From: an uncultured Burkholderiales bacterium
GTDB taxonomy: Bacteria > Pseudomonadota > Gammaproteobacteria > Burkholderiales > Burkholderiaceae_C
DNA: 64,000 nucleotides
Reading direction: 5' to 3'
Assembly (NCBI GenBank): GCA_903932865.1
Contig: CAIZHQ010000016.1
Coordinates: 372,001 to 436,000, forward strand
Within the stretch, counting starts at the first letter, position 1; each line of letters opens with the position of its first letter. A program made the translations under genes and the position numbers. The notes below the pieces were generated by a model. That model was not told the DNA's origin. It saw nothing but the letters and a program-made list of their open reading frames with translations, and did no database searches. This document shows, in pieces, positions 1 through 64,000 of this stretch.

Positions 1-428
1 GCAAAGGCAACAAGCGCCGCACTGTGCCTTTGGGGCGTGCGGCCATCGAGGCGCTGACGCACTGGCTGGCCGTGCGCCCGCAATTGGCGGGCATGCTGAC
101 GCAGCCTCTGCCCAGCACGTCCTCGGGTGCGTCCAGTGTGGCGCTGGCGCTCTTTCCTGGACAGCACGGCACGCGCCTGACACCAGGGGGCGTGGCCCAG
201 CGCCTCAAGCGCCGCAGCCTGCTGGCGGGCTTGGCCACCCCGGTGCATCCGCACATGTTGCGTCACTCCTTTGCCAGCCATGTGTTGCAGTCCAGCGGCG
301 ACTTGCGGGCGGTGCAAGAGCTTTTGGGCCACGCCAACATCAGCACCACGCAGGTTTACACGCGGCTGGATTTTCAGCACTTGGCCAAAACCTACGATGC
401 GGCCCATCCCCGTGCCAAGCGCAAATGA
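1..428 (+). CDS. xerC: Tyrosine recombinase XerC, 3' part (cut by window start)
   Basis: C-terminal catalytic part of a tyrosine site-specific recombinase; XerC with XerD resolves chromosome dimers at dif near the division septum. The frame is open from base 3, so the ORF-track GTG start at 24 is internal and the gene begins outside the window. Visible are the [11 protein letters not shown] strand, the HMLRHSFA box (His-x-x-Arg), LLGHANI (second His) and the nucleophile Tyr in [10 protein letters not shown], with the XerC-style tail [11 protein letters not shown]. The N-terminal core-binding domain is not in the window. XerC rather than XerD is favoured by the tail and by its place next to the COG0523 GTPase and dksA, an order I associate with Burkholderiales. 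Confidence 0.93.
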
Positions 429-545
429 ACAGTGGCATGCGCTGCTCCAGTGCCTTGATGCCATGTCTGCTGGGCTCTCGCCGGGCTTGAATTCGTCGCT
501 ACACTTTCCAACTCGTGCTTTTTTGACCTGCAATGGAACCGCGCC

Positions 546-1598
546 ATGTCCCTGATCCCCACCACCATCCTGACCGGCTTTTTGGGCTCGGGCAAAACCA
601 CACTGCTCAAACGCGTGCTGACCGAGGCCCATGGCCAAAAGATCGCTGTGATCGAGAACGAGTTTGGTGAGGAAAACATCGACAACGACATCCTGGTGTC
701 AGAAACCGATGAGCAGATCATTCAAATGAGCAATGGCTGCATCTGCTGCACCATCCGCGAAGACCTGCGCGTGACCTTGCAGCTGTTGGCCGCCAAGCGC
801 CGCAAGGGATTGCTGAACTTTGACCGCATCGTGATCGAGACCACGGGCCTGGCCGACCCCGGCCCAGTGGCGCAGACTTTTTTCATGGACGACGAGATCG
901 CCGAGACTTTTTTACTGGACTCTATCCTGACCCTGGTGGATGCCAAGCACGCGGCCCAGCAATTGAACGATCGCCAGGAAGCCCGTCGCCAGGTCGGCTT
1001 TGCCGACCAGATTTTCATCAGCAAGGCCGACCTGGTTTCGCCGGAAGAACTTGACGGCTTACGGCACCGTCTGAAGCACATGAACCCCCGGGCCCCACAA
1101 AAAGTGGTGCATTTCGGTGAAGTGGCGCTGTCCGAAGTGTTCGACCTCAAGGGCTTCAACCTGAACGCCAAGCTCGACATCGACCCGGATTTCCTCAAAG
1201 AGGATGACCATGACCATGACCACGCACATGGCGAGCATTGCGACCACCCTTCGCACCAGCACGACGCGGCCCAAGGTCAGGGTCACCACCATCACCACGA
1301 CGATGATGTGAAAAGCTTCGTTTTCCGCTCGGATAAAGCGTTTGATCCGGCCAAATTGGAGGATTTCCTGGGGGCCATCGTCAACATTTATGGCCCGCGC
1401 ATGCTGCGTTACAAAGGTGTCTTGAACATGCGGGGCACCGAACGCAAAGTGATTTTTCAGGGCGTGCACCAGCTCATGGGCAGCGATTTGGGACCGATGT
1501 GGGCCGACGGCGAAGCCAAAATGAGCAAGATGGTTTTCATTGGCATCGATTTGCCCAAGGACATCTTGTTGCAAGGACTCGAGCAATGTTTGGTCTGA
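546..1598 (+). CDS. COG0523/CobW-family G3E GTPase with His-rich metal-binding loop
   Basis: 350-residue P-loop GTPase of the COG0523 family, proposed metal-insertion or metallochaperone proteins in the cytoplasm. The Walker A motif GFLGSGKTTLLKR starts near residue 10, the switch region is ENEFGEENIDND, and the family-defining CxCC metal motif reads CICCTIRED (about residue 65). The base-recognition motif is SKAD instead of NKxD, as is usual for the family. Between the GTPase and the C-terminal CobW_C domain lies a loop with about 15 His and many Asp, which probably binds zinc or a similar metal. The ATG at 546 gives the standard family N-terminus. The gene lies 117 bp after xerC and may be transcribed separately. 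Specific partner and metal are unknown. Confidence 0.9.
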   Translation: MSLIPTTILTGFLGSGKTTLLKRVLTEAHGQKIAVIENEFGEENIDNDILVSETDEQIIQMSNGCICCTIREDLRVTLQLLAAKRRKGLLNFDRIVIETTGLADPGPVAQTFFMDDEIAETFLLDSILTLVDAKHAAQQLNDRQEARRQVGFADQIFISKADLVSPEELDGLRHRLKHMNPRAPQKVVHFGEVALSEVFDLKGFNLNAKLDIDPDFLKEDDHDHDHAHGEHCDHPSHQHDAAQGQGHHHHHDDDVKSFVFRSDKAFDPAKLEDFLGAIVNIYGPRMLRYKGVLNMRGTERKVIFQGVHQLMGSDLGPMWADGEAKMSKMVFIGIDLPKDILLQGLEQCLV

Positions 1599-1688
1599 CG
1601 GGCGTGCCATGGGAGGGCAGTCAGTTGTGCTTTGGGGGCGATTGGGTCTTTAATCCCACCCCGGACAATTTTTGACCCTTCTAGTCGC

Positions 1689-1825
1689 TACAATCGCCCG
1701 CCGATGGCAACGCCTTTTGGCGAAGCTGACGAACCCCAAAAGGTCCATAACAAGGGTTTGAATAGCACATGAACAGGTTTCCGGTCGGCTGCGCAGGGAC
1801 AGTCGGTCAGAACTCTGCCCTTTGA
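1689..1825 (+). promoter_or_regulatory. Candidate dksA promoter and leader with two overlapping mini-ORFs
   Basis: A TACAAT hexamer at 1689-1694 resembles a -10 box, but no good -35 lies 16-18 bp upstream. Nine bases after it an ATG opens a 22-codon frame (1704-1772, starting MATPFGEADE). Its TGA overlaps by four bases (ATGA) the start of an 18-codon frame (1769-1825, starting MNRFPVGCAG). Both end 19 bp before the dksA GTG start. They may be chance frames or a translated leader; no Shine-Dalgarno precedes the first. Confidence 0.35.
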
Positions 1826-1844
1826 CACGGCCAGGAGACAAGAC

Positions 1845-2930
1845 GTGAAGACCTCGAAAAAAGCAAAGCCCCTTGGCAAAACCGCTGTGGCCAAAAAAGC
1901 CACGGCCCCAGTGGCCAAGGCCAAAGTCGTGATCGCCAAAGCAGCAGTCAAAACAGCTGCAAAAGCCAAGACAACGCCTGCAAAGGCCAAGACAGCACCT
2001 CCAAAAGCCAAGACAGCAGCCCCAAAGGCCAAAGTCTTGATGGCCAAAGCGGCAGTCAAAACAGCTGCAAAGCCCAAGGCAACGCCTGCAAAGGCGAAGT
2101 CAACTGCAAAACCGGCCTTGCCTGTCAAGGCAGCGATGGCCAAAACCTCAGCGGTCTCTTCTGCATCTAAGGCGACTGGAAAAGCCAGCCCTGTCCGATC
2201 CTCTGCTGTCACCAAGGCTATACCAGCAGCCCAGACCCCTAAAGCGAAAAACATGAGCGTTACCAAAGTGGAAACTGTCACACCTCCCGTCGAATCAACC
2301 CCCGCCAACACCTCGCCTGCACCCGAACAATTTGTTCGTGCCGCTCGGCCATCTGCTCGATTGGCCCAAATTACCGTGCCCTCTTTGCCGCCAGCGGTGG
2401 CATCCACAGCGGCCAAGTCCAGTTTCTTGCCAAGTGCTGCGCCTGCAGTCGTCCCTGTTCCTTTTGCGCCCGTCAAGAAAGACCCCAAACTGGCGAACAA
2501 CTGGAAGACCAAAAAGGTAGAAGACCTGTCGGATGCCGAAATCCTCGCCATGTCGGACGATGAGTACATGAACGACAAGCAGATGGCGTACTACCGACTG
2601 AAGTTGACCCGTCTCAAGCAAGATATCCTGACCAGTGCAGGCCAAACCACCGAGCACCTGAGAGAAGACACGGTGGTGGTGCCCGACCCTGCTGACCGGG
2701 CCACCATTGAAGAAGAGCACGCCTTGGAACTGCGAACGCGCGACCGCGAGCGCAAGCTGCTCAAGAAAATTGAGCAATCCATACAACGCATCGATGCGGG
2801 CGATTACGGTTTTTGCGATGAAACCGGTGAGGCCATTGGTGTCGGCCGCTTGTTGGCCCGCCCCACGGCCACTTTGTCGCTGGAAGCCCAACAGCGGCGC
2901 GAACTCAAGCAAAAAATGTTCGGCGATTGA
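1845..2930 (+). CDS. dksA: RNA polymerase-binding protein DksA with long Lys/Ala-rich N-terminal extension
   Basis: 361 residues against about 150 for E. coli DksA. The C-terminal ~140 residues form the DksA fold: a coiled coil whose tip carries DPADRATIEEE (about residue 281, the acidic tip that enters the RNAP secondary channel and acts with ppGpp), then the globular end. The zinc-finger region keeps one Cys (YGFCDETGE, residue 324); the other three positions are Thr, Ser and Ala, a low-Cys form seen in other beta- and alphaproteobacteria. Residues about 1-160 are repeats of the type AKAKTAPPKAKTAA, resembling histone-H1-like tails, then a Pro/Ser/Ala linker. The GTG start at 1845 follows CAGGAGACAAGAC. 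A strong terminator lies just downstream. Function is secure; the role of the tail is unknown. Confidence 0.9.
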   Translation: MKTSKKAKPLGKTAVAKKATAPVAKAKVVIAKAAVKTAAKAKTTPAKAKTAPPKAKTAAPKAKVLMAKAAVKTAAKPKATPAKAKSTAKPALPVKAAMAKTSAVSSASKATGKASPVRSSAVTKAIPAAQTPKAKNMSVTKVETVTPPVESTPANTSPAPEQFVRAARPSARLAQITVPSLPPAVASTAAKSSFLPSAAPAVVPVPFAPVKKDPKLANNWKTKKVEDLSDAEILAMSDDEYMNDKQMAYYRLKLTRLKQDILTSAGQTTEHLREDTVVVPDPADRATIEEEHALELRTRDRERKLLKKIEQSIQRIDAGDYGFCDETGEAIGVGRLLARPTATLSLEAQQRRELKQKMFGD

Positions 2931-2955
2931 GTTCGCCATGGCCATACCTTGAAAG

Positions 2956-2979
2956 AAACCCCTCTCCAGGGGTTTTTTT
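2956..2979 (+). terminator. Rho-independent terminator of dksA
   Basis: Perfect 8-bp stem AAACCCCT/AGGGGTTT with a CTCC loop, running directly into seven T. It starts 25 bp after the dksA stop, isolating dksA from the dcw cluster. Confidence 0.93.
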
Positions 2980-3267
2980 ATGGGTGCGAGGTCGCGCATG
3001 GCTGGTATTTTCACTTGTCTGTTTTAAATTTTTTTGGTTGCAACGTCTCTTGAGGTGTTACTTGCAATGTGACTTGTAAGTGTCTAATTATTAAAGAAAA
3101 TACGCTTTTTCGAAGATGTAAAATGCGTGCTAAGCCTTTGATTTCATTGAAAAAAATCGATCTAGACCCATGGTCAAGCCCTTATTTCCTGATACAGTGC
3201 AAAAAAGTGCAATTAAGTGGGAGATGGTGCCACTGATGTGCTTTTTCCACACCAAAGGGTCTTCGCT
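2980..3267 (+). promoter_or_regulatory. AT-rich leader of the dcw cluster
   Basis: A 288-bp gene-free stretch between the dksA terminator and the mraZ start, clearly richer in A+T than its surroundings (runs such as TTTTAAATTTTTTTGG and TTGAAAAAAATCG). It must hold the cluster's main promoter. TACAGT (3193-3198), TAAAAT (3118-3123) and TTGAAA (3147-3152) are candidate elements, but no well-spaced -35/-10 pair is evident. The operator repeats described separately are at its 3' end. Confidence 0.6.
3195..3230 (+). promoter_or_regulatory. Candidate MraZ operator: four GTG(C/G) repeats at 10-bp spacing
   Basis: GTGC, GTGC, GTGG and GTGC start at 3197, 3207, 3217 and 3227, exactly one helical turn apart; a fifth GTG is one base off at 3238. 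MraZ proteins are known to bind direct repeats of a short G-rich word spaced by 5 nt (TGGGN in E. coli, AAAGTG-type boxes in mycoplasmas) upstream of their own operon. Position 40-70 bp ahead of the mraZ start fits autoregulation. The assignment is inference from spacing and position. Confidence 0.7.
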
Positions 3268-3696
3268 GTGTTTCAAGGGGCTTCATCGCTGAGTCTGGAT
3301 GCCAAAGGGCGGCTGTCTGTGCCGACCCGGCACCGTGACGTCTTGAGCGCCACTGCACAAGGCCAGCTCACCATCACCAAGCATCCTCATGGTTGCTTGA
3401 TGGTGTTCCCCCGCCCCGAGTGGGAGAAGTTCCGCGAACGCATTGCCCAATTACCCATGTCCGCCCAGTGGTGGAAGCGGATCTTTTTGGGCAACGCCAT
3501 GGACGTCGAGATGGATGGCACCGGGCGCGTGCTGATCTCGCCTGAACTGCGTCAAGCGGCCGGCATTACCAAAGACACCATGCTGCTGGGCATGGGCAAC
3601 CATTTCGAGCTCTGGGACAAAACCACTTACGACGCGCAAGAAGCGCAGGCCATGCAAGGCGAAATGCCTGACGTGTTCAAAGACTTTTCTTTTTGA
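3268..3696 (+). CDS. mraZ: Transcriptional regulator MraZ
   Basis: 142-residue DNA-binding protein with two AbrB/SpoVT-like (MraZ) half-domains; it autoregulates the dcw operon and can affect RsmH. I chose the GTG at 3268 ([23 protein letters not shown]) because it matches the family N-terminus MFRG...[13 protein letters not shown]. The ORF-track start at 3217 lies inside the putative operator and adds 17 unrelated residues. The first half shows [13 protein letters not shown], the second [13 protein letters not shown]. First gene of the dcw cluster, 5 bp ahead of rsmH. Confidence 0.95.
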
Positions 3697-3701
3697 ACCC
3701 C

Positions 3702-4631
3702 ATGACCGACAACGTTTTGACCCACACCACCGTTCTCCTGAACGAAGCCGTGGATGAGTTGATCCAGGCTTCTGCTGGGGCCGATGGCGCGTATGTGGAC
3801 GCCACTTTTGGCCGGGGGGGGCATTCACGCCTGATTCTTTCCCGTCTGTCGGCGCGCGGCCGCTTGCTGGCTTTTGACAAGGACCTCGAGGCCATTGCAG
3901 AAGCCGGTCTCATCGAGGATGCGCGCTTTTCGATCCGGCACGAGGGCTTCTCTCACCTTGCCGAACTACCTGCAGGCAGTGTCGACGGCGTGCTGATGGA
4001 TCTGGGCATCAGCTCTCCTCAGATTGACAGCCCCGAGAGGGGTTTTTCTTTTCGTTTTGAGGGCCCGCTCGACATGCGCATGGACACCACGCGCGGGCAG
4101 AGTGTGGCCGAATGGCTGGCCACCGCAGAGGTGGATCAAATCACGGAGGTGGTACGTGACTATGGCGAAGAACGGTTTGCTTTTCAGATTGCAAAGGCGC
4201 TTGTGGCTCGCCGACAGGAACGGGGCCCAATTTCGAGCACCTCTGATCTGGCCCAACTCGTGGCTGACACGGTCAAAACCCGCGAGCCGGGTCAGAACCC
4301 TGCAACGCGGACATTTCAGGCTTTTCGGATTTTCATCAATGCCGAACTTGAAGAGCTCGAACAGGCGCTAGAAGGCTGCTTGCAGGTGCTGGCGCCCGGT
4401 GGCCGTTTGGTGGTCATCAGTTTCCACTCGCTGGAAGACCGCATCGTCAAGCAATTCATGGCCAGGCATTCCAAAGAGGTGGTGGACCGGCGCGTACCCT
4501 TTGCCGAACCTGTCAAGATGCGACTGAAAACCCATGGCCGTGTGCGACCCAGCGAGAGCGAAGTGCGTGGCAACCCGCGCTCGCGCAGCGCCATCATGCG
4601 CATGGCCGAGCGCACCGAGGTGCCTGCATGA
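3702..4631 (+). CDS. rsmH: 16S rRNA (cytosine(1402)-N(4))-methyltransferase RsmH
   Basis: 309-residue SAM-dependent methyltransferase (MraW) that N4-methylates C1402 in the ribosomal P site. Motif I is [12 protein letters not shown], followed by FDKD, then [13 protein letters not shown], the substrate region [18 protein letters not shown], and the C-terminal [13 protein letters not shown] and NPRSRSA signatures. ATG at 3702 is preferred over the upstream TTG at 3693, which lies inside the mraZ stop region. Its stop overlaps the ftsL start (ATGA). Confidence 0.97.
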
Positions 4632-4939
4632 CCCGCGTGAGCCTGCTCTTGCTGGTGGCCACCGTGGTCAGCGCCCTGTGGTTGGTGCACAGCCACTATG
4701 AGTCTCGCCGCATGTTCATGGACATGGAGTCTGCACGCAAAGAGGCCAAGCGCATCGAAGTGGACCATGACCGGATGGAAGTCGAGCGCCGCGCCCAGGC
4801 GACCCCTTTGCGGGTGGAGCAAATTGCCCGACAGCAATTGAACATGCGCACGGCTTCACCTGCGATCACCCAGTATGTCAATGCCCAGGGTTCCGCCGCG
4901 GGTACTGCGACTCTCCCAGCAGCGGGAGGCCGTCAGTGA
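4628..4939 (+). CDS. ftsL: Cell division protein FtsL
   Basis: 103-residue bitopic membrane protein. One N-terminal membrane segment ([16 protein letters not shown]) is followed by a periplasmic coiled coil rich in Arg/Glu/Lys (about residues 25-60) and a short conserved tail. FtsL pairs with FtsB, binds FtsQ, and helps activate the FtsWI synthase at the septum. Sequence conservation is low in the family, so the call rests on size, topology and its exact place between rsmH and ftsI, overlapping both by 4 nt. Confidence 0.92.
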
Positions 4940-6675
4940 ACCACAGCCGCAGCGTGCAGTTGACCTCCAGCCCTTTGCTGGCCAGCAAGACGCCTGTCTG
5001 GCGCAGCAAGCTGATTGTGGCGGCCATGGCCTTGGGTTTTTTGGGCCTGGTGGGCCGAGCGGCCCATGTTCAGGTGATTGACAACGACTTTTTTCTGCGC
5101 CAAGGCGAGGTGCGTTTTGCCCGCACCTTGGAATTGCCCGCCAATCGCGGGCGTGTGCTCGACCGTAATGGCGTTTTGTTGGCTTCGAGCGTGCCTGCAC
5201 CCAGCATTTGGGCCAATCCGGAAGACCTGGAGCGTGACCCGGCCAAGCTGCGCCAATTGGCCCGCTTGCTGGAGATGACGCCTGCCGAGCTGGAGCACAA
5301 GCTCAAGGACGAAGAAAAAACTTTTGTTTGGCTGCGCCGCCAAATGGACGAACCAGTGGTCAAGGAAATTCGGGCGCTGGGCATCAAAGGTGTTTACGAC
5401 ATCAAAGAATACAAGCGCCTTTACCCCGAGGGTGAGGCAGCCGCACACATTGTGGGGTTCACCAATGTGGAAGACCAGGGCCAAGAGGGCGTGGAACTCA
5501 TTTTTCAGAAGCAGCTGGCCGGTCAGGCCGGTTCGCGCCGTGTGATCAAGGACCGCCTGGGTCGTGTGGTCGAAGCCGTGGGTGAAACAGTGCACCCGGT
5601 CGACGGCAAGGACCTGCAACTGAGCATCGACAGCAAAGTCCAGTTCTACGCTTACCAGACCCTGCGCGACGCGGTCAAGGAGCACAAGGCCAAGGCGGGC
5701 AGCGTGGTGGTGCTGGATGCGCAGACCGGCGAAATCCTGGCGCTGGCCAATTACCCCAGCTATTCGCCATCGCGGCGCGTCAACCTCAGCGGTGAGCAAT
5801 TGCGCAACCGTGCCTTGACCGACAGTTTCGAGCCGGGCTCGACCATGAAGCCTTTTACCGTGGCCTTGGCCCTGGAGCAAGGCCTCGTCAAGCCCGAGAC
5901 GATGATCCAGACTGCCCCGGGGCGCATCAACATCACCGGTTCAACCATCAGCGACGTGCACACCTACGGCATGCTCAGCGTGAACGAGGTGATCCAAAAG
6001 TCGAGCAACGTGGGCACCGTGAAGATGGCCATGCAGCTGGAGCCCCGCGAGATGTGGGAAATGTTCACTGAGTTGGGTTTCGGACAAAAACCCGCCTTGC
6101 CATTTCCTGGCGTGGTCAGCGGTCGTTTGCGGCCCTACAAATCGTGGCGGCCTATAGAGCAAGCCACCATGAGCTATGGCTATGGCGTGTCGGGAAGTTT
6201 GTTTCAGATGGCACGGGCTTACACCGTCTTTGCGCGTGACGGCGAGATCGTGCCGGCCACCATGATGAAAGCCGAACAACAGGTGCAGGGCACGCGTGTG
6301 ATCAGCGTCGCCAACGCCAAAGCCATGCGCAAGATGCTCCAAATGGCGGCTGGGCCTGGCGGCACCGGACAAAAAGCCCAGACCATCGGTTATTCGGTTG
6401 GTGGCAAGTCGGGCACGGCCCGCAAGCAAGAGGGCAAGGGCTACGCCAGCAAAAAATACCGTGGCTTTTTCGTCGGCATCGCCCCGGTCGAGCAGCCCCG
6501 CATCGTGGTGGCTGTGATGATCGATGAACCCTCCAACGGGGTCTACTACGGCGGTGCCGTGGCCGCGCCCGTATTCAGCCAGACGGTACAGCAAACCTTG
6601 CGTCTGATGGGCGTTCAGCCCGACATGGCGGTCAAGCCCCAGATCGTGGCCAAAGCGGTTGAGGAATCGTTCTGA
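4936..6675 (+). CDS. ftsI: Septal peptidoglycan transpeptidase FtsI (PBP3)
   Basis: 579-residue class B penicillin-binding protein that crosslinks septal murein with FtsW. An N-terminal membrane anchor (LIVAAMALGFLGLVGRAAHVQVI) precedes the pedestal domain (FARTLELPANRGRVLDRNG). The transpeptidase domain carries the SxxK nucleophile STMK (Ser302), SxN as SSN (Ser356-Asn358) and KSGT (about Lys491). The GTG start at 4936 overlaps the ftsL stop; an internal ATG is not attractive because the cytoplasmic tail would be lost. Its stop shares one base with murE. Confidence 0.97.
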   Translation: MNHSRSVQLTSSPLLASKTPVWRSKLIVAAMALGFLGLVGRAAHVQVIDNDFFLRQGEVRFARTLELPANRGRVLDRNGVLLASSVPAPSIWANPEDLERDPAKLRQLARLLEMTPAELEHKLKDEEKTFVWLRRQMDEPVVKEIRALGIKGVYDIKEYKRLYPEGEAAAHIVGFTNVEDQGQEGVELIFQKQLAGQAGSRRVIKDRLGRVVEAVGETVHPVDGKDLQLSIDSKVQFYAYQTLRDAVKEHKAKAGSVVVLDAQTGEILALANYPSYSPSRRVNLSGEQLRNRALTDSFEPGSTMKPFTVALALEQGLVKPETMIQTAPGRINITGSTISDVHTYGMLSVNEVIQKSSNVGTVKMAMQLEPREMWEMFTELGFGQKPALPFPGVVSGRLRPYKSWRPIEQATMSYGYGVSGSLFQMARAYTVFARDGEIVPATMMKAEQQVQGTRVISVANAKAMRKMLQMAAGPGGTGQKAQTIGYSVGGKSGTARKQEGKGYASKKYRGFFVGIAPVEQPRIVVAVMIDEPSNGVYYGGAVAAPVFSQTVQQTLRLMGVQPDMAVKPQIVAKAVEESF

Positions 6676-8207
6676 TGCGCACCCTGTACAGCGCTCAGGA
6701 TGCCGCCCTCTGGCTGCGCTCGCGCGTGACGGGCGAGCTGCGCACCGACAGCCGACGGGTGCAAGCAGGCGACGGTTTCATTGCCTGGCCGGGGGCGGCC
6801 ACCGATGGGCGGCGTTATCTGGCTCAGGCCTTGGCGCAAGGTGCCAGCGCTTGCCTGATGGAAGAGGCCGGACACGCTCCTTGGCTGGAAGTGCTGCAGG
6901 ACCCCAACCATGAGGGCCTGGCTTGTATGCCCGACCTGAAGGCGCAAACCGCCTGGGTGGCTGACGCCTACTATGAGCACCCCAGCCATGCCTTGCAGGT
7001 GCTGGCGGTCACGGGCACCAACGGCAAAACATCGACGGCCTGGTGGTTGGCGCAAGCGCTGTCTTCGCCCGTGCTGCAGAAAGTTTGCGGGCTGGTGGGC
7101 ACCCTCGGCGTGGGCCGTTTGCCCCATTTGATGACCACTGGCATGACCACGCCCGACCCGGTGCTCCTGCAACGCCAGTTCCGGCAGTTTGCGGTTGACG
7201 GCGTGACGCACTGCGCCGTCGAAGCCTCCTCCATCGGCTTGGCCGAGCACCGTCTGGATGGCACGCACATCCGCGTGGCCGTGTTCACCAATTTCACCCA
7301 GGACCACCTGGATTACCACGGGGACATGGACCATTACTGGTCAGCCAAAGCGGCTTTGTTTGCTTGGTCCGGGTTGCAATCGGCTGTCATCAACATCGAC
7401 GATGCGCAAGGCGCTTTGCTGGCCCAGCAGTTGCAAAGCGGCTCGCTCGACGTTTGGACCTGCTCGCGGCGCGGCCCAGCTCGCCTGCAAGCGCGCGCTT
7501 TGCCCAGTGTTCAGGGTTTGGCTTTTGAGGTGTGCGAAGGTGGTGCTGTGCAGACCCTGCATACCGGCTTGATCGGCGACTACAACATGGACAACCTGTT
7601 GGGGGTGATTGGCAGTTTGCGCGCGTTGGGGTTTGACCTTGAGCAAGCGGTGCAAGCCTGTGCCCAGCTGACGGCTGTGCCCGGGCGCATGGAGCGCGTG
7701 ACCTTTGACACGCCCGGTGTACAGGCCAACCTGCCTTGCCCCTTGGTGATCGTGGACTATGCCCACACGCCCGACGCCATCACCCAAGCCTTGGCTGCGC
7801 TGCGTTCGCAGGCGGCGGTGCGTGGCGGCCGCCTGTGGTGTGTGTTGGGCTGTGGTGGTGACCGCGATGCCAGCAAGCGGCCCTTGATGGCGGCGGCTGC
7901 CGAAGCCGCGGCCGACCAGGTGGTGTTGACCAGCGACAACCCGCGCAGCGAATCGCCTGAGGCCATTGTGGCCGCGATGGTCCAAGGCCTGAGCCGCCCG
8001 CAGTCGGTCTGCATTCAACTGGACCGAGCCTTGGCGATTGATGAAGCGGTGGCCCTGGCCGCCGCGCAAGACGTGGTGCTGTTGGCGGGCAAAGGCCATG
8101 AAAGTGAGCAGGAGATCCAGGGCGTTCGCCACCCGTTTTCGGACGTGGCTCAAGCGCAAACGGCTTTGCAGCATCGCGCTTTGCAGCGGATGGGGGTTCA
8201 CGCATGA
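6675..8207 (+). CDS. murE: UDP-MurNAc-tripeptide synthetase MurE (meso-diaminopimelate adding)
   Basis: 510-residue cytoplasmic Mur ligase adding the third residue to UDP-MurNAc-L-Ala-D-Glu. It has the ATP loop VTGTNGKTSTAWW, the conserved TTGMTTPDP, NFTQDHLDYHGDM and VDYAHTPDA motifs. The amino-acid selectivity motif DNPR (about residues 421-424, TSDNPRSESP) specifies meso-diaminopimelate, as expected for a Gram-negative murein. TGATG coupling with ftsI and ATGA coupling with murF indicate translational coupling. Confidence 0.97.
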   Translation: MRTLYSAQDAALWLRSRVTGELRTDSRRVQAGDGFIAWPGAATDGRRYLAQALAQGASACLMEEAGHAPWLEVLQDPNHEGLACMPDLKAQTAWVADAYYEHPSHALQVLAVTGTNGKTSTAWWLAQALSSPVLQKVCGLVGTLGVGRLPHLMTTGMTTPDPVLLQRQFRQFAVDGVTHCAVEASSIGLAEHRLDGTHIRVAVFTNFTQDHLDYHGDMDHYWSAKAALFAWSGLQSAVINIDDAQGALLAQQLQSGSLDVWTCSRRGPARLQARALPSVQGLAFEVCEGGAVQTLHTGLIGDYNMDNLLGVIGSLRALGFDLEQAVQACAQLTAVPGRMERVTFDTPGVQANLPCPLVIVDYAHTPDAITQALAALRSQAAVRGGRLWCVLGCGGDRDASKRPLMAAAAEAAADQVVLTSDNPRSESPEAIVAAMVQGLSRPQSVCIQLDRALAIDEAVALAAAQDVVLLAGKGHESEQEIQGVRHPFSDVAQAQTALQHRALQRMGVHA

Positions 8208-9664
8208 ACGTCCCAGAGTCCATGAAACTGAATTTGAATCTCGCCCTGGGCTGGTTGAGCCATGCCCGTGGCTTGAATGTGCATGGCGTCGTGGCTGACC
8301 GGGTGCACACCGACAGCCGCAGCCTGCAAAAGGGCGACTTGTTTGTGGCCTTGCGCGGTGAGCGTTTCGATGGCAACGACTTCATCGCCCAGGCCAAGGC
8401 GCAAGGCGCCGTGGCCGTGGTCTGCGAGGCCTCGGGTGAAGACCTGGCGCTGGCGCAAGGCTTGCCAGCCTTGGTGGTGCCCGATGCACGCATCGCTTTG
8501 GGTGAATTGGCCTTGAGCTGGCGTGCCCAGTTCAGTTTGCCGCTGATTGCCGTGACCGGCAGCAACGGCAAAACCACCGTGACGCAAATGATCGCGTCCA
8601 TCTTGCGTGCCCATGCAGGGGATGGCGCCTTCTCAACCCAGGGCAATTTCAACAACGACATCGGCGTGCCTTTGACCTTGTTCAATTTGCGTGCCCACCA
8701 CCGCATCGCCGTGGTCGAGTTGGGCATGAACCACCCCGGCGAGATTGCCTACTTGGCTAAACTGGCGCAGCCCAGTGTGGCCCTGGTCAACAACGCGCAG
8801 CGCGAGCACCAGGAGTTCATGGGCACAGTCGAAGCCGTGGCGCGCGAAAATGGCGCTGTGTTGCAGGCTTTGCCCCCTGAGGGCGTGGCGGTGTTTCCGG
8901 CCGACGAAGAATTTACGCACGTGTGGCAAGGCCTGTCGGGCCAACGCACGCAGTGGTGTTTTGCCATGGCGTCAGCCCCTGACGCCCTTGCACTGGCCCA
9001 GGTGTATGCGGCGGTCGTGGTCTGGCAGTCTGGAGCCTGGCAGTTCACCCTCAAAACGCCCAAGGGCACTGCACCCATTCGCCTGCACATTGCAGGGCGG
9101 CACAACGTCAAAAACGCTTTGGCCGCCGCGGCCTGCGCACTGGCTGCCGGAGTGCCTTTGGCCGCTGTGGCTCAGGGCTTGGTTGCCTTTGAGCCAGTCA
9201 AGGGCCGCTCGCGTGCCTTGGTGTTGCACACCGCCACAGACGAGATCACTTTGGTCGACGACACCTACAACGCCAACCCCGACTCGGTCCGCGCCGCCAT
9301 CGACGTGCTGGCCGAGTTGCCCGCACCGCGTTTGCTGGTACTGGGCGATATGGGTGAGGTGGGCAACCAAGGCCCCGAATTCCATGCCGAGGTCGGCAGC
9401 TACGCAGCCGAGCGCGGGATCGAGGCGCTCTATACCCTGGGTGATTTGTGCGCGCACAGCGCGAAGGCCTTCGGTTCGGCGCAGTCTTTTGAAGACATGG
9501 ACAGCCTGTTGGTCAGCGTCACAGCCCAAGTGGGCCTGTTCCGCAGTGTGGTCGTCAAAGGGTCGCGCTTCATGAAGATGGAGCGCGTGGTCCAAGCCTT
9601 GCAGTCAAACAGCGCAGTTGGCTCGATCACACACCCCAAAAAAGGGGAGCCTCATGCTGCTTAG
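8204..9664 (+). CDS. murF: UDP-MurNAc-pentapeptide synthetase MurF
   Basis: 486-residue Mur ligase attaching D-Ala-D-Ala to complete the cytoplasmic precursor. Motifs: N-terminal substrate region with THTDSR-like [19 protein letters not shown] loop [34 protein letters not shown], the [12 protein letters not shown] segment and [11 protein letters not shown]. Start overlaps murE by 4 nt; an alternative Met lies six codons downstream. The 3' end overlaps mraY by 11 nt. Confidence 0.97.
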
Positions 9665-10832
9665 CTTGGCCCAATGGTTACAAACCTTGTCTCCTGAGTG
9701 GGGGTTTTTGCGCGTTTTCCAATACATCACGTTCCGCGCCGTGATGGCCGCGATGACCGCTTTGCTGATCGGCCTGGCCGCAGGCCCTTGGGTCATCCGC
9801 CGCTTGACTTCACTCAAAATTGGTCAGCCCATTCGAGGCTATGGCATGGAGTCCCACCTGTCTAAAAGTGGCACCCCCACCATGGGAGGCGTGCTCATCT
9901 TGTTGTCGATCGCCATCGCCACCTTGCTGTGGTTTGACCTTTCCAACCGCTTTGTCTGGATCGTGCTGATCGTGACGCTGGGTTTTGGGGCCATTGGTTG
10001 GGTGGACGACTGGCGCAAAGTGGTCAACAAGGATCCCGAAGGCATGCGTTCGCGCGAAAAGTATTTCTGGCAATCGGTCGTTGGTTTGCTGGCTGCGCTG
10101 TATTTGGTGTTCAGCATCTCCGAAAGTTCCAATGCGCGGGTGCTGGACCTGTTTAGCCAGTGGGTCATGTCAGGTTTTGATGTGAACTTGCCCCCCAAGG
10201 CGGGCTTGCAGGTGCCCTTCTTCAAAGAGGTCAATTACCCCCTGGGTGTGCTGGGCTTTGTGGTCTTGACCTATCTGGTCATTGTGGGTTCCAGCAACGC
10301 GGTGAACCTGACCGATGGCCTGGACGGACTGGCCATCATGCCGGTCGTCATGGTGGGCTCGGCTTTGGGCGTGTTTGCCTATGTGACGGGCAGCGCTGTG
10401 TACTCCAAATACCTGTTTTTTCCGCACATCCCGGGCTCGGGCGAGTTGCTGATTTTTTGCGCGGCCATGGCCGGGGCGGGCTTGGCCTTTTTGTGGTTCA
10501 ACACGCATCCGGCACAAGTCTTCATGGGTGATGTCGGCGCGCTGGCGCTGGGCGCGGCGCTGGGCACCATCGCGGTCATCGTGCGTGCCGAAATCGTGCT
10601 GGCCATCATGGGCGGCATCTTCGTGGTGGAGGCCTTGTCGGTGATGGTGCAGGTGACCTACTTCAAGTACACCAAGAAAAAATATGGAGAAGGCCGTCGT
10701 ATTTTGAAGATGGCCCCTTTGCACCACCATTTTGAGAAAAGTGGTTGGAAAGAAACGCAAGTCGTCGTGCGTTTCTGGATCATCACCATGCTGCTTTGCC
10801 TGGTCGGCTTGTCGACCCTGAAGCTGAGGTAA
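9654..10832 (+). CDS. mraY: Phospho-MurNAc-pentapeptide translocase MraY
   Basis: 392-residue polytopic inner-membrane enzyme making lipid I from UDP-MurNAc-pentapeptide and undecaprenyl phosphate. About ten membrane segments. Signature motifs are GTPTMGG, the catalytic-region [28 protein letters not shown] and the C-terminal [17 protein letters not shown] chose the ATG at 9654 ([10 protein letters not shown]), preceded by AAAAGGGGAGCCTC; the ORF-track TTG at 9618 would add 12 polar residues inside murF. Confidence 0.97.
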
Positions 10833-10835
10833 GCC

Positions 10836-12590
10836 ATGCAGCTGCAAGGTCAACACGTTCTGATTCTCGGTTTGGGTGTTTCCGGCCTGGCGATGGCCCG
10901 TTGGTGCGCACATGCCGGGGCCGACGTGACCGTGGCCGACACCCGTGACGCGCCGCCCCAGTTGGCCGCTTTGCAAGCCGAGTGGCCTGGCGTGCGTTTT
11001 GTGTCGGGCCCCTTTGAGGCCAGTCTGGTCGAAGGCACCGCTGTGCGCGCCGTGTTCCGCAGCCCGGGCCTGGCCCCTGACGTGGTTGCCCCGGTGGTGG
11101 ATGCGGCCCACGCCATGGGCTTGTGGCAAGGCGGCGAACTGAGTCTGTTTGCAGCAGGTTTGCAGGATCTGAAAACACGCTTCGGTTATGCGCCTCAGGT
11201 GCTGGCGATCACCGGCACCAATGGCAAGACCACGGTGACGTCGCTCACCGGGCAGTTGGTGGCGCGTGCGGGCAAAACCGTGAAAGTGGCGGGCAACATT
11301 GGCCCCACGCTGCTGGACACCTTGACCGAAGCGATTGCACAAGCACAAATGCAGGTTGAGCAACAGGCCTCCGAACGTGCCGCCGTTGAACTTGAAAACC
11401 AAGATCAGGTCACTGAGCCGTCATCGCCGACCACCGTCCAAGAAGCTGTCACCCCAACGCAACCGCTCGATGAGACCGCAAGAGAGGCGGCCGATACAGA
11501 AGAGACGCTGGAAGGCCCGGAGGGCGACACCGAAGCGGAGCAGCCGCTGCCCTTGCCTCCTGCTGTGCATGACCCTATGGCTCAGTCGCTGCCCCAGGTC
11601 TGGGTGCTGGAGTTGTCCAGCTTCCAGCTCGACAGCAGCGAGGGCTTTGAGCCGACCACCGCCACGGTGCTGAACATCTCGCAAGACCACTTGGACTGGC
11701 ACGGCAGCATGGCCGCCTACACCGATGCCAAAGCCCGTATATTTGGTGCGCAAGCCTTGATGGTGCTCAACCGCGAAGACGCGCAAGTCATGGCCATGCG
11801 GCCCGAGCCTGTGCGCGTCAAGTTGCAAAAGCCTGTTGAGCGCTCAAGCGTGCTGTTTGGTGGCGACATGCCCCAGCGGCCGGGCGACTTTGGCATCGAA
11901 GTCACACACGGCATGACATGGCTGGTGCGCGCCCTAGAGGCCGATGAAACACGACGCCGCCGCAAGGACGCTGAAGAAGAGCTGCACATCCAGCGCCTGA
12001 TGCCCGCCGATGCCTTGCGCATCCGAGGTCGGCACAACGCGGTCAATGCACTTGCCGCTTTGGCGCTGGCCAGCAGTGCAGGTTGCGCCCTGGGCCCCAT
12101 GCTTTACGGCCTGCGCGAATACCGGGGCGAGCCGCACCGGGTGGAACCGGTGGCGATCGTCAACGAAGTGGAATTTTTTGACGACAGCAAGGGCACCAAC
12201 GTGGGTGCCACCGTAGCCGCCTTGCAAGGCTTGGGTGCAGAACGCCGTGTGGTGATCATTTTGGGTGGCGAAGGCAAGGGCCAGGACTTCACGCCATTGG
12301 TCGAACCCGTCAAGCGCTTTGCCCGAGGCGTGGTCTTGATCGGCCGCGATGCCTCCGTCATCTGCGAAGCGCTGCAAGGCACGGACGTGCCGATGCGAGA
12401 CGCCACCGACATGCATGACGCGGTCGAACAAGCTGCGGCCATGGCCCGCAGCGGTGATGCGGTTTTGATGTCGCCCGCCTGCGCCAGCTTTGACATGTTT
12501 GACAACTACGGCCACCGTGCAGAAGTGTTTTGCCAGGCCGTGGCCCGCGTGGCCGAAGCGGCGGGTGTGGCCATGGAGGCTGGGCGATGA
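10836..12590 (+). CDS. murD: UDP-MurNAc-L-alanine:D-glutamate ligase MurD with acidic insertion
   Basis: 584 residues, over 100 longer than typical MurD (about 440-500). N-terminal Rossmann domain [19 protein letters not shown] loop [34 protein letters not shown], and C-terminal [11 protein letters not shown] and [14 protein letters not shown] are all present. Between [11 protein letters not shown] and [10 protein letters not shown] lies an ~85-residue low-complexity, Glu/Ala/Thr/Pro-rich stretch (about residues 169-254), and a smaller charged insert ([14 protein letters not shown]) precedes the GRHN motif. Both are in frame, so this looks like a tolerated insertion rather than damage. Overlaps ftsW by 4 nt. 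Confidence 0.96.
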
Positions 12591-13888
12591 GCGAAGCCAG
12601 CACATTCCCTCAGCGACTGCAGCAGTCCGCAGCGGGTCTGCTCCAACGCATGACTGGCGGGCTTGTCGGTGGTCCAGGGGCCGGTTCACAAGGCTTGCCG
12701 GTCAATTTGGGTGACTACGGCATGACCGGTCGTGTCAACGCTCGCCCGGCCCGAATACAAAGTGTGGATCAGGCCTTGGTTTGGGTGGCGGTGGCTTTGC
12801 TGCTGTGGGGCATGGTCATGGTGTACTCAGCCTCGATTGCGATGCCGGACAACCCGCGTTTTTCCCGCTACAGCCATACCCATTTCCTTTTGCGCCATGT
12901 GATTTCCATGGTGGTGGGCTGCATCATGGCCTTGCTGGTTTTTCAGGTGCGCATGGAGACTTGGGAAAAAGCGGCCCGTCCCTTGTTCGTATTCTCACTG
13001 GTGTTGCTGGCGGTGGTGCTGATTCCCTTCATTGGCAAGGGTGTGAACGGTGCACGCCGCTGGATTTCATTTGGAGTACTCAACTTCCAGCCTTCCGAGT
13101 TGGCCAAGCTGGCGACCATCATTTATGCCGCCGATTACATGGTGCGAAAGATGGACGTGAAGGAGAAATTCTTCAAGGCTGTGTTGCCCATGGGCGCGGC
13201 CATTGGATTGGCAGGGGTGTTCTTGCTGGCCGAGCCGGACATGGGTGCGTTCATGGTGATCGCCACCATCGCCATGGGCATCTTGTTCCTAGGGGGAGTC
13301 AATGCCCGCATGTTTTTCTTGATTCTGGGCATCTTGGTGCTGGCCTTCGTGGTCATGATCGCCGAGTCGCCCTGGCGCAGGGAGCGGATTTTTGCCTACC
13401 TTGACCCCTTCAGCGCCCAGCATGCTCTGGGCAAGGGTTACCAGCTGACGCACTCGTTGATTGCCATTGGTCGTGGTGAGGTTTGGGGCGTGGGCTTGGG
13501 TGGAAGCGTAGAAAAACTGCACTGGCTGCCCGAAGCACATACCGACTTCTTGCTGGCTGTGATCGGTGAAGAATTTGGCCTGGTGGGCTTGACACTGGTC
13601 ATTGGCCTGTTCTTGTGGCTCAGCCGCCGCATCATGGTGATTGGGCGTCAGGCCATTGCGCTGGAAAAAGTCTTTTCCGGTTTGGTCGCTCAAGGCGTGG
13701 GCATTTGGATCGGCTTTCAGGCCTTCATCAACATGGGCGTGAACCTCGGGGCCTTGCCCACCAAGGGCCTGACTTTGCCGCTGATGAGTTACGGCGGCTC
13801 GGCCATCATGATGAACCTGATCGCGATTGCCATCGTGCTGCGCATCGATGCTGAAAACAAGCAAATGATGCGGGGAGGGCGGCCATGA
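12587..13888 (+). CDS. ftsW: Septal peptidoglycan glycosyltransferase FtsW
   Basis: 433-residue SEDS-family polymerase that, with FtsI, builds septal glycan strands. About ten membrane segments follow a ~55-residue cytoplasmic N-terminus. Conserved features include [27 protein letters not shown], the [10 protein letters not shown] loop, GEEFGLVGL and [15 protein letters not shown] at 12587 ([10 protein letters not shown]) overlaps the murD stop; the longer ORF-track version starts inside murD. Confidence 0.97.
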
Positions 13889-14955
13889 TCGACACGCGCA
13901 AAACCGCATTGGTGATGGCGGGCGGCACAGGCGGTCACATTTTCCCCGGCTTGGCCGTGGCCGAAGCTTTGCGCGAAGCCGGTTGGCGCGTGCATTGGAT
14001 GGGCGCGCCAGACAGCATGGAAAGCCAGTTGGTGCCGCCGCGTGGTTTCGCCTTCGAGGCAGTGGCTTTTGGCGGTGTGCGCGGCAAGGGCATTCAGACC
14101 CTGGCTTTGCTGCCGCTGCGCTTGCTGCGCGCTTTTTGGCAAAGTTTGCAGGTGGTGCGCCGCGTCAAGCCCGATGTGGTGCTGGGCCTGGGTGGCTACA
14201 TCTCCTTCCCGGGCGGCATGATGGCCAGCCTGTGGAGCAAACCTTTGGTGTTGCACGAGCAAAACTCGGTGGCGGGCCTGGCCAACAAGGTGCTGGTGCA
14301 ATTGGCCGACCGCGTGTTCACCGCTTTCCCCGGGGTCTTCAAAACCGGGCAGTGGGTGGGCAATCCCTTGCGGCGCGCCTTCACCGAGCAGGCCACGCCC
14401 GCTGAACGCTTTGCCGGACGCAGTGGTCCCTTGCGTGTGTTGGTGGTGGGTGGCAGCCTGGGCGCCAAGGCCTTGAACGACATCGTGCCGCAAGCTTTGG
14501 CCTTGATGCCAGAGTCCACACGCCCGCAGGTGATCCACCAAAGCGGGGCCAAACAAATTGAAGCGCTACGTACCAACTACGCGAATGCAGGCGTGCAGGC
14601 TGAATTGACCCCGTTCATCGACGACACAGCCAGCGCCTTCGCACAAGCCGATCTGGTGATCTGCCGCGCCGGCGCCAGCACCGTGACCGAGCTGGCGGCG
14701 GTGGGCGTGGCCGCTTTGTTCGTGCCCTTCCCATTCGCAGTGGACGACCACCAGACCACGAATGCGCAGTTTTTGGTGGCTTCGGGTGGCGGGTGGCTGG
14801 TGCCGCAGGCCGAGTTGACCGCACAAAACCTGGCCGAGCGCCTGACGGCCTTGAGCCGCGACACCTTGCAGGACGTGGCCCAAAAAGCCCATGCACAGAA
14901 AAAAACGAATGCAACCAGGGAGGTTGTGATGGCTTGTGAGGAGTTGGCGGCATGA
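13885..14955 (+). CDS. murG: UDP-GlcNAc:lipid I N-acetylglucosaminyltransferase MurG
   Basis: 356-residue GT-B glycosyltransferase on the inner face of the membrane, converting lipid I to lipid II. N-domain glycine loop [17 protein letters not shown] and [15 protein letters not shown]-domain [26 protein letters not shown] and [13 protein letters not shown], which bind the UDP-GlcNAc donor. Overlaps ftsW and murC by 4 nt at each end. Confidence 0.97.
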
Positions 14956-16388
14956 AACACGCCATCCGAAAAATTCATTTCATCGGGGTGGGCGGCTCGG
15001 GCATGAGCGGCATTGCCGAAGTGTTGCTCAATCTGGGTTACCAGATTTCCGGCTCCGATTTGTCCGACAGCGCCACGCTGCAGCGGCTGGCGGGTTTGGG
15101 CATCGCCACCCATGTGGGCCACAGCGCGGGGAATGTCCAAGATGCCGATGCGGTGGTCACGTCGACCGCAGTGAAAGCCGACAACCCCGAGGTGCTGGCC
15201 GCTCGGGCGCGCCATATTCCCATCGTGCCAAGGGCTGTCATGCTGGCCGAACTCATGCGCATGAAACAGGGCGTGGCCATTGCGGGCACGCACGGCAAAA
15301 CCACCACCACCAGCTTGGTGGCCAGTGTGCTGGCCGAGGCCGGGCTGGACCCGACCTTCGTGATTGGCGGTCGCTTGAACAGCGCCGGCGCCAATGCCAA
15401 GTTGGGCACGGGCGACTACATCGTGGTGGAAGCCGATGAGTCGGATGCTTCTTTCTTGAATTTGCTGCCCGTGATGGCGGTGGTGACCAACATCGACGCC
15501 GACCACATGGAAACCTATGGCCATGACCTGGCCAAGCTCAAGGCGGCCTTTGTCGAGTTCCTGCACCGCATGCCTTTTTATGGCACGGCCATCGTTTGCT
15601 CGGACGATCCTGGCGTGCAGTCCATCGTGAACGACATCGCCCGCCCCGTGACCACTTATGGCCTGAACGAAGGGGCCCAAGTGCGTGCGGTGAATGTGCA
15701 GGCTCAAAACGGTCAGATGCACTTCACGGTGCAAAGGCGCAACGGCGTGACCTTGCCCGACATGCCCATCGTGCTGAATTTGCCCGGCGTGCACAACGTG
15801 CTCAATGCTCTGGCTGCCATTTCCGTGGCCGTCGAACTGGGTGTCGACGATGGCGCGGTGCAACGCGCATTGGCCCAGTTCAAGGGCGTGGGTCGGCGTT
15901 TTCAGCGTTATGGCGATGTGGCCACGGCCGACGGTCAAGGGCGCTTTACCGTCATCGACGATTACGGGCACCACCCGGTCGAGATGGCCGCCACATTGGC
16001 CGCAGCACGTGGTGCTTTCCCAGGTCGCCGTTTGGTGCTGGCTTTTCAGCCGCACCGTTACAGCCGCACGCGGGACTGTTTTGAGGATTTCGTCAAGGTC
16101 ATTGGCCAAGGCTGCGACAGCATGCTCTTGTCCGAGGTGTATGCCGCAGGCGAGGCGCCCATCGTGGCGGCCGATGGCCGTTCGTTGGCCCGGGCGCTGC
16201 GCGTCGCGGGCAAGGTCGAACCTGTGTTTGTTGATCAGATTGCCGACATGCCCCAGGCCGTGATGAACAACGCCCGTGACGGCGATGTGCTCATTTGCAT
16301 GGGGGCAGGCTCCATTGGTGCCACCCCTGCGCAGGTGGTGGCCTTGGCCGGTCTCGTCAAAGATGCGGCCAAAAAGGTGATCGCATGA
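14952..16388 (+). CDS. murC: UDP-N-acetylmuramate:L-alanine ligase MurC
   Basis: 478-residue Mur ligase adding the first amino acid of the stem peptide. UDP-binding loop [19 protein letters not shown] loop [23 protein letters not shown], the [11 protein letters not shown] metal region, [13 protein letters not shown] and [15 protein letters not shown]. Normal length. ATGA overlap with both neighbours. Confidence 0.97.
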
Positions 16389-17359
16389 CGAAGAGCGTCC
16401 ATCAGATGAACATGGGCAAAGTGGCTGTGCTGATGGGTGGGCGCTCGGCTGAGCGCGAAGTCTCCCTCATGTCGGGCCAGGGCGTGCTCAAAGCCTTGTT
16501 GGCTTCTGGGGTTGACGCCCACGCTTTTGACCCGGCGAAGCGCGAGCTGAGCGAGCTCTCAAAAGAAGGCTTCCAGCGCTGCTTCATCGCCTTGCACGGT
16601 CGCTTCGGAGAGGACGGCACGGTGCAAGGTGCATTGGAATTGATGGGCATTCCCTACACCGGCTCGGGTGTGATGGCGTCGAGCATCGCCATGGACAAGG
16701 CCATGACCAAACGGGTCTGGCAAGCCGAAGGTTTGCCAGTGCCAAGGCATGTGCTGGTGCACCCCGCGCAGATCGACAGCTTGTCGGCCGACGAGATCAT
16801 CCAGACATTGGGCCTGCCGTTGATCGTCAAGCCCGCACGCGAAGGTTCGTCCATTGGCGTGAGCAAGGTGCAGCGGGCCGAAGACCTGCACCCGGCTTTG
16901 CGCGCTGCGGCTGCATGCGACCACGATATCCTGTGCGAGCAGTGCATCGTGGGTGACGAGGTCACCTGCCCCGTGCTGGGTGCGGGCGACGAGGCCCGTG
17001 CCTTGCCTGTGATCCAGATCGTGGCCCCCGAGGGCAATTACGACTACCAAAACAAGTACTTCACCGACGACACGCAATACCTGGTGCCCTGCGGTTTGCC
17101 TGCGCAAGAAGAAGCTGCCATCCAGGCTTTGGTACGCCGGGCTTACCAAGCCCTGGGCTGCAGGGGTTGGGGTCGCATCGACGTGATGATCGATGGTGTC
17201 TCGCGTCAGCCCTATTTGCTGGAGATCAACACCTCGCCCGGCATGACTGGGCATTCGCTGGTGCCCATGTCGGCAGCGGCCGATGGCATGCCTTACGAGG
17301 CCCTGTGCCGCCATTTGCTGGCTTCTGCTGGGTTGGACTATGAGGGAGCAGCTGCATGA
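16385..17359 (+). CDS. ddlB: D-alanine:D-alanine ligase DdlB
   Basis: 324-residue ATP-grasp enzyme making D-Ala-D-Ala for MurF. N-terminal [31 protein letters not shown], the ATP lid region [14 protein letters not shown] and the C-terminal Mg-binding [17 protein letters not shown] are intact. ATG at 16385 (MTKSVHQ) overlaps the murC stop; Met at 16406 or 16412 are alternatives closer to the usual family N-terminus. The track's 16295 start is inside murC. Confidence 0.96.
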
Positions 17360-18144
17360 AAAACCCCATGCCCTTGCCAACGGATGTCCGACTCATGAAC
17401 ATCGCCACAGTTTTGCTGGTGGTTGCGTTTGTGCTGCTGACCTTGGGCGGATGGGCATGGTGGTTGATACGTCACCCGGGCTTTGCGTTGCAGACGATCA
17501 CCGTGCAAGGCGAGGTGAGCCGCAACAACGCGTTCGCCTTCCGCACGCAAGTTTTGCCCAAGCTGGAAGGCAATTTTTTCACCATCGATCTGGCCAAGGC
17601 GCGGCTGGCATTCGAGGCGGTACCTTGGGTGCGCGTCGCGGTGGTGCACCGTGATTTCCCCAACCGTTTGCGGGCGGTCTTGTCGGAGCACCGGCCCATG
17701 GCCCTGTGGGGCAATGAGGATGCCGGCACTTTGATCAACGAACAAGGCCAAGTGTTTGAAGCCACTCTGGACGATGCTGATGCTGAACGTCTGCCGCGCA
17801 TGAAGGGCCCCGTTGCCGAGTCGCAAGCCGTGGCCGGTATGTACTTGGCTTTGAGCCCGCGTTTTCAGACGCTGGACATGGAGATCGACCTGCTGGAGCT
17901 GACCCCCCGTGGCAGTTGGCGGGTTCAAACCAAACAGGGTGCTCAGATCGAGCTGGGCCGTGGCAACCGCACTGAAATAGTGCAAAGGCTGGACGTGTTT
18001 TTGACAACGTTGAAGCAGGTGACCGCTCGCTATGGGCGAGGTGCTTCTGCTGTGGCCAGTGCGGATTTGCGGCACAAGGATGCATATGCCTTGCGCTTGC
18101 ATGGTGTGAGCACGGTGGATGCGGACAACAAGAAAAAGCCTTGA
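17356..18144 (+). CDS. ftsQ: Cell division protein FtsQ
   Basis: 262-residue bitopic protein. Short cytoplasmic N-terminus, one membrane helix ([20 protein letters not shown]), then a POTRA domain beginning [16 protein letters not shown] and a beta domain with [31 protein letters not shown]. FtsQ recruits FtsL/FtsB to the septum. ATGA coupling with ddlB; 40 bp gap to ftsA. Confidence 0.95.
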
Positions 18145-18184
18145 GCGGTCAAGGCGCAGGAATCAAACGGAAACGGTGGTGATC

Positions 18185-19414
18185 ATGGCAAAAGAGTACA
18201 AAGATTTGGTTGTGGGCTTGGACATTGGAACGTCCAAGGTCATGGCCGTGGTGGCCGAGGTGATGGCTGATGGTCAGCTCAAGATTGCCGGGCTGGGCAT
18301 CGCGCCGGGCAATGGGCTCAAGCGTGGCGTGGTGGTCAACATCGACGCCACGGTGCAAAGCATCCAGCAGGCGCTGAAAGAAGCTGAGCTGATGGCCGAC
18401 TGCAAGATCACCCGTGTGAACGTGGGCATCACGGGCAGTCACATTCGGGGCATCAACTCCAGTGGCATGGTGGCCATCAAGGACAAGGAAGTTACCCAGG
18501 CCGACCTGGCCCGTGTGATGGAGACGGCGCGTGCCATCAACATTTCCAGCGACCAGCGTCTGCTCCTGGTGGCCCCGCAGGAATTCGTGATTGACAGCCA
18601 GGAGGTCAAAGAGCCCATCGGCATGAGCGGCATGCGCCTGGAGGCCAAAGTGCACATCGTCACGGGCGCACAAAGTGCGGCAGAAAACATCATCAAGTGC
18701 GTGCGTCGCTGCGGGCTTGAAGTTGACCAACTGCTGCTCAACCCCCAGTCCTCTAGCCTGGCTGTCTTGTCCGAAGACGAACGTGAATTGGGTGTGGTGT
18801 GTGTGGACATCGGCGCCGGCACGACCGATGTGGCCATTTTTGCCAACGGCTCGATTCGCCACACCGCCGTCATCCCGATCGCGGGGGACCTGATCACCAG
18901 CGACATTGCCATGGCCTTGCGCACGCCCACCAAGGATGCGGAAGACATCAAGGTCGAAAGTGGCAACGCCAAACAGCTGCTGGCCGACCCGGATGCGCAG
19001 GTGGAAGTGCCGGGTCTGGGTGACCGGGGGCCGCGCATGCTCAGCCGCCAGGCCCTGGCCGGCGTGATCGAGCCGCGCATTGAAGAAATTTTCTCGCTGG
19101 TGCATCAGGTCATCCGCGAGTCAGGTTACGAAGAAGTCTTGTCCTCAGGCATTGTGCTCACAGGCGGCAGCGCGGTGATGCCGGGCATGATCGAATTGGG
19201 CGAGGACATCTTCCTCAAGCCGGTGCGCCGGGGCTTGCCCAAGTATTCCGGGGGGCTGGCCGACATGGTCAGTCAGCCGCGTGCAGCGACCGTGATGGGT
19301 CTGTTGGAAGAGGCCCGCTTGGCTCGCCTGCGCGGCTACAAGGTGACCCAAAAGAAGAGTTCGGTGAACAACGCTTTTGGCCGATTCAAAGACTTCATTG
19401 TGGGGAACTTCTGA
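18185..19414 (+). CDS. ftsA: Cell division protein FtsA
   Basis: 409-residue actin-like ATPase that tethers FtsZ to the membrane. Phosphate-1 motif VVGLDIGTSKV, phosphate-2 VCVDIGAGTTDVAIF, adenosine motif LTGGSAVMPGM, the SHI-type 1C subdomain (GITGSHIRGINSSG), and a C-terminal amphipathic helix (FGRFKDFIVGNF) for membrane binding. ATG at 18185 (MAKEYKDLVV) chosen over the track's 18119 start, which lies inside ftsQ. Confidence 0.97.
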   Translation: MAKEYKDLVVGLDIGTSKVMAVVAEVMADGQLKIAGLGIAPGNGLKRGVVVNIDATVQSIQQALKEAELMADCKITRVNVGITGSHIRGINSSGMVAIKDKEVTQADLARVMETARAINISSDQRLLLVAPQEFVIDSQEVKEPIGMSGMRLEAKVHIVTGAQSAAENIIKCVRRCGLEVDQLLLNPQSSSLAVLSEDERELGVVCVDIGAGTTDVAIFANGSIRHTAVIPIAGDLITSDIAMALRTPTKDAEDIKVESGNAKQLLADPDAQVEVPGLGDRGPRMLSRQALAGVIEPRIEEIFSLVHQVIRESGYEEVLSSGIVLTGGSAVMPGMIELGEDIFLKPVRRGLPKYSGGLADMVSQPRAATVMGLLEEARLARLRGYKVTQKKSSVNNAFGRFKDFIVGNF

Positions 19415-19549
19415 TGAACTGGACCCAAATTTATCAAGCCAGAAGCAGCCCACCCTTGTCAAGGCCGCTGCGATGTTGACAACACTTTGAAACGAAACAA
19501 GAAATTCAGAAAACTTTCAGGCAACTGCAAACCCTTTAGGAGAAGTACC

Positions 19550-20764
19550 ATGACCATCGAAATGATCCAGACAGAAGAATTCAACCAAGGCACACAGATC
19601 AAAGTGATCGGGGTGGGCGGCGGCGGCGGCAATGCCGTCGAGCACATGATCGAGCGCCAAGTTCAAGGTGTGGAGTTCATCTGCGCCAACACCGACGCAC
19701 AAGCCCTGGCCCGCAGCGCGGCGCACCGTTTTGTGCAACTGGGTCAAACCGGTCTGGGCGCTGGCAGCAGGCCCGACAAAGGCCGAGAAGCCGCTGAAAA
19801 TGCCGAGGCCGACATCCGTGCAGCCATCGAGGGTGCGCACATGTTGTTCATCACTGCTGGCATGGGCGGCGGCACTGGCACAGGCGCAGCGCCTGTGATT
19901 GCCCGCATTGCCAAAGACATGGGCATCCTCACCGTGGGCGTGGTCACCAAGCCTTTCGACTTTGAAGGCAAGCGCCGCATGGACAACGCTGACGAAGGCA
20001 TGAAGGAGCTCGAAGCCAGCGTGGACTCGCTGATCGTGGTCCTCAACGAAAAGCTGCTGGAATTGCCTGGCGGTGAAGACATGACGCAAGACGAGGCGTT
20101 CTCGCACGCCAACGACGTGCTGAAAAACGCCGTGGGCGGCATTGCTGAAATCATCAACGTGCCTGGCCATGTGAACGTCGACTTTGAAGACGTGCGCACC
20201 GTGATGGGAGAGCCGGGCAAAGCCATGATGGGCACGGCTGCTGCCAGCGGCCCGGACCGCGCACGCCTTGCGGCCGAACAAGCCGTGGCATGTCCGCTGC
20301 TCGAAGGCGTGGACCTCAAGGGCGCACGTGGTGTGCTGGTGTTGATCAGTGCTGCCAAGGGATCCTTGAAACTGTCTGAATCCAAGCAAGCCATGAACAC
20401 CATCCGCGACTGCGCTTCGGAAGATGCGCACGTCATCTATGGCACTGCCTACGACGAAAGCCTGGGCGACCAGATCCGAGTGACTGTGGTGGCCACAGGC
20501 TTGGCCAAGGCCGGTGCTCGCCGCGCGTCACCACCTTTGCAAGTGTTGCGCACTGGTACCGACAATGCCCCCTTCATGATGGGCGGGCAAGAAGCGGTGG
20601 CCTCCCCGATGGGCGCAACAGCTGCCCTGAGCGCTGCGGGCATGAACACCCCGGCCATCTGGCGCAGCAACCGCACCCATGCGGCGGCGCGTGTGGACGG
20701 CATGGCCAATGCGGGCATGGACGACATCGAGATCCCGGCCTTCCTGCGCAAACAGGCGGACTGA
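19550..20764 (+). CDS. ftsZ: Cell division protein FtsZ
   Basis: 404-residue tubulin-like GTPase forming the Z ring. N-terminal IKVIGVGGGGGNAVEHM, tubulin signature GGGTGTGAAP (about residues 106-115), T7 loop region VNVDFEDVRTVM, and the C-terminal conserved peptide DDIEIPAFLRKQAD that binds FtsA and ZipA. ATG at 19550 follows TTTAGGAGAAGTACC, a clear ribosome-binding site; the track's 19487 start is rejected. The 135-bp spacer after ftsA is the widest inside the cluster before lpxC and may hold an ftsZ promoter. Confidence 0.98.
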   Translation: MTIEMIQTEEFNQGTQIKVIGVGGGGGNAVEHMIERQVQGVEFICANTDAQALARSAAHRFVQLGQTGLGAGSRPDKGREAAENAEADIRAAIEGAHMLFITAGMGGGTGTGAAPVIARIAKDMGILTVGVVTKPFDFEGKRRMDNADEGMKELEASVDSLIVVLNEKLLELPGGEDMTQDEAFSHANDVLKNAVGGIAEIINVPGHVNVDFEDVRTVMGEPGKAMMGTAAASGPDRARLAAEQAVACPLLEGVDLKGARGVLVLISAAKGSLKLSESKQAMNTIRDCASEDAHVIYGTAYDESLGDQIRVTVVATGLAKAGARRASPPLQVLRTGTDNAPFMMGGQEAVASPMGATAALSAAGMNTPAIWRSNRTHAAARVDGMANAGMDDIEIPAFLRKQAD

Positions 20765-20797
20765 TCCATTCGCCCTCAGGGGCTTTGTGGACAAGGG

Positions 20798-20821
20798 CCA
20801 GACCGGCATCCGCCGGTCTGG
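20798..20821 (+). terminator. Strong hairpin between ftsZ and lpxC
   Basis: Perfect 10-bp stem CCAGACCGGC/GCCGGTCTGG with an ATCC loop, 33 bp after the ftsZ stop. No T-run follows (TCCCCC), so it may be a Rho-assisted terminator, an mRNA-stabilising 3' end, or an attenuating hairpin ahead of lpxC. Confidence 0.6.
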
Positions 20822-20827
20822 TCCCCC

Positions 20828-20834
20828 TTAAAAT
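20828..20834 (+). promoter_or_regulatory. -10-like TTAAAAT immediately upstream of lpxC
   Basis: TAAAAT ends 6 bases before the lpxC ATG, which would place +1 on the A of the start codon. No -35 hexamer and no Shine-Dalgarno are visible, so this is a tentative leaderless promoter. Confidence 0.35.
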
Positions 20835-20840
20835 GCTTGC

Positions 20841-21764
20841 ATGCTCGCCCAACGCACCCTCAAAACCCTGACCCGAGCCGTTGGCGTGGGTTTGCACAGC
20901 GGCCAGCGGGTCGAATTGACGCTGCGCCCCGCAGCGCCCGATACCGGCATTGTGTTTCGTCGGGTGGATCTGCCCGAGCCCGTGGACATCCCGGTGCGGG
21001 CCGAGTCGGTGACCGACACGCGCCTGGCCTCGACCATCTCGGTCGGGCAGGCCAAAGTTTTCACCGTCGAGCACCTCATGTCCGCCTGCGCGGGTCTGGG
21101 CATCGACAACCTGTATGTGGACATCACTGCCGAAGAAGTGCCCATTCTGGATGGCTCAGCATCGTCGTTTGTGTTTTTGTTGCAAAGCGCGGGGATCGTC
21201 GAGCAAAACGCGCCCAAGCGGTTTTTGCGCGTGCTCAAAACCGTGCAAGTCAGTGAAGGCGAGGGCAACAACATCAAATGGGCCAAATTAGAGCCTTACC
21301 ACGGCTACAAACTCAGCTTTGAGATCGATTTCCGCCACCCCGCCGTCGATTCGACCGGTCAGTTGGTGGTGTTTGACATGTCCGAAGGCGTCTACTCGCG
21401 TGACATCGCCCGAGCCCGTACCTTTGGCTTCACCAAAGACGTGGAAATGATGCGCGCCAATGGGTTGGCTCTGGGCGGCGGTCTGGACAACGCCATCGTC
21501 ATGGACGATTACAAGGTACTCAACGCCGACGGTCTGCGCTACGACGACGAGTTCGTCAAGCACAAAATCCTTGACGCCATGGGCGATTTGTACATCGTGG
21601 GCAAACCCTTGCTGGCTGCCTACAGCGCCTTCCGCTCGGGCCATGCCATGAACAACCAGTTGTTGCGCGCCCTGCTGGCCCAGCCTGATGCCTACGAGAT
21701 CGTGACTTTTGACGTGGCCAGCCAGGCCCCCAAAGGCTTTGGATCGTTGCAACCGGCTTGGTGA
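20841..21764 (+). CDS. lpxC: UDP-3-O-acyl-N-acetylglucosamine deacetylase LpxC
   Basis: 307-residue zinc hydrolase catalysing the committed step of lipid A synthesis. N-terminal [18 protein letters not shown]; zinc ligands in [15 protein letters not shown] (His) and in [10 protein letters not shown] (His, Asp); catalytic His in [12 protein letters not shown]. Standard length and last gene of the dcw cluster, as in E. coli. The start ATG at 20841 (MLAQRTLKT) matches the family. Confidence 0.97.
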
Positions 21765-21899
21765 AAGCAGGAACAGCGCGGCTCGTTTGTCCGTACCCCT
21801 TACTCTCCCAGCCGAAGCTCAATGAGCAGTCAGGTCTGGCCGCAGGCCGTTGCCATTTTCCGTGTCGCAGCCTGTTCAACCCCCCGTCTTGGCCTGCGC

Positions 21900-21905
21900 T
21901 ACCAT
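21900..21905 (+). promoter_or_regulatory. -10-like TACCAT close to the DMT transporter start
   Basis: TACCAT ends 7 bases before the ATG at 21913, similar spacing to lpxC, pyrF and the MerR gene. No convincing -35. Low confidence. Confidence 0.25.
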
Positions 21906-21912
21906 GGGTCAC

Positions 21913-22797
21913 ATGACCCTCAGCCGACAACAAATCACCTTGCTGATCATTTTGACTTTGGTCTGGGGTTTCAATTGGCCCATGCTCAAGCTGGGTGTCA
22001 GTTACTTTCCCCCCTTGTCATTTCGAAGTCTGAGCATGTGGATGGGCTTGCCCTTTTTGGCACTGGTGCTTTACATTAAAAAAGTGCCCTTCAAAATTCC
22101 GATGGCTGACTGGCGAGAGCTGTTCATTCTGGCCATCACCAACATGCTGGTTTGGCATGTGTTGATCATCCTAGCCGTACAGAATTTATCCAGTGGTCGT
22201 GCTGCGATTCTGGGTTACACCATGCCGATTTTTTCAGCCCTGATTGGGGTGCTCTGGTTCGGTGCTTCGATGCGCTGGCGGGCTTGGGCAGGGGTTTGCT
22301 GTGCGGCCCTCGGTGTGGTGTTCTTGCTTTGGCACGAATTGAGTGCCATCTCGGGCAAACCCTTGGGCGTGGTGCTGGGGCTGGTGGCAGCGGCCTTTTG
22401 GGGCTTGGGCACGCAGCAGATCCGTCACACCCGGATCCAAGTGCCGACATTGGCCATCGTGTTCTGGATGACTTGCATGAGCACATTGCTCATGAGTGTT
22501 TTGGCCTTTGCATTTGAGCGCCAAAACTGGGGGCCGATTCCAGACATCACTTGGGCGTCGATTGTGTACAACGCTTTTGGTGTGTTTGTGTTTGCCCAGG
22601 CCGCCTGGCTTTCATTGGCGCGCAATTTGCCACCGTTGGCCTCTACCTTGAGTGTGATGTTGATTCCGGTGCTGGGCGTTTTCAGTGGGGCATTTTTTTT
22701 GAACGAAGCCTTGCATTGGCAAGACTGGGCCGCCATCGTGTTGATCGTGCTGGCCATCGCCTCGGTGCTGTGGCCTGCTGGTCACCGCCCCCAATAG
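21913..22797 (+). CDS. DMT-superfamily (EamA) permease
   Basis: 294-residue polytopic membrane protein with about ten hydrophobic segments in two repeated EamA halves (LTLVWGFNWPMLKLGVSYFPP at the start; SVMLIPVLGVFSGAFFLNEAL near the end). The family exports amino acids or other metabolites; the substrate cannot be read. ATG at 21913 (MTLSRQQITLL) is preferred because the hydrophobic core begins at once; ATG at 21904 is possible. It stands alone, about 150 bp after lpxC. Confidence 0.85.
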   Translation: MTLSRQQITLLIILTLVWGFNWPMLKLGVSYFPPLSFRSLSMWMGLPFLALVLYIKKVPFKIPMADWRELFILAITNMLVWHVLIILAVQNLSSGRAAILGYTMPIFSALIGVLWFGASMRWRAWAGVCCAALGVVFLLWHELSAISGKPLGVVLGLVAAAFWGLGTQQIRHTRIQVPTLAIVFWMTCMSTLLMSVLAFAFERQNWGPIPDITWASIVYNAFGVFVFAQAAWLSLARNLPPLASTLSVMLIPVLGVFSGAFFLNEALHWQDWAAIVLIVLAIASVLWPAGHRPQ

Positions 22798-22807
22798 GCC
22801 CAACCGT

Positions 22808-22842
22808 CCACTGACCACTGACCACTGACTACTGACCACTGA
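22808..22842 (+). repeat. Heptamer tandem repeat (CCACTGA)x5
   Basis: Five uninterrupted CCACTGA units; the fourth reads CTACTGA. The array lies between the DMT permease stop and the amidase ATG, ending 6 bases before the start codon, where a ribosome-binding site would be. Confidence 0.9.
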
Positions 22843-22848
22843 CAGCAC

Positions 22849-24168
22849 ATGAACCAGGACCTGACCCTTTTGAACTGCGCTGCCCTGCAGCAAGCCTACG
22901 GCCAGGGGCTGTGTGACCCTGTGGCCGTGACCCGGGCGCACTTGGCACGGATTGCGCAGCGCAACCCGGCGCTGCAGGCCTTTGTGCATGTGTGCGAAGA
23001 CTTGGCCTTGCAGCAGGCACAGGCCAGTGCGCAGCGATGGGCCAGTGGGCAGCCGTTGGGGCCGCTCGATGGGGTGGTGATGGCCCTGAAGGACAACATC
23101 GACGTCGTCGGCATGCCGTGCACCGCTGGTACAGCGGCCTATGCGCAGCGCATGCCGGTGCACGATGCACCTGTTTACCAACGCTTGCGCGATGCCGGCC
23201 TGGTGTTGTTGGGCAAGCTCAACATGCACGAAGCCGCCTTGGGGGCCACCACCGACAACCCTGTCTATGGCCGCTGCATGAATCCCTTGCGCGAGGGCTA
23301 CACGCCGGGCGGCTCCAGCGGTGGTTCGGCCGCTGCCGTGGCCGATCACCTGTGCACCATCGCCATGGGGACCGACACCATGGGTTCGGTCCGCATTCCG
23401 GCCGCTTACTGCGGTGTGATGGGCATGATCCCCACACGCACGCGCTTGCCCACGGACGGCATAGTGCCCTTGAGCCCCACCTTGGATGTGGCAGGGCCTC
23501 TGGCGCGCAGTGGACACGATCTGGCGCAAGTGATGGCCTGTCTCTTGGGCGTGAGCCTGGCGACCGCGTCTGACGCCAACGCCTGGCGTGGTTTGCGCGT
23601 GGGCATCTTGCCGCAGACGAGCGAGGTGGCGATGGCCCCGGACGTGCAAGCGGCTTGGCAGGCCACGCAACAGCGCTTGCAAGCGCGAGGCGCACTGCTC
23701 AAATCCGTGGCTTTGCCTGACTGGTCTCCTGCCCGCAACCGCTTGCATGCCTTGCTCATGAGCGAGTGGGAAGGGGCTGATTACTGGTTGGATGCCTTGG
23801 GGCCCGAGTTGCCGGGGTTGAGCGTTGGCTTGCAAAAAATGCTGCGTTACGGGGCGGGTTTACCGCTGCCCAAGCGGCAGGGCAGCCAGGCCGCCATTGA
23901 CGGCTTGCGTGCGCAAGCCGGGCTTTTGTTCGCAGACATCGATGTTTTGCTGTTGCCCACCACGCCGCACACCAGCTTTGCCCACACCGAAGCCGCGCCT
24001 GCCAGCCAGGCCGACTGGGCGTGCCTGGCCAACCTGTTGGGAGCGCCCGCTTTGTCCTTTCCTTGCCCGAGCGATGGTTTGCCGGTGTCGTGCCAGTTGT
24101 TGGCCGCTCCCGGTCAGGACGAGCGCTTGCTCGCGCTGGCTTGTGCGCTCGACACGTTTTGGGATTGA
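22849..24168 (+). CDS. Amidase-signature family hydrolase
   Basis: 439-residue amidase-signature enzyme (GatA/indoleacetamide-hydrolase type). The Ser-cisSer-Lys triad is readable: Lys in VVMALKDNIDV (about residue 82), cis-Ser in TPGGSSGGSAAAVA, nucleophile Ser in GTDTMGSVRIPAAYC, where Met replaces the usual Gly of the DTGGS motif. The C-terminal tail is shorter than in GatA and no gatB/gatC is nearby, so a small-amide hydrolase is likelier than tRNA amidotransferase. Its 3' end overlaps the convergent MmgE/PrpD gene by 55 bp. Start has no evident Shine-Dalgarno, only the heptamer repeat. Confidence 0.85.
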   Translation: MNQDLTLLNCAALQQAYGQGLCDPVAVTRAHLARIAQRNPALQAFVHVCEDLALQQAQASAQRWASGQPLGPLDGVVMALKDNIDVVGMPCTAGTAAYAQRMPVHDAPVYQRLRDAGLVLLGKLNMHEAALGATTDNPVYGRCMNPLREGYTPGGSSGGSAAAVADHLCTIAMGTDTMGSVRIPAAYCGVMGMIPTRTRLPTDGIVPLSPTLDVAGPLARSGHDLAQVMACLLGVSLATASDANAWRGLRVGILPQTSEVAMAPDVQAAWQATQQRLQARGALLKSVALPDWSPARNRLHALLMSEWEGADYWLDALGPELPGLSVGLQKMLRYGAGLPLPKRQGSQAAIDGLRAQAGLLFADIDVLLLPTTPHTSFAHTEAAPASQADWACLANLLGAPALSFPCPSDGLPVSCQLLAAPGQDERLLALACALDTFWD

Positions 24169-25535
24169 TGCCAGCTTTGCAAGCTGCTCCACAAACGCGC
24201 GGGTGAATCATCCTCAGCCAGCGCAAGCGCTGCGCTGATGAGATGCCGAGCCTGCCAATCTATCCAGCCACTGGCCTGCAGCAGTTGCGTGGCTTTGGCC
24301 ATCACCTGGTCCGGGCTCAAGGGGTTTTCCGGATCGCCTAAAACGTTGACCACTTCACTGCTGTGTTGGGTGCCGTTTGCCATTTGCAGCTGCAAATGGG
24401 CACCAAAACTTTGCGGGTACGCCTGCTCTTGTGCTGGCCCGCACACCAGCGTGATGCATTCGCGCAGTGCGCTGCAGATCGGGTCCAACAGCGCCTCTGG
24501 CGCGGTGGCCTCCAGCCCGAAATCGCCATGGCACAGGGCCCAGGCCACGCCATGCTGCAAACTGAATTTGCCTTGCAAGGGCGTTTGCGGGCAAGGCTGG
24601 TCAGCAAACGACAGTGCCACCGCGTAGGTGTCAAGATGCATGTGTTCGATCTGCCCGGGATCGATCCCTTGCGCGTGTAACTGCAAAGCGCATTCGATGG
24701 CAGGGTGCACATGCCTGCACGCAGGCCAGGGCTTGAAGCTGACTTCGTGCACGCGCCAGGCGCGATCGGGTGGGGTCTGCAGCAGTGCGCGCGCCCTGGC
24801 CGCGTCCAGATTGCCTCCGGTGGCCTTCAACCAGCCCAAAGGCCCTTCTAGGATGGACAAAGGCCCGGTCATGCCAGCTGCCGCAAGGTCTGCTGCGACC
24901 AAGCCTGCTTGGGCGCTGTGGCCTGTGGCCAGTTGCTTGGCCAAGCCCGGCTCAAGGCGGCATTGCCAGACGCCCGCAGATTGCATGCCTGCCAAGGCCA
25001 AGGCGTGTTGCGTGTGCGTAGGGTCCAGACCCAGCAAGCGGGCGCAGGCCATGGCACTGGCAAAGACCCCGGTCGTCGCGGTGCTGTACCACTGGCCGTA
25101 ATGGCTGGGCCCGCTGAGCAGGCCGAGCAAGATGCCGGTTTCATAGCCCACCACCACCGCATCGAGCAATGCCTCGGCGGTGGTGTTTTCGCGTTGGGCC
25201 ATGGCCAGCACGGCTGGAATGACCGTGTCGCCTGCATGCACCACGGCTTCGCGGTGCACATCGTCCATTTCATGGCTGCTGCCCAGGCTACCGTTCCAGC
25301 GGGCGGCCTCTGCTGCCTGCAAGCTGCTGTGTCCACAGACCCAAATGGGACCGGGCGCCTGCTTAGCGGCCCATCGCCGCAGTACCGCGCCCAACTCGGT
25401 CGTTTGCCCCAAATGCGCACAAGCCATCCAGTCGATCAGCTGCAGTGCCGCACGTTGGCGGTCATGCAGGCGAATGGGTCTTCGCAAAGCCGCCACCAGC
25501 CATTCGCTCCAAGGTGTTGGGTGTGCGAGTGGCAT
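24114..25535 (-). CDS. MmgE/PrpD family protein (set A)
   Basis: 473-residue member of the MmgE/PrpD family, which includes 2-methylcitrate dehydratase, cis-aconitate decarboxylase and epimerases acting on carboxylic acids. The active-site region SSHEMDDVHREAVVHAG matches the family His/Asp cluster, and GYETGILLG and FKPWPACRHVHPAIE follow as expected. ATG at 25535 shares one base with the upstream hydratase stop (TGATG); the track's GTG at 25538 is one codon earlier. Last gene of the nine-gene minus-strand operon. Substrate unknown; a paralogue is at 35565-36908. Confidence 0.85.
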   Translation of the reverse strand: MPLAHPTPWSEWLVAALRRPIRLHDRQRAALQLIDWMACAHLGQTTELGAVLRRWAAKQAPGPIWVCGHSSLQAAEAARWNGSLGSSHEMDDVHREAVVHAGDTVIPAVLAMAQRENTTAEALLDAVVVGYETGILLGLLSGPSHYGQWYSTATTGVFASAMACARLLGLDPTHTQHALALAGMQSAGVWQCRLEPGLAKQLATGHSAQAGLVAADLAAAGMTGPLSILEGPLGWLKATGGNLDAARARALLQTPPDRAWRVHEVSFKPWPACRHVHPAIECALQLHAQGIDPGQIEHMHLDTYAVALSFADQPCPQTPLQGKFSLQHGVAWALCHGDFGLEATAPEALLDPICSALRECITLVCGPAQEQAYPQSFGAHLQLQMANGTQHSSEVVNVLGDPENPLSPDQVMAKATQLLQASGWIDWQARHLISAALALAEDDSPARLWSSLQSWHQSQNVSSAQASASKRSS

Positions 25536-26335
25536 CACAGGCCCTTGAATCGGGGCGGTCTTTTTTCATTGAAGGCCAGCACGCCCTCGCGCCGATCTTC
25601 GGTGTCCACCAGCTGGTTGTAGGCCTCCACCTCAAACCGGTAAGCTGTGCGCAATTCCATTTGGCTCCCGTACCGAATGGACTTTTTGACCTGCCTAACC
25701 GACAGCGGTGCATTGCGCGCCAAGGTTTGGGCCGTGTGCAGTGTTTCGCTCAGCAACTGTCCGGGTTCGAGGGTTTGATTGAGCAAGCCCCACTCCAACG
25801 CTTGCAGGGCAGTGAAGGCTTGCCCCGTCATGATGAGTTCCTTGGCGCGGCGCTCGCCGATGGCACGGGGCAGGTTTTGCGTGCCGCCCATGCCGGGCAT
25901 GATGCCCAAGGTGACTTCAGGCATGGCAAAGCGCGCGCTGTTGCTGGCATACATGAAATCGCAGCACAAGGCCAATTCCAGTCCGCCGCCATAAGCATGG
26001 CCGTTGACGGCAGCGATCACGGGCAGCGGCAAATCCACCAAGGCCCAGGACATGCGTTCAAAGATCTCATGCTGGTGTGTCCATTGCGCACGCGTCATGC
26101 CCTTGCGCTCTTTCAGGTCACCCCCCGCACAGAAAATTGTCGAACCCGCGCCGGTCAACACCACACAGCGCACGCCCTGCGCATCGTCGGTCAGGCGCAG
26201 CCACAGGTCCAGCAGTTCCTGTCCCATGCGTGTGTTGATGGCGTTGCCCACATCGGGGCGGTTCAAGGTGACTTGCAGGACGCCATCGGCGTGGGACTCC
26301 AGCAAGAGAGTTTCAGGGGCTTGCAGCGGGTCCAT
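25535..26335 (-). CDS. Enoyl-CoA hydratase/isomerase family protein (set A)
   Basis: 266-residue crotonase-fold protein. The oxyanion region FCAGGDLKE and the core GHAYGGGLELALCCD are present, and both Glu of classical hydratases are kept: the Glu of GGGLE and that of RFAMPEVTLG. It may therefore be a true 2-enoyl-CoA hydratase. ATG at 26335 (MDPLQAPETL) chosen; the longer track frame begins inside the SDR gene. It lies 22 bp after the SDR and is coupled to MmgE/PrpD. Probably acts on a CoA thioester made by the CaiB-type transferase at the head of the operon. Confidence 0.85.
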   Translation of the reverse strand: MDPLQAPETLLLESHADGVLQVTLNRPDVGNAINTRMGQELLDLWLRLTDDAQGVRCVVLTGAGSTIFCAGGDLKERKGMTRAQWTHQHEIFERMSWALVDLPLPVIAAVNGHAYGGGLELALCCDFMYASNSARFAMPEVTLGIMPGMGGTQNLPRAIGERRAKELIMTGQAFTALQALEWGLLNQTLEPGQLLSETLHTAQTLARNAPLSVRQVKKSIRYGSQMELRTAYRFEVEAYNQLVDTEDRREGVLAFNEKRPPRFKGL

Positions 26336-26357
26336 GGGTATTGAGACGAAGCAAGGG

Positions 26358-27134
26358 TCAATTCGGCGCGTACTGTTGTCCACCGTCGACGTGCAACACG
26401 GTGCCACTCAAGTAGCCGCAAACGGGTGACGCGCAATGCACGGCAAGGCGTGCAATTTCGTCGGGCTCGGCCAAACGGCCAAAAGGCAATTTCTGCGTCA
26501 TCTCCAACCAGCGTGAAGCGTCCCCCAGCTTGCTCGCAGCTTGCTGCCTGAGCACGCCTTCAATGCGGTCACTGCGCGTGGGCGAGGGGTTGATGCCGAA
26601 CACCCTCACACCCTTGCGCACGCTGCCGGCGCCAACGCCCTGTGTGAACGAAATCAGTGCGCCGTTGGCTGCCGAGCCGCAAATGTATTCGTAGCGTGGT
26701 GCAGCCCCGGCCATGCCGATGATGTTGCAAATGACACCTTGCCCGCGTGACTCCATGGCCCCCAGATACAACCGGGTGAGGTTGATGTAACTGAACAATT
26801 TGAGCTCCCAAGAGGCGCGCCATGCGTCTTCGGCAATGTCGTGGAGGCTGCCGCCCGGGATGGCACCTGCGTTGTTGACCAGGATGTCTGCCGCAGGAAA
26901 CAGATTGAACAAAGCGCGGTCAGAGCCAGGTTGTGACAAATCGATCTCGGCGATGGCGGGAGCTGGCAGGCCTTCTTTTGCAAAGGCAACCAAGGCGGCG
27001 TCCAGGTTGCTGCGTTGGCGTGACACCAAGACCGGCTTGGCGCCTTCGCGTGCAAAGTTCAGGGCAATGGCCAAGCCAATGCCTTTGGAGCCACCGGTCA
27101 CGATGACTTGTTTTTGATCGAGTTGGAGGTTCAT
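26358..27134 (-). CDS. SDR-family oxidoreductase with altered YxxxK site (set A)
   Basis: 258-residue Rossmann protein of the short-chain dehydrogenase family. Cofactor motif VTGGSKGIG and VNNAGAIPGG are intact and the C-terminal SGTVLHVDGGQQYAPN is typical. The catalytic YxxxK position reads GSAAN (in YICGSAANGAL): Tyr is Gly and Lys is Asn, with a Tyr three residues further upstream. A paralogue in set B has the same GxxxN pattern. It may use a shifted Tyr or catalyse a different reaction. 90-bp gap to the upstream deacetylase gene. Confidence 0.85.
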   Translation of the reverse strand: MNLQLDQKQVIVTGGSKGIGLAIALNFAREGAKPVLVSRQRSNLDAALVAFAKEGLPAPAIAEIDLSQPGSDRALFNLFPAADILVNNAGAIPGGSLHDIAEDAWRASWELKLFSYINLTRLYLGAMESRGQGVICNIIGMAGAAPRYEYICGSAANGALISFTQGVGAGSVRKGVRVFGINPSPTRSDRIEGVLRQQAASKLGDASRWLEMTQKLPFGRLAEPDEIARLAVHCASPVCGYLSGTVLHVDGGQQYAPN

Positions 27135-27224
27135 GCGTGAGGCCTGCGAATGGACCAGTCACTGGACTTGCCCGGGGTTTGGAGAGATCCAAGGGATTTT
27201 TGTGGGCGCACAGGGCGACGCAGA

Positions 27225-28109
27225 TCAAGGACTTGGCGGCGGCACTTGCGTGGTGTACCAGTCGGCGATTTGCCCGCCGTTCATGAAGCACACCTGGGGG
27301 GACTTCATCAGCAAGTCCAGCATGCGCTCAAAACTGGCAAAGCGGTGGGGCACGCCAATCAAGTGCGGGTGCAGACCGATGGCCAGCACACGGGGGTGTG
27401 TGGCCGCTTCGCGCTCAAACAAGGCGAGAGTGCGGGCCAGGCGTTCGTACATTTCGTCGCTGGTGTGTTTCTCGATGGCGTAAACGATCGAGTCGTTGAT
27501 TTCGAGGTTGTAGGGCATGGCCAGCAAAGGGCCGTTGCGCGTTTGCATCCAGCCAGGCACATCGTCCACCACCCAGTCAAAAACATAGTCTACGCCCTGC
27601 TTTTTCAGCAGTTCGGGGGTGTCGTGTGTTTCGCGCAAGCCGGGGCTCAACCAGCCTCTGGGGCGTTGGCCCGTGAAGCGTTCGATCATGTCCAGGCTCA
27701 TGGCGATCAAGGATTCTTCGGACTCGCCTTGGTTGTGGTTCAGACTTTTTTGGTGCACCCCATGGCCAATGAACTCCCAGCCTGCTTCGTGCATGGCTTG
27801 CGCAGCATGTGGGTAAGCGTTGATGACCCCGGCGTTGAAACTGGTAGAGGCGGGCAAACCCCGATCCTGAATGGCCCGAAGGATACGCGGCAAGCCAGCT
27901 CGCATGCCGTAATCGGCCCAGCTGAAGTTGGGCACATCGGGCACCGTCTCTTTGCCGTGTGGGGGCGTGATGATGGTGCGCGGCATGCTCGACTCGAACT
28001 GCCAGTGCTCCACGTTCACCACCAAGTGCACCATGATGGCGCCTTGTGGCGCAGCCTTCAATGCTGGCCCATCGTTGGAAAAGCGGTACGGAATGCGGGG
28101 GTTGGCCAT
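27225..28109 (-). CDS. Polysaccharide deacetylase family hydrolase, PuuE-like
   Basis: 294-residue NodB-fold protein of the branch containing allantoinase PuuE and cyclic-imide hydrolases rather than chitin deacetylases. Readable segments: VHLVVNVEHWQFE (first metal motif region, Asp replaced), FNAGVINAYP, WEFIGHGVHQKSLNH (His metal motif), PRGWLSPGLRETHDTPELL. No signal peptide. ATG at 28109 (MANPRIPYRF) starts one base after the ATPase stop, so it is translated with the importer. A role in opening a cyclic amide or imide brought in by that importer is inference. Confidence 0.75.
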   Translation of the reverse strand: MANPRIPYRFSNDGPALKAAPQGAIMVHLVVNVEHWQFESSMPRTIITPPHGKETVPDVPNFSWADYGMRAGLPRILRAIQDRGLPASTSFNAGVINAYPHAAQAMHEAGWEFIGHGVHQKSLNHNQGESEESLIAMSLDMIERFTGQRPRGWLSPGLRETHDTPELLKKQGVDYVFDWVVDDVPGWMQTRNGPLLAMPYNLEINDSIVYAIEKHTSDEMYERLARTLALFEREAATHPRVLAIGLHPHLIGVPHRFASFERMLDLLMKSPQVCFMNGGQIADWYTTQVPPPSP

Positions 28110-28110
28110 G

Positions 28111-28860
28111 TCAGTGTCGAATGAGGTTGAGGATGTCGAGCTTGAGCGAGGCAAATGTTTCGCTGGCGGTGTCGGCCACGGTGCGTGGGCGCGCCAGCGG
28201 CACGGTGATCTTGGTCTGGATGCGGCCCGGGCGGGCAGACATCACGTAAATCGTGCTGGCCAAAAAAATCGCCTCATCGATGTCGTGCGTGACAAAAATG
28301 ATGGTGGGCTTGAGCTGCTGCCACACATTGAGAAGCAACTCTTGCATGGTCAAACGGGTTTGCGCGTCCAGTGCGCCAAACGGCTCGTCCATCAGCAGCA
28401 CGCGCGAGCCCAGGGTCAAAATGCGGGCAATGCCCACACGTTGGCGCATGCCGCCCGACAACTGCACGGGCAAATGGTTCTTGAAGTCGCTCAGGCCCAC
28501 GATCTTGAGCATTTCATGGGCGCGGTCTTCGTAGTCGCTGCGCGCCAGGCCCTGTACCTTGGGACCGAAGATCACGTTGTCCCAGACACTCAGCCAGGGA
28601 AACAATGCGGCTTCTTGAAAAACCACGCCACGGTCGGGCCCAGGTGCGTTGACCACGCTCCCATTGACCAACAACTGGCCCGCTGTAGGCTGCTCAAACC
28701 CCGCAATGAGGTTCAGCAAGGTGGATTTGCCGCAGCCTGAAGGCCCAAGTAAAGCCACCAATTCCCCCGGGGCGACCTGCAATTGGATGTCTTCCAGGGC
28801 TTTGACGGGCGTGCTGCCCGGGTAGGTTTTGTAAAGGTTCTGGATGGAAATATCGGACAT
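28111..28860 (-). CDS. ABC transporter ATP-binding protein, nitrate/sulfonate/taurine type
   Basis: 249-residue ATPase of the SsuB/TauB family. Walker A LLGPSGCGKSTLLNL, Q-loop VVFQEAALFPWL, signature LSGGMRQRVGIARIL, Walker B VLLMDEPFGALDAQT, and switch His in FVTHDIDEA. It energises the permease and binding protein encoded just upstream in the operon. Nine-bp gap to the permease. Confidence 0.93.
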   Translation of the reverse strand: MSDISIQNLYKTYPGSTPVKALEDIQLQVAPGELVALLGPSGCGKSTLLNLIAGFEQPTAGQLLVNGSVVNAPGPDRGVVFQEAALFPWLSVWDNVIFGPKVQGLARSDYEDRAHEMLKIVGLSDFKNHLPVQLSGGMRQRVGIARILTLGSRVLLMDEPFGALDAQTRLTMQELLLNVWQQLKPTIIFVTHDIDEAIFLASTIYVMSARPGRIQTKITVPLARPRTVADTASETFASLKLDILNLIRH

Positions 28861-28869
28861 GTTTTCTTC

Positions 28870-29676
28870 TCAATGGCTTTGCAGCATGCGCCAGACCAAA
28901 ACCCTGCTTTCAATGAAAACGATCAAACGATCACTCAAGAATCCCATGATGCCGATCGACACCATGTCGGCCAGCACAATGTCCATGCGCCCCACGTAGT
29001 AGGCGTCCCATAGCACGTACCCCAGACCTGACTTGACGGCCACCATTTCCGAGACGATCACGGCGGTCCACGAAATGCCCAGGCCAATGCGCAAGCCTGT
29101 GAAGATGGAGGGCATGGCCGCGGGGAGAACAACCCGGTACAGCAATTGCTTGCGACTGGCACCCATCATCAGGGCCGCGCGCACCAGGTTGCGCTCCACA
29201 TCGCGCGCACCCTGCGTGGTGTTGACCACGATGGCATAAAAACCACCCAGGAAAATCAGAAAAATGGCACCCATGTCCCGAATGCCAAACAGCGCGATCG
29301 AAAACGGCAACCAGGCCGTGATCGGGATAGGCCGCAAGCTCTGAATGAGCGGGTCAAAAAGCTGCTGAACCATACGGCTCCAACCGATCAGCAAACCCAG
29401 AGGGACACCGATCAGAGCCGCCAAGAAAAAGCCCTGCGCCACCCGCATCGAAGAGTACTGGACATTAGACACCCAAGAGCCCAGGTACGGATTCAGGCCT
29501 AGGCCGGGTGAGCCAAAAATCCAGCCGTGCCAGCCTTCCAAAACCAGCATGGGGGTGGGCAGGATGCCGGCCATGCCTGGCCTGCTGCCTGCGACCTGCC
29601 AGATGACCAGAACCACCGCTGGCACCAACAGGCCAAGCACTGTCCGACGAAGGGTATCGAGAGAAGCGTTAGCCAT
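28870..29676 (-). CDS. ABC transporter permease, SsuC/TauC type
   Basis: 268-residue inner-membrane protein with about six hydrophobic segments (VLGLLVPAVVLVIWQVAGS first) and the cytoplasmic EAA-like loop AALMMGASRKQLLYRVVLPAAMPS that contacts the ATPase. Gene order binding protein, permease, ATPase with gaps of 15 and 9 bp shows one importer. Confidence 0.92.
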   Translation of the reverse strand: MANASLDTLRRTVLGLLVPAVVLVIWQVAGSRPGMAGILPTPMLVLEGWHGWIFGSPGLGLNPYLGSWVSNVQYSSMRVAQGFFLAALIGVPLGLLIGWSRMVQQLFDPLIQSLRPIPITAWLPFSIALFGIRDMGAIFLIFLGGFYAIVVNTTQGARDVERNLVRAALMMGASRKQLLYRVVLPAAMPSIFTGLRIGLGISWTAVIVSEMVAVKSGLGYVLWDAYYVGRMDIVLADMVSIGIMGFLSDRLIVFIESRVLVWRMLQSH

Positions 29677-29691
29677 GAAGGTGCTGCCTGC

Positions 29692-30669
29692 TTACTTTTT
29701 GAGTTCAACGACCATGGAGTCGTCGTACAGAGCGGCGGCTTCCTTGGTCACGTCTTTTTGCACGATGCCTTGCTTGAAGGCCGCTTCAGCCAAGCGCGAA
29801 ACTTGGTCTTTGGTCAGGACACCACCGAGTTTGATGATCTTGGCCGACTCTTTGGTCACGTTCAGTGGCAAGCCGGTGTACTTGGAATAGGCATCGGCAA
29901 AGACATCCTTGTTCTTGCTCAGGGTTTCTTCGGCCTTGAGGTAAGCCCACAGAAAGCGGCGCACCAGTTCCTTCTTTTGGGTCATGGCTTCGCCAGAGGC
30001 AGCCAGCATGCCCAGCTCGGCACCCACAGCGCGGGACTGGCTGTATTCCAGTTTTTGCGAGAAGTAGGCATCGCCTTCGGCCACAGCCTGGGACTCAAAG
30101 GGCTCCCATAGCACCATGGCATCGATGTCGCCACGTTTCATCGCCTGCACAAAAGCAGTGCCGCCACCTTGCACGTTCACGGGGGTGAACGAGTTGTAGG
30201 GGATGTTTCTCTCGATCAAGGTCATGGCCCACTGGAACCAGACGGCTGAGCCAGGGGCAATGGCAATCTTTTTGCCTGCAATGTCACCCCAGTCATCGAT
30301 CTTCACGCCTTTGCGTACCACCAGGTATTTGGGCGAGCTGCCCACACCCGTGAGGCCCACCAGGTTTTTGCTGCCTTGTCCAGCCACGATGGCCAAGTCA
30401 CCCGCCCCCACGGCCGAGACGTCCACCGAGTTGGACAGCAGCGCGGTGCGGGCATCGGCGTAGCGCACGAATTCTGCGCGCTTGACTTCGATGTTCATTT
30501 TCTTGAGTTCTTCTTCGACCAAGAGCATGGGTGAGAGGTGACCCACTTTGACATAGCCCACCGTGAGTGTGGCTTTGTCTTTGAGGGGGGCGGGCGCAGG
30601 ACCCAAAGCCAAAGCCATGCCGGTGGAGACCGACAGCGCAAAGCCGATGAGGGAAGTCCAAAGTTTCAT
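29692..30669 (-). CDS. ABC transporter substrate-binding protein, NMT1/TauA type
   Basis: 325-residue periplasmic protein with an N-terminal signal peptide (MKLWTSLIGFALSVSTGMALA) and the NMT1/SsuA-like fold (VGYVKVGHLSPMLLVEEEL, DVSAVGAGDLAIVAGQG, AMVLWEPFESQAVAEG). ATG at 30669 follows CAGGAGTATTCAG. The family imports nitrogen- or sulfur-containing small molecules (taurine, sulfonates, pyrimidine precursors); which one is unknown. Track start at 30750 lies in the upstream hydratase gene. Confidence 0.9.
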   Translation of the reverse strand: MKLWTSLIGFALSVSTGMALALGPAPAPLKDKATLTVGYVKVGHLSPMLLVEEELKKMNIEVKRAEFVRYADARTALLSNSVDVSAVGAGDLAIVAGQGSKNLVGLTGVGSSPKYLVVRKGVKIDDWGDIAGKKIAIAPGSAVWFQWAMTLIERNIPYNSFTPVNVQGGGTAFVQAMKRGDIDAMVLWEPFESQAVAEGDAYFSQKLEYSQSRAVGAELGMLAASGEAMTQKKELVRRFLWAYLKAEETLSKNKDVFADAYSKYTGLPLNVTKESAKIIKLGGVLTKDQVSRLAEAAFKQGIVQKDVTKEAAALYDDSMVVELKK

Positions 30670-30691
30670 CTGAATACTCCTGGGTTGGTGG

Positions 30692-31468
30692 TTATTGGCC
30701 GGTGAATTGAGGGGACCGCTTTTGTGCGAAAGCCAGCCGGCCTTCCGCATAATCGTTGCTTTTGAAACATCCGTCGATGGCGGTTTTCACTGACGTCATG
30801 TCTTCTTCATCTTCTGCAAGTGCCACCAAAGTTCTCTTGGCGGCCTGAACGGTCAAGGGCGCATTGGTGGCGATCTCTTGGGCCAATGCGGTGCAGTGCG
30901 CAAACACATCTTCGACCACAGCAAGGACCATGCCCATGACCTGTGCGCTTTGCGCGTCATAGACCCGTGCGGTGTAGAAAGCCTCGGCCGTGGCCTGAGG
31001 CCCCAAGTTGTTCACAATGCTTTTCATGTTTTCGATGTCGTAGCCCAGTCCTAAGCGGGCCGCAGGCATGCGAAAACGCGAATGCGGTGCTGCGTAACGC
31101 ATGTCGCAACTCAAAGCCAGGCCCAGCCCGCCGCCATAGCAAATGCCACTGATGGCCGCAATCACCGGCACCCTGCAGCGAAAAATGGCCTGTTGCGTGC
31201 GTTTGACCATGTCGTTGTAATTCGCCACCGAAGCTTCGGAGTTGCGCTGGGTTTCGAACTCGCTGATGTTGGCCCCAGAAACAAAGGACTTGTCACCCGC
31301 GCCGCGCAGCACACACACGCGCACTTCGGGGTTACGGTTCATCTCGTCAAAAGCCGCCAGCAAGGAGGTCCACATGGACAAACTCATCGCGTTGTGCCGG
31401 GAGACGTCGTCGATGGTGACCTGCGCCACATGGCCTTGCACAAGCAGATCGATTCGGCCTTCGCTCAT
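30692..31468 (-). CDS. Enoyl-CoA hydratase/isomerase family protein lacking both catalytic Glu
   Basis: 258-residue crotonase-fold protein. The core GICYGGGLGLALSCD has Gly where hydratases carry the first catalytic Glu, and FRMPAARLG has Ala at the second, so simple water addition is unlikely; other crotonase reactions (decarboxylation, hydrolysis, ring cleavage) or a lost activity remain open. Oxyanion region SFVSGANISEFE is present. ATGA overlap with the CoA-transferase and 22 bp before the binding protein. Confidence 0.85.
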   Translation of the reverse strand: MSEGRIDLLVQGHVAQVTIDDVSRHNAMSLSMWTSLLAAFDEMNRNPEVRVCVLRGAGDKSFVSGANISEFETQRNSEASVANYNDMVKRTQQAIFRCRVPVIAAISGICYGGGLGLALSCDMRYAAPHSRFRMPAARLGLGYDIENMKSIVNNLGPQATAEAFYTARVYDAQSAQVMGMVLAVVEDVFAHCTALAQEIATNAPLTVQAAKRTLVALAEDEEDMTSVKTAIDGCFKSNDYAEGRLAFAQKRSPQFTGQ

Positions 31469-32661
31469 ACAACGCCCCGGGCATGGAAGCCCTCAATATC
31501 GGTGGCCGAAAACCCCAGGTCCGCCAGCACTTCGTCGGTGTGCTCGCCCCAGCCCGGGGCAGGTGCGACCACCTTGGACGGCGTGCGGCTGAGCACCACC
31601 GGCTGGGTGATGAAATGCATGTCTTTGCCAAACTGCGTGGGCAGCGTGGCGGTCACCTGCAGGTGCTTGACCTGTTCATCCTCAAACACCTGGGGAACGG
31701 TATACACAGGGCCTGCGGGCACGCCCGCTTGGTTCAGCAGCGACACCCACTGGTGCACGGTTTTCTTGGGGAACTCTTGCGCAATCAACTGATTCAAGCG
31801 CGCCCTGTTTTTGACACGCAGAGGCTCGGTCACGAATTCCGGGTCTTGGTACCACTCGGGCTTTTGCAACACTTCGCAAAAGCGCTTCCAGTTGCCCTCG
31901 CCCGATGCGCCCAGGTTGAAGCAGCCATCGCTGGCCTCGAACAAGCCCATGGGCGAGCTGGTCGGGTGGTTGTTGCCCACCTGCACGGGCACATCGTTGT
32001 CATTCAGGTAGCGGGCCATTTGGAAATCCATCATGGCAATTTGCGAATGCAGCAAGGAGCTTTGAACCCACTGACCCTGGCCCGAGGTCTCGCGTTCGAT
32101 CAAGGCGACCAAAATGCCGATGGCGCAGTACAACCCAGCACTCAGGTCGGCCACCGCCAAGCCTGCCCGAATGGGGCCGTGCTCTGGCTCACCCGTCACG
32201 CTCATCAAGCCGCCCATGCCCTGAATGATCTGGTCAAACCCGGGCCGCCAGGCGTAGGGGCCATCCTGACCAAAGCCGGAAATGCTGGCCAGGATGATGC
32301 GCGGGTTGATGGCCTTGAGCGACTCGTAATCCAGACCCAGGCGGTCCTTGACATCGGGACGCCAGTTTTCCACCACCACATCCGCCTGGGCCATCATCCG
32401 CTTGAGGATGTCCATGGCCCCCTCTTTCTTGAGGTTCAACGTCATCGAGCGTTTGTTGCGGTTGATGTTCTGAAAGTCGCCGCCTTTGCGGTTGGCGGCG
32501 AACATGGCTTCGTTCGGGTCAACCCCTTCGGGTGGCTCGACGCGCACCACATCCGCCCCAAAATCGGTCAATATGCGCACGCAATTGGGGCCGGCGCGGA
32601 CGCGGGACAAGTCGATCACCTTGAAACGTGACAGCGCGATAGAAGCTTGGATTTTGGCCAT
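31465..32661 (-). CDS. CaiB/BaiF family CoA-transferase
   Basis: 398-residue family III CoA-transferase. N-terminal VIDLSRVRAGPNCVRILTDFGADVVRVEPP, NRNKRSMTLNLK, the catalytic Asp region AVADLSAGLYCAIG, and the C-terminal PAGPVYTVPQVFEDEQV. Such enzymes move CoA between a donor thioester and a carboxylic acid, so it probably activates the pathway substrate. ATG at 32661 (MAKIQASIAL); the track's 32700 start is upstream in the promoter region. First gene of the nine-gene operon, divergent from the GntR regulator. Confidence 0.9.
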   Translation of the reverse strand: MAKIQASIALSRFKVIDLSRVRAGPNCVRILTDFGADVVRVEPPEGVDPNEAMFAANRKGGDFQNINRNKRSMTLNLKKEGAMDILKRMMAQADVVVENWRPDVKDRLGLDYESLKAINPRIILASISGFGQDGPYAWRPGFDQIIQGMGGLMSVTGEPEHGPIRAGLAVADLSAGLYCAIGILVALIERETSGQGQWVQSSLLHSQIAMMDFQMARYLNDNDVPVQVGNNHPTSSPMGLFEASDGCFNLGASGEGNWKRFCEVLQKPEWYQDPEFVTEPLRVKNRARLNQLIAQEFPKKTVHQWVSLLNQAGVPAGPVYTVPQVFEDEQVKHLQVTATLPTQFGKDMHFITQPVVLSRTPSKVVAPAPGWGEHTDEVLADLGFSATDIEGFHARGVV

Positions 32662-32702
32662 AAATTGTGTATTGGAAGACTTTAAAAACAAAGTCGCCAT
32701 CC

Positions 32703-32745
32703 ATAAATATATTTATAGCTCATATCGAGATGCATAGCAATATGA
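32703..32745. promoter_or_regulatory. Divergent promoter region with palindromes (GntR operator candidate)
   Basis: The 117-bp AT-rich gap between the CoA-transferase and gntR starts holds a perfect 14-bp palindrome ATAAATATATTTAT (32703-32716) and a TCATAT-N14-ATATGA inverted repeat (32720-32745). FCD-type GntR regulators bind short inverted repeats in such divergent gaps. Assignment is inferred from position. Confidence 0.5.
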
Positions 32746-32778
32746 CAAAATATCAGTGTTTGCCCTAAGAAACCCCCC

Positions 32779-33444
32779 ATGAAAGTCAGCGACCAAATCC
32801 GTTTGCACTTGGAAGAAGCCATCTCCAAGGGCGATTTGTTGCCCGGGGATGCCATCGACGAAAGTGCTTTGGCCGAACAATTTGGTGTGTCAAAAACACC
32901 CATTCGCGAAGCCCTCATTCAATTGCAGGCCCAGGGCTGGGTCAGCAACATGCCCCGGGGCGGCAGCACCGTGGCCAAGATGAACTTGCAGCAATTGCTC
33001 AGCCTGTGGGAGTTGTTGGCCGAGCTGGAGGCCGTCGCCGTGCGCCTGGCCTGCGAGCGCATGAGCGAAGAAGACCTGCAAAAACTGATGGCTCTGCACG
33101 AAGCAAGCCGCCCGGTGGCGGCGGCCGAAGACTTGCAGGGCTGGCAAAAGATCAACTTGGCGTTTCACGAGCTCATTTACCAAGGCACACGCAACCCGTT
33201 TTTGCGGCAAGAGGTCCTGCGCATCCGTTTTCGGACAGGCGTTTATCGGCGCCACGCCTTTGGCGCTTTGGGCCGTTTGCAAGCATCCTTTGACCAGCAT
33301 GAATTGATCGTGCAGGCCCTCAAGCTGCGCAATGCGGAGGGCGCCGTCGAATGCATGCGCGACCACATGCGACCTGGGCGTGATGCCAAAAGCCTCAATG
33401 ACTTCATCTTGAACCTGCCCACAGACCTGTTGGCATCCCAGTAA
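32779..33444 (+). CDS. GntR-family regulator with FCD ligand-binding domain
   Basis: 221 residues. Winged-helix domain (residues about 1-70) with ESALAEQFGVSKTPIREALIQLQ, the GntR recognition signature, then an all-helical FCD domain (FHELIYQGTRNPFLRQ, MRDHMRPG) that usually binds a carboxylate through a metal. Divergent from the CoA-transferase operon, so it most likely represses that operon and itself until the pathway acid binds. ATG at 32779. Confidence 0.92.
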   Translation: MKVSDQIRLHLEEAISKGDLLPGDAIDESALAEQFGVSKTPIREALIQLQAQGWVSNMPRGGSTVAKMNLQQLLSLWELLAELEAVAVRLACERMSEEDLQKLMALHEASRPVAAAEDLQGWQKINLAFHELIYQGTRNPFLRQEVLRIRFRTGVYRRHAFGALGRLQASFDQHELIVQALKLRNAEGAVECMRDHMRPGRDAKSLNDFILNLPTDLLASQ

Positions 33445-33465
33445 AGCGGCGCTTGCGGGGCGCCC

Positions 33466-33473
33466 TTTAAAAT
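33466..33473 (+). promoter_or_regulatory. -10-like TTTAAAAT upstream of pyrF
   Basis: TAAAAT ends 7 bases before the pyrF ATG, the same arrangement as at lpxC. No -35 or Shine-Dalgarno is evident. A small GGCGC/GCGCC hairpin precedes it. Confidence 0.35.
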
Positions 33474-33480
33474 CCTCCGC

Positions 33481-34323
33481 ATGACCTTTCTTGACATGCT
33501 GCGCGCCGCTGAGCGCCAAAACGGCTCCATGCTCTGCGTGGGCCTGGACCCCGAACCCACCAAGTTTCCTTCGCGCTACAAGGGTGACTCCAACAAGATT
33601 TACGACTTTTGCGCGGCCATCGTGGACGCCACCGCCGATCTGGTCAGCAGCTTCAAACCCCAAATTGCCTACTTTGCCGCGCACCGTGCCGAAGGCCAGC
33701 TCGAACGCCTGATGGAGCACATGCGCCGCGTGGCCCCGCATGTGCCGATCATCCTGGACGCCAAGCGCGGCGACATTGGCAGCACCGCCGAGCAATACGC
33801 TAAAGAAGCTTTTGAACGCTACGGCGCCGACGCGGTGACCCTGTCGCCCTTCATGGGTTGGGACTCGGTGGCGCCCTACCTCCAGTACGAAGGCAAAGGT
33901 GCGTTCTTGTTGTGCCGCACCTCCAACCCCGGCGGTGACGATTTGCAAAACCAACGTTTGGCCTCGGTCGAGGGTCAACCTTTGTTGTACGAACACGTTG
34001 CCAAACTGGCCCAAGGCCCTTGGAATCTGAATGGCCAGTTGGGTCTGGTGGTGGGCGCGACTTATCCTGCTGAGATTGAACGCGTGCGGCAACTGGCCCC
34101 CACGCTCCCGCTGCTGATCCCCGGTGTGGGGGCACAAGGCGGTGATGCCGTGGCCACCGTCAAGGCCGGTTGGCGCGCCAATGCCGACGGCTCCAGCGCC
34201 GGATCGGTCATCGTCAACTCCTCGCGCGCCGTGCTCTATGCCTCTGGCGGTGAAGACTTTGCCACAGCGGCCCGCAAGGTGGCCATGCAGACAAGGGACA
34301 CGCTGGAAGCGGCGAAGCTGTAA
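33481..34323 (+). CDS. pyrF: Orotidine 5'-phosphate decarboxylase, type 2
   Basis: 280-residue (beta/alpha)8 enzyme converting OMP to UMP in pyrimidine synthesis. The length and the active-site segment [21 protein letters not shown] (Lys/Asp charge network) identify the longer type 2 subgroup. N-terminal [13 protein letters not shown] and C-terminal [10 protein letters not shown] bind phosphate. It stands alone between two catabolic sets and appears unrelated to them. Confidence 0.95.
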
Positions 34324-34383
34324 AGCGCGTTTGCAGGCAACTGGAGAGCCTCCAAGCGGGTGGATTGGCGTTCGCGCTGTTGG

Positions 34384-34413
34384 AAGGCCTGTCACCACCG
34401 TGCGCCTTTTTTT
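34384..34413 (+). terminator. Weak terminator after pyrF
   Basis: Stem AAGGC/GCCTT with a 15-nt loop ending in a seven-T run, about 60 bp downstream of the pyrF stop. Short stem, so only moderately supported. Confidence 0.4.
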
Positions 34414-34540
34414 GCCCATCTCGTTTAGGATCGATGAAGGTTAAAGCGCACAAAACAGCACCCCGCCAGTGCCAAAGACGGTTGCTCTGACCGCTTATCA
34501 CGCGTTTTTTCTGCTGAGATCTTCATTTGAAAGGTTTTCG

Positions 34541-35521
34541 ATGGCATCCAAACTGACACGATATGTTTGCGCAGTGGTGTGCGCTTTGGCAGGCACTTGG
34601 GCCCAGGCGCAAAGCGTTGGCGCATACCCCAACCGTCCGATCAAACTCATCGTGACGGTGCCGCCTGGGGGCGCTGCTGACTTCATCGCCAGATTGCTGG
34701 CAGCCAAGTTGTCCACCTCGATGGGGCAACCTGTTGTCGTGGAAAACAAGGCGGGCGCCAGCGGCTCATTGGCCAGCGATTTCGTCGCCAAGTCAGCGCC
34801 CGACGGCTACACCTTGCTGCAAAACTCGATCACAACGCATGGCATTGGCCCCCATTTGATGGCCAAGTTGCCCTACGACCCCATCACATCGTTTGCACCC
34901 ATCACCATGCTGGCAAGCTTGCCGTTGATCATGACCATCAACGCTGAATTGAAAGCACAAACGCTGCCTGAGTTTGTTGCGCTAGCCAAGCAAAGGCCTG
35001 GTAAGTTGGCCTTCGCCTCGTCGGGCAACGGTGGTGCACCGCACATGGCTGGGGAGTTGTTCACCGCTGCGACAGCGATCGACATGATTCATGCGCCTTA
35101 CCGTGGCAGCGGCCCCGCTGTGGCCGACCTCGTCGGTGGACAAGTCCAAGTCATGTTTGATGGAGCCCCGTCTTTGCTGCCCCACATCACGAGCGGCAAG
35201 ATCCGGCCCGTTGCCGCTGCCAGCCCTCGACGGAACCCCCTGCTGCCTAACACGCCCACCTTTGCTGAGTTGGGTTTTCCTTCGGTCAATGTCGCACTTT
35301 GGTACGGCTTGATGGCGCCAGCTGGCACACCGCCTGACATCATTGCCCGCTTGAACCGCGAAGTGAATCAGGCGCTCAAATCAAGTGACGTTCTCGAGCG
35401 CTTTGCGTCCCAAGGAACAGAGGCATTGGGTGGAACGCCAGAGCAAGCGGCCAGCTACGTGCGGCAAGAACTTGACCGCTGGGGCCCGGTGGTGAAAAAA
35501 GCCGGCATCGTTGCCAACTGA
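34541..35521 (+). CDS. Tripartite tricarboxylate (Bug/TctC) family solute-binding protein
   Basis: 326-residue periplasmic binding protein with signal peptide (MASKLTRYVCAVVCALAGTWAQA). Bug signatures: YPNRPIKLIVTVPPGGAADFIAR, VVVENKAGASG, APDGYTLL, HAPYRGSGPAVADLVGGQVQVMF and PTFAELGF. Binds an organic acid. No tctA or tctB lies in the window, so it is an orphan that must share a transporter or act as a sensor. ATG at 34541 follows a weak purine stretch. First gene of set B. Confidence 0.92.
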   Translation: MASKLTRYVCAVVCALAGTWAQAQSVGAYPNRPIKLIVTVPPGGAADFIARLLAAKLSTSMGQPVVVENKAGASGSLASDFVAKSAPDGYTLLQNSITTHGIGPHLMAKLPYDPITSFAPITMLASLPLIMTINAELKAQTLPEFVALAKQRPGKLAFASSGNGGAPHMAGELFTAATAIDMIHAPYRGSGPAVADLVGGQVQVMFDGAPSLLPHITSGKIRPVAAASPRRNPLLPNTPTFAELGFPSVNVALWYGLMAPAGTPPDIIARLNREVNQALKSSDVLERFASQGTEALGGTPEQAASYVRQELDRWGPVVKKAGIVAN

Positions 35522-35564
35522 GCATGAACGCAGGCATGTTTTCACGGGTGTTGCGGCCTCTTTC

Positions 35565-36908
35565 ATGAAGCTGCTGGATGGCTCATCTCCTACGCATGCG
35601 CTTGCCCAGTGGGCAGTTGATTCGAAGTGGGCTGATGTGGATGCGGCCACCCAATCCTCGGCGGCTTCATCATGGATGAATTGGTTCGCCTGTGCCCTCG
35701 GTGGTGCAGGTGATCCCGCTTTGGACAGGCTGCTCTTGGCTCTAGCGCCCTTTGGCCGCGGCGATGCCCCACTGATCGGCCGCGCTGAAAAGTTTGACCC
35801 TGCAAACATTGCATTGCTTCACGCTTTTTCGTCGAACATCCTTGACTACGACGACACGCATTGGCCGACAGGAATTCATCCTGCCGGCACGGTGGCATCG
35901 GCCCTGGTGGCCTGGGCCAGTCAGACGGTCGTGAGCGGCCAGGATTTCTTGCATGCGTTTTTGTTGGGTATGGAGGTGGAGTGCCGAATCGGTCTGGCCG
36001 TCTCGCCGGGCCACTACGAACGGGGTTGGCACATCACGGCCACTTGCGGTGTCTTTGGCGCTGCGGTTGCTGTGGGACGACTGATGCGACTGAGCCCCCT
36101 GCAAATGGCTTGGGCGATGGGTCATGCAGCCACACAGTCGAGCGGCTTGGTGGCCAGTCTGGGCAGCATGGCGAAAAGCTTGAACATTGCCCATGCGGCA
36201 CGCAACGGCTTGGTGTCAGCGCAGCTTGCAAGGCATGGCATCACGGCCAACGACCGGGTGCTGGAGGCGCGTTTCGGATTCTCCGAGGTCATGGGGTCAC
36301 GACCGCTGGATGCTGTCCTGTGCGAAGGCTTGGGACAACATTGGGTCGCGACACACAATACGTTCAAGCCCTACCCCTGCGGCTTTTTGCTGCAACCCAC
36401 ATTGGACGCCTGCCTGAGCTTGGCCGACGACCCGATCCATGCCGGGGACGAAATTGAACACATCATGGTCACGGTTCATCCTTTGTCGCAAATACGCGCA
36501 GATCGACCCCACCCGGCGGATGGACTTGAATCCAAGCTCAGCCTTCAGCATGCTGTGGCCGTGGCCATGACCTGGGGGCATGCCGGTGTGCGCGCCTTTA
36601 CAGACGGCGCTGTGAATGATCTGGCCGTGCAAGACTGCCGTCAAAAGGTCAAGATCGTGGCAGACGAACACCTGAGCACGGAAGAAGCTCGGGTGGTCAT
36701 TCACCTGCACAGCGGGCGTTTGATCACCCGCGAGATGCAGGGGACACCTGCACCCATGACCCCTGAGGCACTGGAGAGCAAGTTTCGCGAGCTCGCCACC
36801 TGGGGGGTGCCGCATTGCAACGCCGACGAACTTTGGGTGGCCCTGGCCACGTTTCCTCAAATGGTCAATGCCGCTGACCTGATCGCCATGACCACGCCGC
36901 AATCTTGA
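35565..36908 (+). CDS. MmgE/PrpD family protein (set B)
   Basis: 447 residues from ATG 35565 (MKLLDGSSPT); a TTG at 35511 overlapping the upstream stop would give 465. MmgE/PrpD signatures are SSNILDYDDTHWPTGIHPAG, which holds the active-site Asp/His cluster, GMEVECRIGLAV, and FKPYPCGFLLQPTLDA. Related in family, not closely in sequence by eye, to the set A protein at 24114. Follows the Bug protein and precedes an SDR and an enoyl-CoA hydratase, so it probably acts on an acid bound by that Bug protein. Confidence 0.85.
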   Translation: MKLLDGSSPTHALAQWAVDSKWADVDAATQSSAASSWMNWFACALGGAGDPALDRLLLALAPFGRGDAPLIGRAEKFDPANIALLHAFSSNILDYDDTHWPTGIHPAGTVASALVAWASQTVVSGQDFLHAFLLGMEVECRIGLAVSPGHYERGWHITATCGVFGAAVAVGRLMRLSPLQMAWAMGHAATQSSGLVASLGSMAKSLNIAHAARNGLVSAQLARHGITANDRVLEARFGFSEVMGSRPLDAVLCEGLGQHWVATHNTFKPYPCGFLLQPTLDACLSLADDPIHAGDEIEHIMVTVHPLSQIRADRPHPADGLESKLSLQHAVAVAMTWGHAGVRAFTDGAVNDLAVQDCRQKVKIVADEHLSTEEARVVIHLHSGRLITREMQGTPAPMTPEALESKFRELATWGVPHCNADELWVALATFPQMVNAADLIAMTTPQS

Positions 36909-36945
36909 TGGCATCCCTTTTTAATCACTCGAACCCCGCAAAAAA

Positions 36946-37740
36946 ATGAACCTCCATCTTCAAAACAAGCACATCCTCATCACGGGCGGTAGTAAGGGCA
37001 TTGGGTTGGCATGCGCCAGCGCATTTTTACAAGAGGGCGCGCATGTGACCTTGGTGGCGCGCAATTCCGACACCTTGGCAGCGGCGCAACGAGAGTTGAG
37101 TCTGGCAGCACCCGCAGGTTGCAAAATTCATGTGGTGTCAGCAGATCTGACACAAGCTGACGCTGCCCTGGCCGCCCTTGCCGAGGCAGAAGGCTTGGGG
37201 GGGCCGATCGATGTGCTGGTCAATTCGGCCGGCGCTGCCAAAAAGACGCCAGCCGCAGACCTGAAACCGCAGGACTGGCAAAACGCCATGCAGTCTAAGT
37301 TTTTCAGTTACATCAACATGATGGATCCCGTCATCAAAAAAATGGCGGCGCGTGGGCAGGGCGCCATCGTCAATGTCGTTGGCAACGGCGGCAAGGTGGC
37401 CAGCCCTGTGCACCTGCCGGGCGGTGCAGCCAACGCCGCCTTGATGTTGGCGACCGCTGGTCTGGCCAACGCGTATGCCGGGCAAGGCGTTCGGGTCAAT
37501 GCGGTCAATCCCGGCAGCACTTTCACTCAGCGGTTGGAGACCGCCATAGCGGCAGACGCCAAGAGTCGGCTTATATCGCCCGAGACGGCCTTGTCGCAAC
37601 TCACCGAAAAGCTGCCCATGGGGCGGATCGCCCAACCCGCGGAGGTGGCAGCTGCGGTCGTGTTTTTGGCGTCTAGCCAAGCGAGTTACATCACTGGTGC
37701 CAATTTGTTGATGGATGGCGCGTTGGTGCCTTTGATCTGA
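36946..37740 (+). CDS. SDR-family oxidoreductase with altered YxxxK site (set B)
   Basis: 264-residue Rossmann protein. ITGGSKGIGLACAS cofactor loop and VNSAGAAKKTP (NSAG instead of NNAG). The YxxxK position reads GGAAN (in HLPGGAANAALML), i.e. GxxxN, as in the set A SDR, and here no nearby Tyr is visible. C-terminal YITGANLLMDGALVPLI is typical. Starts 37 bp after MmgE/PrpD. Confidence 0.85.
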   Translation: MNLHLQNKHILITGGSKGIGLACASAFLQEGAHVTLVARNSDTLAAAQRELSLAAPAGCKIHVVSADLTQADAALAALAEAEGLGGPIDVLVNSAGAAKKTPAADLKPQDWQNAMQSKFFSYINMMDPVIKKMAARGQGAIVNVVGNGGKVASPVHLPGGAANAALMLATAGLANAYAGQGVRVNAVNPGSTFTQRLETAIAADAKSRLISPETALSQLTEKLPMGRIAQPAEVAAAVVFLASSQASYITGANLLMDGALVPLI

Positions 37741-37908
37741 GCGCGCCTGTTTTGGCAGCGCCATTTTTTGCCATCGGCTTGTCCGGTTGGGCAGACCATC
37801 GCGCTGGCCTTCAACGGGTTCAGCCAAGCGCCAGCAGGGGATGCGCCGCGTCGCGCTCCAAACGCGTGACCCGTTGCAAGCAGCCAAGCCCCCAAAAAGG
37901 AGACCCAC

Positions 37909-38673
37909 ATGTATGAACATTTGATTGTCAAAGAACAAGGTCGCTGGGTTGAAGTTCATTTGAACCGACCCCAAGTTCGGCATGCCCTGTCGCGTGCCCT
38001 GATGCGCGAGATCACTGCCGTGGCGCGCGCCCTGAGCGATCGCACAGACATTGACGTGGTCATCCTCACGGGCGATGCGCGGTGCTTTTCGGCGGGTGCT
38101 GATTTGAACGACGCGCAAGCTTGGGCCGACGACAGCTTGTCCACGGTGCAGCGGCGCGACATGGCGGGCACGGGTTTTCGCATGTGCAAGGCTTGGGAAG
38201 AAATGCCGCAAATCACCATCGCCGCCATCGAAGGCTATGCGGTGGGCGGTGGGCTGGCGCTGTCGTTGGCCTGCGACTGGCGTGTGCTGGCGCAAGACGC
38301 CTTTGTGTCCTTGCCCGAAATCGCCTTGGGCATTCCGCTCACCTGGGGCACCATCCCCCGCTTGGTCAACCTGCTGGGCCCAGCCAAGGCCAAGCGCCTG
38401 ACCATCTTGTGCGAGCGCATCGCTGCACCTGAAGCGCTGAGCCTTGGACTGGTCGACTACGTCAGTGACACAGGCCAAGCCATGGTCCGCGCACAAGCCC
38501 TGGCCGCGCAAACCCTGGCCCAACCCGCCGCTACCGTGCGCATGAGCAAAGAGTCGGTCAACGCCGCCGCCACAGCCCTGAACCACGCCACCTCGTACAT
38601 GGCACACGACCAGATCGCCTTGGCCGCATCCAGCCCCGAGTCACGCGCAGCGCGGGGTCAGGCTTTGCGCTGA
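37909..38673 (+). CDS. Enoyl-CoA hydratase/isomerase family protein (set B)
   Basis: 254-residue crotonase-fold protein. Oxyanion region CFSAGADLNDA; core GYAVGGGLALSLACD has Ala in place of the first catalytic Glu, while the second is kept (VSLPEIALGIPL). The one-Glu pattern is seen in isomerase-like members. ATG at 37909 follows AAAAAGGAGACCCAC, an excellent Shine-Dalgarno. 168 bp separate it from the SDR, so it may have its own promoter. Confidence 0.85.
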   Translation: MYEHLIVKEQGRWVEVHLNRPQVRHALSRALMREITAVARALSDRTDIDVVILTGDARCFSAGADLNDAQAWADDSLSTVQRRDMAGTGFRMCKAWEEMPQITIAAIEGYAVGGGLALSLACDWRVLAQDAFVSLPEIALGIPLTWGTIPRLVNLLGPAKAKRLTILCERIAAPEALSLGLVDYVSDTGQAMVRAQALAAQTLAQPAATVRMSKESVNAAATALNHATSYMAHDQIALAASSPESRAARGQALR

Positions 38674-38700
38674 AGCCTGCAAGCCATCCACTTGCGGGCT
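38674..38700 (+). terminator. Hairpin directly after the set B hydratase stop
   Basis: Ten-bp stem AGCCTGCAAG/CTTGCGGGCT with one G-T pair and a 7-nt loop, starting at the base after the stop codon. No T-run follows, so termination is uncertain. Confidence 0.45.
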
Positions 38701-38875
38701 GTTATGGGGCTGTGCCTTTGGAGGGCCAATCAGCCGATCATTCTGTGTGCAGCTTCCACACCGAGCGGTCAATGCGCTGGTGTCCAGTCCCATGACACCT
38801 GCTGTCACGTAAATGCACGTATGCCGATGGGTGTTTGGTGCAAAATTGGTTTTTTGAATTCAGGCAGACCACACC

Positions 38876-39289
38876 ATGCAACCATTCCACTTGGCTTTTC
38901 CCGTCACCTCTTTGGCCAAGGCCAGAGCGTTTTATGGTGATCTTTTGGGGTGCTCAGAAGGCCGCTCCAGTGAGCACTGGATCGACTTCAATTTTTACGG
39001 CCACCAAATTGTGGCGCACCTGAGCCCTTCAGAGGCGGGTCACCACAACACCAGCGCGGTGGATGGCGACAACGTGCCTGTGCGGCACTTTGGGTTGGTG
39101 ATGGAGATGGGCCAGTGGGAGGCCATGGCCGACCGGCTTAAAAAAGCAGGGACTTCATTTGTCATTGAGCCGCACATTCGCTTCAAGGGTCAAGTGGGGG
39201 AGCAGGCCACCATGTTCTTTTTGGACCCTTGTGGCAATGCGGTGGAGTTCAAGGCTTTTGCAAACCCCGACAGCCTTTTTGCCAAGTAA
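38876..39289 (+). CDS. VOC (glyoxalase/dioxygenase) superfamily protein
   Basis: 137-residue protein with the two beta-alpha-beta-beta-beta modules of the VOC fold: MQPFHLAFPVTSLAKARAFYGDLLGC and VRHFGLVMEMGQWEAMADRL, closing with FFLDPCGNAVEFKAF. Candidate metal ligands are His5, the second-module His (RHFG) and the final Glu (VEFK). Reaction unknown; could be a glyoxalase, a dioxygenase or a resistance protein. An AT-rich stretch (GCAAAATTGGTTTTTTGAATTC) precedes it. Followed by a strong terminator inside the convergent neighbour. Confidence 0.85.
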   Translation: MQPFHLAFPVTSLAKARAFYGDLLGCSEGRSSEHWIDFNFYGHQIVAHLSPSEAGHHNTSAVDGDNVPVRHFGLVMEMGQWEAMADRLKKAGTSFVIEPHIRFKGQVGEQATMFFLDPCGNAVEFKAFANPDSLFAK

Positions 39290-39304
39290 GCCCATCGGCC
39301 TGGT

Positions 39305-40354
39305 TCACCGATCCAACGACTGCATCACCTGGTTGATGCAGTCGTTTGTTTTGGCAGCGTCAATCCACCGCATGATGCACACCAATTCCAGCTTGGGATC
39401 GACCCAGGTGACGGACGAACCCGCGCCAATGGCAAACCACGAAGTGCGGGGAGCATCTTTGAACAGCGCCCCGTCATTGTTGAGCCAAATCAGGTAGCCA
39501 TAGTAGGGCGCAACGTCACAGGGCTGCTGCATCCTGTGCAGCCATTGCTGGGACAAAATTTGTTGGCCCTTGAACTGGCCTTGCCCCATGAGCATCAGGC
39601 CAATCAGCGCCTGGTCCATGGCCGAGATGGACACACCGCCGCCCCAGTGGCTGCCGCCCGGCACCGACATCATGCGTTGGCCATGGACCTCGGTCCAGCC
39701 TTGCTCGTAGCCCACCCATTGAAACGCGTCCGAACACCCCAGGGGTTGTCGGAAAAATTCTTCAAACACTTCCGGCAGTGGGCGCTTGAACAAGTGCAGC
39801 AAGGCCAATGACAGTTGGTTGATGCGAACGTCGTTGTACTCAAACCGGGAGCCTGGCTCGCCCAGCGGTCTGGCATCGCCTTTGATGCCGTCGGCTTGCC
39901 CGCTTTGGTAAGGCAGCCAGCGGTAGCGGTCGACCTGTTCAGGAATGCCCAGGCAAGTGCCTTCCCACTCGCTGGTTTGTTGCAGCAAATGGTGCCAAGT
40001 GATGCGCGACAAGCGATCGCCCTCAAAGCCAATGCCGGGGCATTGCTCAACCACGGGGGTGTGGACGTCTTTCAACAACCCCTGGTCAAAAGCCAGACCG
40101 GCCAGCAAGGCCAAATAGGTTTTCGCCACACTGAAAGTCAGGTCGGCTTTGTGGGGCTCGCCCCATTGGGCCAACAACTGGTGTTGGTGAAACAGAACGC
40201 CCGACACGGGCCCACGGCCATGGACTGGGCCATACAAGCGGTTGTAAGGCGGTGGATCCAGATCGTGAATGCCCCAAGGCGGCGAGGTGTCTCTCGACCA
40301 AGGTGTTTCGCACGATTGGATGAATTCAAGGGTCGATTCAAGTGAATGTTTCAT
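39305..40354 (-). CDS. Serine hydrolase, class C beta-lactamase-like
   Basis: 349-residue cytoplasmic-looking (no signal peptide) protein of the beta-lactamase/esterase fold. Nucleophile motif SVAK (FSVAKTYLAL), tyrosine motif EYND (YxN), and a C-terminal GAGSSV region at the KTG-equivalent position. Family members are esterases, peptidases or amidases. It is convergent with the VOC gene (15 bp gap) and 42 bp downstream of the acyl-CoA dehydrogenase on the same strand, so the two could be co-transcribed. Confidence 0.82.
   Translation of the reverse strand: MKHSLESTLEFIQSCETPWSRDTSPPWGIHDLDPPPYNRLYGPVHGRGPVSGVLFHQHQLLAQWGEPHKADLTFSVAKTYLALLAGLAFDQGLLKDVHTPVVEQCPGIGFEGDRLSRITWHHLLQQTSEWEGTCLGIPEQVDRYRWLPYQSGQADGIKGDARPLGEPGSRFEYNDVRINQLSLALLHLFKRPLPEVFEEFFRQPLGCSDAFQWVGYEQGWTEVHGQRMMSVPGGSHWGGGVSISAMDQALIGLMLMGQGQFKGQQILSQQWLHRMQQPCDVAPYYGYLIWLNNDGALFKDAPRTSWFAIGAGSSVTWVDPKLELVCIMRWIDAAKTNDCINQVMQSLDR
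39315..39352 (+). terminator. Terminator of the VOC gene inside the convergent coding sequence
   Basis: Perfect 13-bp stem AACGACTGCATCA/TGATGCAGTCGTT with a 6-nt loop, then TTGTTTT. It lies 25 bp after the VOC stop but within the last codons of the minus-strand serine hydrolase gene. Confidence 0.8.
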
Positions 40355-40396
40355 GTGGATGCTCGGATCAATGCAGGGATATTGTCTGGATGGTCT

Positions 40397-41584
40397 TTAG
40401 ACCCGCGTTGCTTTGGTGGTCTGCTGCGCTTTGTAGACCATCTTGCGTGCCATGCTCCAGCGGTGGACTTCGCTGGGGCCGTCGTAAATCCGGAAGGCAC
40501 GCATGTCCATGAAGATCCGCATCACGGGCGTTTCGGCCGTCACACCCTGACCGCCGAGGATTTGCACGCAGCGGTCCACCACGCGCCACTCGGCTTCGGA
40601 GCAGGCCACCTTGGTACGGCTCGATTCAAAGCCGCCTTTTTGGCCCTGGTCGAGCAGCCAAGCGGTGTGCCAGATGTGCAGACGGGCGGTGTGCAGGTCG
40701 ATGTCGTTGTCGGCCAGCATGAAGCCCACGCCCTCGTGCTCGGCCAGAGGTTTGCCAAAGGCGTGGCGGCGGCTGGCGTAATCCAGGGCAATGTCATGGG
40801 CGCGACGCGCTTGACCCAGCCAGCGCATGCAATGGGTCAAGCGCGCCGGGGCCAGCCGAATCTGTGCGTAGCGAAAGCCCTGGCCCACTTCGCCCAACAC
40901 ATCGGTGGCAGGGATGCGCACGTTGTCAAAGCGCAGCACACCATGGCCGCCGGTGAAGCAGTTGTCCATGGCGTCCATGCTCCGCTCCAGCGTGATGCCC
41001 GCGTTGTCCATGTCGGTCAAAAACATGGTGGCCGTCCCGTCTTCCATGCGCGCCATGACGATGACGTAATCTGCGCCTTCGGCCCCGGTGATGAACCATT
41101 TGACGCCAGTGATCAGGTAGTTGTCGCCGTCTCGCACGGCGGTGGTTTTGAGCATGGACGGGTCAGCGCCAGCGCCGGGGTCGGGCTCAGTCATGGCAAA
41201 GCACGAGCGTGTGAGGCCCGCCACCTGCGGGCGCAGCCAGCGTTCTTTTTGCGCGGGGGTGGCCACTTCTTCCATGAGGTGGATGTTGCCTTCGTCGGGC
41301 GCGTGGATGTTCAGCGCGGTGGGCCCCAGGTTGGAGTAACCGGCTTCTTCAAAGACCACCGCTTTGGCGATGTGGCTCAGGCCCAAGCCGCCCATTTCCT
41401 TGGATGCGTGGGGGGTGAGCAATCCGGCAGCGCGTGCGCGGGCCACCAGCTCGCGGCGCAGGTCTTCGGATGGGCCGTGCAGGCCGTGGCGCGGATCGCC
41501 CTCCAGCGGTATGACTTGCTCTGCAATGAACTGGCGTGTGCGCTCGCGCAGGGCTGCAATGTCCGGTGGGATGTCGAAGTTCAT
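40397..41584 (-). CDS. Acyl-CoA dehydrogenase family protein
   Basis: 395-residue flavoprotein with the three acyl-CoA dehydrogenase domains: N-terminal helices, the beta domain with CFAMTEPDPGAGADPS (FAD/substrate contacts) and WFITGAEGADY, and the C-terminal helical domain with AFGKPLAEHEGV and QILGGQGVT. The catalytic-base segment reads IYDGPSEVHRW, with Asp where medium-chain enzymes have Glu; this DGPSEVH form occurs in ACAD10/11-like proteins. Probably acts on a branched or hydroxylated acyl-CoA. Oriented away from the GST gene. Confidence 0.9.
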   Translation of the reverse strand: MNFDIPPDIAALRERTRQFIAEQVIPLEGDPRHGLHGPSEDLRRELVARARAAGLLTPHASKEMGGLGLSHIAKAVVFEEAGYSNLGPTALNIHAPDEGNIHLMEEVATPAQKERWLRPQVAGLTRSCFAMTEPDPGAGADPSMLKTTAVRDGDNYLITGVKWFITGAEGADYVIVMARMEDGTATMFLTDMDNAGITLERSMDAMDNCFTGGHGVLRFDNVRIPATDVLGEVGQGFRYAQIRLAPARLTHCMRWLGQARRAHDIALDYASRRHAFGKPLAEHEGVGFMLADNDIDLHTARLHIWHTAWLLDQGQKGGFESSRTKVACSEAEWRVVDRCVQILGGQGVTAETPVMRIFMDMRAFRIYDGPSEVHRWSMARKMVYKAQQTTKATRV

Positions 41585-41805
41585 GGTCGAGTTTTCTCAA
41601 ATCGTTGAACAGGGTTTCTTGAGGTCATTGGAAAGGCTGCAGCGGCCTCGCCCTGTCCGGCCTGTGACTGGGTGTCGCCTGGGTGTCTACTCTTGTGCTT
41701 GGAAGCGGGCTGTCATCTGTGTGGCACGCCCGGGAACAGGCGGGTGCTAGTCTGCACGCCACGGGCACAAGACTTGAATATGCAATTGCCCCAAAAAGGA
41801 AAACC

Positions 41806-42426
41806 ATGAAGCTCTACACCGCCCACCGCGCCCCCAGCCCCCGCCGGGTGCTGATGTTTTTGGTTGAGAAAAACATCACTGGCATCGAGATGGTGAACAT
41901 GGACCTCAACGGTGGTGAGCACCGTACGCCCGAATACCTGGCCAAAAGCCCGCTGGCCAAGGTGCCTGCGTTGGAGCTGGAAGACGGCCGGGTGATCACC
42001 GAGACGCGGGCGATTTGCACTTTGCTGGAGGGTCGCTTTCCCGAGCCCAACCTGATGGGCGTGGACGGCGACGAGCGCGGCTTCATCGAGATGGCCGACC
42101 GGCAGGTGGAGCTGTATTTGTTGGGCGGCATTGCCAACGCCATTCGCCACAGCCACCCAGGGCTGGCGGCTCTGGAAAAACCGCAGTTTCCGGAGTTTGG
42201 CCGCTCTCAGGCCGAGAAGGTGCGGGACGTGGCGCGGGGCTTTGACCAGCGCCTGCAAAGCCAGCCCTTCATCGCGGGCGAACGTTTCACCATTGCCGAC
42301 ATCACCGCGTTTTGCGCGCTGGAGTTTGCGCGGGGCTTGATGAAGTTCGTGCCCGGCGACGAAGGCATGCTGGCCTTGCAGGCTTGGCGCGACCGCATGA
42401 ATGAGCGGCCCAGCGCCAAGATCTGA
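41806..42426 (+). CDS. Glutathione S-transferase family protein
   Basis: 206 residues with thioredoxin-like N-domain (KLYTAHRAPSPRRVLMFL, then the cis-Pro segment AKVPALELEDG and TETRAIC for glutathione binding) and an all-helical C-domain (FIAGERFTIADITAFCALEF). ATG at 41806 preceded by AAAAAGGAAAACC. Substrate unknown. The 221-bp gap from the divergent acyl-CoA dehydrogenase holds only a possible TAGTCT -10 (41748-41753). Confidence 0.9.
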   Translation: MKLYTAHRAPSPRRVLMFLVEKNITGIEMVNMDLNGGEHRTPEYLAKSPLAKVPALELEDGRVITETRAICTLLEGRFPEPNLMGVDGDERGFIEMADRQVELYLLGGIANAIRHSHPGLAALEKPQFPEFGRSQAEKVRDVARGFDQRLQSQPFIAGERFTIADITAFCALEFARGLMKFVPGDEGMLALQAWRDRMNERPSAKI

Positions 42427-42505
42427 GACGCCGCTTGGTCAGCATCGGGCTCCATGGCGGGCACCCGGTGAGGTTAGCGCACATTCAACGGTACACCGCC
42501 GTCGG

Positions 42506-42528
42506 GGTCGAGCGCAAAGGGCTCGACC
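42506..42528 (+). other. Inverted repeat GGTCGAGC/GCTCGACC between GST and MerR genes
   Basis: Perfect 8-bp stem with a 7-nt loop in the 205-bp gap, 80 bp after the GST stop and about 100 bp before the MerR gene. Could be a weak terminator without a T-run or a regulatory hairpin. Confidence 0.4.
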
Positions 42529-42631
42529 ATGCGGTGCTGCTGCCCGGGAGGCGCAGCGGTCCCTTTGGCTTGTCGCCCATGTGTCAAAGGCCACAACCCT
42601 CGCGCTGTGCGAGCGTTGCTAGACTGAATCC

Positions 42632-42991
42632 ATGCGCATTTCAGAACTCTCTGCCAAGACCCGGGTGTCGGTGCACCGCTTGCGGCGTTACGAAGCTGAC
42701 GGCCTGATTGAAAGTCAGAGATTGCCCAATGGCTATCGCGAGTTCGACGAGAGAACCGTCAAGCACGTCATCTTTATCGCCATGTCTCGGGAGATGGGTT
42801 TTTCGCTGCCCTCCATTGCCGAGGTTTTGCCGCGCTTCAAAGCGGGCAAGTTGTCAGCGCAAGACATGATCGACGCGATTTTGGCGCGTGTGGCCGAGAT
42901 CGACCAGCTCATGACCGAGCAACAGGCACTTCGCAAAAAACTGATGGACCACATCGGGTGGTTCAAAACCCAAACCAGGAAAAAACCATGA
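42632..42991 (+). CDS. MerR-family transcriptional regulator
   Basis: 119-residue protein. MerR helix-turn-helix ISELSAKTRVSVHRLRRYEADGLIES, wing NGYREFDERTVKHV, then a dimerisation helix (MIDAILARVAEIDQLMTEQQALRKKLMDHI). No Cys, so it is not a metal or redox sensor of the MerR/SoxR kind and has little room for a ligand domain. ATG at 42632 sits 6 bases after TAGACT (42620-42625), with no Shine-Dalgarno. Overlaps the thioesterase by 4 nt and probably controls it. Confidence 0.88.
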   Translation: MRISELSAKTRVSVHRLRRYEADGLIESQRLPNGYREFDERTVKHVIFIAMSREMGFSLPSIAEVLPRFKAGKLSAQDMIDAILARVAEIDQLMTEQQALRKKLMDHIGWFKTQTRKKP

Positions 42992-43395
42992 GCCCACTTG
43001 ACATGCTGAAAAAAATCAACGCCATGGCCGAATTCAACCGCTGGTGCGGCATCGAAGTCACTGTGGCCGAACCCGGCTTTGTAGAAATCCAGATGCCTTG
43101 GCGCCCTGAGGTCGGCCAGTACTCGGGCTTCTTGCACGCGGGCTTGATCGGCACACTCATCGACACTGCCTGCGGTTTTGCGGCCGGTACCGTGGCAGGG
43201 CCGAATTTGTTGGCTGCCAACTTTTCGGTCAACTGTTTGCGGCCTGCCGTAGGTCAAAAGTTCATCGCTCGGGCACGGGTGGTCAAGCCGGGCAAAACAC
43301 AGGTTTTTACCAGTTGCGATTTGTTTGCAGTGGATTCAGAAGGCGAGAAGCTGGTCGCCAACGGTCAGACTTTGCTGACAGTGGTCGCCGCTTGA
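42988..43395 (+). CDS. PaaI-family hotdog thioesterase
   Basis: 135-residue hotdog-fold protein; such enzymes hydrolyse acyl- or aryl-CoA thioesters. Core helix segment SGFLHAGLIGTLIDTACGFAA (in place of HGG.. the motif reads HAG) and ANFSVNCLRPAVGQKFIARARVV are typical. ATG at 42988 overlaps the MerR stop (ATGA) and follows CCAGGAAAAAACC. The track's longer frame starts inside the MerR gene. Confidence 0.88.
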   Translation: MSPLDMLKKINAMAEFNRWCGIEVTVAEPGFVEIQMPWRPEVGQYSGFLHAGLIGTLIDTACGFAAGTVAGPNLLAANFSVNCLRPAVGQKFIARARVVKPGKTQVFTSCDLFAVDSEGEKLVANGQTLLTVVAA

Positions 43396-43419
43396 CCGGT
43401 TCAGTGCAGCCAATGGCCT

Positions 43420-43818
43420 TCAAGCTGCAGGTGCTGCAAATCGCTCGCGCAAATAGGCCACGATCTCGTTCGAGTCTTGCAGCCAACGGGTCTGGCCATT
43501 GGCTTCGGTGATTTGGAGGCACGGCACCTTGGTGGCCCCACTGCCTTGCAACAAAGCGTCGCGGTTGACTGCATGGTGCTGCGCGTCGCGCGTTTCAATG
43601 GGCAGAGACAGGCGGCGCATTTCCTGGCGCACTTTGATGCAAAACGGGCAGGTGCTGAACTGGTAAAGCGCCAGGCTTTGGCATTGTTGGTCCACGCTGG
43701 CTTGCGCCGCAGCTTCGCGCACCACACCTGTGGGCTGGGTGAGCCGTTCTTTGAGCAGCATGACGGGGCCCAGCACAACGCGCAGGGTTTTGAAAAAAGC
43801 ACGGATCACGGATTTCAT
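43420..43818 (-). CDS. Glutaredoxin-like protein with hydrophobic N-terminus
   Basis: 132 residues. An N-terminal hydrophobic/basic helix (SVIRAFFKTLRVVLGPVMLL) may associate with the membrane; the remainder is a glutaredoxin/GST N-domain with CPFC redox site (FSTCPFCIKVRQEM), the cis-Pro segment ATKVPCLQI and DSNEIVAYLRERF. Likely a glutathione-dependent thiol reductase. ATG at 43818 (MKSVIRAF); the longer track start adds 11 residues. Confidence 0.85.
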   Translation of the reverse strand: MKSVIRAFFKTLRVVLGPVMLLKERLTQPTGVVREAAAQASVDQQCQSLALYQFSTCPFCIKVRQEMRRLSLPIETRDAQHHAVNRDALLQGSGATKVPCLQITEANGQTRWLQDSNEIVAYLRERFAAPAA

Positions 43819-43881
43819 AGAGGCTTGAAAGTTTAAAAGTGGGTGGATCAAAAGGTCGAAGTGGTGTCAAGCGCAGTGCCT

Positions 43882-46809
43882 TTAAAGCAAGCGTTTTAAA
43901 TAATGGCCTGTGAAACTGGCTTTGTTTTTGGCCAGTTGTTCGGGCGTGCCTTCACCCAACACGGTGCCGCCGCCCGCGCCGCCTTCGGGTCCCATGTCGA
44001 TCAGCCAGTCGGCGGTTTTGATCACGTCGAGGTTGTGTTCGATGATGACGATGGTGTTGCCTGCGTCGCGCAGCTGGTGCAACACTTTGAGCAGCAGGTC
44101 GATGTCGGCAAAGTGCAGGCCGGTAGTGGGTTCGTCCAAGATGTAAAGCGTGCGGCCCGTGTCGCGTTTGGACAGTTCCAGTGCGAGCTTGACGCGCTGC
44201 GCCTCACCGCCTGAGAGCGTGGTCGCGCTTTGGCCCAGGCGGATGTAGGTCAGGCCCACGTCAAGCAAGGTTTGCAGCTTGCGGGCGATGTTGGGCACGG
44301 CGCTGAAGAACTGGTGCGCGGCTTCGACCGTCATGTTCAAAATCTGCGCGATGTTCTGGCCCTTGTATTGCACCTCAAGCGTTTCGCGGTTGTAGCGCAT
44401 GCCGTGGCACACGTCGCAAGGCACGTACACGTCGGGTAAAAAGTGCATCTCCACCTTCACCATGCCGTCGCCCTGGCAGGCTTCGCAGCGGCCACCCGTC
44501 ACGTTGAAGGAAAAGCGACCCGGGCCGTAACCACGTTCGCGTGCAGCAGGCACTTCGGCCATCAGTTCGCGAATGTGGGTGAACAAGCCCGTGTAGGTCG
44601 CGGGGTTGCTGCGTGGCGTGCGGCCAATGGGCGACTGGTCGACGTTGATGACTTTGTCGAAGTGCTCCAGGCCCAAGATGGCTTCGTGCGCGGCAGCTTC
44701 GTCGTGGGCGCGGTGAATCTGGTGCGCCGCAGCGGTGTAGAGCGTGTCGTTCACCAGGGTGGATTTGCCCGAACCGGACACGCCGGTCACGCAGGTGAGC
44801 AAGCCCACAGGAAACTTCACGTTCACCTGCTTCAGGTTGTTGCCCGATGCGCCCACGATCTCGATGAAGTCCTTGCCCGCCTTGTGGCGCTTGGGGATCT
44901 CGATTTTCTTGCGGCCCGACATGTACTGGCCGGTGACCGAATCGGGTGCGGCCAGGATGTCGGCACATGTGCCTTGCGCCATCACGCGCCCGCCGTGTAT
45001 GCCCGCGCCCGGTCCCATGTCGATGACATGGTCGGCCACGCGGATCATGTCTTCGTCGTGCTCGACCACCAGCACGCTGTTGCCGATGTCGCGCAGGTGT
45101 TGTAGCGTGCCGATCAGGCGGTCGTTGTCACGTTGGTGCAGGCCGATGCTGGGCTCGTCCAGCACATACATCACGCCCGTCAGACCCGAGCCAATTTGGC
45201 TGGCCAGGCGGATGCGTTGTGACTCGCCGCCCGACAGGGTGTCGGCGCTGCGGTCCAGGCTCAAGTAATTGAGGCCCACGTCGTTCAGAAACTTGAGGCG
45301 CAAGGCGATCTCGCGCACCACCTTGTCGGCGATTTCGGCCTTGGCCCCGTGCATTTTCAGGCCCTGAAAATACTGCTGCGATTCCCCCAGCGTGATGTGG
45401 CTGATCTCGTAAATGGCGCGGGCTTGCGCGCCTTCGCCGATGCGCACATGGCGGGCTTCGCGCCGCAAGCGGGTGCCTTGGCAATCGGTGCAAGCCTGCA
45501 TGTTGCGGTAGCGGGCCAGGTCTTCGCGCACCACGGCAGAGTCGGTTTCGCGGTAGCGGCGCGTCATGTTGGGGATGATGCCTTCAAAGGGGTGTTTTTT
45601 GCTGACCTTCTTGCCTTGCGAGGCCCCGGATTCCATGGTGTAACTGAACTTGATCTCCTCCAGACCTGAGCCGTGCAGCAAGACCTGCTGGTGGATGGGC
45701 GCGAGTTTTTCAAAGGACGTTTCGATGTCGAACTGGTAATGTTTGGCCAGGCTTTCGAGCATGCTGAAGTAAAAGCCGTTGCGCCGGTCCCAGCCCTTGA
45801 TGGCACCACTGGCTAGGCTGAGCGAGGGGAAGGCCACCACGCGCTCCGGGTCGAAAAACGCCATGCTGCCAATGCCGTCACAGGTGGGGCAAGCGCCCAT
45901 GGGCGAGTTGAACGAGAACAAACGCGGTTCCAGCTCGCTGATGGAATAAGCGCACACTGGGCATGAAAACTTGGCGTTGAACAGGTGTTCTTTCCCTGTG
46001 TCCATCTCCAAGGCCACAGCGCGGTGTTCGGCCAGGTGCAGCGCGGCTTCAAAGCTTTCGGCCAGGCGCTGGCGCAGGGCGTCACGCGCTTTGGCATCCT
46101 CTTCAGACCTGACCTTGATGCGGTCCACCACCACGTCGATGTTGTGCTTCTCGGTCTTCTTGAGCGTGGGCAGGTCTTCCACTTCCACCGTCTGGCCATT
46201 GATGCGAAAGCGCACATAGCCCAGCGCCTGCATCTGTTCAAACACTTTTTCAAATTCGCCTTTTTTCTCACGCGCAATGGGCGCGAGGATCATGAGCTTG
46301 GTGTCTTCGGGCAAGGCCAGCACCGTGTCCACCATCTGGCTCACGGTTTGCGCCTGCAGCGGCAGGTTGTGGTCAGGGCAATAAGGCGTGCCCGCGCGGG
46401 CAAACAGCAGGCGCAGGTAGTCGTGGATCTCGGTGACCGTGCCCACGGTGGAGCGTGGGTTGTGGCTGGTGGCTTTTTGTTCGATGGAAATGGCGGGCGA
46501 CAGGCCCTCGATCAGGTCCACATCGGGCTTGTCCATCAGCTGCAAAAACTGCCGCGCATAGGCCGACAGACTTTCCACATAGCGGCGCTGGCCTTCGGCG
46601 TACAGCGTGTCAAAGGCCAGGCTCGACTTGCCCGAGCCGGACAGCCCGGTGATCACCACCAGTTGGTTGCGCGGGATGTCGAGGTCGATGTTTTTGAGGT
46701 TGTGGGTGCGCGCCCCGCGCACGCTGATGTGGGTCTGCCGCAGCGCTGAGGCCAGATACCGCGAGGGTTCGGGTTCGTCAGGCAAGAGAGGGGAGTCAGC
46801 AAGTTTCAC
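43882..46809 (-). CDS. uvrA: Excinuclease ABC subunit A
   Basis: 975-residue damage-sensing ATPase of nucleotide excision repair. Two ABC modules with Walker [13 protein letters not shown] and [13 protein letters not shown], signatures [12 protein letters not shown] and [12 protein letters not shown], Walker [14 protein letters not shown] and LDEPTTGLH, and zinc sites CPVC...CPTC and CEAC...CDVC. Homology starts at about [17 protein letters not shown] favour the GTG at 46809 because a GATAAT -10-like box lies 29 bp upstream of it; ATG 46902 (31 residues longer) is possible. The rest of the 1266-residue track frame is antisense to the MFS gene. Confidence 0.96.
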
Positions 46810-46837
46810 GGTGGCGGTCAGATCGGCAAAACCTTTG

Positions 46838-46843
46838 ATTATC
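46838..46843 (-). promoter_or_regulatory. -10-like GATAAT for uvrA
   Basis: GATAAT on the minus strand, 28 bp upstream of the GTG at 46809. The upstream -35 position (GTGCCT) is poor. No LexA-type CTGT-N8-ACAG box is found nearby. Confidence 0.4.
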
Positions 46844-46959
46844 CCCGCTGGGGCATTGACAGGCACGCGGTGTTGCCAATCAAGGACAATTGCATGCTTC
46901 ATTTCCCCTGTTTTAGGCTTTGTGTGGCCGACCTTTCGCAGACATCTTCTGACTTGAAC

Positions 46960-48144
46960 ATGACGCCCACCGAGCGGCGCGCCAGTGCTTCGCTGGGGGG
47001 CATTTTTGCTTTGCGCATGTTGGGGTTGTTCCTGGTTTTGCCGGTGTTCGCCCTGGAAGCACGCCGATACCCCGGGGGCGAAGACCCCCTTTGGCTGGGG
47101 CTGGCCATGGGCATTTACGGGCTGACGCAAGGCCTGTTGCAGTTGCCGTTTGGCATGGCTTCGGACCGTTTCGGGCGCAAGCGGGTGATCGTGCTGGGCC
47201 TGATCGTTTTTGCCTTGGGCAGTTTTTGGGCGGCTGCAGCCACCGATTTGACGCACCTGCTGTTGGGGCGCAGTTTGCAAGGAGCCGGGGCCGTGTCGGC
47301 GGCGGTGGCCGCTTTGCTGGCCGATTTGACGCGGGACGAGGTGCGCACCCGGGCCATGGCCTGGTTGGGCAGCACCATCGTGCTGATGTTTGCCCTGTCT
47401 TTGGTGGTGGCCCCTGTGCTGACGGTCTGGATCGGTTTTTCCGGGCTGTTCTGGTTGACCGGGGCGTTGGCGTTGGTGGGCGTGTGGGGGGTGATCTGGT
47501 GGGTACCGCCCGCACCGCCGTCTGCGACGGGAGAAGGGCGTGGGCGGCTGACCGATGTGCTGGCCCATGCCGACTTGATGCGCCTGAATCTGGGGGTGTT
47601 TGTGTTGCATGCGGTGCAATTGGCCATGTGGGTGGCGGTGCCGTCCTTGCTGGTGCAGGCGGGCCTGAACAATGCGCTGCATTGGCAGTTGTATTTGCCG
47701 GTGGTGGTGGTGTCCTTGTTGTTTTTAGGCGTGGTGTTTGCCATGGAACGCCGAGGGCACTTGAAAAAAGTGTTTTTGCTCTCCATTGGCCTGATCGCTG
47801 TGGTGCAGGTGGGTTTGCTGGTGCAGTCGCTGGGCACGCCCAGCCTCGGCGGTCTGTCTGTCTTGTTGCTGGTGTTTTTCTGCGGCTTCAATGCGCTGGA
47901 GGCGACCCTGCCCAGCCTGGTCTCGCTCATCGCACCCCAGGCCATGCGTGGTGCAGCCCTGGGGGTTTACAACACCTTGCAGTCTTTGGGCTTTTTTGTG
48001 GGCGGTCTGGCGGGCGGCTGGGTGGTCAAGTCCTGGGGCAGTCCGGTGCTGTTTTTGAGCTGTGGCGCGGCCATGCTGCTGTGGTTGCTGCTGGCCTTGC
48101 CCATGCGAAACCCCGTTCGGGGTGTGCCTTTGGTGCAGACCTGA
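46960..48144 (+). CDS. MFS transporter, YajR-like drug/proton antiporter family
   Basis: 394-residue polytopic protein with about twelve membrane segments. MFS signature between helices 2 and 3: [16 protein letters not shown]. The N-terminus [19 protein letters not shown] and the [13 protein letters not shown] segment resemble the YajR group, without its extra C-terminal domain. ATG at 46960 ([10 protein letters not shown]) chosen; the track start at 46870 overlaps the uvrA 5' region. Divergent from uvrA and upstream of ssb. Substrate unknown. Confidence 0.88.
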
Positions 48145-48198
48145 TGCGTCAGTGGGGGGTGGGGCATGTGACCAACTTTCGGGCCTTGGCCTAGGGGC

Positions 48199-48227
48199 GA
48201 TTGGCCGCCTGAGATTGGCCGCATAAT
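48199..48227 (+). promoter_or_regulatory. ssb promoter region with direct repeat GATTGGCCGC
   Basis: Two copies of GATTGGCCGC 14 bp apart (48199-48208 and 48213-48222) end at CATAAT, a candidate -10, 22 bp before the ssb ATG. The first TTGGCC lies 15 bp upstream of it and might act as -35. The repeats may be coincidental. Confidence 0.4.
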
Positions 48228-48249
48228 TGGGCATCATCGAGGAGTTTTC

Positions 48250-48756
48250 ATGGCATCCGTCAACAAAGTCATCATCGTCGGCAATCTGGGAGCCGACCCT
48301 GAAACCCGTTATTTGCCCTCGGGCGATGCGGTCACCAGCATCCGAGTGGCCACCACCGACCGCTACAAAGACAAGCAAACAGGTGAGATGAAAGAGGCCA
48401 CCGAGTGGCACAGCATCAGCTTTTTTGCCAAATTGGCCGAGATCGCTGGCCAGTACCTGCGCAAGGGCAGCCAGGTGTACGTTGAGGGCAGCTTGCGTAC
48501 CCGCAAATACACCGACAAAAACGGCGTGGAAAAGTACGCCACCGACATCCGCGCCGACAGCATGCAGATGCTGGGCAGCCGCCAAGGCATGGGCGGTCCG
48601 TCCGAAGATGGCGGCAGCGGTGCGGGGGGCGGTGGCGGTTATGCGCCTCGCCAGGCTCCTGCGCGACCAGCGGCTGCGCCCGCCCAGCGCCCAGCCTCTG
48701 CAGCCAAGCCAGCGGCCAGCAACTTTGACGACATGGACGACGATATCCCGTTTTGA
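48250..48756 (+). CDS. ssb: Single-stranded DNA-binding protein
   Basis: 168-residue OB-fold protein coating single-stranded DNA in replication and repair. N-terminal [60 protein letters not shown] Gly/Ala/Pro-rich linker ([20 protein letters not shown]) ends in the acidic tip DDMDDDIPF that recruits partner proteins. ATG at 48250 follows GAGGAGTTTTC. A clear terminator follows. Confidence 0.97.
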
Positions 48757-48792
48757 CATCCGGCCGGTGTGCCTGGTACGGATCCGTGCTCG

Positions 48793-48820
48793 AACCCGTG
48801 GCTTACCCCATGGGTTTTTT
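48793..48820 (+). terminator. Rho-independent terminator of ssb
   Basis: Nine-bp stem AACCCGTGG/CCATGGGTT with one G-T pair, 6-nt loop, and a six-T run, starting 37 bp after the ssb stop. Confidence 0.88.
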
Positions 48821-49223
48821 ATCGACCCAATTTCCCCATGACCGAACGACCTCCCGCGTCCTCCGTAAAGCATCCTGGTTTTTCTGTTTTTTCTGGTTTG
48901 CTTGGCGATGGGTCACGCCGCGCGCTCTGATGCGGGTGAAACTTATGCTGTCCAAAGTGCCAGCGCCTTTGCCCCAAGCCCTTGCGGTTCAGGCCTCGCT
49001 GTGGGGCCATGCCTGAGCGGTAGGGCCAGCTCGGTCAAAATCGGGTCATGCAAGACGTCACCACCTGCTCATTGCCGCCAGAAGGCGCTCAGCCGCGCGC
49101 ACGCCACCACGCTGAGCCGGTCCTCTCCAGCGTCCGCGTGCGCCAGCGTGCCGATGCTGTGCAGGCACTGGCACCTCGCTCTGTCCATTCACGCCTTGGC
49201 GCAGCCCTCAAGTACCTGTTGCC
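48821..49223. other. Gene-free stretch between ssb terminator and LysR gene
   Basis: About 400 bp without a convincing gene. A 30-codon frame from 48838 (MTERPPASSV) and an overlapping frame ending at 49016 show no recognisable protein signature on either strand. No repeat, tRNA or mobile-element end is seen. It should hold the LysR gene promoter, which I could not place. Confidence 0.6.
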
Positions 49224-50183
49224 ATGGAACTGAGGCAATTGCGTTATTTTGTGCGGGTGGTGGAGCTGGGCAGCATCAGCCGAGCCGCGCTTGACTTGAA
49301 CTTGGTCCAGTCGGCATTGAGCCAACAAATCACCCGGCTCGAAGGCGAGTTGAGCACCCGCCTTTTGCAGCGCAGTCCCCAAGGCGTGACACCCACCGAG
49401 GCAGGCGCGGCTTTTTTCACCGAGGCGCAGCTCACGCTGCGCCACGCCGAGCAGGCGATGCGTGCTGCGCAGCAGGCCCGTCTGACCGGCACAGTGAGCG
49501 TGGGCCTGGCCCCCACCACGGCAGCGGTGTTGGGTTTGCCCTTGATGCAGGCCATGCGCGAGCGTTACCCGGATGTGCGCCTGCACATGGTCGAGAGTTT
49601 GTCGGGCCATTTGTCGACCATGCTCAATGCGCGGCAGCTGGACTTGGCGGTGCTGTTTGACCTGCCGATGGGCGCCAGCCCGTCGTTGCAAGCGTCCCGG
49701 CGCTGGAGTGTGCTGCCCCTGATCGAAGAGGATATTTTTTTGATCAGTGCACGGCACGCCAGCAAGCCTGGGGTGCCGACCGCATTGCGTCTGGCCCAAC
49801 TCAAGGACCATCCGCTGATTTTGCCTACCGGTCCACACGGTTTGCGCAGCACGCTGGACGCCGCTTTTTTGCGCGCCAAGCTCAAACCCCTGGTGGCGCT
49901 GGAGGTGGATTCCCTGGCCATGCTGATGGACGCCGTGCAGGCAGGCATGGGTGCCACTTTGCAGCCTTGGGCGGCCGTCGCGCGGCAAGGCGATGCTGCC
50001 CCGTCTTTGCTCATGGCGCGCATTACCGATCACCAAGTCAAGCGCAGCAATTGGCTATGCGGTTTGTCTGAGGGTGAGTTGTCTACCGCAGCCTTGGCCG
50101 CGCGGGTGGTTTTGCTCGATTGTGTGCGCACCCTGGTGGGGAGCGGCGCTTGGCAGGGTGCAGCGATGAGCCCGCAAACCTGA
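49224..50183 (+). CDS. LysR-family transcriptional regulator
   Basis: 319 residues. N-terminal winged helix LRQLRYFVRVVELGSISRAALDLNLVQSALSQQITRLEGELSTRLLQR-type HTH (residues 1-60), linker helix, then the periplasmic-binding-protein-like co-inducer domain (GTVSVGLAPTTAAVLGLPLMQ). It resembles the Nac/TcuR-like branch. It precedes the SDR and tcuAB genes on the same strand by 154 bp and is the likely activator of them, with a T-N11-A box in the gap. Confidence 0.9.
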   Translation: MELRQLRYFVRVVELGSISRAALDLNLVQSALSQQITRLEGELSTRLLQRSPQGVTPTEAGAAFFTEAQLTLRHAEQAMRAAQQARLTGTVSVGLAPTTAAVLGLPLMQAMRERYPDVRLHMVESLSGHLSTMLNARQLDLAVLFDLPMGASPSLQASRRWSVLPLIEEDIFLISARHASKPGVPTALRLAQLKDHPLILPTGPHGLRSTLDAAFLRAKLKPLVALEVDSLAMLMDAVQAGMGATLQPWAAVARQGDAAPSLLMARITDHQVKRSNWLCGLSEGELSTAALAARVVLLDCVRTLVGSGAWQGAAMSPQT

Positions 50184-50242
50184 GAATCTGTACCGATGTC
50201 GTCGGGGTGGACGCCTGACCCAACTTGGCTTGGCCAGGGGTA

Positions 50243-50255
50243 TCACGAATTGTGA
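50243..50255. promoter_or_regulatory. T-N11-A LysR-type box TCACGAATTGTGA
   Basis: Near-palindromic 13-mer TCACGAATTGTGA between the LysR gene and the SDR/tcu genes, 82 bp before the SDR start. It fits the T-N11-A rule for LysR regulators with dyad ends TCAC/GTGA. Not proof of binding. Confidence 0.45.
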
Positions 50256-50337
50256 CGGCCCCATATCTGCCAGGGGCTGCGCAAGGGTCTGGGGTCAGGC
50301 TAAAGTCAAGTGGTTAATCTCTTTTTCAAAGATACCC

Positions 50338-51093
50338 ATGGACTTGCAACTCAAAAACAAAACCGCCTTGGTCACCGGCGCCAGCGTGGGCATCGGGCGC
50401 GGCATTGCCAAAGCCCTGGCTGCTGAAGGCGTGCGTGTGGCCGTGTCGGCGCGTCGCGTCGACAAGCTCTATGAGCTGGCTGCCGAGATCGTGGCGGCAG
50501 GTGGCCATGCGCCCGTGGTCATTGCGTCAGACCTATACGCCGAAGACGCGGCCAAACGCTTGGCCGAGGCGGCCCTGGCGGGTTTGGGCAGCGTGGACAT
50601 TTTGGTGAACAACGCTGGCGGCTCGCGCAGTTTCAAGGAGTTGCATGTGAGCGAAGAGGCCTGGCAAGAAGCCATCACCTTGAACTTTCACCGCCCACGC
50701 CAAGTGGCCGATGCCCTGATTGATCAGATGATTGAACGCAAGTGGGGCCGCATCATCAACATCACGGGCAAGAGTGAACCTGAGCACACCAACGGTGCGT
50801 TTTGCGCCAAAGCGGGCATGCACAGCTGGGCCAAAGGTTTGTCGCGCATGGTGGGCAAGCACGGGGTCACCGTGAACTGTGTGCCACCAGGGCGTATCCA
50901 TTCCGAGCAAATTTTTCGCAATTACACGCCCGAATACCGCCAGTGGCAGTGCGACAACGAGATTCCCATGGGCCGCTACGGTGAGCCCGAAGACATGGCC
51001 AATTTGGTCACTTTTTTGGCATCCCCCTTGGCCAGTTACATCACCGGCGCGGTGATTCCTGTCGACGGTGGTTTGCGCAAGTACCAGTTTTGA
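50338..51093 (+). CDS. SDR-family oxidoreductase, catalytic Tyr absent (tcu cluster)
   Basis: 251-residue Rossmann protein. TGASVGIGRGIAKAL and VNNAGGSRSF are normal; C-terminal YITGAVIPVDGGLRKYQF is typical. At the YxxxK site the sequence is AFCAK (in NGAFCAKAGMHSW): Lys is kept but Tyr is Ala. So it may not be a classical alcohol dehydrogenase. ATG at 50338 (MDLQLKNKTALV). Its stop lies 32 bp before tcuA; co-transcribed. Confidence 0.85.
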   Translation: MDLQLKNKTALVTGASVGIGRGIAKALAAEGVRVAVSARRVDKLYELAAEIVAAGGHAPVVIASDLYAEDAAKRLAEAALAGLGSVDILVNNAGGSRSFKELHVSEEAWQEAITLNFHRPRQVADALIDQMIERKWGRIINITGKSEPEHTNGAFCAKAGMHSWAKGLSRMVGKHGVTVNCVPPGRIHSEQIFRNYTPEYRQWQCDNEIPMGRYGEPEDMANLVTFLASPLASYITGAVIPVDGGLRKYQF

Positions 51094-51125
51094 TCCAGCC
51101 TGGGCACAGTGCCCTGAAAGTATTT

Positions 51126-52568
51126 ATGACGGTGGATGTGTTGGTGATAGGCGGCGGCAACGCAGCCCTGTGTGCGGCGCTCATGGCCCGTGAAGCGGGA
51201 GCCAGTGTGATGCTGCTCGAGTCGGCCCCGCGCGAGTGGCGTGGTGGTAATTCAGGCCATACGCGCAATTTGCGCTGCATGCACGATGCGCCGCAAGACG
51301 TGTTGGTCGAGGCCTATCCGGAAGAAGAGTTCTGGCAAGACCTGCTCAAGGTCACCGGCGGCTTGACCGACGAACACCTGGCCCGCTTGGCCATTCGCCA
51401 CTCGGCCACCTGCAGGCCCTGGATGGTCAAGCATGGGGTGCGCTTTCAGCCCTCTTTGTCGGGCGCTTTGCACACGGCGCGCACCAACGCGTTTTTCATG
51501 GGCGGGGGCAAGGCGCTGGTCAATGCCTATTACCGCAGCGCCGAAAAATTGGGCGTGCAGATCCACTACAACGCCGAGGTGGACACGCTGGAGTTGGACC
51601 AAGGCCGTTTTGTGGCCGCGTCCGTCATGCACAAGCAGGCCGACGGCAGCGTGCGGCGTGAGCGCATCGCGGCCCGCACCTGTGTGTTGGCTGCAGGAGG
51701 CTTTGAGTCCAACCGCGAATGGCTGCGCGAGGCCTGGGGCCAAAACGAGCGCGGCGAGTACCCGGCCGACCAGTTTTTGATACGCGGCACACGCTACAAC
51801 CAAGGCGTGTTGCTCAAACACCTGCTGGACCAAGGCGCCGACCGCATTGGCGACCCGACCCAGGCGCACATGGTGGCCATTGACGCGCGTGCGCCGCTCT
51901 ACGACGGCGGCATTTGCACCCGCATCGACTGCGTGTCTTTGGGCGTGGTGGTCAACCGCGAGGCTAGGCGCTTTTACGACGAAGGCGAAGATTTTTGGCC
52001 CAAGCGCTACGCCATTTGGGGCCGTTTGGTGGCCCAGCAACCGGGGCAGGTGGCCTATTCCATCATCGACGCCAAAGCCATTGGCCGTTTCATGCCGCCG
52101 GTGTTTGAAGGCACCCAAGCGGACAGTCTGCCTGAGTTGGCCCGCAAGCTGGGCCTGGATGAGGCCACGTTCATGCAAACCCTGAACGATTACAACGCCG
52201 CTTGCCGCGAAGGCAAGTTTGACCACACAGCGCTGGACGACTGCCACACCGAGGGGGTCACGCCCGCCAAAACCCACTGGGCCAGGCCGCTGGACACCGC
52301 GCCTTATTACGCCTATGCCGTCAGACCCGGCGTGACTTTCACCTATTTGGGATTGAAAACCGATGAGACCACCGCTGTGCGATTCAACGACCAGCCCAGC
52401 CCCAACTTGTTTGTGGCGGGCGAAATGATGGCGGGCAATGTGTTGGGCAAGGGCTATACCGCTGGGGTGGGCATGACGATTGGCACGGCCTTTGGCCGCA
52501 TCGCGGGTGAGCAAGCGGCCAAAGCTGTCCAAACGCAAAAGGAGGGCGCTGACCATGCAAACGCTTGA
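51126..52568 (+). CDS. tcuA: FAD-dependent tricarballylate dehydrogenase-like protein TcuA
   Basis: 480-residue flavoprotein of the fumarate reductase/succinate dehydrogenase family. N-terminal dinucleotide loop [40 protein letters not shown] (typical of TcuA/CobZ), [15 protein letters not shown], and the C-terminal [33 protein letters not shown]. In Salmonella TcuA oxidises tricarballylate to cis-aconitate with TcuB passing electrons on. ATG at 51126 (MTVDVLV) chosen over the TTG at 51090 that overlaps the SDR stop. Overlaps tcuB by 14 nt. Substrate may differ here. Confidence 0.85.
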
Positions 52569-53721
52569 AGCCTTGACGCGTGACGCCCGTGCCCTGGCGC
52601 TTGGCGAGTTGACAGCCCCCGAAGCCGAAGTGGCCAGGCAGATGCAAATTTGCAATGGCTGCCGTTATTGCGAAGGTTTTTGCGCGGTGTTTCCGGCCAT
52701 GACGCGCCGCCTGGAGTTTGGCAAGGCCGACATCCATTACATGGCCAACCTGTGCCACAACTGCGGCGCGTGTTTGCATGCTTGCCAGTACGCACCGCCG
52801 CACGATTTCGCCATCAATGTGCCCAAGGCCATGGCCCAGGTGCGCGGCCAGACCTATGCCGACTATGCCTGGCCACCCGCTTTGGGCAGTTTGTACCAAC
52901 GCAACGGCCTGACCTTGTCGGTGGCGCTCGCTTTGGGTTTGGCTTTGTTTTTGGCGCTCGCCATGCTGCGCCAAGGCACGCTGTGGTCAACGCCCGTGGC
53001 CGGTGGCTTTTACGCGGTGTTTCCGCACAATCTGATGGTCAGTCTGTTCGCGCCCATCTTTTTGTTTGCGGTGCTGGCGCTGGCCCTCGGCGTGAAGCGC
53101 TTTTGGCGTGACGTGACGCCCGCCACCAGCGGGGCCGACTTGACGCCGCCTGCTGCGGCCGAAGCGGCGCACGACGCTTTGCGCCTGAAATACCTGGACG
53201 GCGGCCATGGCGAGGGTTGCCACAACGAAGACGACGCTTGGACACACGAGCGCAGGCGTTACCACCACCTGACGTTTTACGGTTTCATGCTGTGCTTTGC
53301 CGCCACCAGCGTGGCCACGCTGTACCACTACGTGTTGGACTGGCCCGCACCGTATGACCTGACGACTTTGCCCAAGCTGCTCGGCGTCATTGGCGGGGTG
53401 AGCCTGGCGGTGGGCACGGCCGGTTTGTGGCGCTTGAACCTGCGCCGCCACCCGGACCACGGTGATGCGGCGCAAAAGCCCATGGACCGGGGTTTCATCG
53501 CCTTGTTGTTTTTGGTCAGTGTGACGGGTTTGCTCTTGTGGCTGCTGGGCCAAACGGCGGCCATGCCTTTGATGTTGGCGGTGCATCTGGGCGCGGTGAT
53601 GGCCTTGTTCCTGACTTTGCCTTACGGAAAATTTGCGCACGGCATTTTCCGCTCAGCGGCCTTGCTCCGCTTTGCCATCGAAAAGCGCCAACCCAACCGC
53701 TTGGGGCTGGGCGGCGAATGA
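52555..53721 (+). CDS. tcuB: Tricarballylate utilisation protein TcuB-like (Fe-S/cytochrome)
   Basis: 388 residues. N-terminal ferredoxin-like part with two Cys clusters ([11 protein letters not shown] and [11 protein letters not shown]), then a membrane domain of about six helices with His residues suited to haem ([23 protein letters not shown]). TcuB re-oxidises TcuA FADH2 into the quinone pool. ATG at 52555 ([10 protein letters not shown]), preceded by AAGGAGGGCGCTGACC. No tcuC citrate-type transporter follows; a Liv-type importer does. Confidence 0.87.
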
Positions 53722-53831
53722 ATCAAAAGGGTAAACCCTCATTCATGGCGAAGTGATTTTCGGCACAGAATGGGACTTGCCTTCTTTGAGATGGCTTTTT
53801 CCTTTTTTGATGGTTTTGCCAGGAGTCATTC

Positions 53832-55016
53832 ATGCGTTTTCCGGTGATCAAAAGTTTGTTGACGGTTTCCACTTTGGCGGCCTTGGCCTGTGCGCCCGCT
53901 CTGGCGCAGGACAAGGTCAAAATCGGCTTTGTCAGTACCCTTTCCGGCCCTTCGGCTGCTTTGGGCGTAGACATCCGCGATGCCTTCATGCTGGCCGTCA
54001 AACTCAACGGCGGCAAGCTCGGTGGCCTGTCCGCCGATGTGTCGATCTCGGACGACCAGTTCAAGCCCGACGTGGGCAAGCAGTTGTTCGAGCGCTATGT
54101 CAAACGTGACAAGGTCGACTTTTTGACCGGCGTGGTGTTCTCCAACATCATGCTCGCGGGTTTGCCTGAAGCCGTGAACGCCAAAACGATTTACCTCAGC
54201 CCCAATGCCGCGCCCTCGCCGATTGCAGGCGCGCAGTGCACGCCTTATTTCTTTGCTGTGTCTTGGCCCAACGATGCGTACCACGAGGCCGCAGGCCAGT
54301 ACGCGACCAACCTCAAGGTGAAGTCGGCTTATTTGCTGGCTCCCAATTACCAGGCGGGCAAGGACTCTCTGGCCGGCTTCAAGCGATTTTTCAAGGGCAA
54401 TGTGTCGGGTGAGGTTTACACCAAACTCGGCGAGCTGGATTATTCGGCTGAACTGGCAGCCATCCGCGCAGCCAAACCTGAAGTGGTTTACACCTTCCTG
54501 CCCGGAGGCATGGGCATCAACTTCATCAAGCAGTTCATGGCAGCAGGCCTGAACAAAGACACCCGTTTGATTCAGCCCGGCTTTGGCGCTGACCAAGACG
54601 TGATCCGTGCGGTGGGCAACGACATGCTGGGCGTGTTTGACACCGCGCATTGGGGCTTGGACCTGCCCAACGAAGCCAACAAGAAATTTGTGGCCGAATT
54701 TGAAAAAGAATACAAGCGCCTGCCCACTATTTACGCAGCTCAGGGCTACGACACGGCTTTGCTGATCGATGCCGCTGTGCGTGCGGCCAACGGCAAGATC
54801 GACGACAAAGAGGCCTTGATCAAGACCCTCAAGACGGTCAAGTTCAATTCGGTGCGGGGCGATTTCCGGTTCAACACCAACCAGTACCCGATACAGAACT
54901 ATTACCTGCGCGAGATCGTCAAAGATGGTCAGGGCCGACTGGTCAACCGCATCGTGGGTCAACCTTTGCTGGTCAACCATGGTGACGCCTACGTCAAAGA
55001 CTGCCCCATGAAGTAA
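53832..55016 (+). CDS. Branched-chain amino acid-type ABC transporter substrate-binding protein
   Basis: 394-residue periplasmic protein with signal peptide (MRFPVIKSLLTVSTLAALACAPALA) and LivK/LivJ-like fold: VKIGFVSTLSGPSAALGVDIRDAF, PNAAPSPIAGAQC, TFLPGGMGINFIKQF. This branch often binds aromatic acids or small carboxylates rather than leucine. ATG at 53832 follows CCAGGAGTCATTC. Heads a five-gene importer set, 110 bp after tcuB. Confidence 0.9.
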   Translation: MRFPVIKSLLTVSTLAALACAPALAQDKVKIGFVSTLSGPSAALGVDIRDAFMLAVKLNGGKLGGLSADVSISDDQFKPDVGKQLFERYVKRDKVDFLTGVVFSNIMLAGLPEAVNAKTIYLSPNAAPSPIAGAQCTPYFFAVSWPNDAYHEAAGQYATNLKVKSAYLLAPNYQAGKDSLAGFKRFFKGNVSGEVYTKLGELDYSAELAAIRAAKPEVVYTFLPGGMGINFIKQFMAAGLNKDTRLIQPGFGADQDVIRAVGNDMLGVFDTAHWGLDLPNEANKKFVAEFEKEYKRLPTIYAAQGYDTALLIDAAVRAANGKIDDKEALIKTLKTVKFNSVRGDFRFNTNQYPIQNYYLREIVKDGQGRLVNRIVGQPLLVNHGDAYVKDCPMK

Positions 55017-55034
55017 GGACGCTTGCGTCTTCTC

Positions 55035-55949
55035 ATGACTGGAATTTTGCTGTTGGAGCAGGCCTTGAATGGCCTGCAGTTCGGTTTGATGTTGTTCCTG
55101 CTGGCCTCCGGGCTCACGCTGGTTTTCGGCATCATGGACATGATCAACCTGGCCCATGGCGCCCTCTACATGGTGGGGGCGTTCCTGACGGCCTGGTTGG
55201 TTCAGTTGACCCAGTCGTTTTGGTTGGGCGTGGTGTTGGCGGTCATGCTCACAGCCTTGGTGGGCATGTTGCTGGAAGCCACTTTGCTGCGAACGCTGTA
55301 TGCCCGTGATCACCTGTCCCAGGTGTTGGCCACCTTTGCCTTGATCCTGATCATCAACGAATCCGTGCGCATGATCTGGGGCTCTGATCTGCCTTTGTCC
55401 ATGCCCCAAGCCTTGTCTGGCCCGGTGGAGTTGTTGCCTGGCTTGCGCTACCCGAGCTACCGGTTGGTGATCATTGCCGTGGGCCTGGTCATTGCGCTCT
55501 TGCTGTACCTGATGGTCACCCAAACCCGCATGGGGGCTTGGGTCAGGGCGGGGGCGTCCAACCGCGAGATGGCCATGGCCATGGGCATCAACATCCGGCG
55601 TTTGTTCACCGGGGTGTTTGGCATTGGCGCTGCCCTGTGTGCGGTGGCGGGGGCCATGCTGGGGCCGCTGCTGGCGGTGCAGGTGGGCATGGGTGAGAAC
55701 ATCTTGATCCTGGCTTTTGTGGTCATTGTGATTGGCGGCATTGGCTCGGTGTGGGGTGCATTTGTCGGGGCCATTTTGGTGGGCTTTGTCGACACCTTGG
55801 GGCGCACCTTGCTGCCCATGTTGTTTCGCGAAATTTTTTCGCCCCAGTTCGCCAGCGCGGCGGGGCCTGCGGTGGCGTCAATTGCGGTCTATTTGCTGAT
55901 GGCCGTTGTGCTGTTTGTCCGTCCTCAGGGACTTTTTTCCGGTCGTTGA
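55035..55949 (+). CDS. livH: Branched-chain amino acid-type ABC permease (LivH)
   Basis: 304-residue inner-membrane protein with about eight membrane segments; LivH hallmark GLTLVFGIMDMINLAHGALYMVGAF near the N-terminus and FVIVIGGIGSVWGAFVGAILVG near the end. ATG at 55035 (MTGILLLEQ) preferred over the TTG at 55023. 18 bp after the binding protein. Confidence 0.92.
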   Translation: MTGILLLEQALNGLQFGLMLFLLASGLTLVFGIMDMINLAHGALYMVGAFLTAWLVQLTQSFWLGVVLAVMLTALVGMLLEATLLRTLYARDHLSQVLATFALILIINESVRMIWGSDLPLSMPQALSGPVELLPGLRYPSYRLVIIAVGLVIALLLYLMVTQTRMGAWVRAGASNREMAMAMGINIRRLFTGVFGIGAALCAVAGAMLGPLLAVQVGMGENILILAFVVIVIGGIGSVWGAFVGAILVGFVDTLGRTLLPMLFREIFSPQFASAAGPAVASIAVYLLMAVVLFVRPQGLFSGR

Positions 55950-55961
55950 GGCACGGGTGCA

Positions 55962-56918
55962 ATGAACCACAAAACACCGTTCTGGGTCTGGGGCCTGGTG
56001 CTGGCCGGGGCGATCGCCTTGCCTTTGTTTTTGCACGCGCGAGGCATGGATTTTTACGTCAGCATGCTCAGCCGCATGATGATTTACGGCATCGCCGCTT
56101 GCAGTCTCAACTTGATACTCGGTTACGGGGGCTTGGTGTCCTTCGGGCATGCGGCTTTTTTGGGGATCGGGGCTTACACGGTGGGCATTTTGATCACCGA
56201 AGGCGTCACCAATGGCTGGGTGGGTTTTGCCATCGCCATGGGTTTGTCGGCTTTGGTGGCCGCCATCATTGGTGCAATTTCGCTGCGCACACGGGGGGTG
56301 TACTTCATCATGATCACCTTGGCCTTTGCCCAGATGATTTATTACCTGGTCAACTCCATCAAAGCCTATGGGGGTGACGAAGGCTTGAACATCAAGCAAC
56401 GCTCGGACTTCGGTCTGGGCCTGGACCTGAAAAACGATGTGACTTTTTATTTCGTGGTCCTGTTGGTGCTGGTGCTGAGCTTGGTGCTGATTTCCCGCAT
56501 CATGGCCTCGCGCTTTGGGCGTGTGATTTTGGCGATACGCGATGACGATGTGCGCGTCGATGCCATCGGGTTTGCGTCTTACCGCTACAAATGGGTATTG
56601 TTTGTCATTGCAGGCACCCTTGGGGGATTGGCGGGTGCCTTGATGGTCAACCATCAGAACTATGTCAGCCCGAACCTGATGCACTGGACCCAATCGGGCA
56701 TCCTGATGGTCATGGTCATTCTGGGCGGCGTGGGCACGCTCACGGGCGGTTTGTGGGGTGCACTGGTGTTGCTGATTCTGGAGGATGTGCTGGCCGAGTA
56801 CACCTTGCATTGGCAGTTTTATGTGGGCTGGTTCCTGCTCGCGGTGGTCTTGCTGGCCCCCAAAGGACTGGCGGGCTTGCTCCGCCGCAAGTCGACCCGC
56901 AAAGGGGGGCACGCATGA
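55962..56918 (+). CDS. livM: Branched-chain amino acid-type ABC permease (LivM)
   Basis: 318-residue partner permease with the LivM signatures CSLNLILGYGGLVSFGHAAFLGIGAYT and VILGGVGTLTGGLWGALVLL, and about eight membrane segments. ATG at 55962 (MNHKTPFWVW) 12 bp after livH; ends with ATGA coupling to livG. Confidence 0.93.
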   Translation: MNHKTPFWVWGLVLAGAIALPLFLHARGMDFYVSMLSRMMIYGIAACSLNLILGYGGLVSFGHAAFLGIGAYTVGILITEGVTNGWVGFAIAMGLSALVAAIIGAISLRTRGVYFIMITLAFAQMIYYLVNSIKAYGGDEGLNIKQRSDFGLGLDLKNDVTFYFVVLLVLVLSLVLISRIMASRFGRVILAIRDDDVRVDAIGFASYRYKWVLFVIAGTLGGLAGALMVNHQNYVSPNLMHWTQSGILMVMVILGGVGTLTGGLWGALVLLILEDVLAEYTLHWQFYVGWFLLAVVLLAPKGLAGLLRRKSTRKGGHA

Positions 56919-57670
56919 ACGCCGGGGCCTTGCTTCAGGTGAACGACTTGGTCAAAAATTTTGGTGCCTTGCGGGCCACTGACCACGTCACACTGGATGT
57001 GCAGCCCGGAGAAATCCACGCCCTGATTGGCCCGAACGGTGCGGGCAAGACCAGCTTGGTGGCGCAGTTGTCTGGCCACCTGCCAAGCGACAGTGGACAG
57101 ATTTTTTTTGATGGCCAAGACGTCACCGCCATGCCCACGCACGCGCGTGTGCGCAGCGGCTTGGCCCGTTCGTTTCAGATCACGCGCTTGTTCAAGTCGT
57201 TCACGGTGCTGGACAACGTGGCGTTGTCGGTGCAAGCGCGCAGCGGCAACAGTTTTTCATTCTGGCGTCCGGTGCACTCTGAAAAAGCCTTGACGGCGCA
57301 GGCCATGGCCGTGTTGCACGAGTTGGGTCTGCAGGACCGGGCGCAGGACCCGGCCAGTGAACTCTCGCACGGCGAGCAGCGCATTTTGGAGCTGGGCCTG
57401 GCCGTGGCCACGCAGCCCAAGCTGCTGTTGCTGGACGAGCCCATGGCGGGTGCCGGGCCGGTGGAGTCCGAGCGCATTCTCCAGCTGATTCAGAAGCTGC
57501 GCGCCAAGGTGGCCATCTTGTTGATCGAGCACGACATGGACGCCGTGTTTCGCTTGGCCGACCGCATCTCGGTGATGGTCAACGGCGCTTTGATCGCCAC
57601 CGGCACACCTCAGGCCATTCGGCTCAACCCGCAAGTGGTTGCCGCTTACCTGGGCGAGGAGCACGCATGA
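56915..57670 (+). CDS. livG: Branched-chain amino acid-type ABC ATPase (LivG)
   Basis: 251 residues: Walker A LIGPNGAGKTSLVAQL, LivG-type loop RSGLARSFQITRLFKSFTVLDNV, signature LSHGEQRILELGLAVA (LSHGE in place of LSGGQ, usual for the family), Walker B LLLLDEPMAGAGPVE. ATG at 56915 (MNAGALLQVN); the long track frame is a shadow through livM. ATGA overlap with livF. Confidence 0.94.
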   Translation: MNAGALLQVNDLVKNFGALRATDHVTLDVQPGEIHALIGPNGAGKTSLVAQLSGHLPSDSGQIFFDGQDVTAMPTHARVRSGLARSFQITRLFKSFTVLDNVALSVQARSGNSFSFWRPVHSEKALTAQAMAVLHELGLQDRAQDPASELSHGEQRILELGLAVATQPKLLLLDEPMAGAGPVESERILQLIQKLRAKVAILLIEHDMDAVFRLADRISVMVNGALIATGTPQAIRLNPQVVAAYLGEEHA

Positions 57671-58374
57671 GTTTGCTGCAAGTGCTTGATGTGCAAGCCG
57701 CTTATGGCGAAAGCCAGGTCTTGTTTGGCATGGGCCTGAGCCTGCAGCCGGGCGAGGTCATGGGCCTGCTTGGCCGCAACGGCATGGGCAAGACCACCTT
57801 GATCCGCAGCATCCTGGGGCTCAAGTCGGTCAAGGCGGGCCAGGTGATTTTTGATGGCCAGGACATCACCAACATGGCGGCCGATCGGGTGGCGCGAATG
57901 GGTCTGGCGGTGGTGCCCGAAGGTCGGCAAGTCTTCCCCAATTTGTCGGTGGACGAGCACCTGACGGCGTTTGCCAGCAACCGCCACCAAAGCCGCACGC
58001 CGTGGACGCCCGAACGGGTTTACGACCTCTTTCCACGTTTGGCCGAGCGCCGTGCCAACATGGGTTCGCAGTTGTCGGGCGGCGAGCAACAAATGCTGGC
58101 CATTGGTCGGGCGCTGGTCACCAACCCGCGCCTGATGATTTTGGACGAGGCCACTGAAGGCTTGGCGCCGTTGATCCGGGAAGAAATCTGGCGCTGTTTG
58201 CGTTTGCTGCGCGAGGAGGGCCAGACCCTGATCGTGGTCGATAAATACGTCAACCGCTTGGTGGAGATTGCCGACCACCATGTGATCCTGGAGCGGGGCC
58301 AGGTGGCTTGGGCGGGCAACTCCCAGACGCTCAAGGACCAGCGCGAGCTGTGGACGCGCTATTTGGGTGTTTGA
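57667..58374 (+). CDS. livF: Branched-chain amino acid-type ABC ATPase (LivF)
   Basis: 235 residues: Walker A LLGRNGMGKTTLIRSIL, LivF-type VARMGLAVVPEGRQVFPNLSVDEHL, signature LSGGEQQMLAIGRAL, Walker B LMILDEATEGLAPL. Last gene of the importer set; 25 bp from the convergent LysR gene. Confidence 0.94.
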   Translation: MSLLQVLDVQAAYGESQVLFGMGLSLQPGEVMGLLGRNGMGKTTLIRSILGLKSVKAGQVIFDGQDITNMAADRVARMGLAVVPEGRQVFPNLSVDEHLTAFASNRHQSRTPWTPERVYDLFPRLAERRANMGSQLSGGEQQMLAIGRALVTNPRLMILDEATEGLAPLIREEIWRCLRLLREEGQTLIVVDKYVNRLVEIADHHVILERGQVAWAGNSQTLKDQRELWTRYLGV

Positions 58375-58399
58375 TGGATGTAGGTTGGCCTTTGAGTGC

Positions 58400-59299
58400 T
58401 CAAAAGTTTTTGGCCACCGATTTCACCGCCGCCAGCAGCCTTTGGCTGGCCGGGCTCATGGAGCCCTTGCGTCTGCGCGTGATGCCCACCTGCCGGGCCC
58501 ATTGGTTGCCCGAGGCTTGAAGCGCCTGGAGCTGGCCTGCACGGACTTCCCAGTAGATCAATTCGGCCGGAATGAAGGTGAGGGCGTCGCTTTGCATCAC
58601 CATGGATTTCATCAGCACGGTGGAGGTGGTTTCGACTTGAGCGGTTGGAGGCTCCAGGCCTTGCGCCACAAAATAATCGTCAAACGCCAGTCGCTCAAGT
58701 TCACGCTTTCTTGGCAGAACCCAGGGGTATGGGGTGAGCATGTCGGGGGTGACCACTTTGTGCTGCGCCAGTGGATGTCCAGCCCGAGCGACCACGGTGG
58801 CCGTTTCGGTCAACAGGCGTTCGTGGGACAGGTCCGCGTCGGTGGCGCGCGCGGGCACCGAGGACAAGGCGAAATCCACCTCGCCTTGTTTGACCCAAGG
58901 CATCAGGGCCTCGTTCAACCCGTAGAGCACCGTGACTTGGATGTCGGGCTGGTCTTTGGCCAGCGCCTGCAGCGCCATGGGCAATAAACGGGTGGCCTCG
59001 GTCGGGCCGCATCCCATCAGCACATGGCCGCGCTGGGCGCCGCGCATGGCCTGAATTTCGCCCACCGCATTGCGCATTTCCGCCTCCATCACCTGGCCGT
59101 GTTGCATCAGGGCCTGACCAAAAGGGGTGACGCTGACCCCGAAGCGGCCACGTTCCAGCAGCCGCACGCCCAGGGTTTTTTCAAGCGACTTGATGCTTTT
59201 GGACAGGGCCGGTTGGGAAATGTCCAGCGATGCGGCGGCTTCGGTCATATTGCCCAAGCGTGCTGCGGCCAGAAAGAGTTGAACTTTTCGGTAATCCAT
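58400..59299 (-). CDS. LysR-family transcriptional regulator, divergent from dioxygenase
   Basis: 299 residues. HTH with NMTEAAASLDISQPALSKSIKSLEKTLGVRLLERGR-type sequence, then the co-inducer domain (GHVLMGCGPTEATRLLPMAL, LYGLNEALMPWVKQGEVDFALSS). ATG at 59299 (MDYRKVQLFL); the long track frame extends antisense through the dioxygenase gene. Likely activator of the divergent Rieske genes and possibly of the Liv importer, via the palindrome in the shared 102-bp gap. Confidence 0.92.
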   Translation of the reverse strand: MDYRKVQLFLAAARLGNMTEAAASLDISQPALSKSIKSLEKTLGVRLLERGRFGVSVTPFGQALMQHGQVMEAEMRNAVGEIQAMRGAQRGHVLMGCGPTEATRLLPMALQALAKDQPDIQVTVLYGLNEALMPWVKQGEVDFALSSVPARATDADLSHERLLTETATVVARAGHPLAQHKVVTPDMLTPYPWVLPRKRELERLAFDDYFVAQGLEPPTAQVETTSTVLMKSMVMQSDALTFIPAELIYWEVRAGQLQALQASGNQWARQVGITRRRKGSMSPASQRLLAAVKSVAKNF

Positions 59300-59333
59300 A
59301 ACCCATGGTAATGGAAAAAGCATGGCAGGTTGT

Positions 59334-59373
59334 AGGTCAAGTACTTGACCTTTGTTAACTTGAGGGCTGACAT
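59334..59373 (+). promoter_or_regulatory. 18-bp perfect palindrome and dioxygenase promoter
   Basis: AGGTCAAGTACTTGACCT (59334-59351) is a perfect 18-bp palindrome midway between the divergent LysR and dioxygenase starts. Its right arm contains TTGACC (59345-59350), 17 bp before TGACAT (59368-59373), a plausible but poor -10, so the palindrome overlaps the -35 of the dioxygenase promoter. A LysR operator is likely. Confidence 0.65.
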
Positions 59374-59401
59374 CCAACCCGAAGCCTGCCAAGGAGTTTT
59401 C

Positions 59402-60724
59402 ATGCAACCGATCGATTTGGCGAACCTGGTTCAACCGGACCGCGTTCATAAGAGTGTCTACACGGATCAAACGTTGTTTGATCTGGAGATGGAACACATT
59501 TTCGAAAAAGCCTGGGTCTACTGCGGCCATGAATCCCAGGTCAAGGAGGTCGGTGATTACTTCACCATGCAGATTGGCCGTCAACCCATGGTCATGGTGC
59601 GTGACGTGGACCGCAGCGTGCGTGTGCTCTACAACCGTTGCCCGCACCGGGGTGTGGAGTTGTGCGGCAACCAAAGCGGCAACACGGGCAAGGGTTTTGT
59701 GTGCTCGTACCACGCCTGGAGCTTTCACCTCAATGGCAAAGTCAAGGCCATCCCCTTGGTCAAGGGCTATGACGGCACACGCATGCACACCGACAACGCC
59801 GATTGCAGCATGGTGCCTGCTGCGCGGGTCGACAGTTACCGTGGCTTTGTGTTTGCCAGCCTGTCCAAGGAAGGCCCGAGCCTGATCGACTTTTTGGGCG
59901 AGGCAAAAATAGCTTTTGACGACATGTGCGACCGCTCGCCCGTGGGCGAGGTGGAGGCCGTGCCGGTGTGTCACCGGGTGGTCCAGCATTCCAATTGGAA
60001 GTTCTTCATGGAGAACCAGCTCGACGCCTTGCACCCTTCGGTCACGCACCAGTCCACCGGGGTCTCGGCCCGCCGTGTGGAGCAGCGCCTGAAGCGGGAC
60101 AATGGCTCAGCCCCCTTGTTTTTCCATTACCTGTCGACCTTTGCCTCCAGCTTTGACCAGTGGGATTCGGTGCAGACGGTCAACTTCAAATATGGCCACG
60201 GCATTTTGAAGGCCTACATGGGCTTGCGCCCCACCGATCCCGACACGGTCGAATACGAGGCCTTGATCAAGCAAGCCTATGGCGAAGAAAAGGGTGAAGA
60301 GTATTTGGCGCGCAGCATCCACCATGTGCTGATCTATCCCTATCTTTCGGTGCAGTCGCCTTTGCAGCAACTGCGTTGCTTGCGCCCGATGGCGCCCAAC
60401 AAGACGCTGTCCGAGATCTGGCATTTCCGACTCAAAGGTGTGCCCGAGGCGATTTACGAGCGCTCGCTGTGGTATTTCAACCTGGTCAATTCGCCCGCCA
60501 CCATGATCAATGCCGATGACCTGGAAAACTGGACAAAGGGCCAGCTGGGCCTGGAGTCCAAAGGTGGCGAGTGGGTGAGCTTTCACCGCAACTACGGAGG
60601 CGACACCGAAAAAGACGGCGTGCTTTATTCGAACAACGGCACCAGCGAAGTGGTGATGCGCAACCAGTTCATCGCCTGGGAGTCGTACATCCGCGCCGCC
60701 ATTCAACCCAAGGCCACGGCCTGA
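59402..60724 (+). CDS. Rieske aromatic ring-hydroxylating dioxygenase, alpha subunit
   Basis: 440-residue catalytic subunit. Rieske [2Fe-2S] ligands Cys80/His82 (CPHRGVE) and Cys101/His104 (CSYHAWSF). Mononuclear iron site NWKFFMENQLDALHPSVTH with His211, His216 and bridging Asp208, and the third ligand in NADDLENW. Such enzymes cis-dihydroxylate aromatic acids or amides in the cytoplasm. ATG at 59402 follows CCAAGGAGTTTTC. The beta subunit follows after 16 bp. No ferredoxin or reductase is encoded in the window. Substrate cannot be read from sequence. Confidence 0.92.
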   Translation: MQPIDLANLVQPDRVHKSVYTDQTLFDLEMEHIFEKAWVYCGHESQVKEVGDYFTMQIGRQPMVMVRDVDRSVRVLYNRCPHRGVELCGNQSGNTGKGFVCSYHAWSFHLNGKVKAIPLVKGYDGTRMHTDNADCSMVPAARVDSYRGFVFASLSKEGPSLIDFLGEAKIAFDDMCDRSPVGEVEAVPVCHRVVQHSNWKFFMENQLDALHPSVTHQSTGVSARRVEQRLKRDNGSAPLFFHYLSTFASSFDQWDSVQTVNFKYGHGILKAYMGLRPTDPDTVEYEALIKQAYGEEKGEEYLARSIHHVLIYPYLSVQSPLQQLRCLRPMAPNKTLSEIWHFRLKGVPEAIYERSLWYFNLVNSPATMINADDLENWTKGQLGLESKGGEWVSFHRNYGGDTEKDGVLYSNNGTSEVVMRNQFIAWESYIRAAIQPKATA

Positions 60725-60740
60725 ACAGGAGTCATGATTC

Positions 60741-61367
60741 ATGCAACCCAAAGAAGTCAAAGACGCCCTGGGCACGGGTGTGGTGATCGAAGCCATCCAG
60801 TCCATGTCGGGTGCCGAATCCATCGCGCCCGACCACATGGGACGCGGGCGCATGCCCAGCCAAGGCTACATCCCCAAAGCCATTGCGGTCGATGCAGGTT
60901 TGCGTAGGCAGGTCGAAGAATTGCTGTTCCATCAGGCCGCCTTGCTCGACAACAAGGCCTGGGGTGAGTGGGCCGAGTTGTTCAGCGAAGACGGCGTGTA
61001 CTGGATGCCCTCGACCCCGCTGCAAACCGACTGGCGCCGTGAGGCATCAATTTTTGCAGAAGACCGGCTGCTGATGGAAGTGCGCATGGGCCGTTTGCTG
61101 CACCCCAATGCCTGGTCGCAAGCGGCGCAGTGGGGCACCAACCACATCGTGGGCAACATCGTGATTGAAGCGGCCACGCCCACCACGCTGGAGGTGTATT
61201 CGCGCTTTCAGATGATGGAGATGCGGCGAGATCAGGTGCGCCACTTCGGTGGCAGTTACCGCCACACGCTGATCAAGCAAGGCGAAGATTGGAAGATCCT
61301 GTTGCAGCGGGTGGACATGACCAATGGCCAGGCCGCTTACGACTACGTGATCCAGGCCTGGGTGTAA
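60741..61367 (+). CDS. Ring-hydroxylating dioxygenase, beta subunit
   Basis: 208-residue small subunit (SnoaL/NTF2-like fold). VEELLFHQAALLDNKAWGEWAELFSEDGVYWMPSTP is the family N-terminal core; GSYRHTLIKQGEDWKILLQRVDM closes the barrel. It starts with an unusual ~45-residue polar extension (MQPKEVKDALGTGVV...). Forms the alpha3-beta3 hexamer with the gene before it. Confidence 0.9.
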   Translation: MQPKEVKDALGTGVVIEAIQSMSGAESIAPDHMGRGRMPSQGYIPKAIAVDAGLRRQVEELLFHQAALLDNKAWGEWAELFSEDGVYWMPSTPLQTDWRREASIFAEDRLLMEVRMGRLLHPNAWSQAAQWGTNHIVGNIVIEAATPTTLEVYSRFQMMEMRRDQVRHFGGSYRHTLIKQGEDWKILLQRVDMTNGQAAYDYVIQAWV

Positions 61368-61410
61368 GCCAGCAGACTGGGGCACACAGCTGTGGAGACC
61401 GGCACCTGAC

Positions 61411-62598
61411 TCAAGTCCGGGCGGTTTTCCGGCTGGTAATGACACCGCCGCCCAAGCACACCTCGCCGTTGTACAGCACGGCACTTTGGCCGGGTGTGAC
61501 GGCCCATTGGTCCTGTGCAAAGTCCAGCTCAAAGCCTGGTTCAGAGCCTGGTTCAAAGTCCGCCTGACCCTTTGCCATGGGCAGAGGGTGATAACTGCAG
61601 GGCGCATCGGCTTGTCGGTAACGCGTCTTGGCGGCGTAGGCCCCAGGTGCAGGGGGCAGGCCTGCGCACCAGCTCACATCGGTGGCTTGCAGTTGCGGCG
61701 ACAACAGCCAGGGGTGGTCGTGTCCTTGCACCACCCACAAGGTGTTGTTGGGGATGTCCTTGCGGGCCACAAACCAAGGCGTGTGCTCGCCCGCACCGCG
61801 CAAGCCGAGCGCCTGCAAGGCCTTCATGTCCGCACCTTTGGCTTTGATGCCGCCAATGCCCAGGCCTTGGCGCTGGCCCAGGGTGTAAAAGCTCAGACCC
61901 ACATGCTGGCCAATGATCCGACCCGTGGGGTCCTTGATCGGGCCGGGCTCTTTGCTGATGTAGCGGTTCAAAAATTCGCGAAAGGGACGCTCGCCAATGA
62001 AACAGATGCCCGTGGAGTCTTTCTTTTTGGCATTGGGCAAACCGATCTCTTCGGCGATGCGGCGCACTTCGGTCTTGTGCAACTCGCCCACCGGAAACAG
62101 GGTTTTGGACAGCTGTGCTTGGTTCAGGCGGTGCAGGAAATAGCTCTGGTCTTTGCTGGGGTCCAAGCCCTTGAGCAGCTCAAACAGACCGCTGGCCGTG
62201 TTCTGCCGCACACGGGCATAGTGGCCGGTTGCGATTTTTTCGGCCCCCAGGCGCATGGCGTGGTCTAAAAATGATTTGAATTTGATCTCGGCGTTGCACA
62301 GGATGTCCGGGTTGGGCGTGCGCCCTGCTTGGTATTCGCGCACAAACTCGGAAAAAACCCGGTCCTTGTAATCGGCTGCAAAATTGACGTGTTCGATCTC
62401 GATGTCCAGCACATCGGCCACGGCGGCGGCGTCCACAAAGTCGACATTGGAGGAGCAGTATTCGCTGTCATCGTCGTCTTCCCAGTTTTTCATGAAGATG
62501 CCGATCACCTCGTGGCCCTGCTGTTTGAGCAGGTGGACGGTGACGGCGGAATCGACGCCGCCGGACAAGCCGACGACCACGCGTGAAAAGTGTGACAT
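61411..62598 (-). CDS. mnmA: tRNA-specific 2-thiouridylase MnmA
   Basis: 395-residue PP-loop enzyme making 2-thiouridine at the wobble base of Lys, Glu and Gln tRNAs. PP-loop [27 protein letters not shown], first catalytic Cys in [12 protein letters not shown], second in [12 protein letters not shown], and C-terminal [18 protein letters not shown]. The last domain contains a short [10 protein letters not shown] stretch caused by a 12-bp duplication. ATG at 62598; divergent from the lytic transglycosylase. Confidence 0.97.
61533..61556. repeat. 12-bp tandem duplication inside mnmA
   Basis: AGCCTGGTTCAG followed directly by AGCCTGGTTCAA, in frame within the C-terminal beta-barrel part of mnmA; adds four codons (encodes EPGS/EPGF on the minus strand). 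Confidence 0.75.
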
Positions 62599-62647
62599 GA
62601 CCGAATTATCCAGTGCACTGTGTCATGGTCACTGGTTGGCGAAAATT

Positions 62648-62653
62648 TATAAT
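62648..62653 (+). promoter_or_regulatory. Consensus -10 TATAAT for the lytic transglycosylase gene
   Basis: TATAAT ends 19 bp before the ATG at 62673; the 17-bp-upstream position has no good -35. Confidence 0.55.
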
Positions 62654-62672
62654 ACGCGGTTGGTTCAAATTC

Positions 62673-63401
62673 ATGACCTTGCATTGCACATGGTGCCTCC
62701 CCATTCGAACTTTCTTGCGCGACACAGCGCGAGGCCTGTTCATTGTGACCCACAGTGGCCTGGCCATGGTGGGTTTGAGCGCGGCTGCCTTGGTGCTGGC
62801 GTTGTGGTGGCAGCCCCATTGGTTGAACCAAGCTGAGGGGGCACTCTTTGATTGGTTACGCGATCGCCAAGTCTTGCTGTCTTGGTTGCCTGAAAACACC
62901 GCCGAACGTGCCACCGCGGTCGACTTGAAAGCTTTGCCCAAGTCCCAGGCGGCCGTGGCGGAGTGGTTGGGTCGCAAATACAAAGTGGCCCCTGAGCCTT
63001 TGGCCGCGCTGGTCGCTGAGTCACATGTGCTGTCCAAAAAGACCAAGCTGCCACCCCATCTGATCTTGGCAGTGATGGCCATCGAATCCAATTTCCACCC
63101 TTACGTGCAAAGCCCAGCGGGTGCACAAGGACTGATGCAAGTTGTCACCGGCATTCACGCCCAACGCTACGAAGCCTATGGCGGTCAGTTGGCCGCTTTT
63201 GACCCGATCAGCAATTTACGTGTGGGCGCGCAGGTGCTGGCCGACTTCATCAAGTTACGCGGTGGATCGATCGAGGAAGGGCTTAAGTTCTACTTGGGTG
63301 GCTATGAGTTGTCAGAAGATGGCGGTTACGTGGCCAAGGTCCTGGCGGAGCAGTCCCTGCTCGATCAGGTGGCTGCAGGCGTGAACGTGCCCACCCAGTG
63401 A
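62673..63401 (+). CDS. Membrane-anchored lytic transglycosylase, SLT domain
   Basis: 242 residues. N-terminal membrane helix (LAMVGLSAAALVLALWW, about residues 28-45), a linker, then a lysozyme-like SLT domain: VMAIESNFHPYVQSPAGAQGLMQV with catalytic Glu in ES, and the GGYELSEDGGYVAKVL tail. It probably cleaves murein glycan strands in the periplasm. ATG at 62673 chosen because it follows TATAAT by 19 bp; the track's 62613 start overlaps the mnmA leader. Gene ends 10 bp before the MBOAT gene. Confidence 0.85.
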   Translation: MTLHCTWCLPIRTFLRDTARGLFIVTHSGLAMVGLSAAALVLALWWQPHWLNQAEGALFDWLRDRQVLLSWLPENTAERATAVDLKALPKSQAAVAEWLGRKYKVAPEPLAALVAESHVLSKKTKLPPHLILAVMAIESNFHPYVQSPAGAQGLMQVVTGIHAQRYEAYGGQLAAFDPISNLRVGAQVLADFIKLRGGSIEEGLKFYLGGYELSEDGGYVAKVLAEQSLLDQVAAGVNVPTQ

Positions 63402-63411
63402 GAGGCCCTGC

Positions 63412-64000
63412 ATGAGTTTTGTCTCACCCGAGTTCGCCCTGCTGTGTCTGTTGTTTTTCCCGACTTACTGGTCTTTAGCCCATCACCCGGCTGCGCAGCG
63501 GTGCTTGCTCATTGCCTCCGCCTACGCCTTGTACGCGACCTGGGTGCCTCTTTTTGCTGTGGTGTTGGCGGTCTACAGCACCGTCATTTGGGCCTTGGGG
63601 CGCTGGATGCAGCGGGCGGCCTCTGTTCGGTTGCCTGTGGCGCTGGGCCTTTGGTTGGCGGGGTCTTTTCTTTTTTCCCTGAAATACTATGAATTTGTCC
63701 GGGAAACCTTTCAGGCGATCTTGCAGCACACGGGCTTTGTGTCTTTGTTGCCCGTGCTCAATTGGGTGGCACCTGTAGGGGTGTCGTTTTTTACCTTTCA
63801 GGCGGTGAGCTACCTGGTCATGGTCGGTCGCGCTCCGACTTTGGCGCGCTCTTGGCCGGATGTTTTGTTGTTCCTGAGTTTTTGGCCTACGTTGTTCGCT
63901 GGGCCCATTTGGCGTGCCGAACAATTTTTCGCCCAAACCGATAGACAACACCCAGCCCGCCGAGTGGGTAGCCCAAGGCAGGCCTGGTTGGCTCTTTACC
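63412..64000 (+). CDS. MBOAT-family O-acyltransferase, 5' part (cut by window end)
   Basis: Open frame from ATG 63412 to the window edge (about 196 codons), missed by the ORF track because it has no stop inside. Several membrane segments (FALLCLLFFPTYWSLA, LFAVVLAVYSTVIWALG) and the MBOAT segment VGVSFFTFQAVSYLVMV, then LFLSFWPTLFAGPIWRAEQFF, as in AlgI/PatA-like acyltransferases that move acetyl groups across the membrane to polysaccharides. It lies 10 bp after the transglycosylase gene. The catalytic His is beyond the edge. Confidence 0.85.
   Translation, partial: MSFVSPEFALLCLLFFPTYWSLAHHPAAQRCLLIASAYALYATWVPLFAVVLAVYSTVIWALGRWMQRAASVRLPVALGLWLAGSFLFSLKYYEFVRETFQAILQHTGFVSLLPVLNWVAPVGVSFFTFQAVSYLVMVGRAPTLARSWPDVLLFLSFWPTLFAGPIWRAEQFFAQTDRQHPARRVGSPRQAWLALY

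Follow-up and report, generated by a model that had tools for sequence, protein, structure and literature searches.

Two catabolic gene sets flanking pyrF in a Burkholderiales genome were probably assembled separately and share a clade of GxxxN short-chain dehydrogenases

The window, by which we mean the whole stretch of 64,000 nucleotides that was analysed, contains two groups of catabolic genes separated by pyrF. We call the group before pyrF set A and the group behind it set B; the abbreviations MmgE, SDR and ECH stand for MmgE/PrpD-family proteins, short-chain dehydrogenases and crotonase-fold proteins, respectively.

22849..24168, + strand: amidase at the end of set A (PF01425)
24114..25538, - strand: MmgE_A, MmgE/PrpD-family protein of set A (PF03972 and PF19305)
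25535..26335, - strand: ECH_A, enoyl-CoA hydratase of set A (PF00378; both catalytic Glu)
26358..27134, - strand: SDR_A, GxxxN SDR of set A (PRK06125, above cut-off at 324 bits)
27225..28154, - strand: PuuE-like hydrolase of set A with polysaccharide-deacetylase fold (PF01522)
28111..30750, - strand: ABC transporter of set A, with NMT1/THI5-like binding protein (by Pfam), permease and ATPase (both read from the sequence)
30692..31468, - strand: ECH2_A, crotonase-fold protein of set A (PF00378)
31465..32700, - strand: CaiB/BaiF CoA-transferase of set A (PF02515)
32779..33444, + strand: GntR/FCD regulator, divergent from set A (PF00392 and PF07729; conserved beside set A in the relatives G773 and G777)
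33481..34323, + strand: pyrF, orotidine 5'-phosphate decarboxylase (PF00215), the fixed point between sets A and B
34541..35521, + strand: Bug/TctC-type solute-binding protein of set B, 326 aa (PF03401, 225 bits, residues 49-322)
35511..36908, + strand: MmgE_B, MmgE/PrpD-family protein, 465 aa (PF03972 and PF19305)
36946..37740, + strand: SDR_B, GxxxN SDR, 264 aa (PRK06125-like; by motif and tree)
37833..37908, + strand: stretch just before ECH_B, probably left over from a pyrF 3' end (alignment to the relative G753)
37909..38673, + strand: ECH_B, crotonase-fold protein, 254 aa (PF00378; residues at the catalytic positions)

An earlier note on this DNA had described the four set B genes and, on the opposite strand across pyrF, the same three enzyme families in set A; coordinates, strands and families are all as it claimed, with set B on plus and set A on minus. 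In set B the Bug and MmgE genes overlap, 37 bp separate MmgE from SDR, and 168 bp lie between SDR and ECH; the TctC domain places the Bug protein among the Bug/TctC solute-binding proteins. Set A reads CaiB, ECH2, ABC transporter, PuuE-like hydrolase, SDR, ECH and MmgE along the minus strand. Since the whole genome holds only five MmgE/PrpD genes, 33 ECH-fold matches and three strong GxxxN SDRs, two neighbourhoods that each combine MmgE and SDR exceed what scattering would produce. The note offered two origins for this repetition, an ancient duplication of the trio or the repeated recruitment of one trio.

Three identical families within 15 kb, with both SDRs drawn from the GxxxN clade, are what one MmgE-SDR-ECH trio copied across pyrF and then diverged might leave behind. 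However, the members of each pair are distant (33% identity over 279 aa for MmgE, 38% for SDR, 32% over 207 aa for ECH), and the trio runs SDR-ECH-MmgE in set A but MmgE-SDR-ECH in set B. Neither mutually closest pairs nor a common gene order, the marks of a duplicated cluster, are found. On a quick tree with some long branches, MmgE_A and MmgE_B fall into separate clades, and a constraint that joins them lowers the log-likelihood by 111 units (p-AU 0.0002). The closest relative of ECH_A is a paralogue from the same genome on contig C22 (66% identity); the two make up a supported clade that excludes ECH_B. Three distant homologues from the bacterial family form a small separate group with ECH_B, and a joint clade of ECH_A and ECH_B was not formally rejected (p 0.48) on a tree whose backbone is unresolved. 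The two SDRs belong to different subclades, and parts of set B occur apart from each other in G753 and G777. A duplication is thus very improbable. Set B is probably no copy of set A; the two appear to have been assembled separately around pyrF, as patchworks from the same large catabolic families. The C22 paralogue itself sits in a Bug-CaiB-ECH-AcDH-MmgE cluster (L029, 1529-8080).

The active sites also separate the two sets. MmgE_A and MmgE_B both contain the N-terminal and C-terminal MmgE/PrpD domains (PF03972 and PF19305) above cut-off, as do family members such as 2-methylcitrate dehydratase, cis-aconitate decarboxylase and iminodisuccinate epimerase. In the established numbering of the cis-aconitate decarboxylase active site, MmgE_B retains the main residues of that enzyme, D93, T97, H103, H159, K207 and K272. 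MmgE_A instead has E at D93 and Y at H159, substitutions found throughout its clade, whereas D93 and H159 are fixed in the clade of MmgE_B. The nearest solved structures to MmgE_B are the B. subtilis MmgE (7bra, named IRG1) and iminodisuccinate epimerase. Neither protein resembles the 2-methylcitrate dehydratase PrpD closely, with scores of 31.4 bits (MmgE_B) and 33.1 bits (MmgE_A) against an equivalog cut-off of 575 bits. Close plasmid-borne relatives of MmgE_B in Variovorax SRS16 and Paraburkholderia adjoin ordinary YxxxK SDRs.

Two glutamates with well-established catalytic roles mark the enoyl-CoA hydratases among the crotonases. ECH_A has both, while ECH_B, like its relatives, has Ala at the first position and Glu at the second, and ECH2_A has Gly and Ala, so that only ECH_A reads as a two-glutamate hydratase. 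Because the MmgE and ECH active sites differ by clade, sets A and B are, judged from these residues, unlikely to run the same reactions despite the matching family names.

The SDR pair tells a different part of the story. As the earlier note had observed, both proteins carry a GxxxN site, in which Gly replaces the usual Tyr and Asn the usual Lys; the catalytic Ser is Gly as well. The motif residues are K112, Y116, G140, G153 and N157 in SDR_A and K118, Y122, G146, G159 and N163 in SDR_B. Both have Lys and Asn in exchanged places (K112/N157 and K118/N163) and lack the Ser/Tyr pair at its customary positions, which is the Lys-Tyr-Asn pattern of AerF-like and BacG-like enzymes and also that of their clade as a whole. 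In a FastTree phylogeny of 141 SDRs, the 91 rows with swapped Lys and Asn fall essentially all into one clade of 94 rows (support 99), which contains an A-type subclade of 33 rows (95) and a B-type subclade of 56 rows (99); SDR_A and SDR_B lie deep inside different subclades. Within the working alignment, Lys112, Asn157 and both Gly are invariant (SDR_A numbering) and Tyr116 is nearly so. In some members the triad has T, C, G, S or F in place of Tyr, a point against the reading proposed below. The site had been called unusual, which it is not inside its own clade: GxxxN is the rule within this large group. As the motif is clade-wide (about 91 rows), its presence in both sets shows a shared subfamily and not a recent link.

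GxxxN-type SDRs were found in 63 of 401 sampled genomes of the bacterial family, and a class-wide search added few further cases. A profile scan of the genome contigs with the SDR alignment, which had picked up generic SDR motifs, returned mostly ordinary SDRs and about five loci of the K...N type. At the places sampled in genomes of the family, B-type SDRs showed no conserved neighbour except Bug genes, which abound in this family.

The second origin offered by the note, one three-step module of MmgE, GxxxN SDR and hydratase assembled repeatedly, can be weighed by its recurrence. All three occur together in set A and its orthologues, in L326 and on plasmid pJE1, where the order is CaiB-AcDH-ECH-ECH-...-MmgE-GxxxN SDR. 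We sampled 70 GxxxN-SDR places from genomes of the family (20 A-type and 50 B-type) and counted MmgE genes within 3 kb. Five places had one, four of them A-type and one B-type, with an orthologous pair among the five; the density of MmgE genes predicts 0.8-1.1 (Poisson P 0.001-0.006). MmgE and ECH together, however, accompany the SDR at only three of the 20 A-type places and at none of the 50 B-type places. Azospirillum p3 has an amidase-CaiB-ECH-ABC transporter-PuuE-like hydrolase-SDR cluster in nearly the same order as set A, but without ECH_A and MmgE_A, the genes that had suggested a trio. Set A is a recurring operon, and because this core lacks both genes the trio looks like an add-on even there. 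In set B, ECH_B lacks one of the hydratase glutamates and adjoins pyrF in G753, where Bug, MmgE and SDR are absent, and for this reason recruitment of a whole trio fails for set B. Such a module is therefore improbable, although the idea stands for the smaller pair of MmgE and GxxxN SDR, given the five places and pJE1. Correspondingly, the refuting test named in the note gave a divided answer: two of the three protein pairs fall into separate subfamilies, while the co-occurrence of MmgE and GxxxN SDR lies above background. The likeness of the two sets is likely to reflect a shared draw on large catabolic families together with a real tendency of MmgE/PrpD genes to adjoin GxxxN SDRs, mostly of the A-type. 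A literature search for MmgE/PrpD with SDR, ECH or CaiB, or for plasmid pJE1, found no report.

The set A core (22849-33444; L189: amidase, CaiB, ECH, ABC transporter, PuuE-like hydrolase, SDR) is found again in Azospirillum and in several genomes of the family, and it resembles an amide or imide degradation operon. Relatives of set A (L385, L390, L098, L315 and L319) have an acyl-CoA dehydrogenase gene beside the SDR, which is absent from the window (26335-26358) and from G773.

Relatives from the same genus allow the steps around pyrF to be retraced, with pyrF itself 94-98% identical across G753, G773 and G777. G773 is fully collinear from the amidase through set A and pyrF to set B, at 82-99% protein identity. 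G753 has lpxC, an EamA gene oriented opposite to that of the window, and pyrF, followed 12 bp after the pyrF stop by ECH_B (96% identical); neither set A nor Bug-MmgE-SDR is present at this locus, and the G753 genome has no GxxxN SDR at the cut-off. Downstream of ECH_B, G753 encodes a Cas1-like protein (L393, 8098-9114). G777 has set A next to pyrF, here with an additional acyl-CoA dehydrogenase gene, and its genome yielded no ECH_B; a different contig of G777 ends with the Bug-MmgE-SDR genes (81/61/78% identity), whose neighbours are an IclR regulator and a LigXa-like Rieske oxygenase. The Bug protein is 99% identical and in the same place in G773, and 81% identical and in a different place in G777. 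Across 201 genomes of the family, the closest homologues of the set B genes do not occur together.

Since G753 has pyrF-ECH_B without Bug-MmgE-SDR and G777 has Bug-MmgE-SDR without ECH_B, set B reads as an inserted cassette joined to an older ECH gene. A short trace of the insertion may survive: window positions 37833-37908, upstream of ECH_B, align with the G753 pyrF tail and the gap behind it (blastn block from 37843), with a local alignment score of 70; leaving out the RBS and start region lowers it to 48, while the best of 300 shuffles reached 41. We regard this stretch, which is short and only modestly above the shuffles, as a probable relic of a pyrF 3' end that would mark the right edge of the Bug-MmgE-SDR insertion.

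That the complete arrangement of set A, pyrF and set B was ancestral in the genus, with parts lost in G753, G777 and others, would agree with the collinearity of G773, and if G753 had lost the cassette through recombination, the pattern would look much the same. The probable pyrF tail before ECH_B in the window speaks against this, as do the different genes that accompany Bug-MmgE-SDR in G777 and a search of 19 same-genus genomes, among them the source of the window, in which only three had ECH_B; ancestry of the whole arrangement is quite improbable. Gene content, the separate ancestry of the sets, their arrangement in relatives and the residues of the active sites are observed here; insertion rather than loss is what we infer from them. 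Separate assembly, in which a Bug-MmgE-SDR cassette was inserted between pyrF and the older crotonase-fold gene ECH_B, is the origin we favour with good confidence, and set A would have landed on the other side of pyrF as a separate catabolic operon with its amidase. A duplicated pyrF tail was also considered as a mobile-element attachment site, and the end of pyrF in the window and the stretch that precedes ECH_B, compared directly, showed no clear repeat. As that stretch matches the G753 pyrF end better than the window's own, we claim no site-specific integration.

Two clusters whose genes bear the same family names may be neither copies of each other nor alike in chemistry; here trees, active sites and a close relative without either set distinguish them. 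The locus is an example of ordinary patchwork evolution, in which the neglected GxxxN SDR clade common to both sets is the one point worth following. This widespread clade with an altered active site is usually annotated as ordinary dehydrogenases and may reduce carbon-carbon double bonds. A comparable SDR with the catalytic residues K113/Y117/N158 is BacG/YwfH from bacilysin biosynthesis (3U49).

For SDR_A and SDR_B the best or near-best match in sequence and fold is AerF from aeruginosin biosynthesis (6JH7/6JHA/6JHB), with the Burkholderia SDRs 5IDX/5IDY slightly higher for the fold of the SDR_B model (AF2, pLDDT 90.9). AerF shares the SDR fold; in it, too, Lys replaces the usual Asn, Tyr follows four residues later and Asn replaces the usual Lys. 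It differs in that Ser rather than Gly takes the place of the usual Tyr (SxxxN), in its identity of about 37% over the fold alignment, and in its biosynthetic context, whereas SDR_A and SDR_B belong to catabolic clusters. The best family model for both is PRK06125 / NF004779, which names no specific function; SDR_A scores above its curated cut-off (324 against 261 bits) and SDR_B below it (225 bits). PMC13256417 cites AerF as a double-bond reductase, which uses NADPH to reduce a conjugated C=C bond.

In set B, the Bug protein would bind a carboxylic acid and hand it to a tripartite transporter whose genes lie elsewhere. MmgE_B would dehydrate or isomerise that acid into a compound with a conjugated C=C bond, and SDR_B would use NADPH to reduce this bond, Lys-Tyr-Asn taking the place of Ser-Tyr-Lys; ECH_B may serve the same pathway or another. 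Such a pair of dehydratase and ene-reductase is our best guess at function and a tentative one, in which reaction order, cofactor and substrate are extrapolated. In a broader and rather unlikely version, many uncharacterised catabolic operons of proteobacteria would contain MmgE/PrpD and a Lys-Tyr-Asn SDR as a recurring deoxygenation module of two enzymes: dehydration by MmgE would turn a hydroxy-polycarboxylic acid (or the corresponding CoA ester) into a conjugated olefin, which the Lys/Asn-swapped SDR would reduce.

Two further observations concern these protein families. The 6.2-Mb genome of G784, from the same order, gave 71 MmgE/PrpD matches, whereas most relatives with any such match have 1-7. 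At 50230-51093 the window encodes a third SDR, in which Asn and Lys are retained but the usual Ser and Tyr are lost (N...G...G...K).
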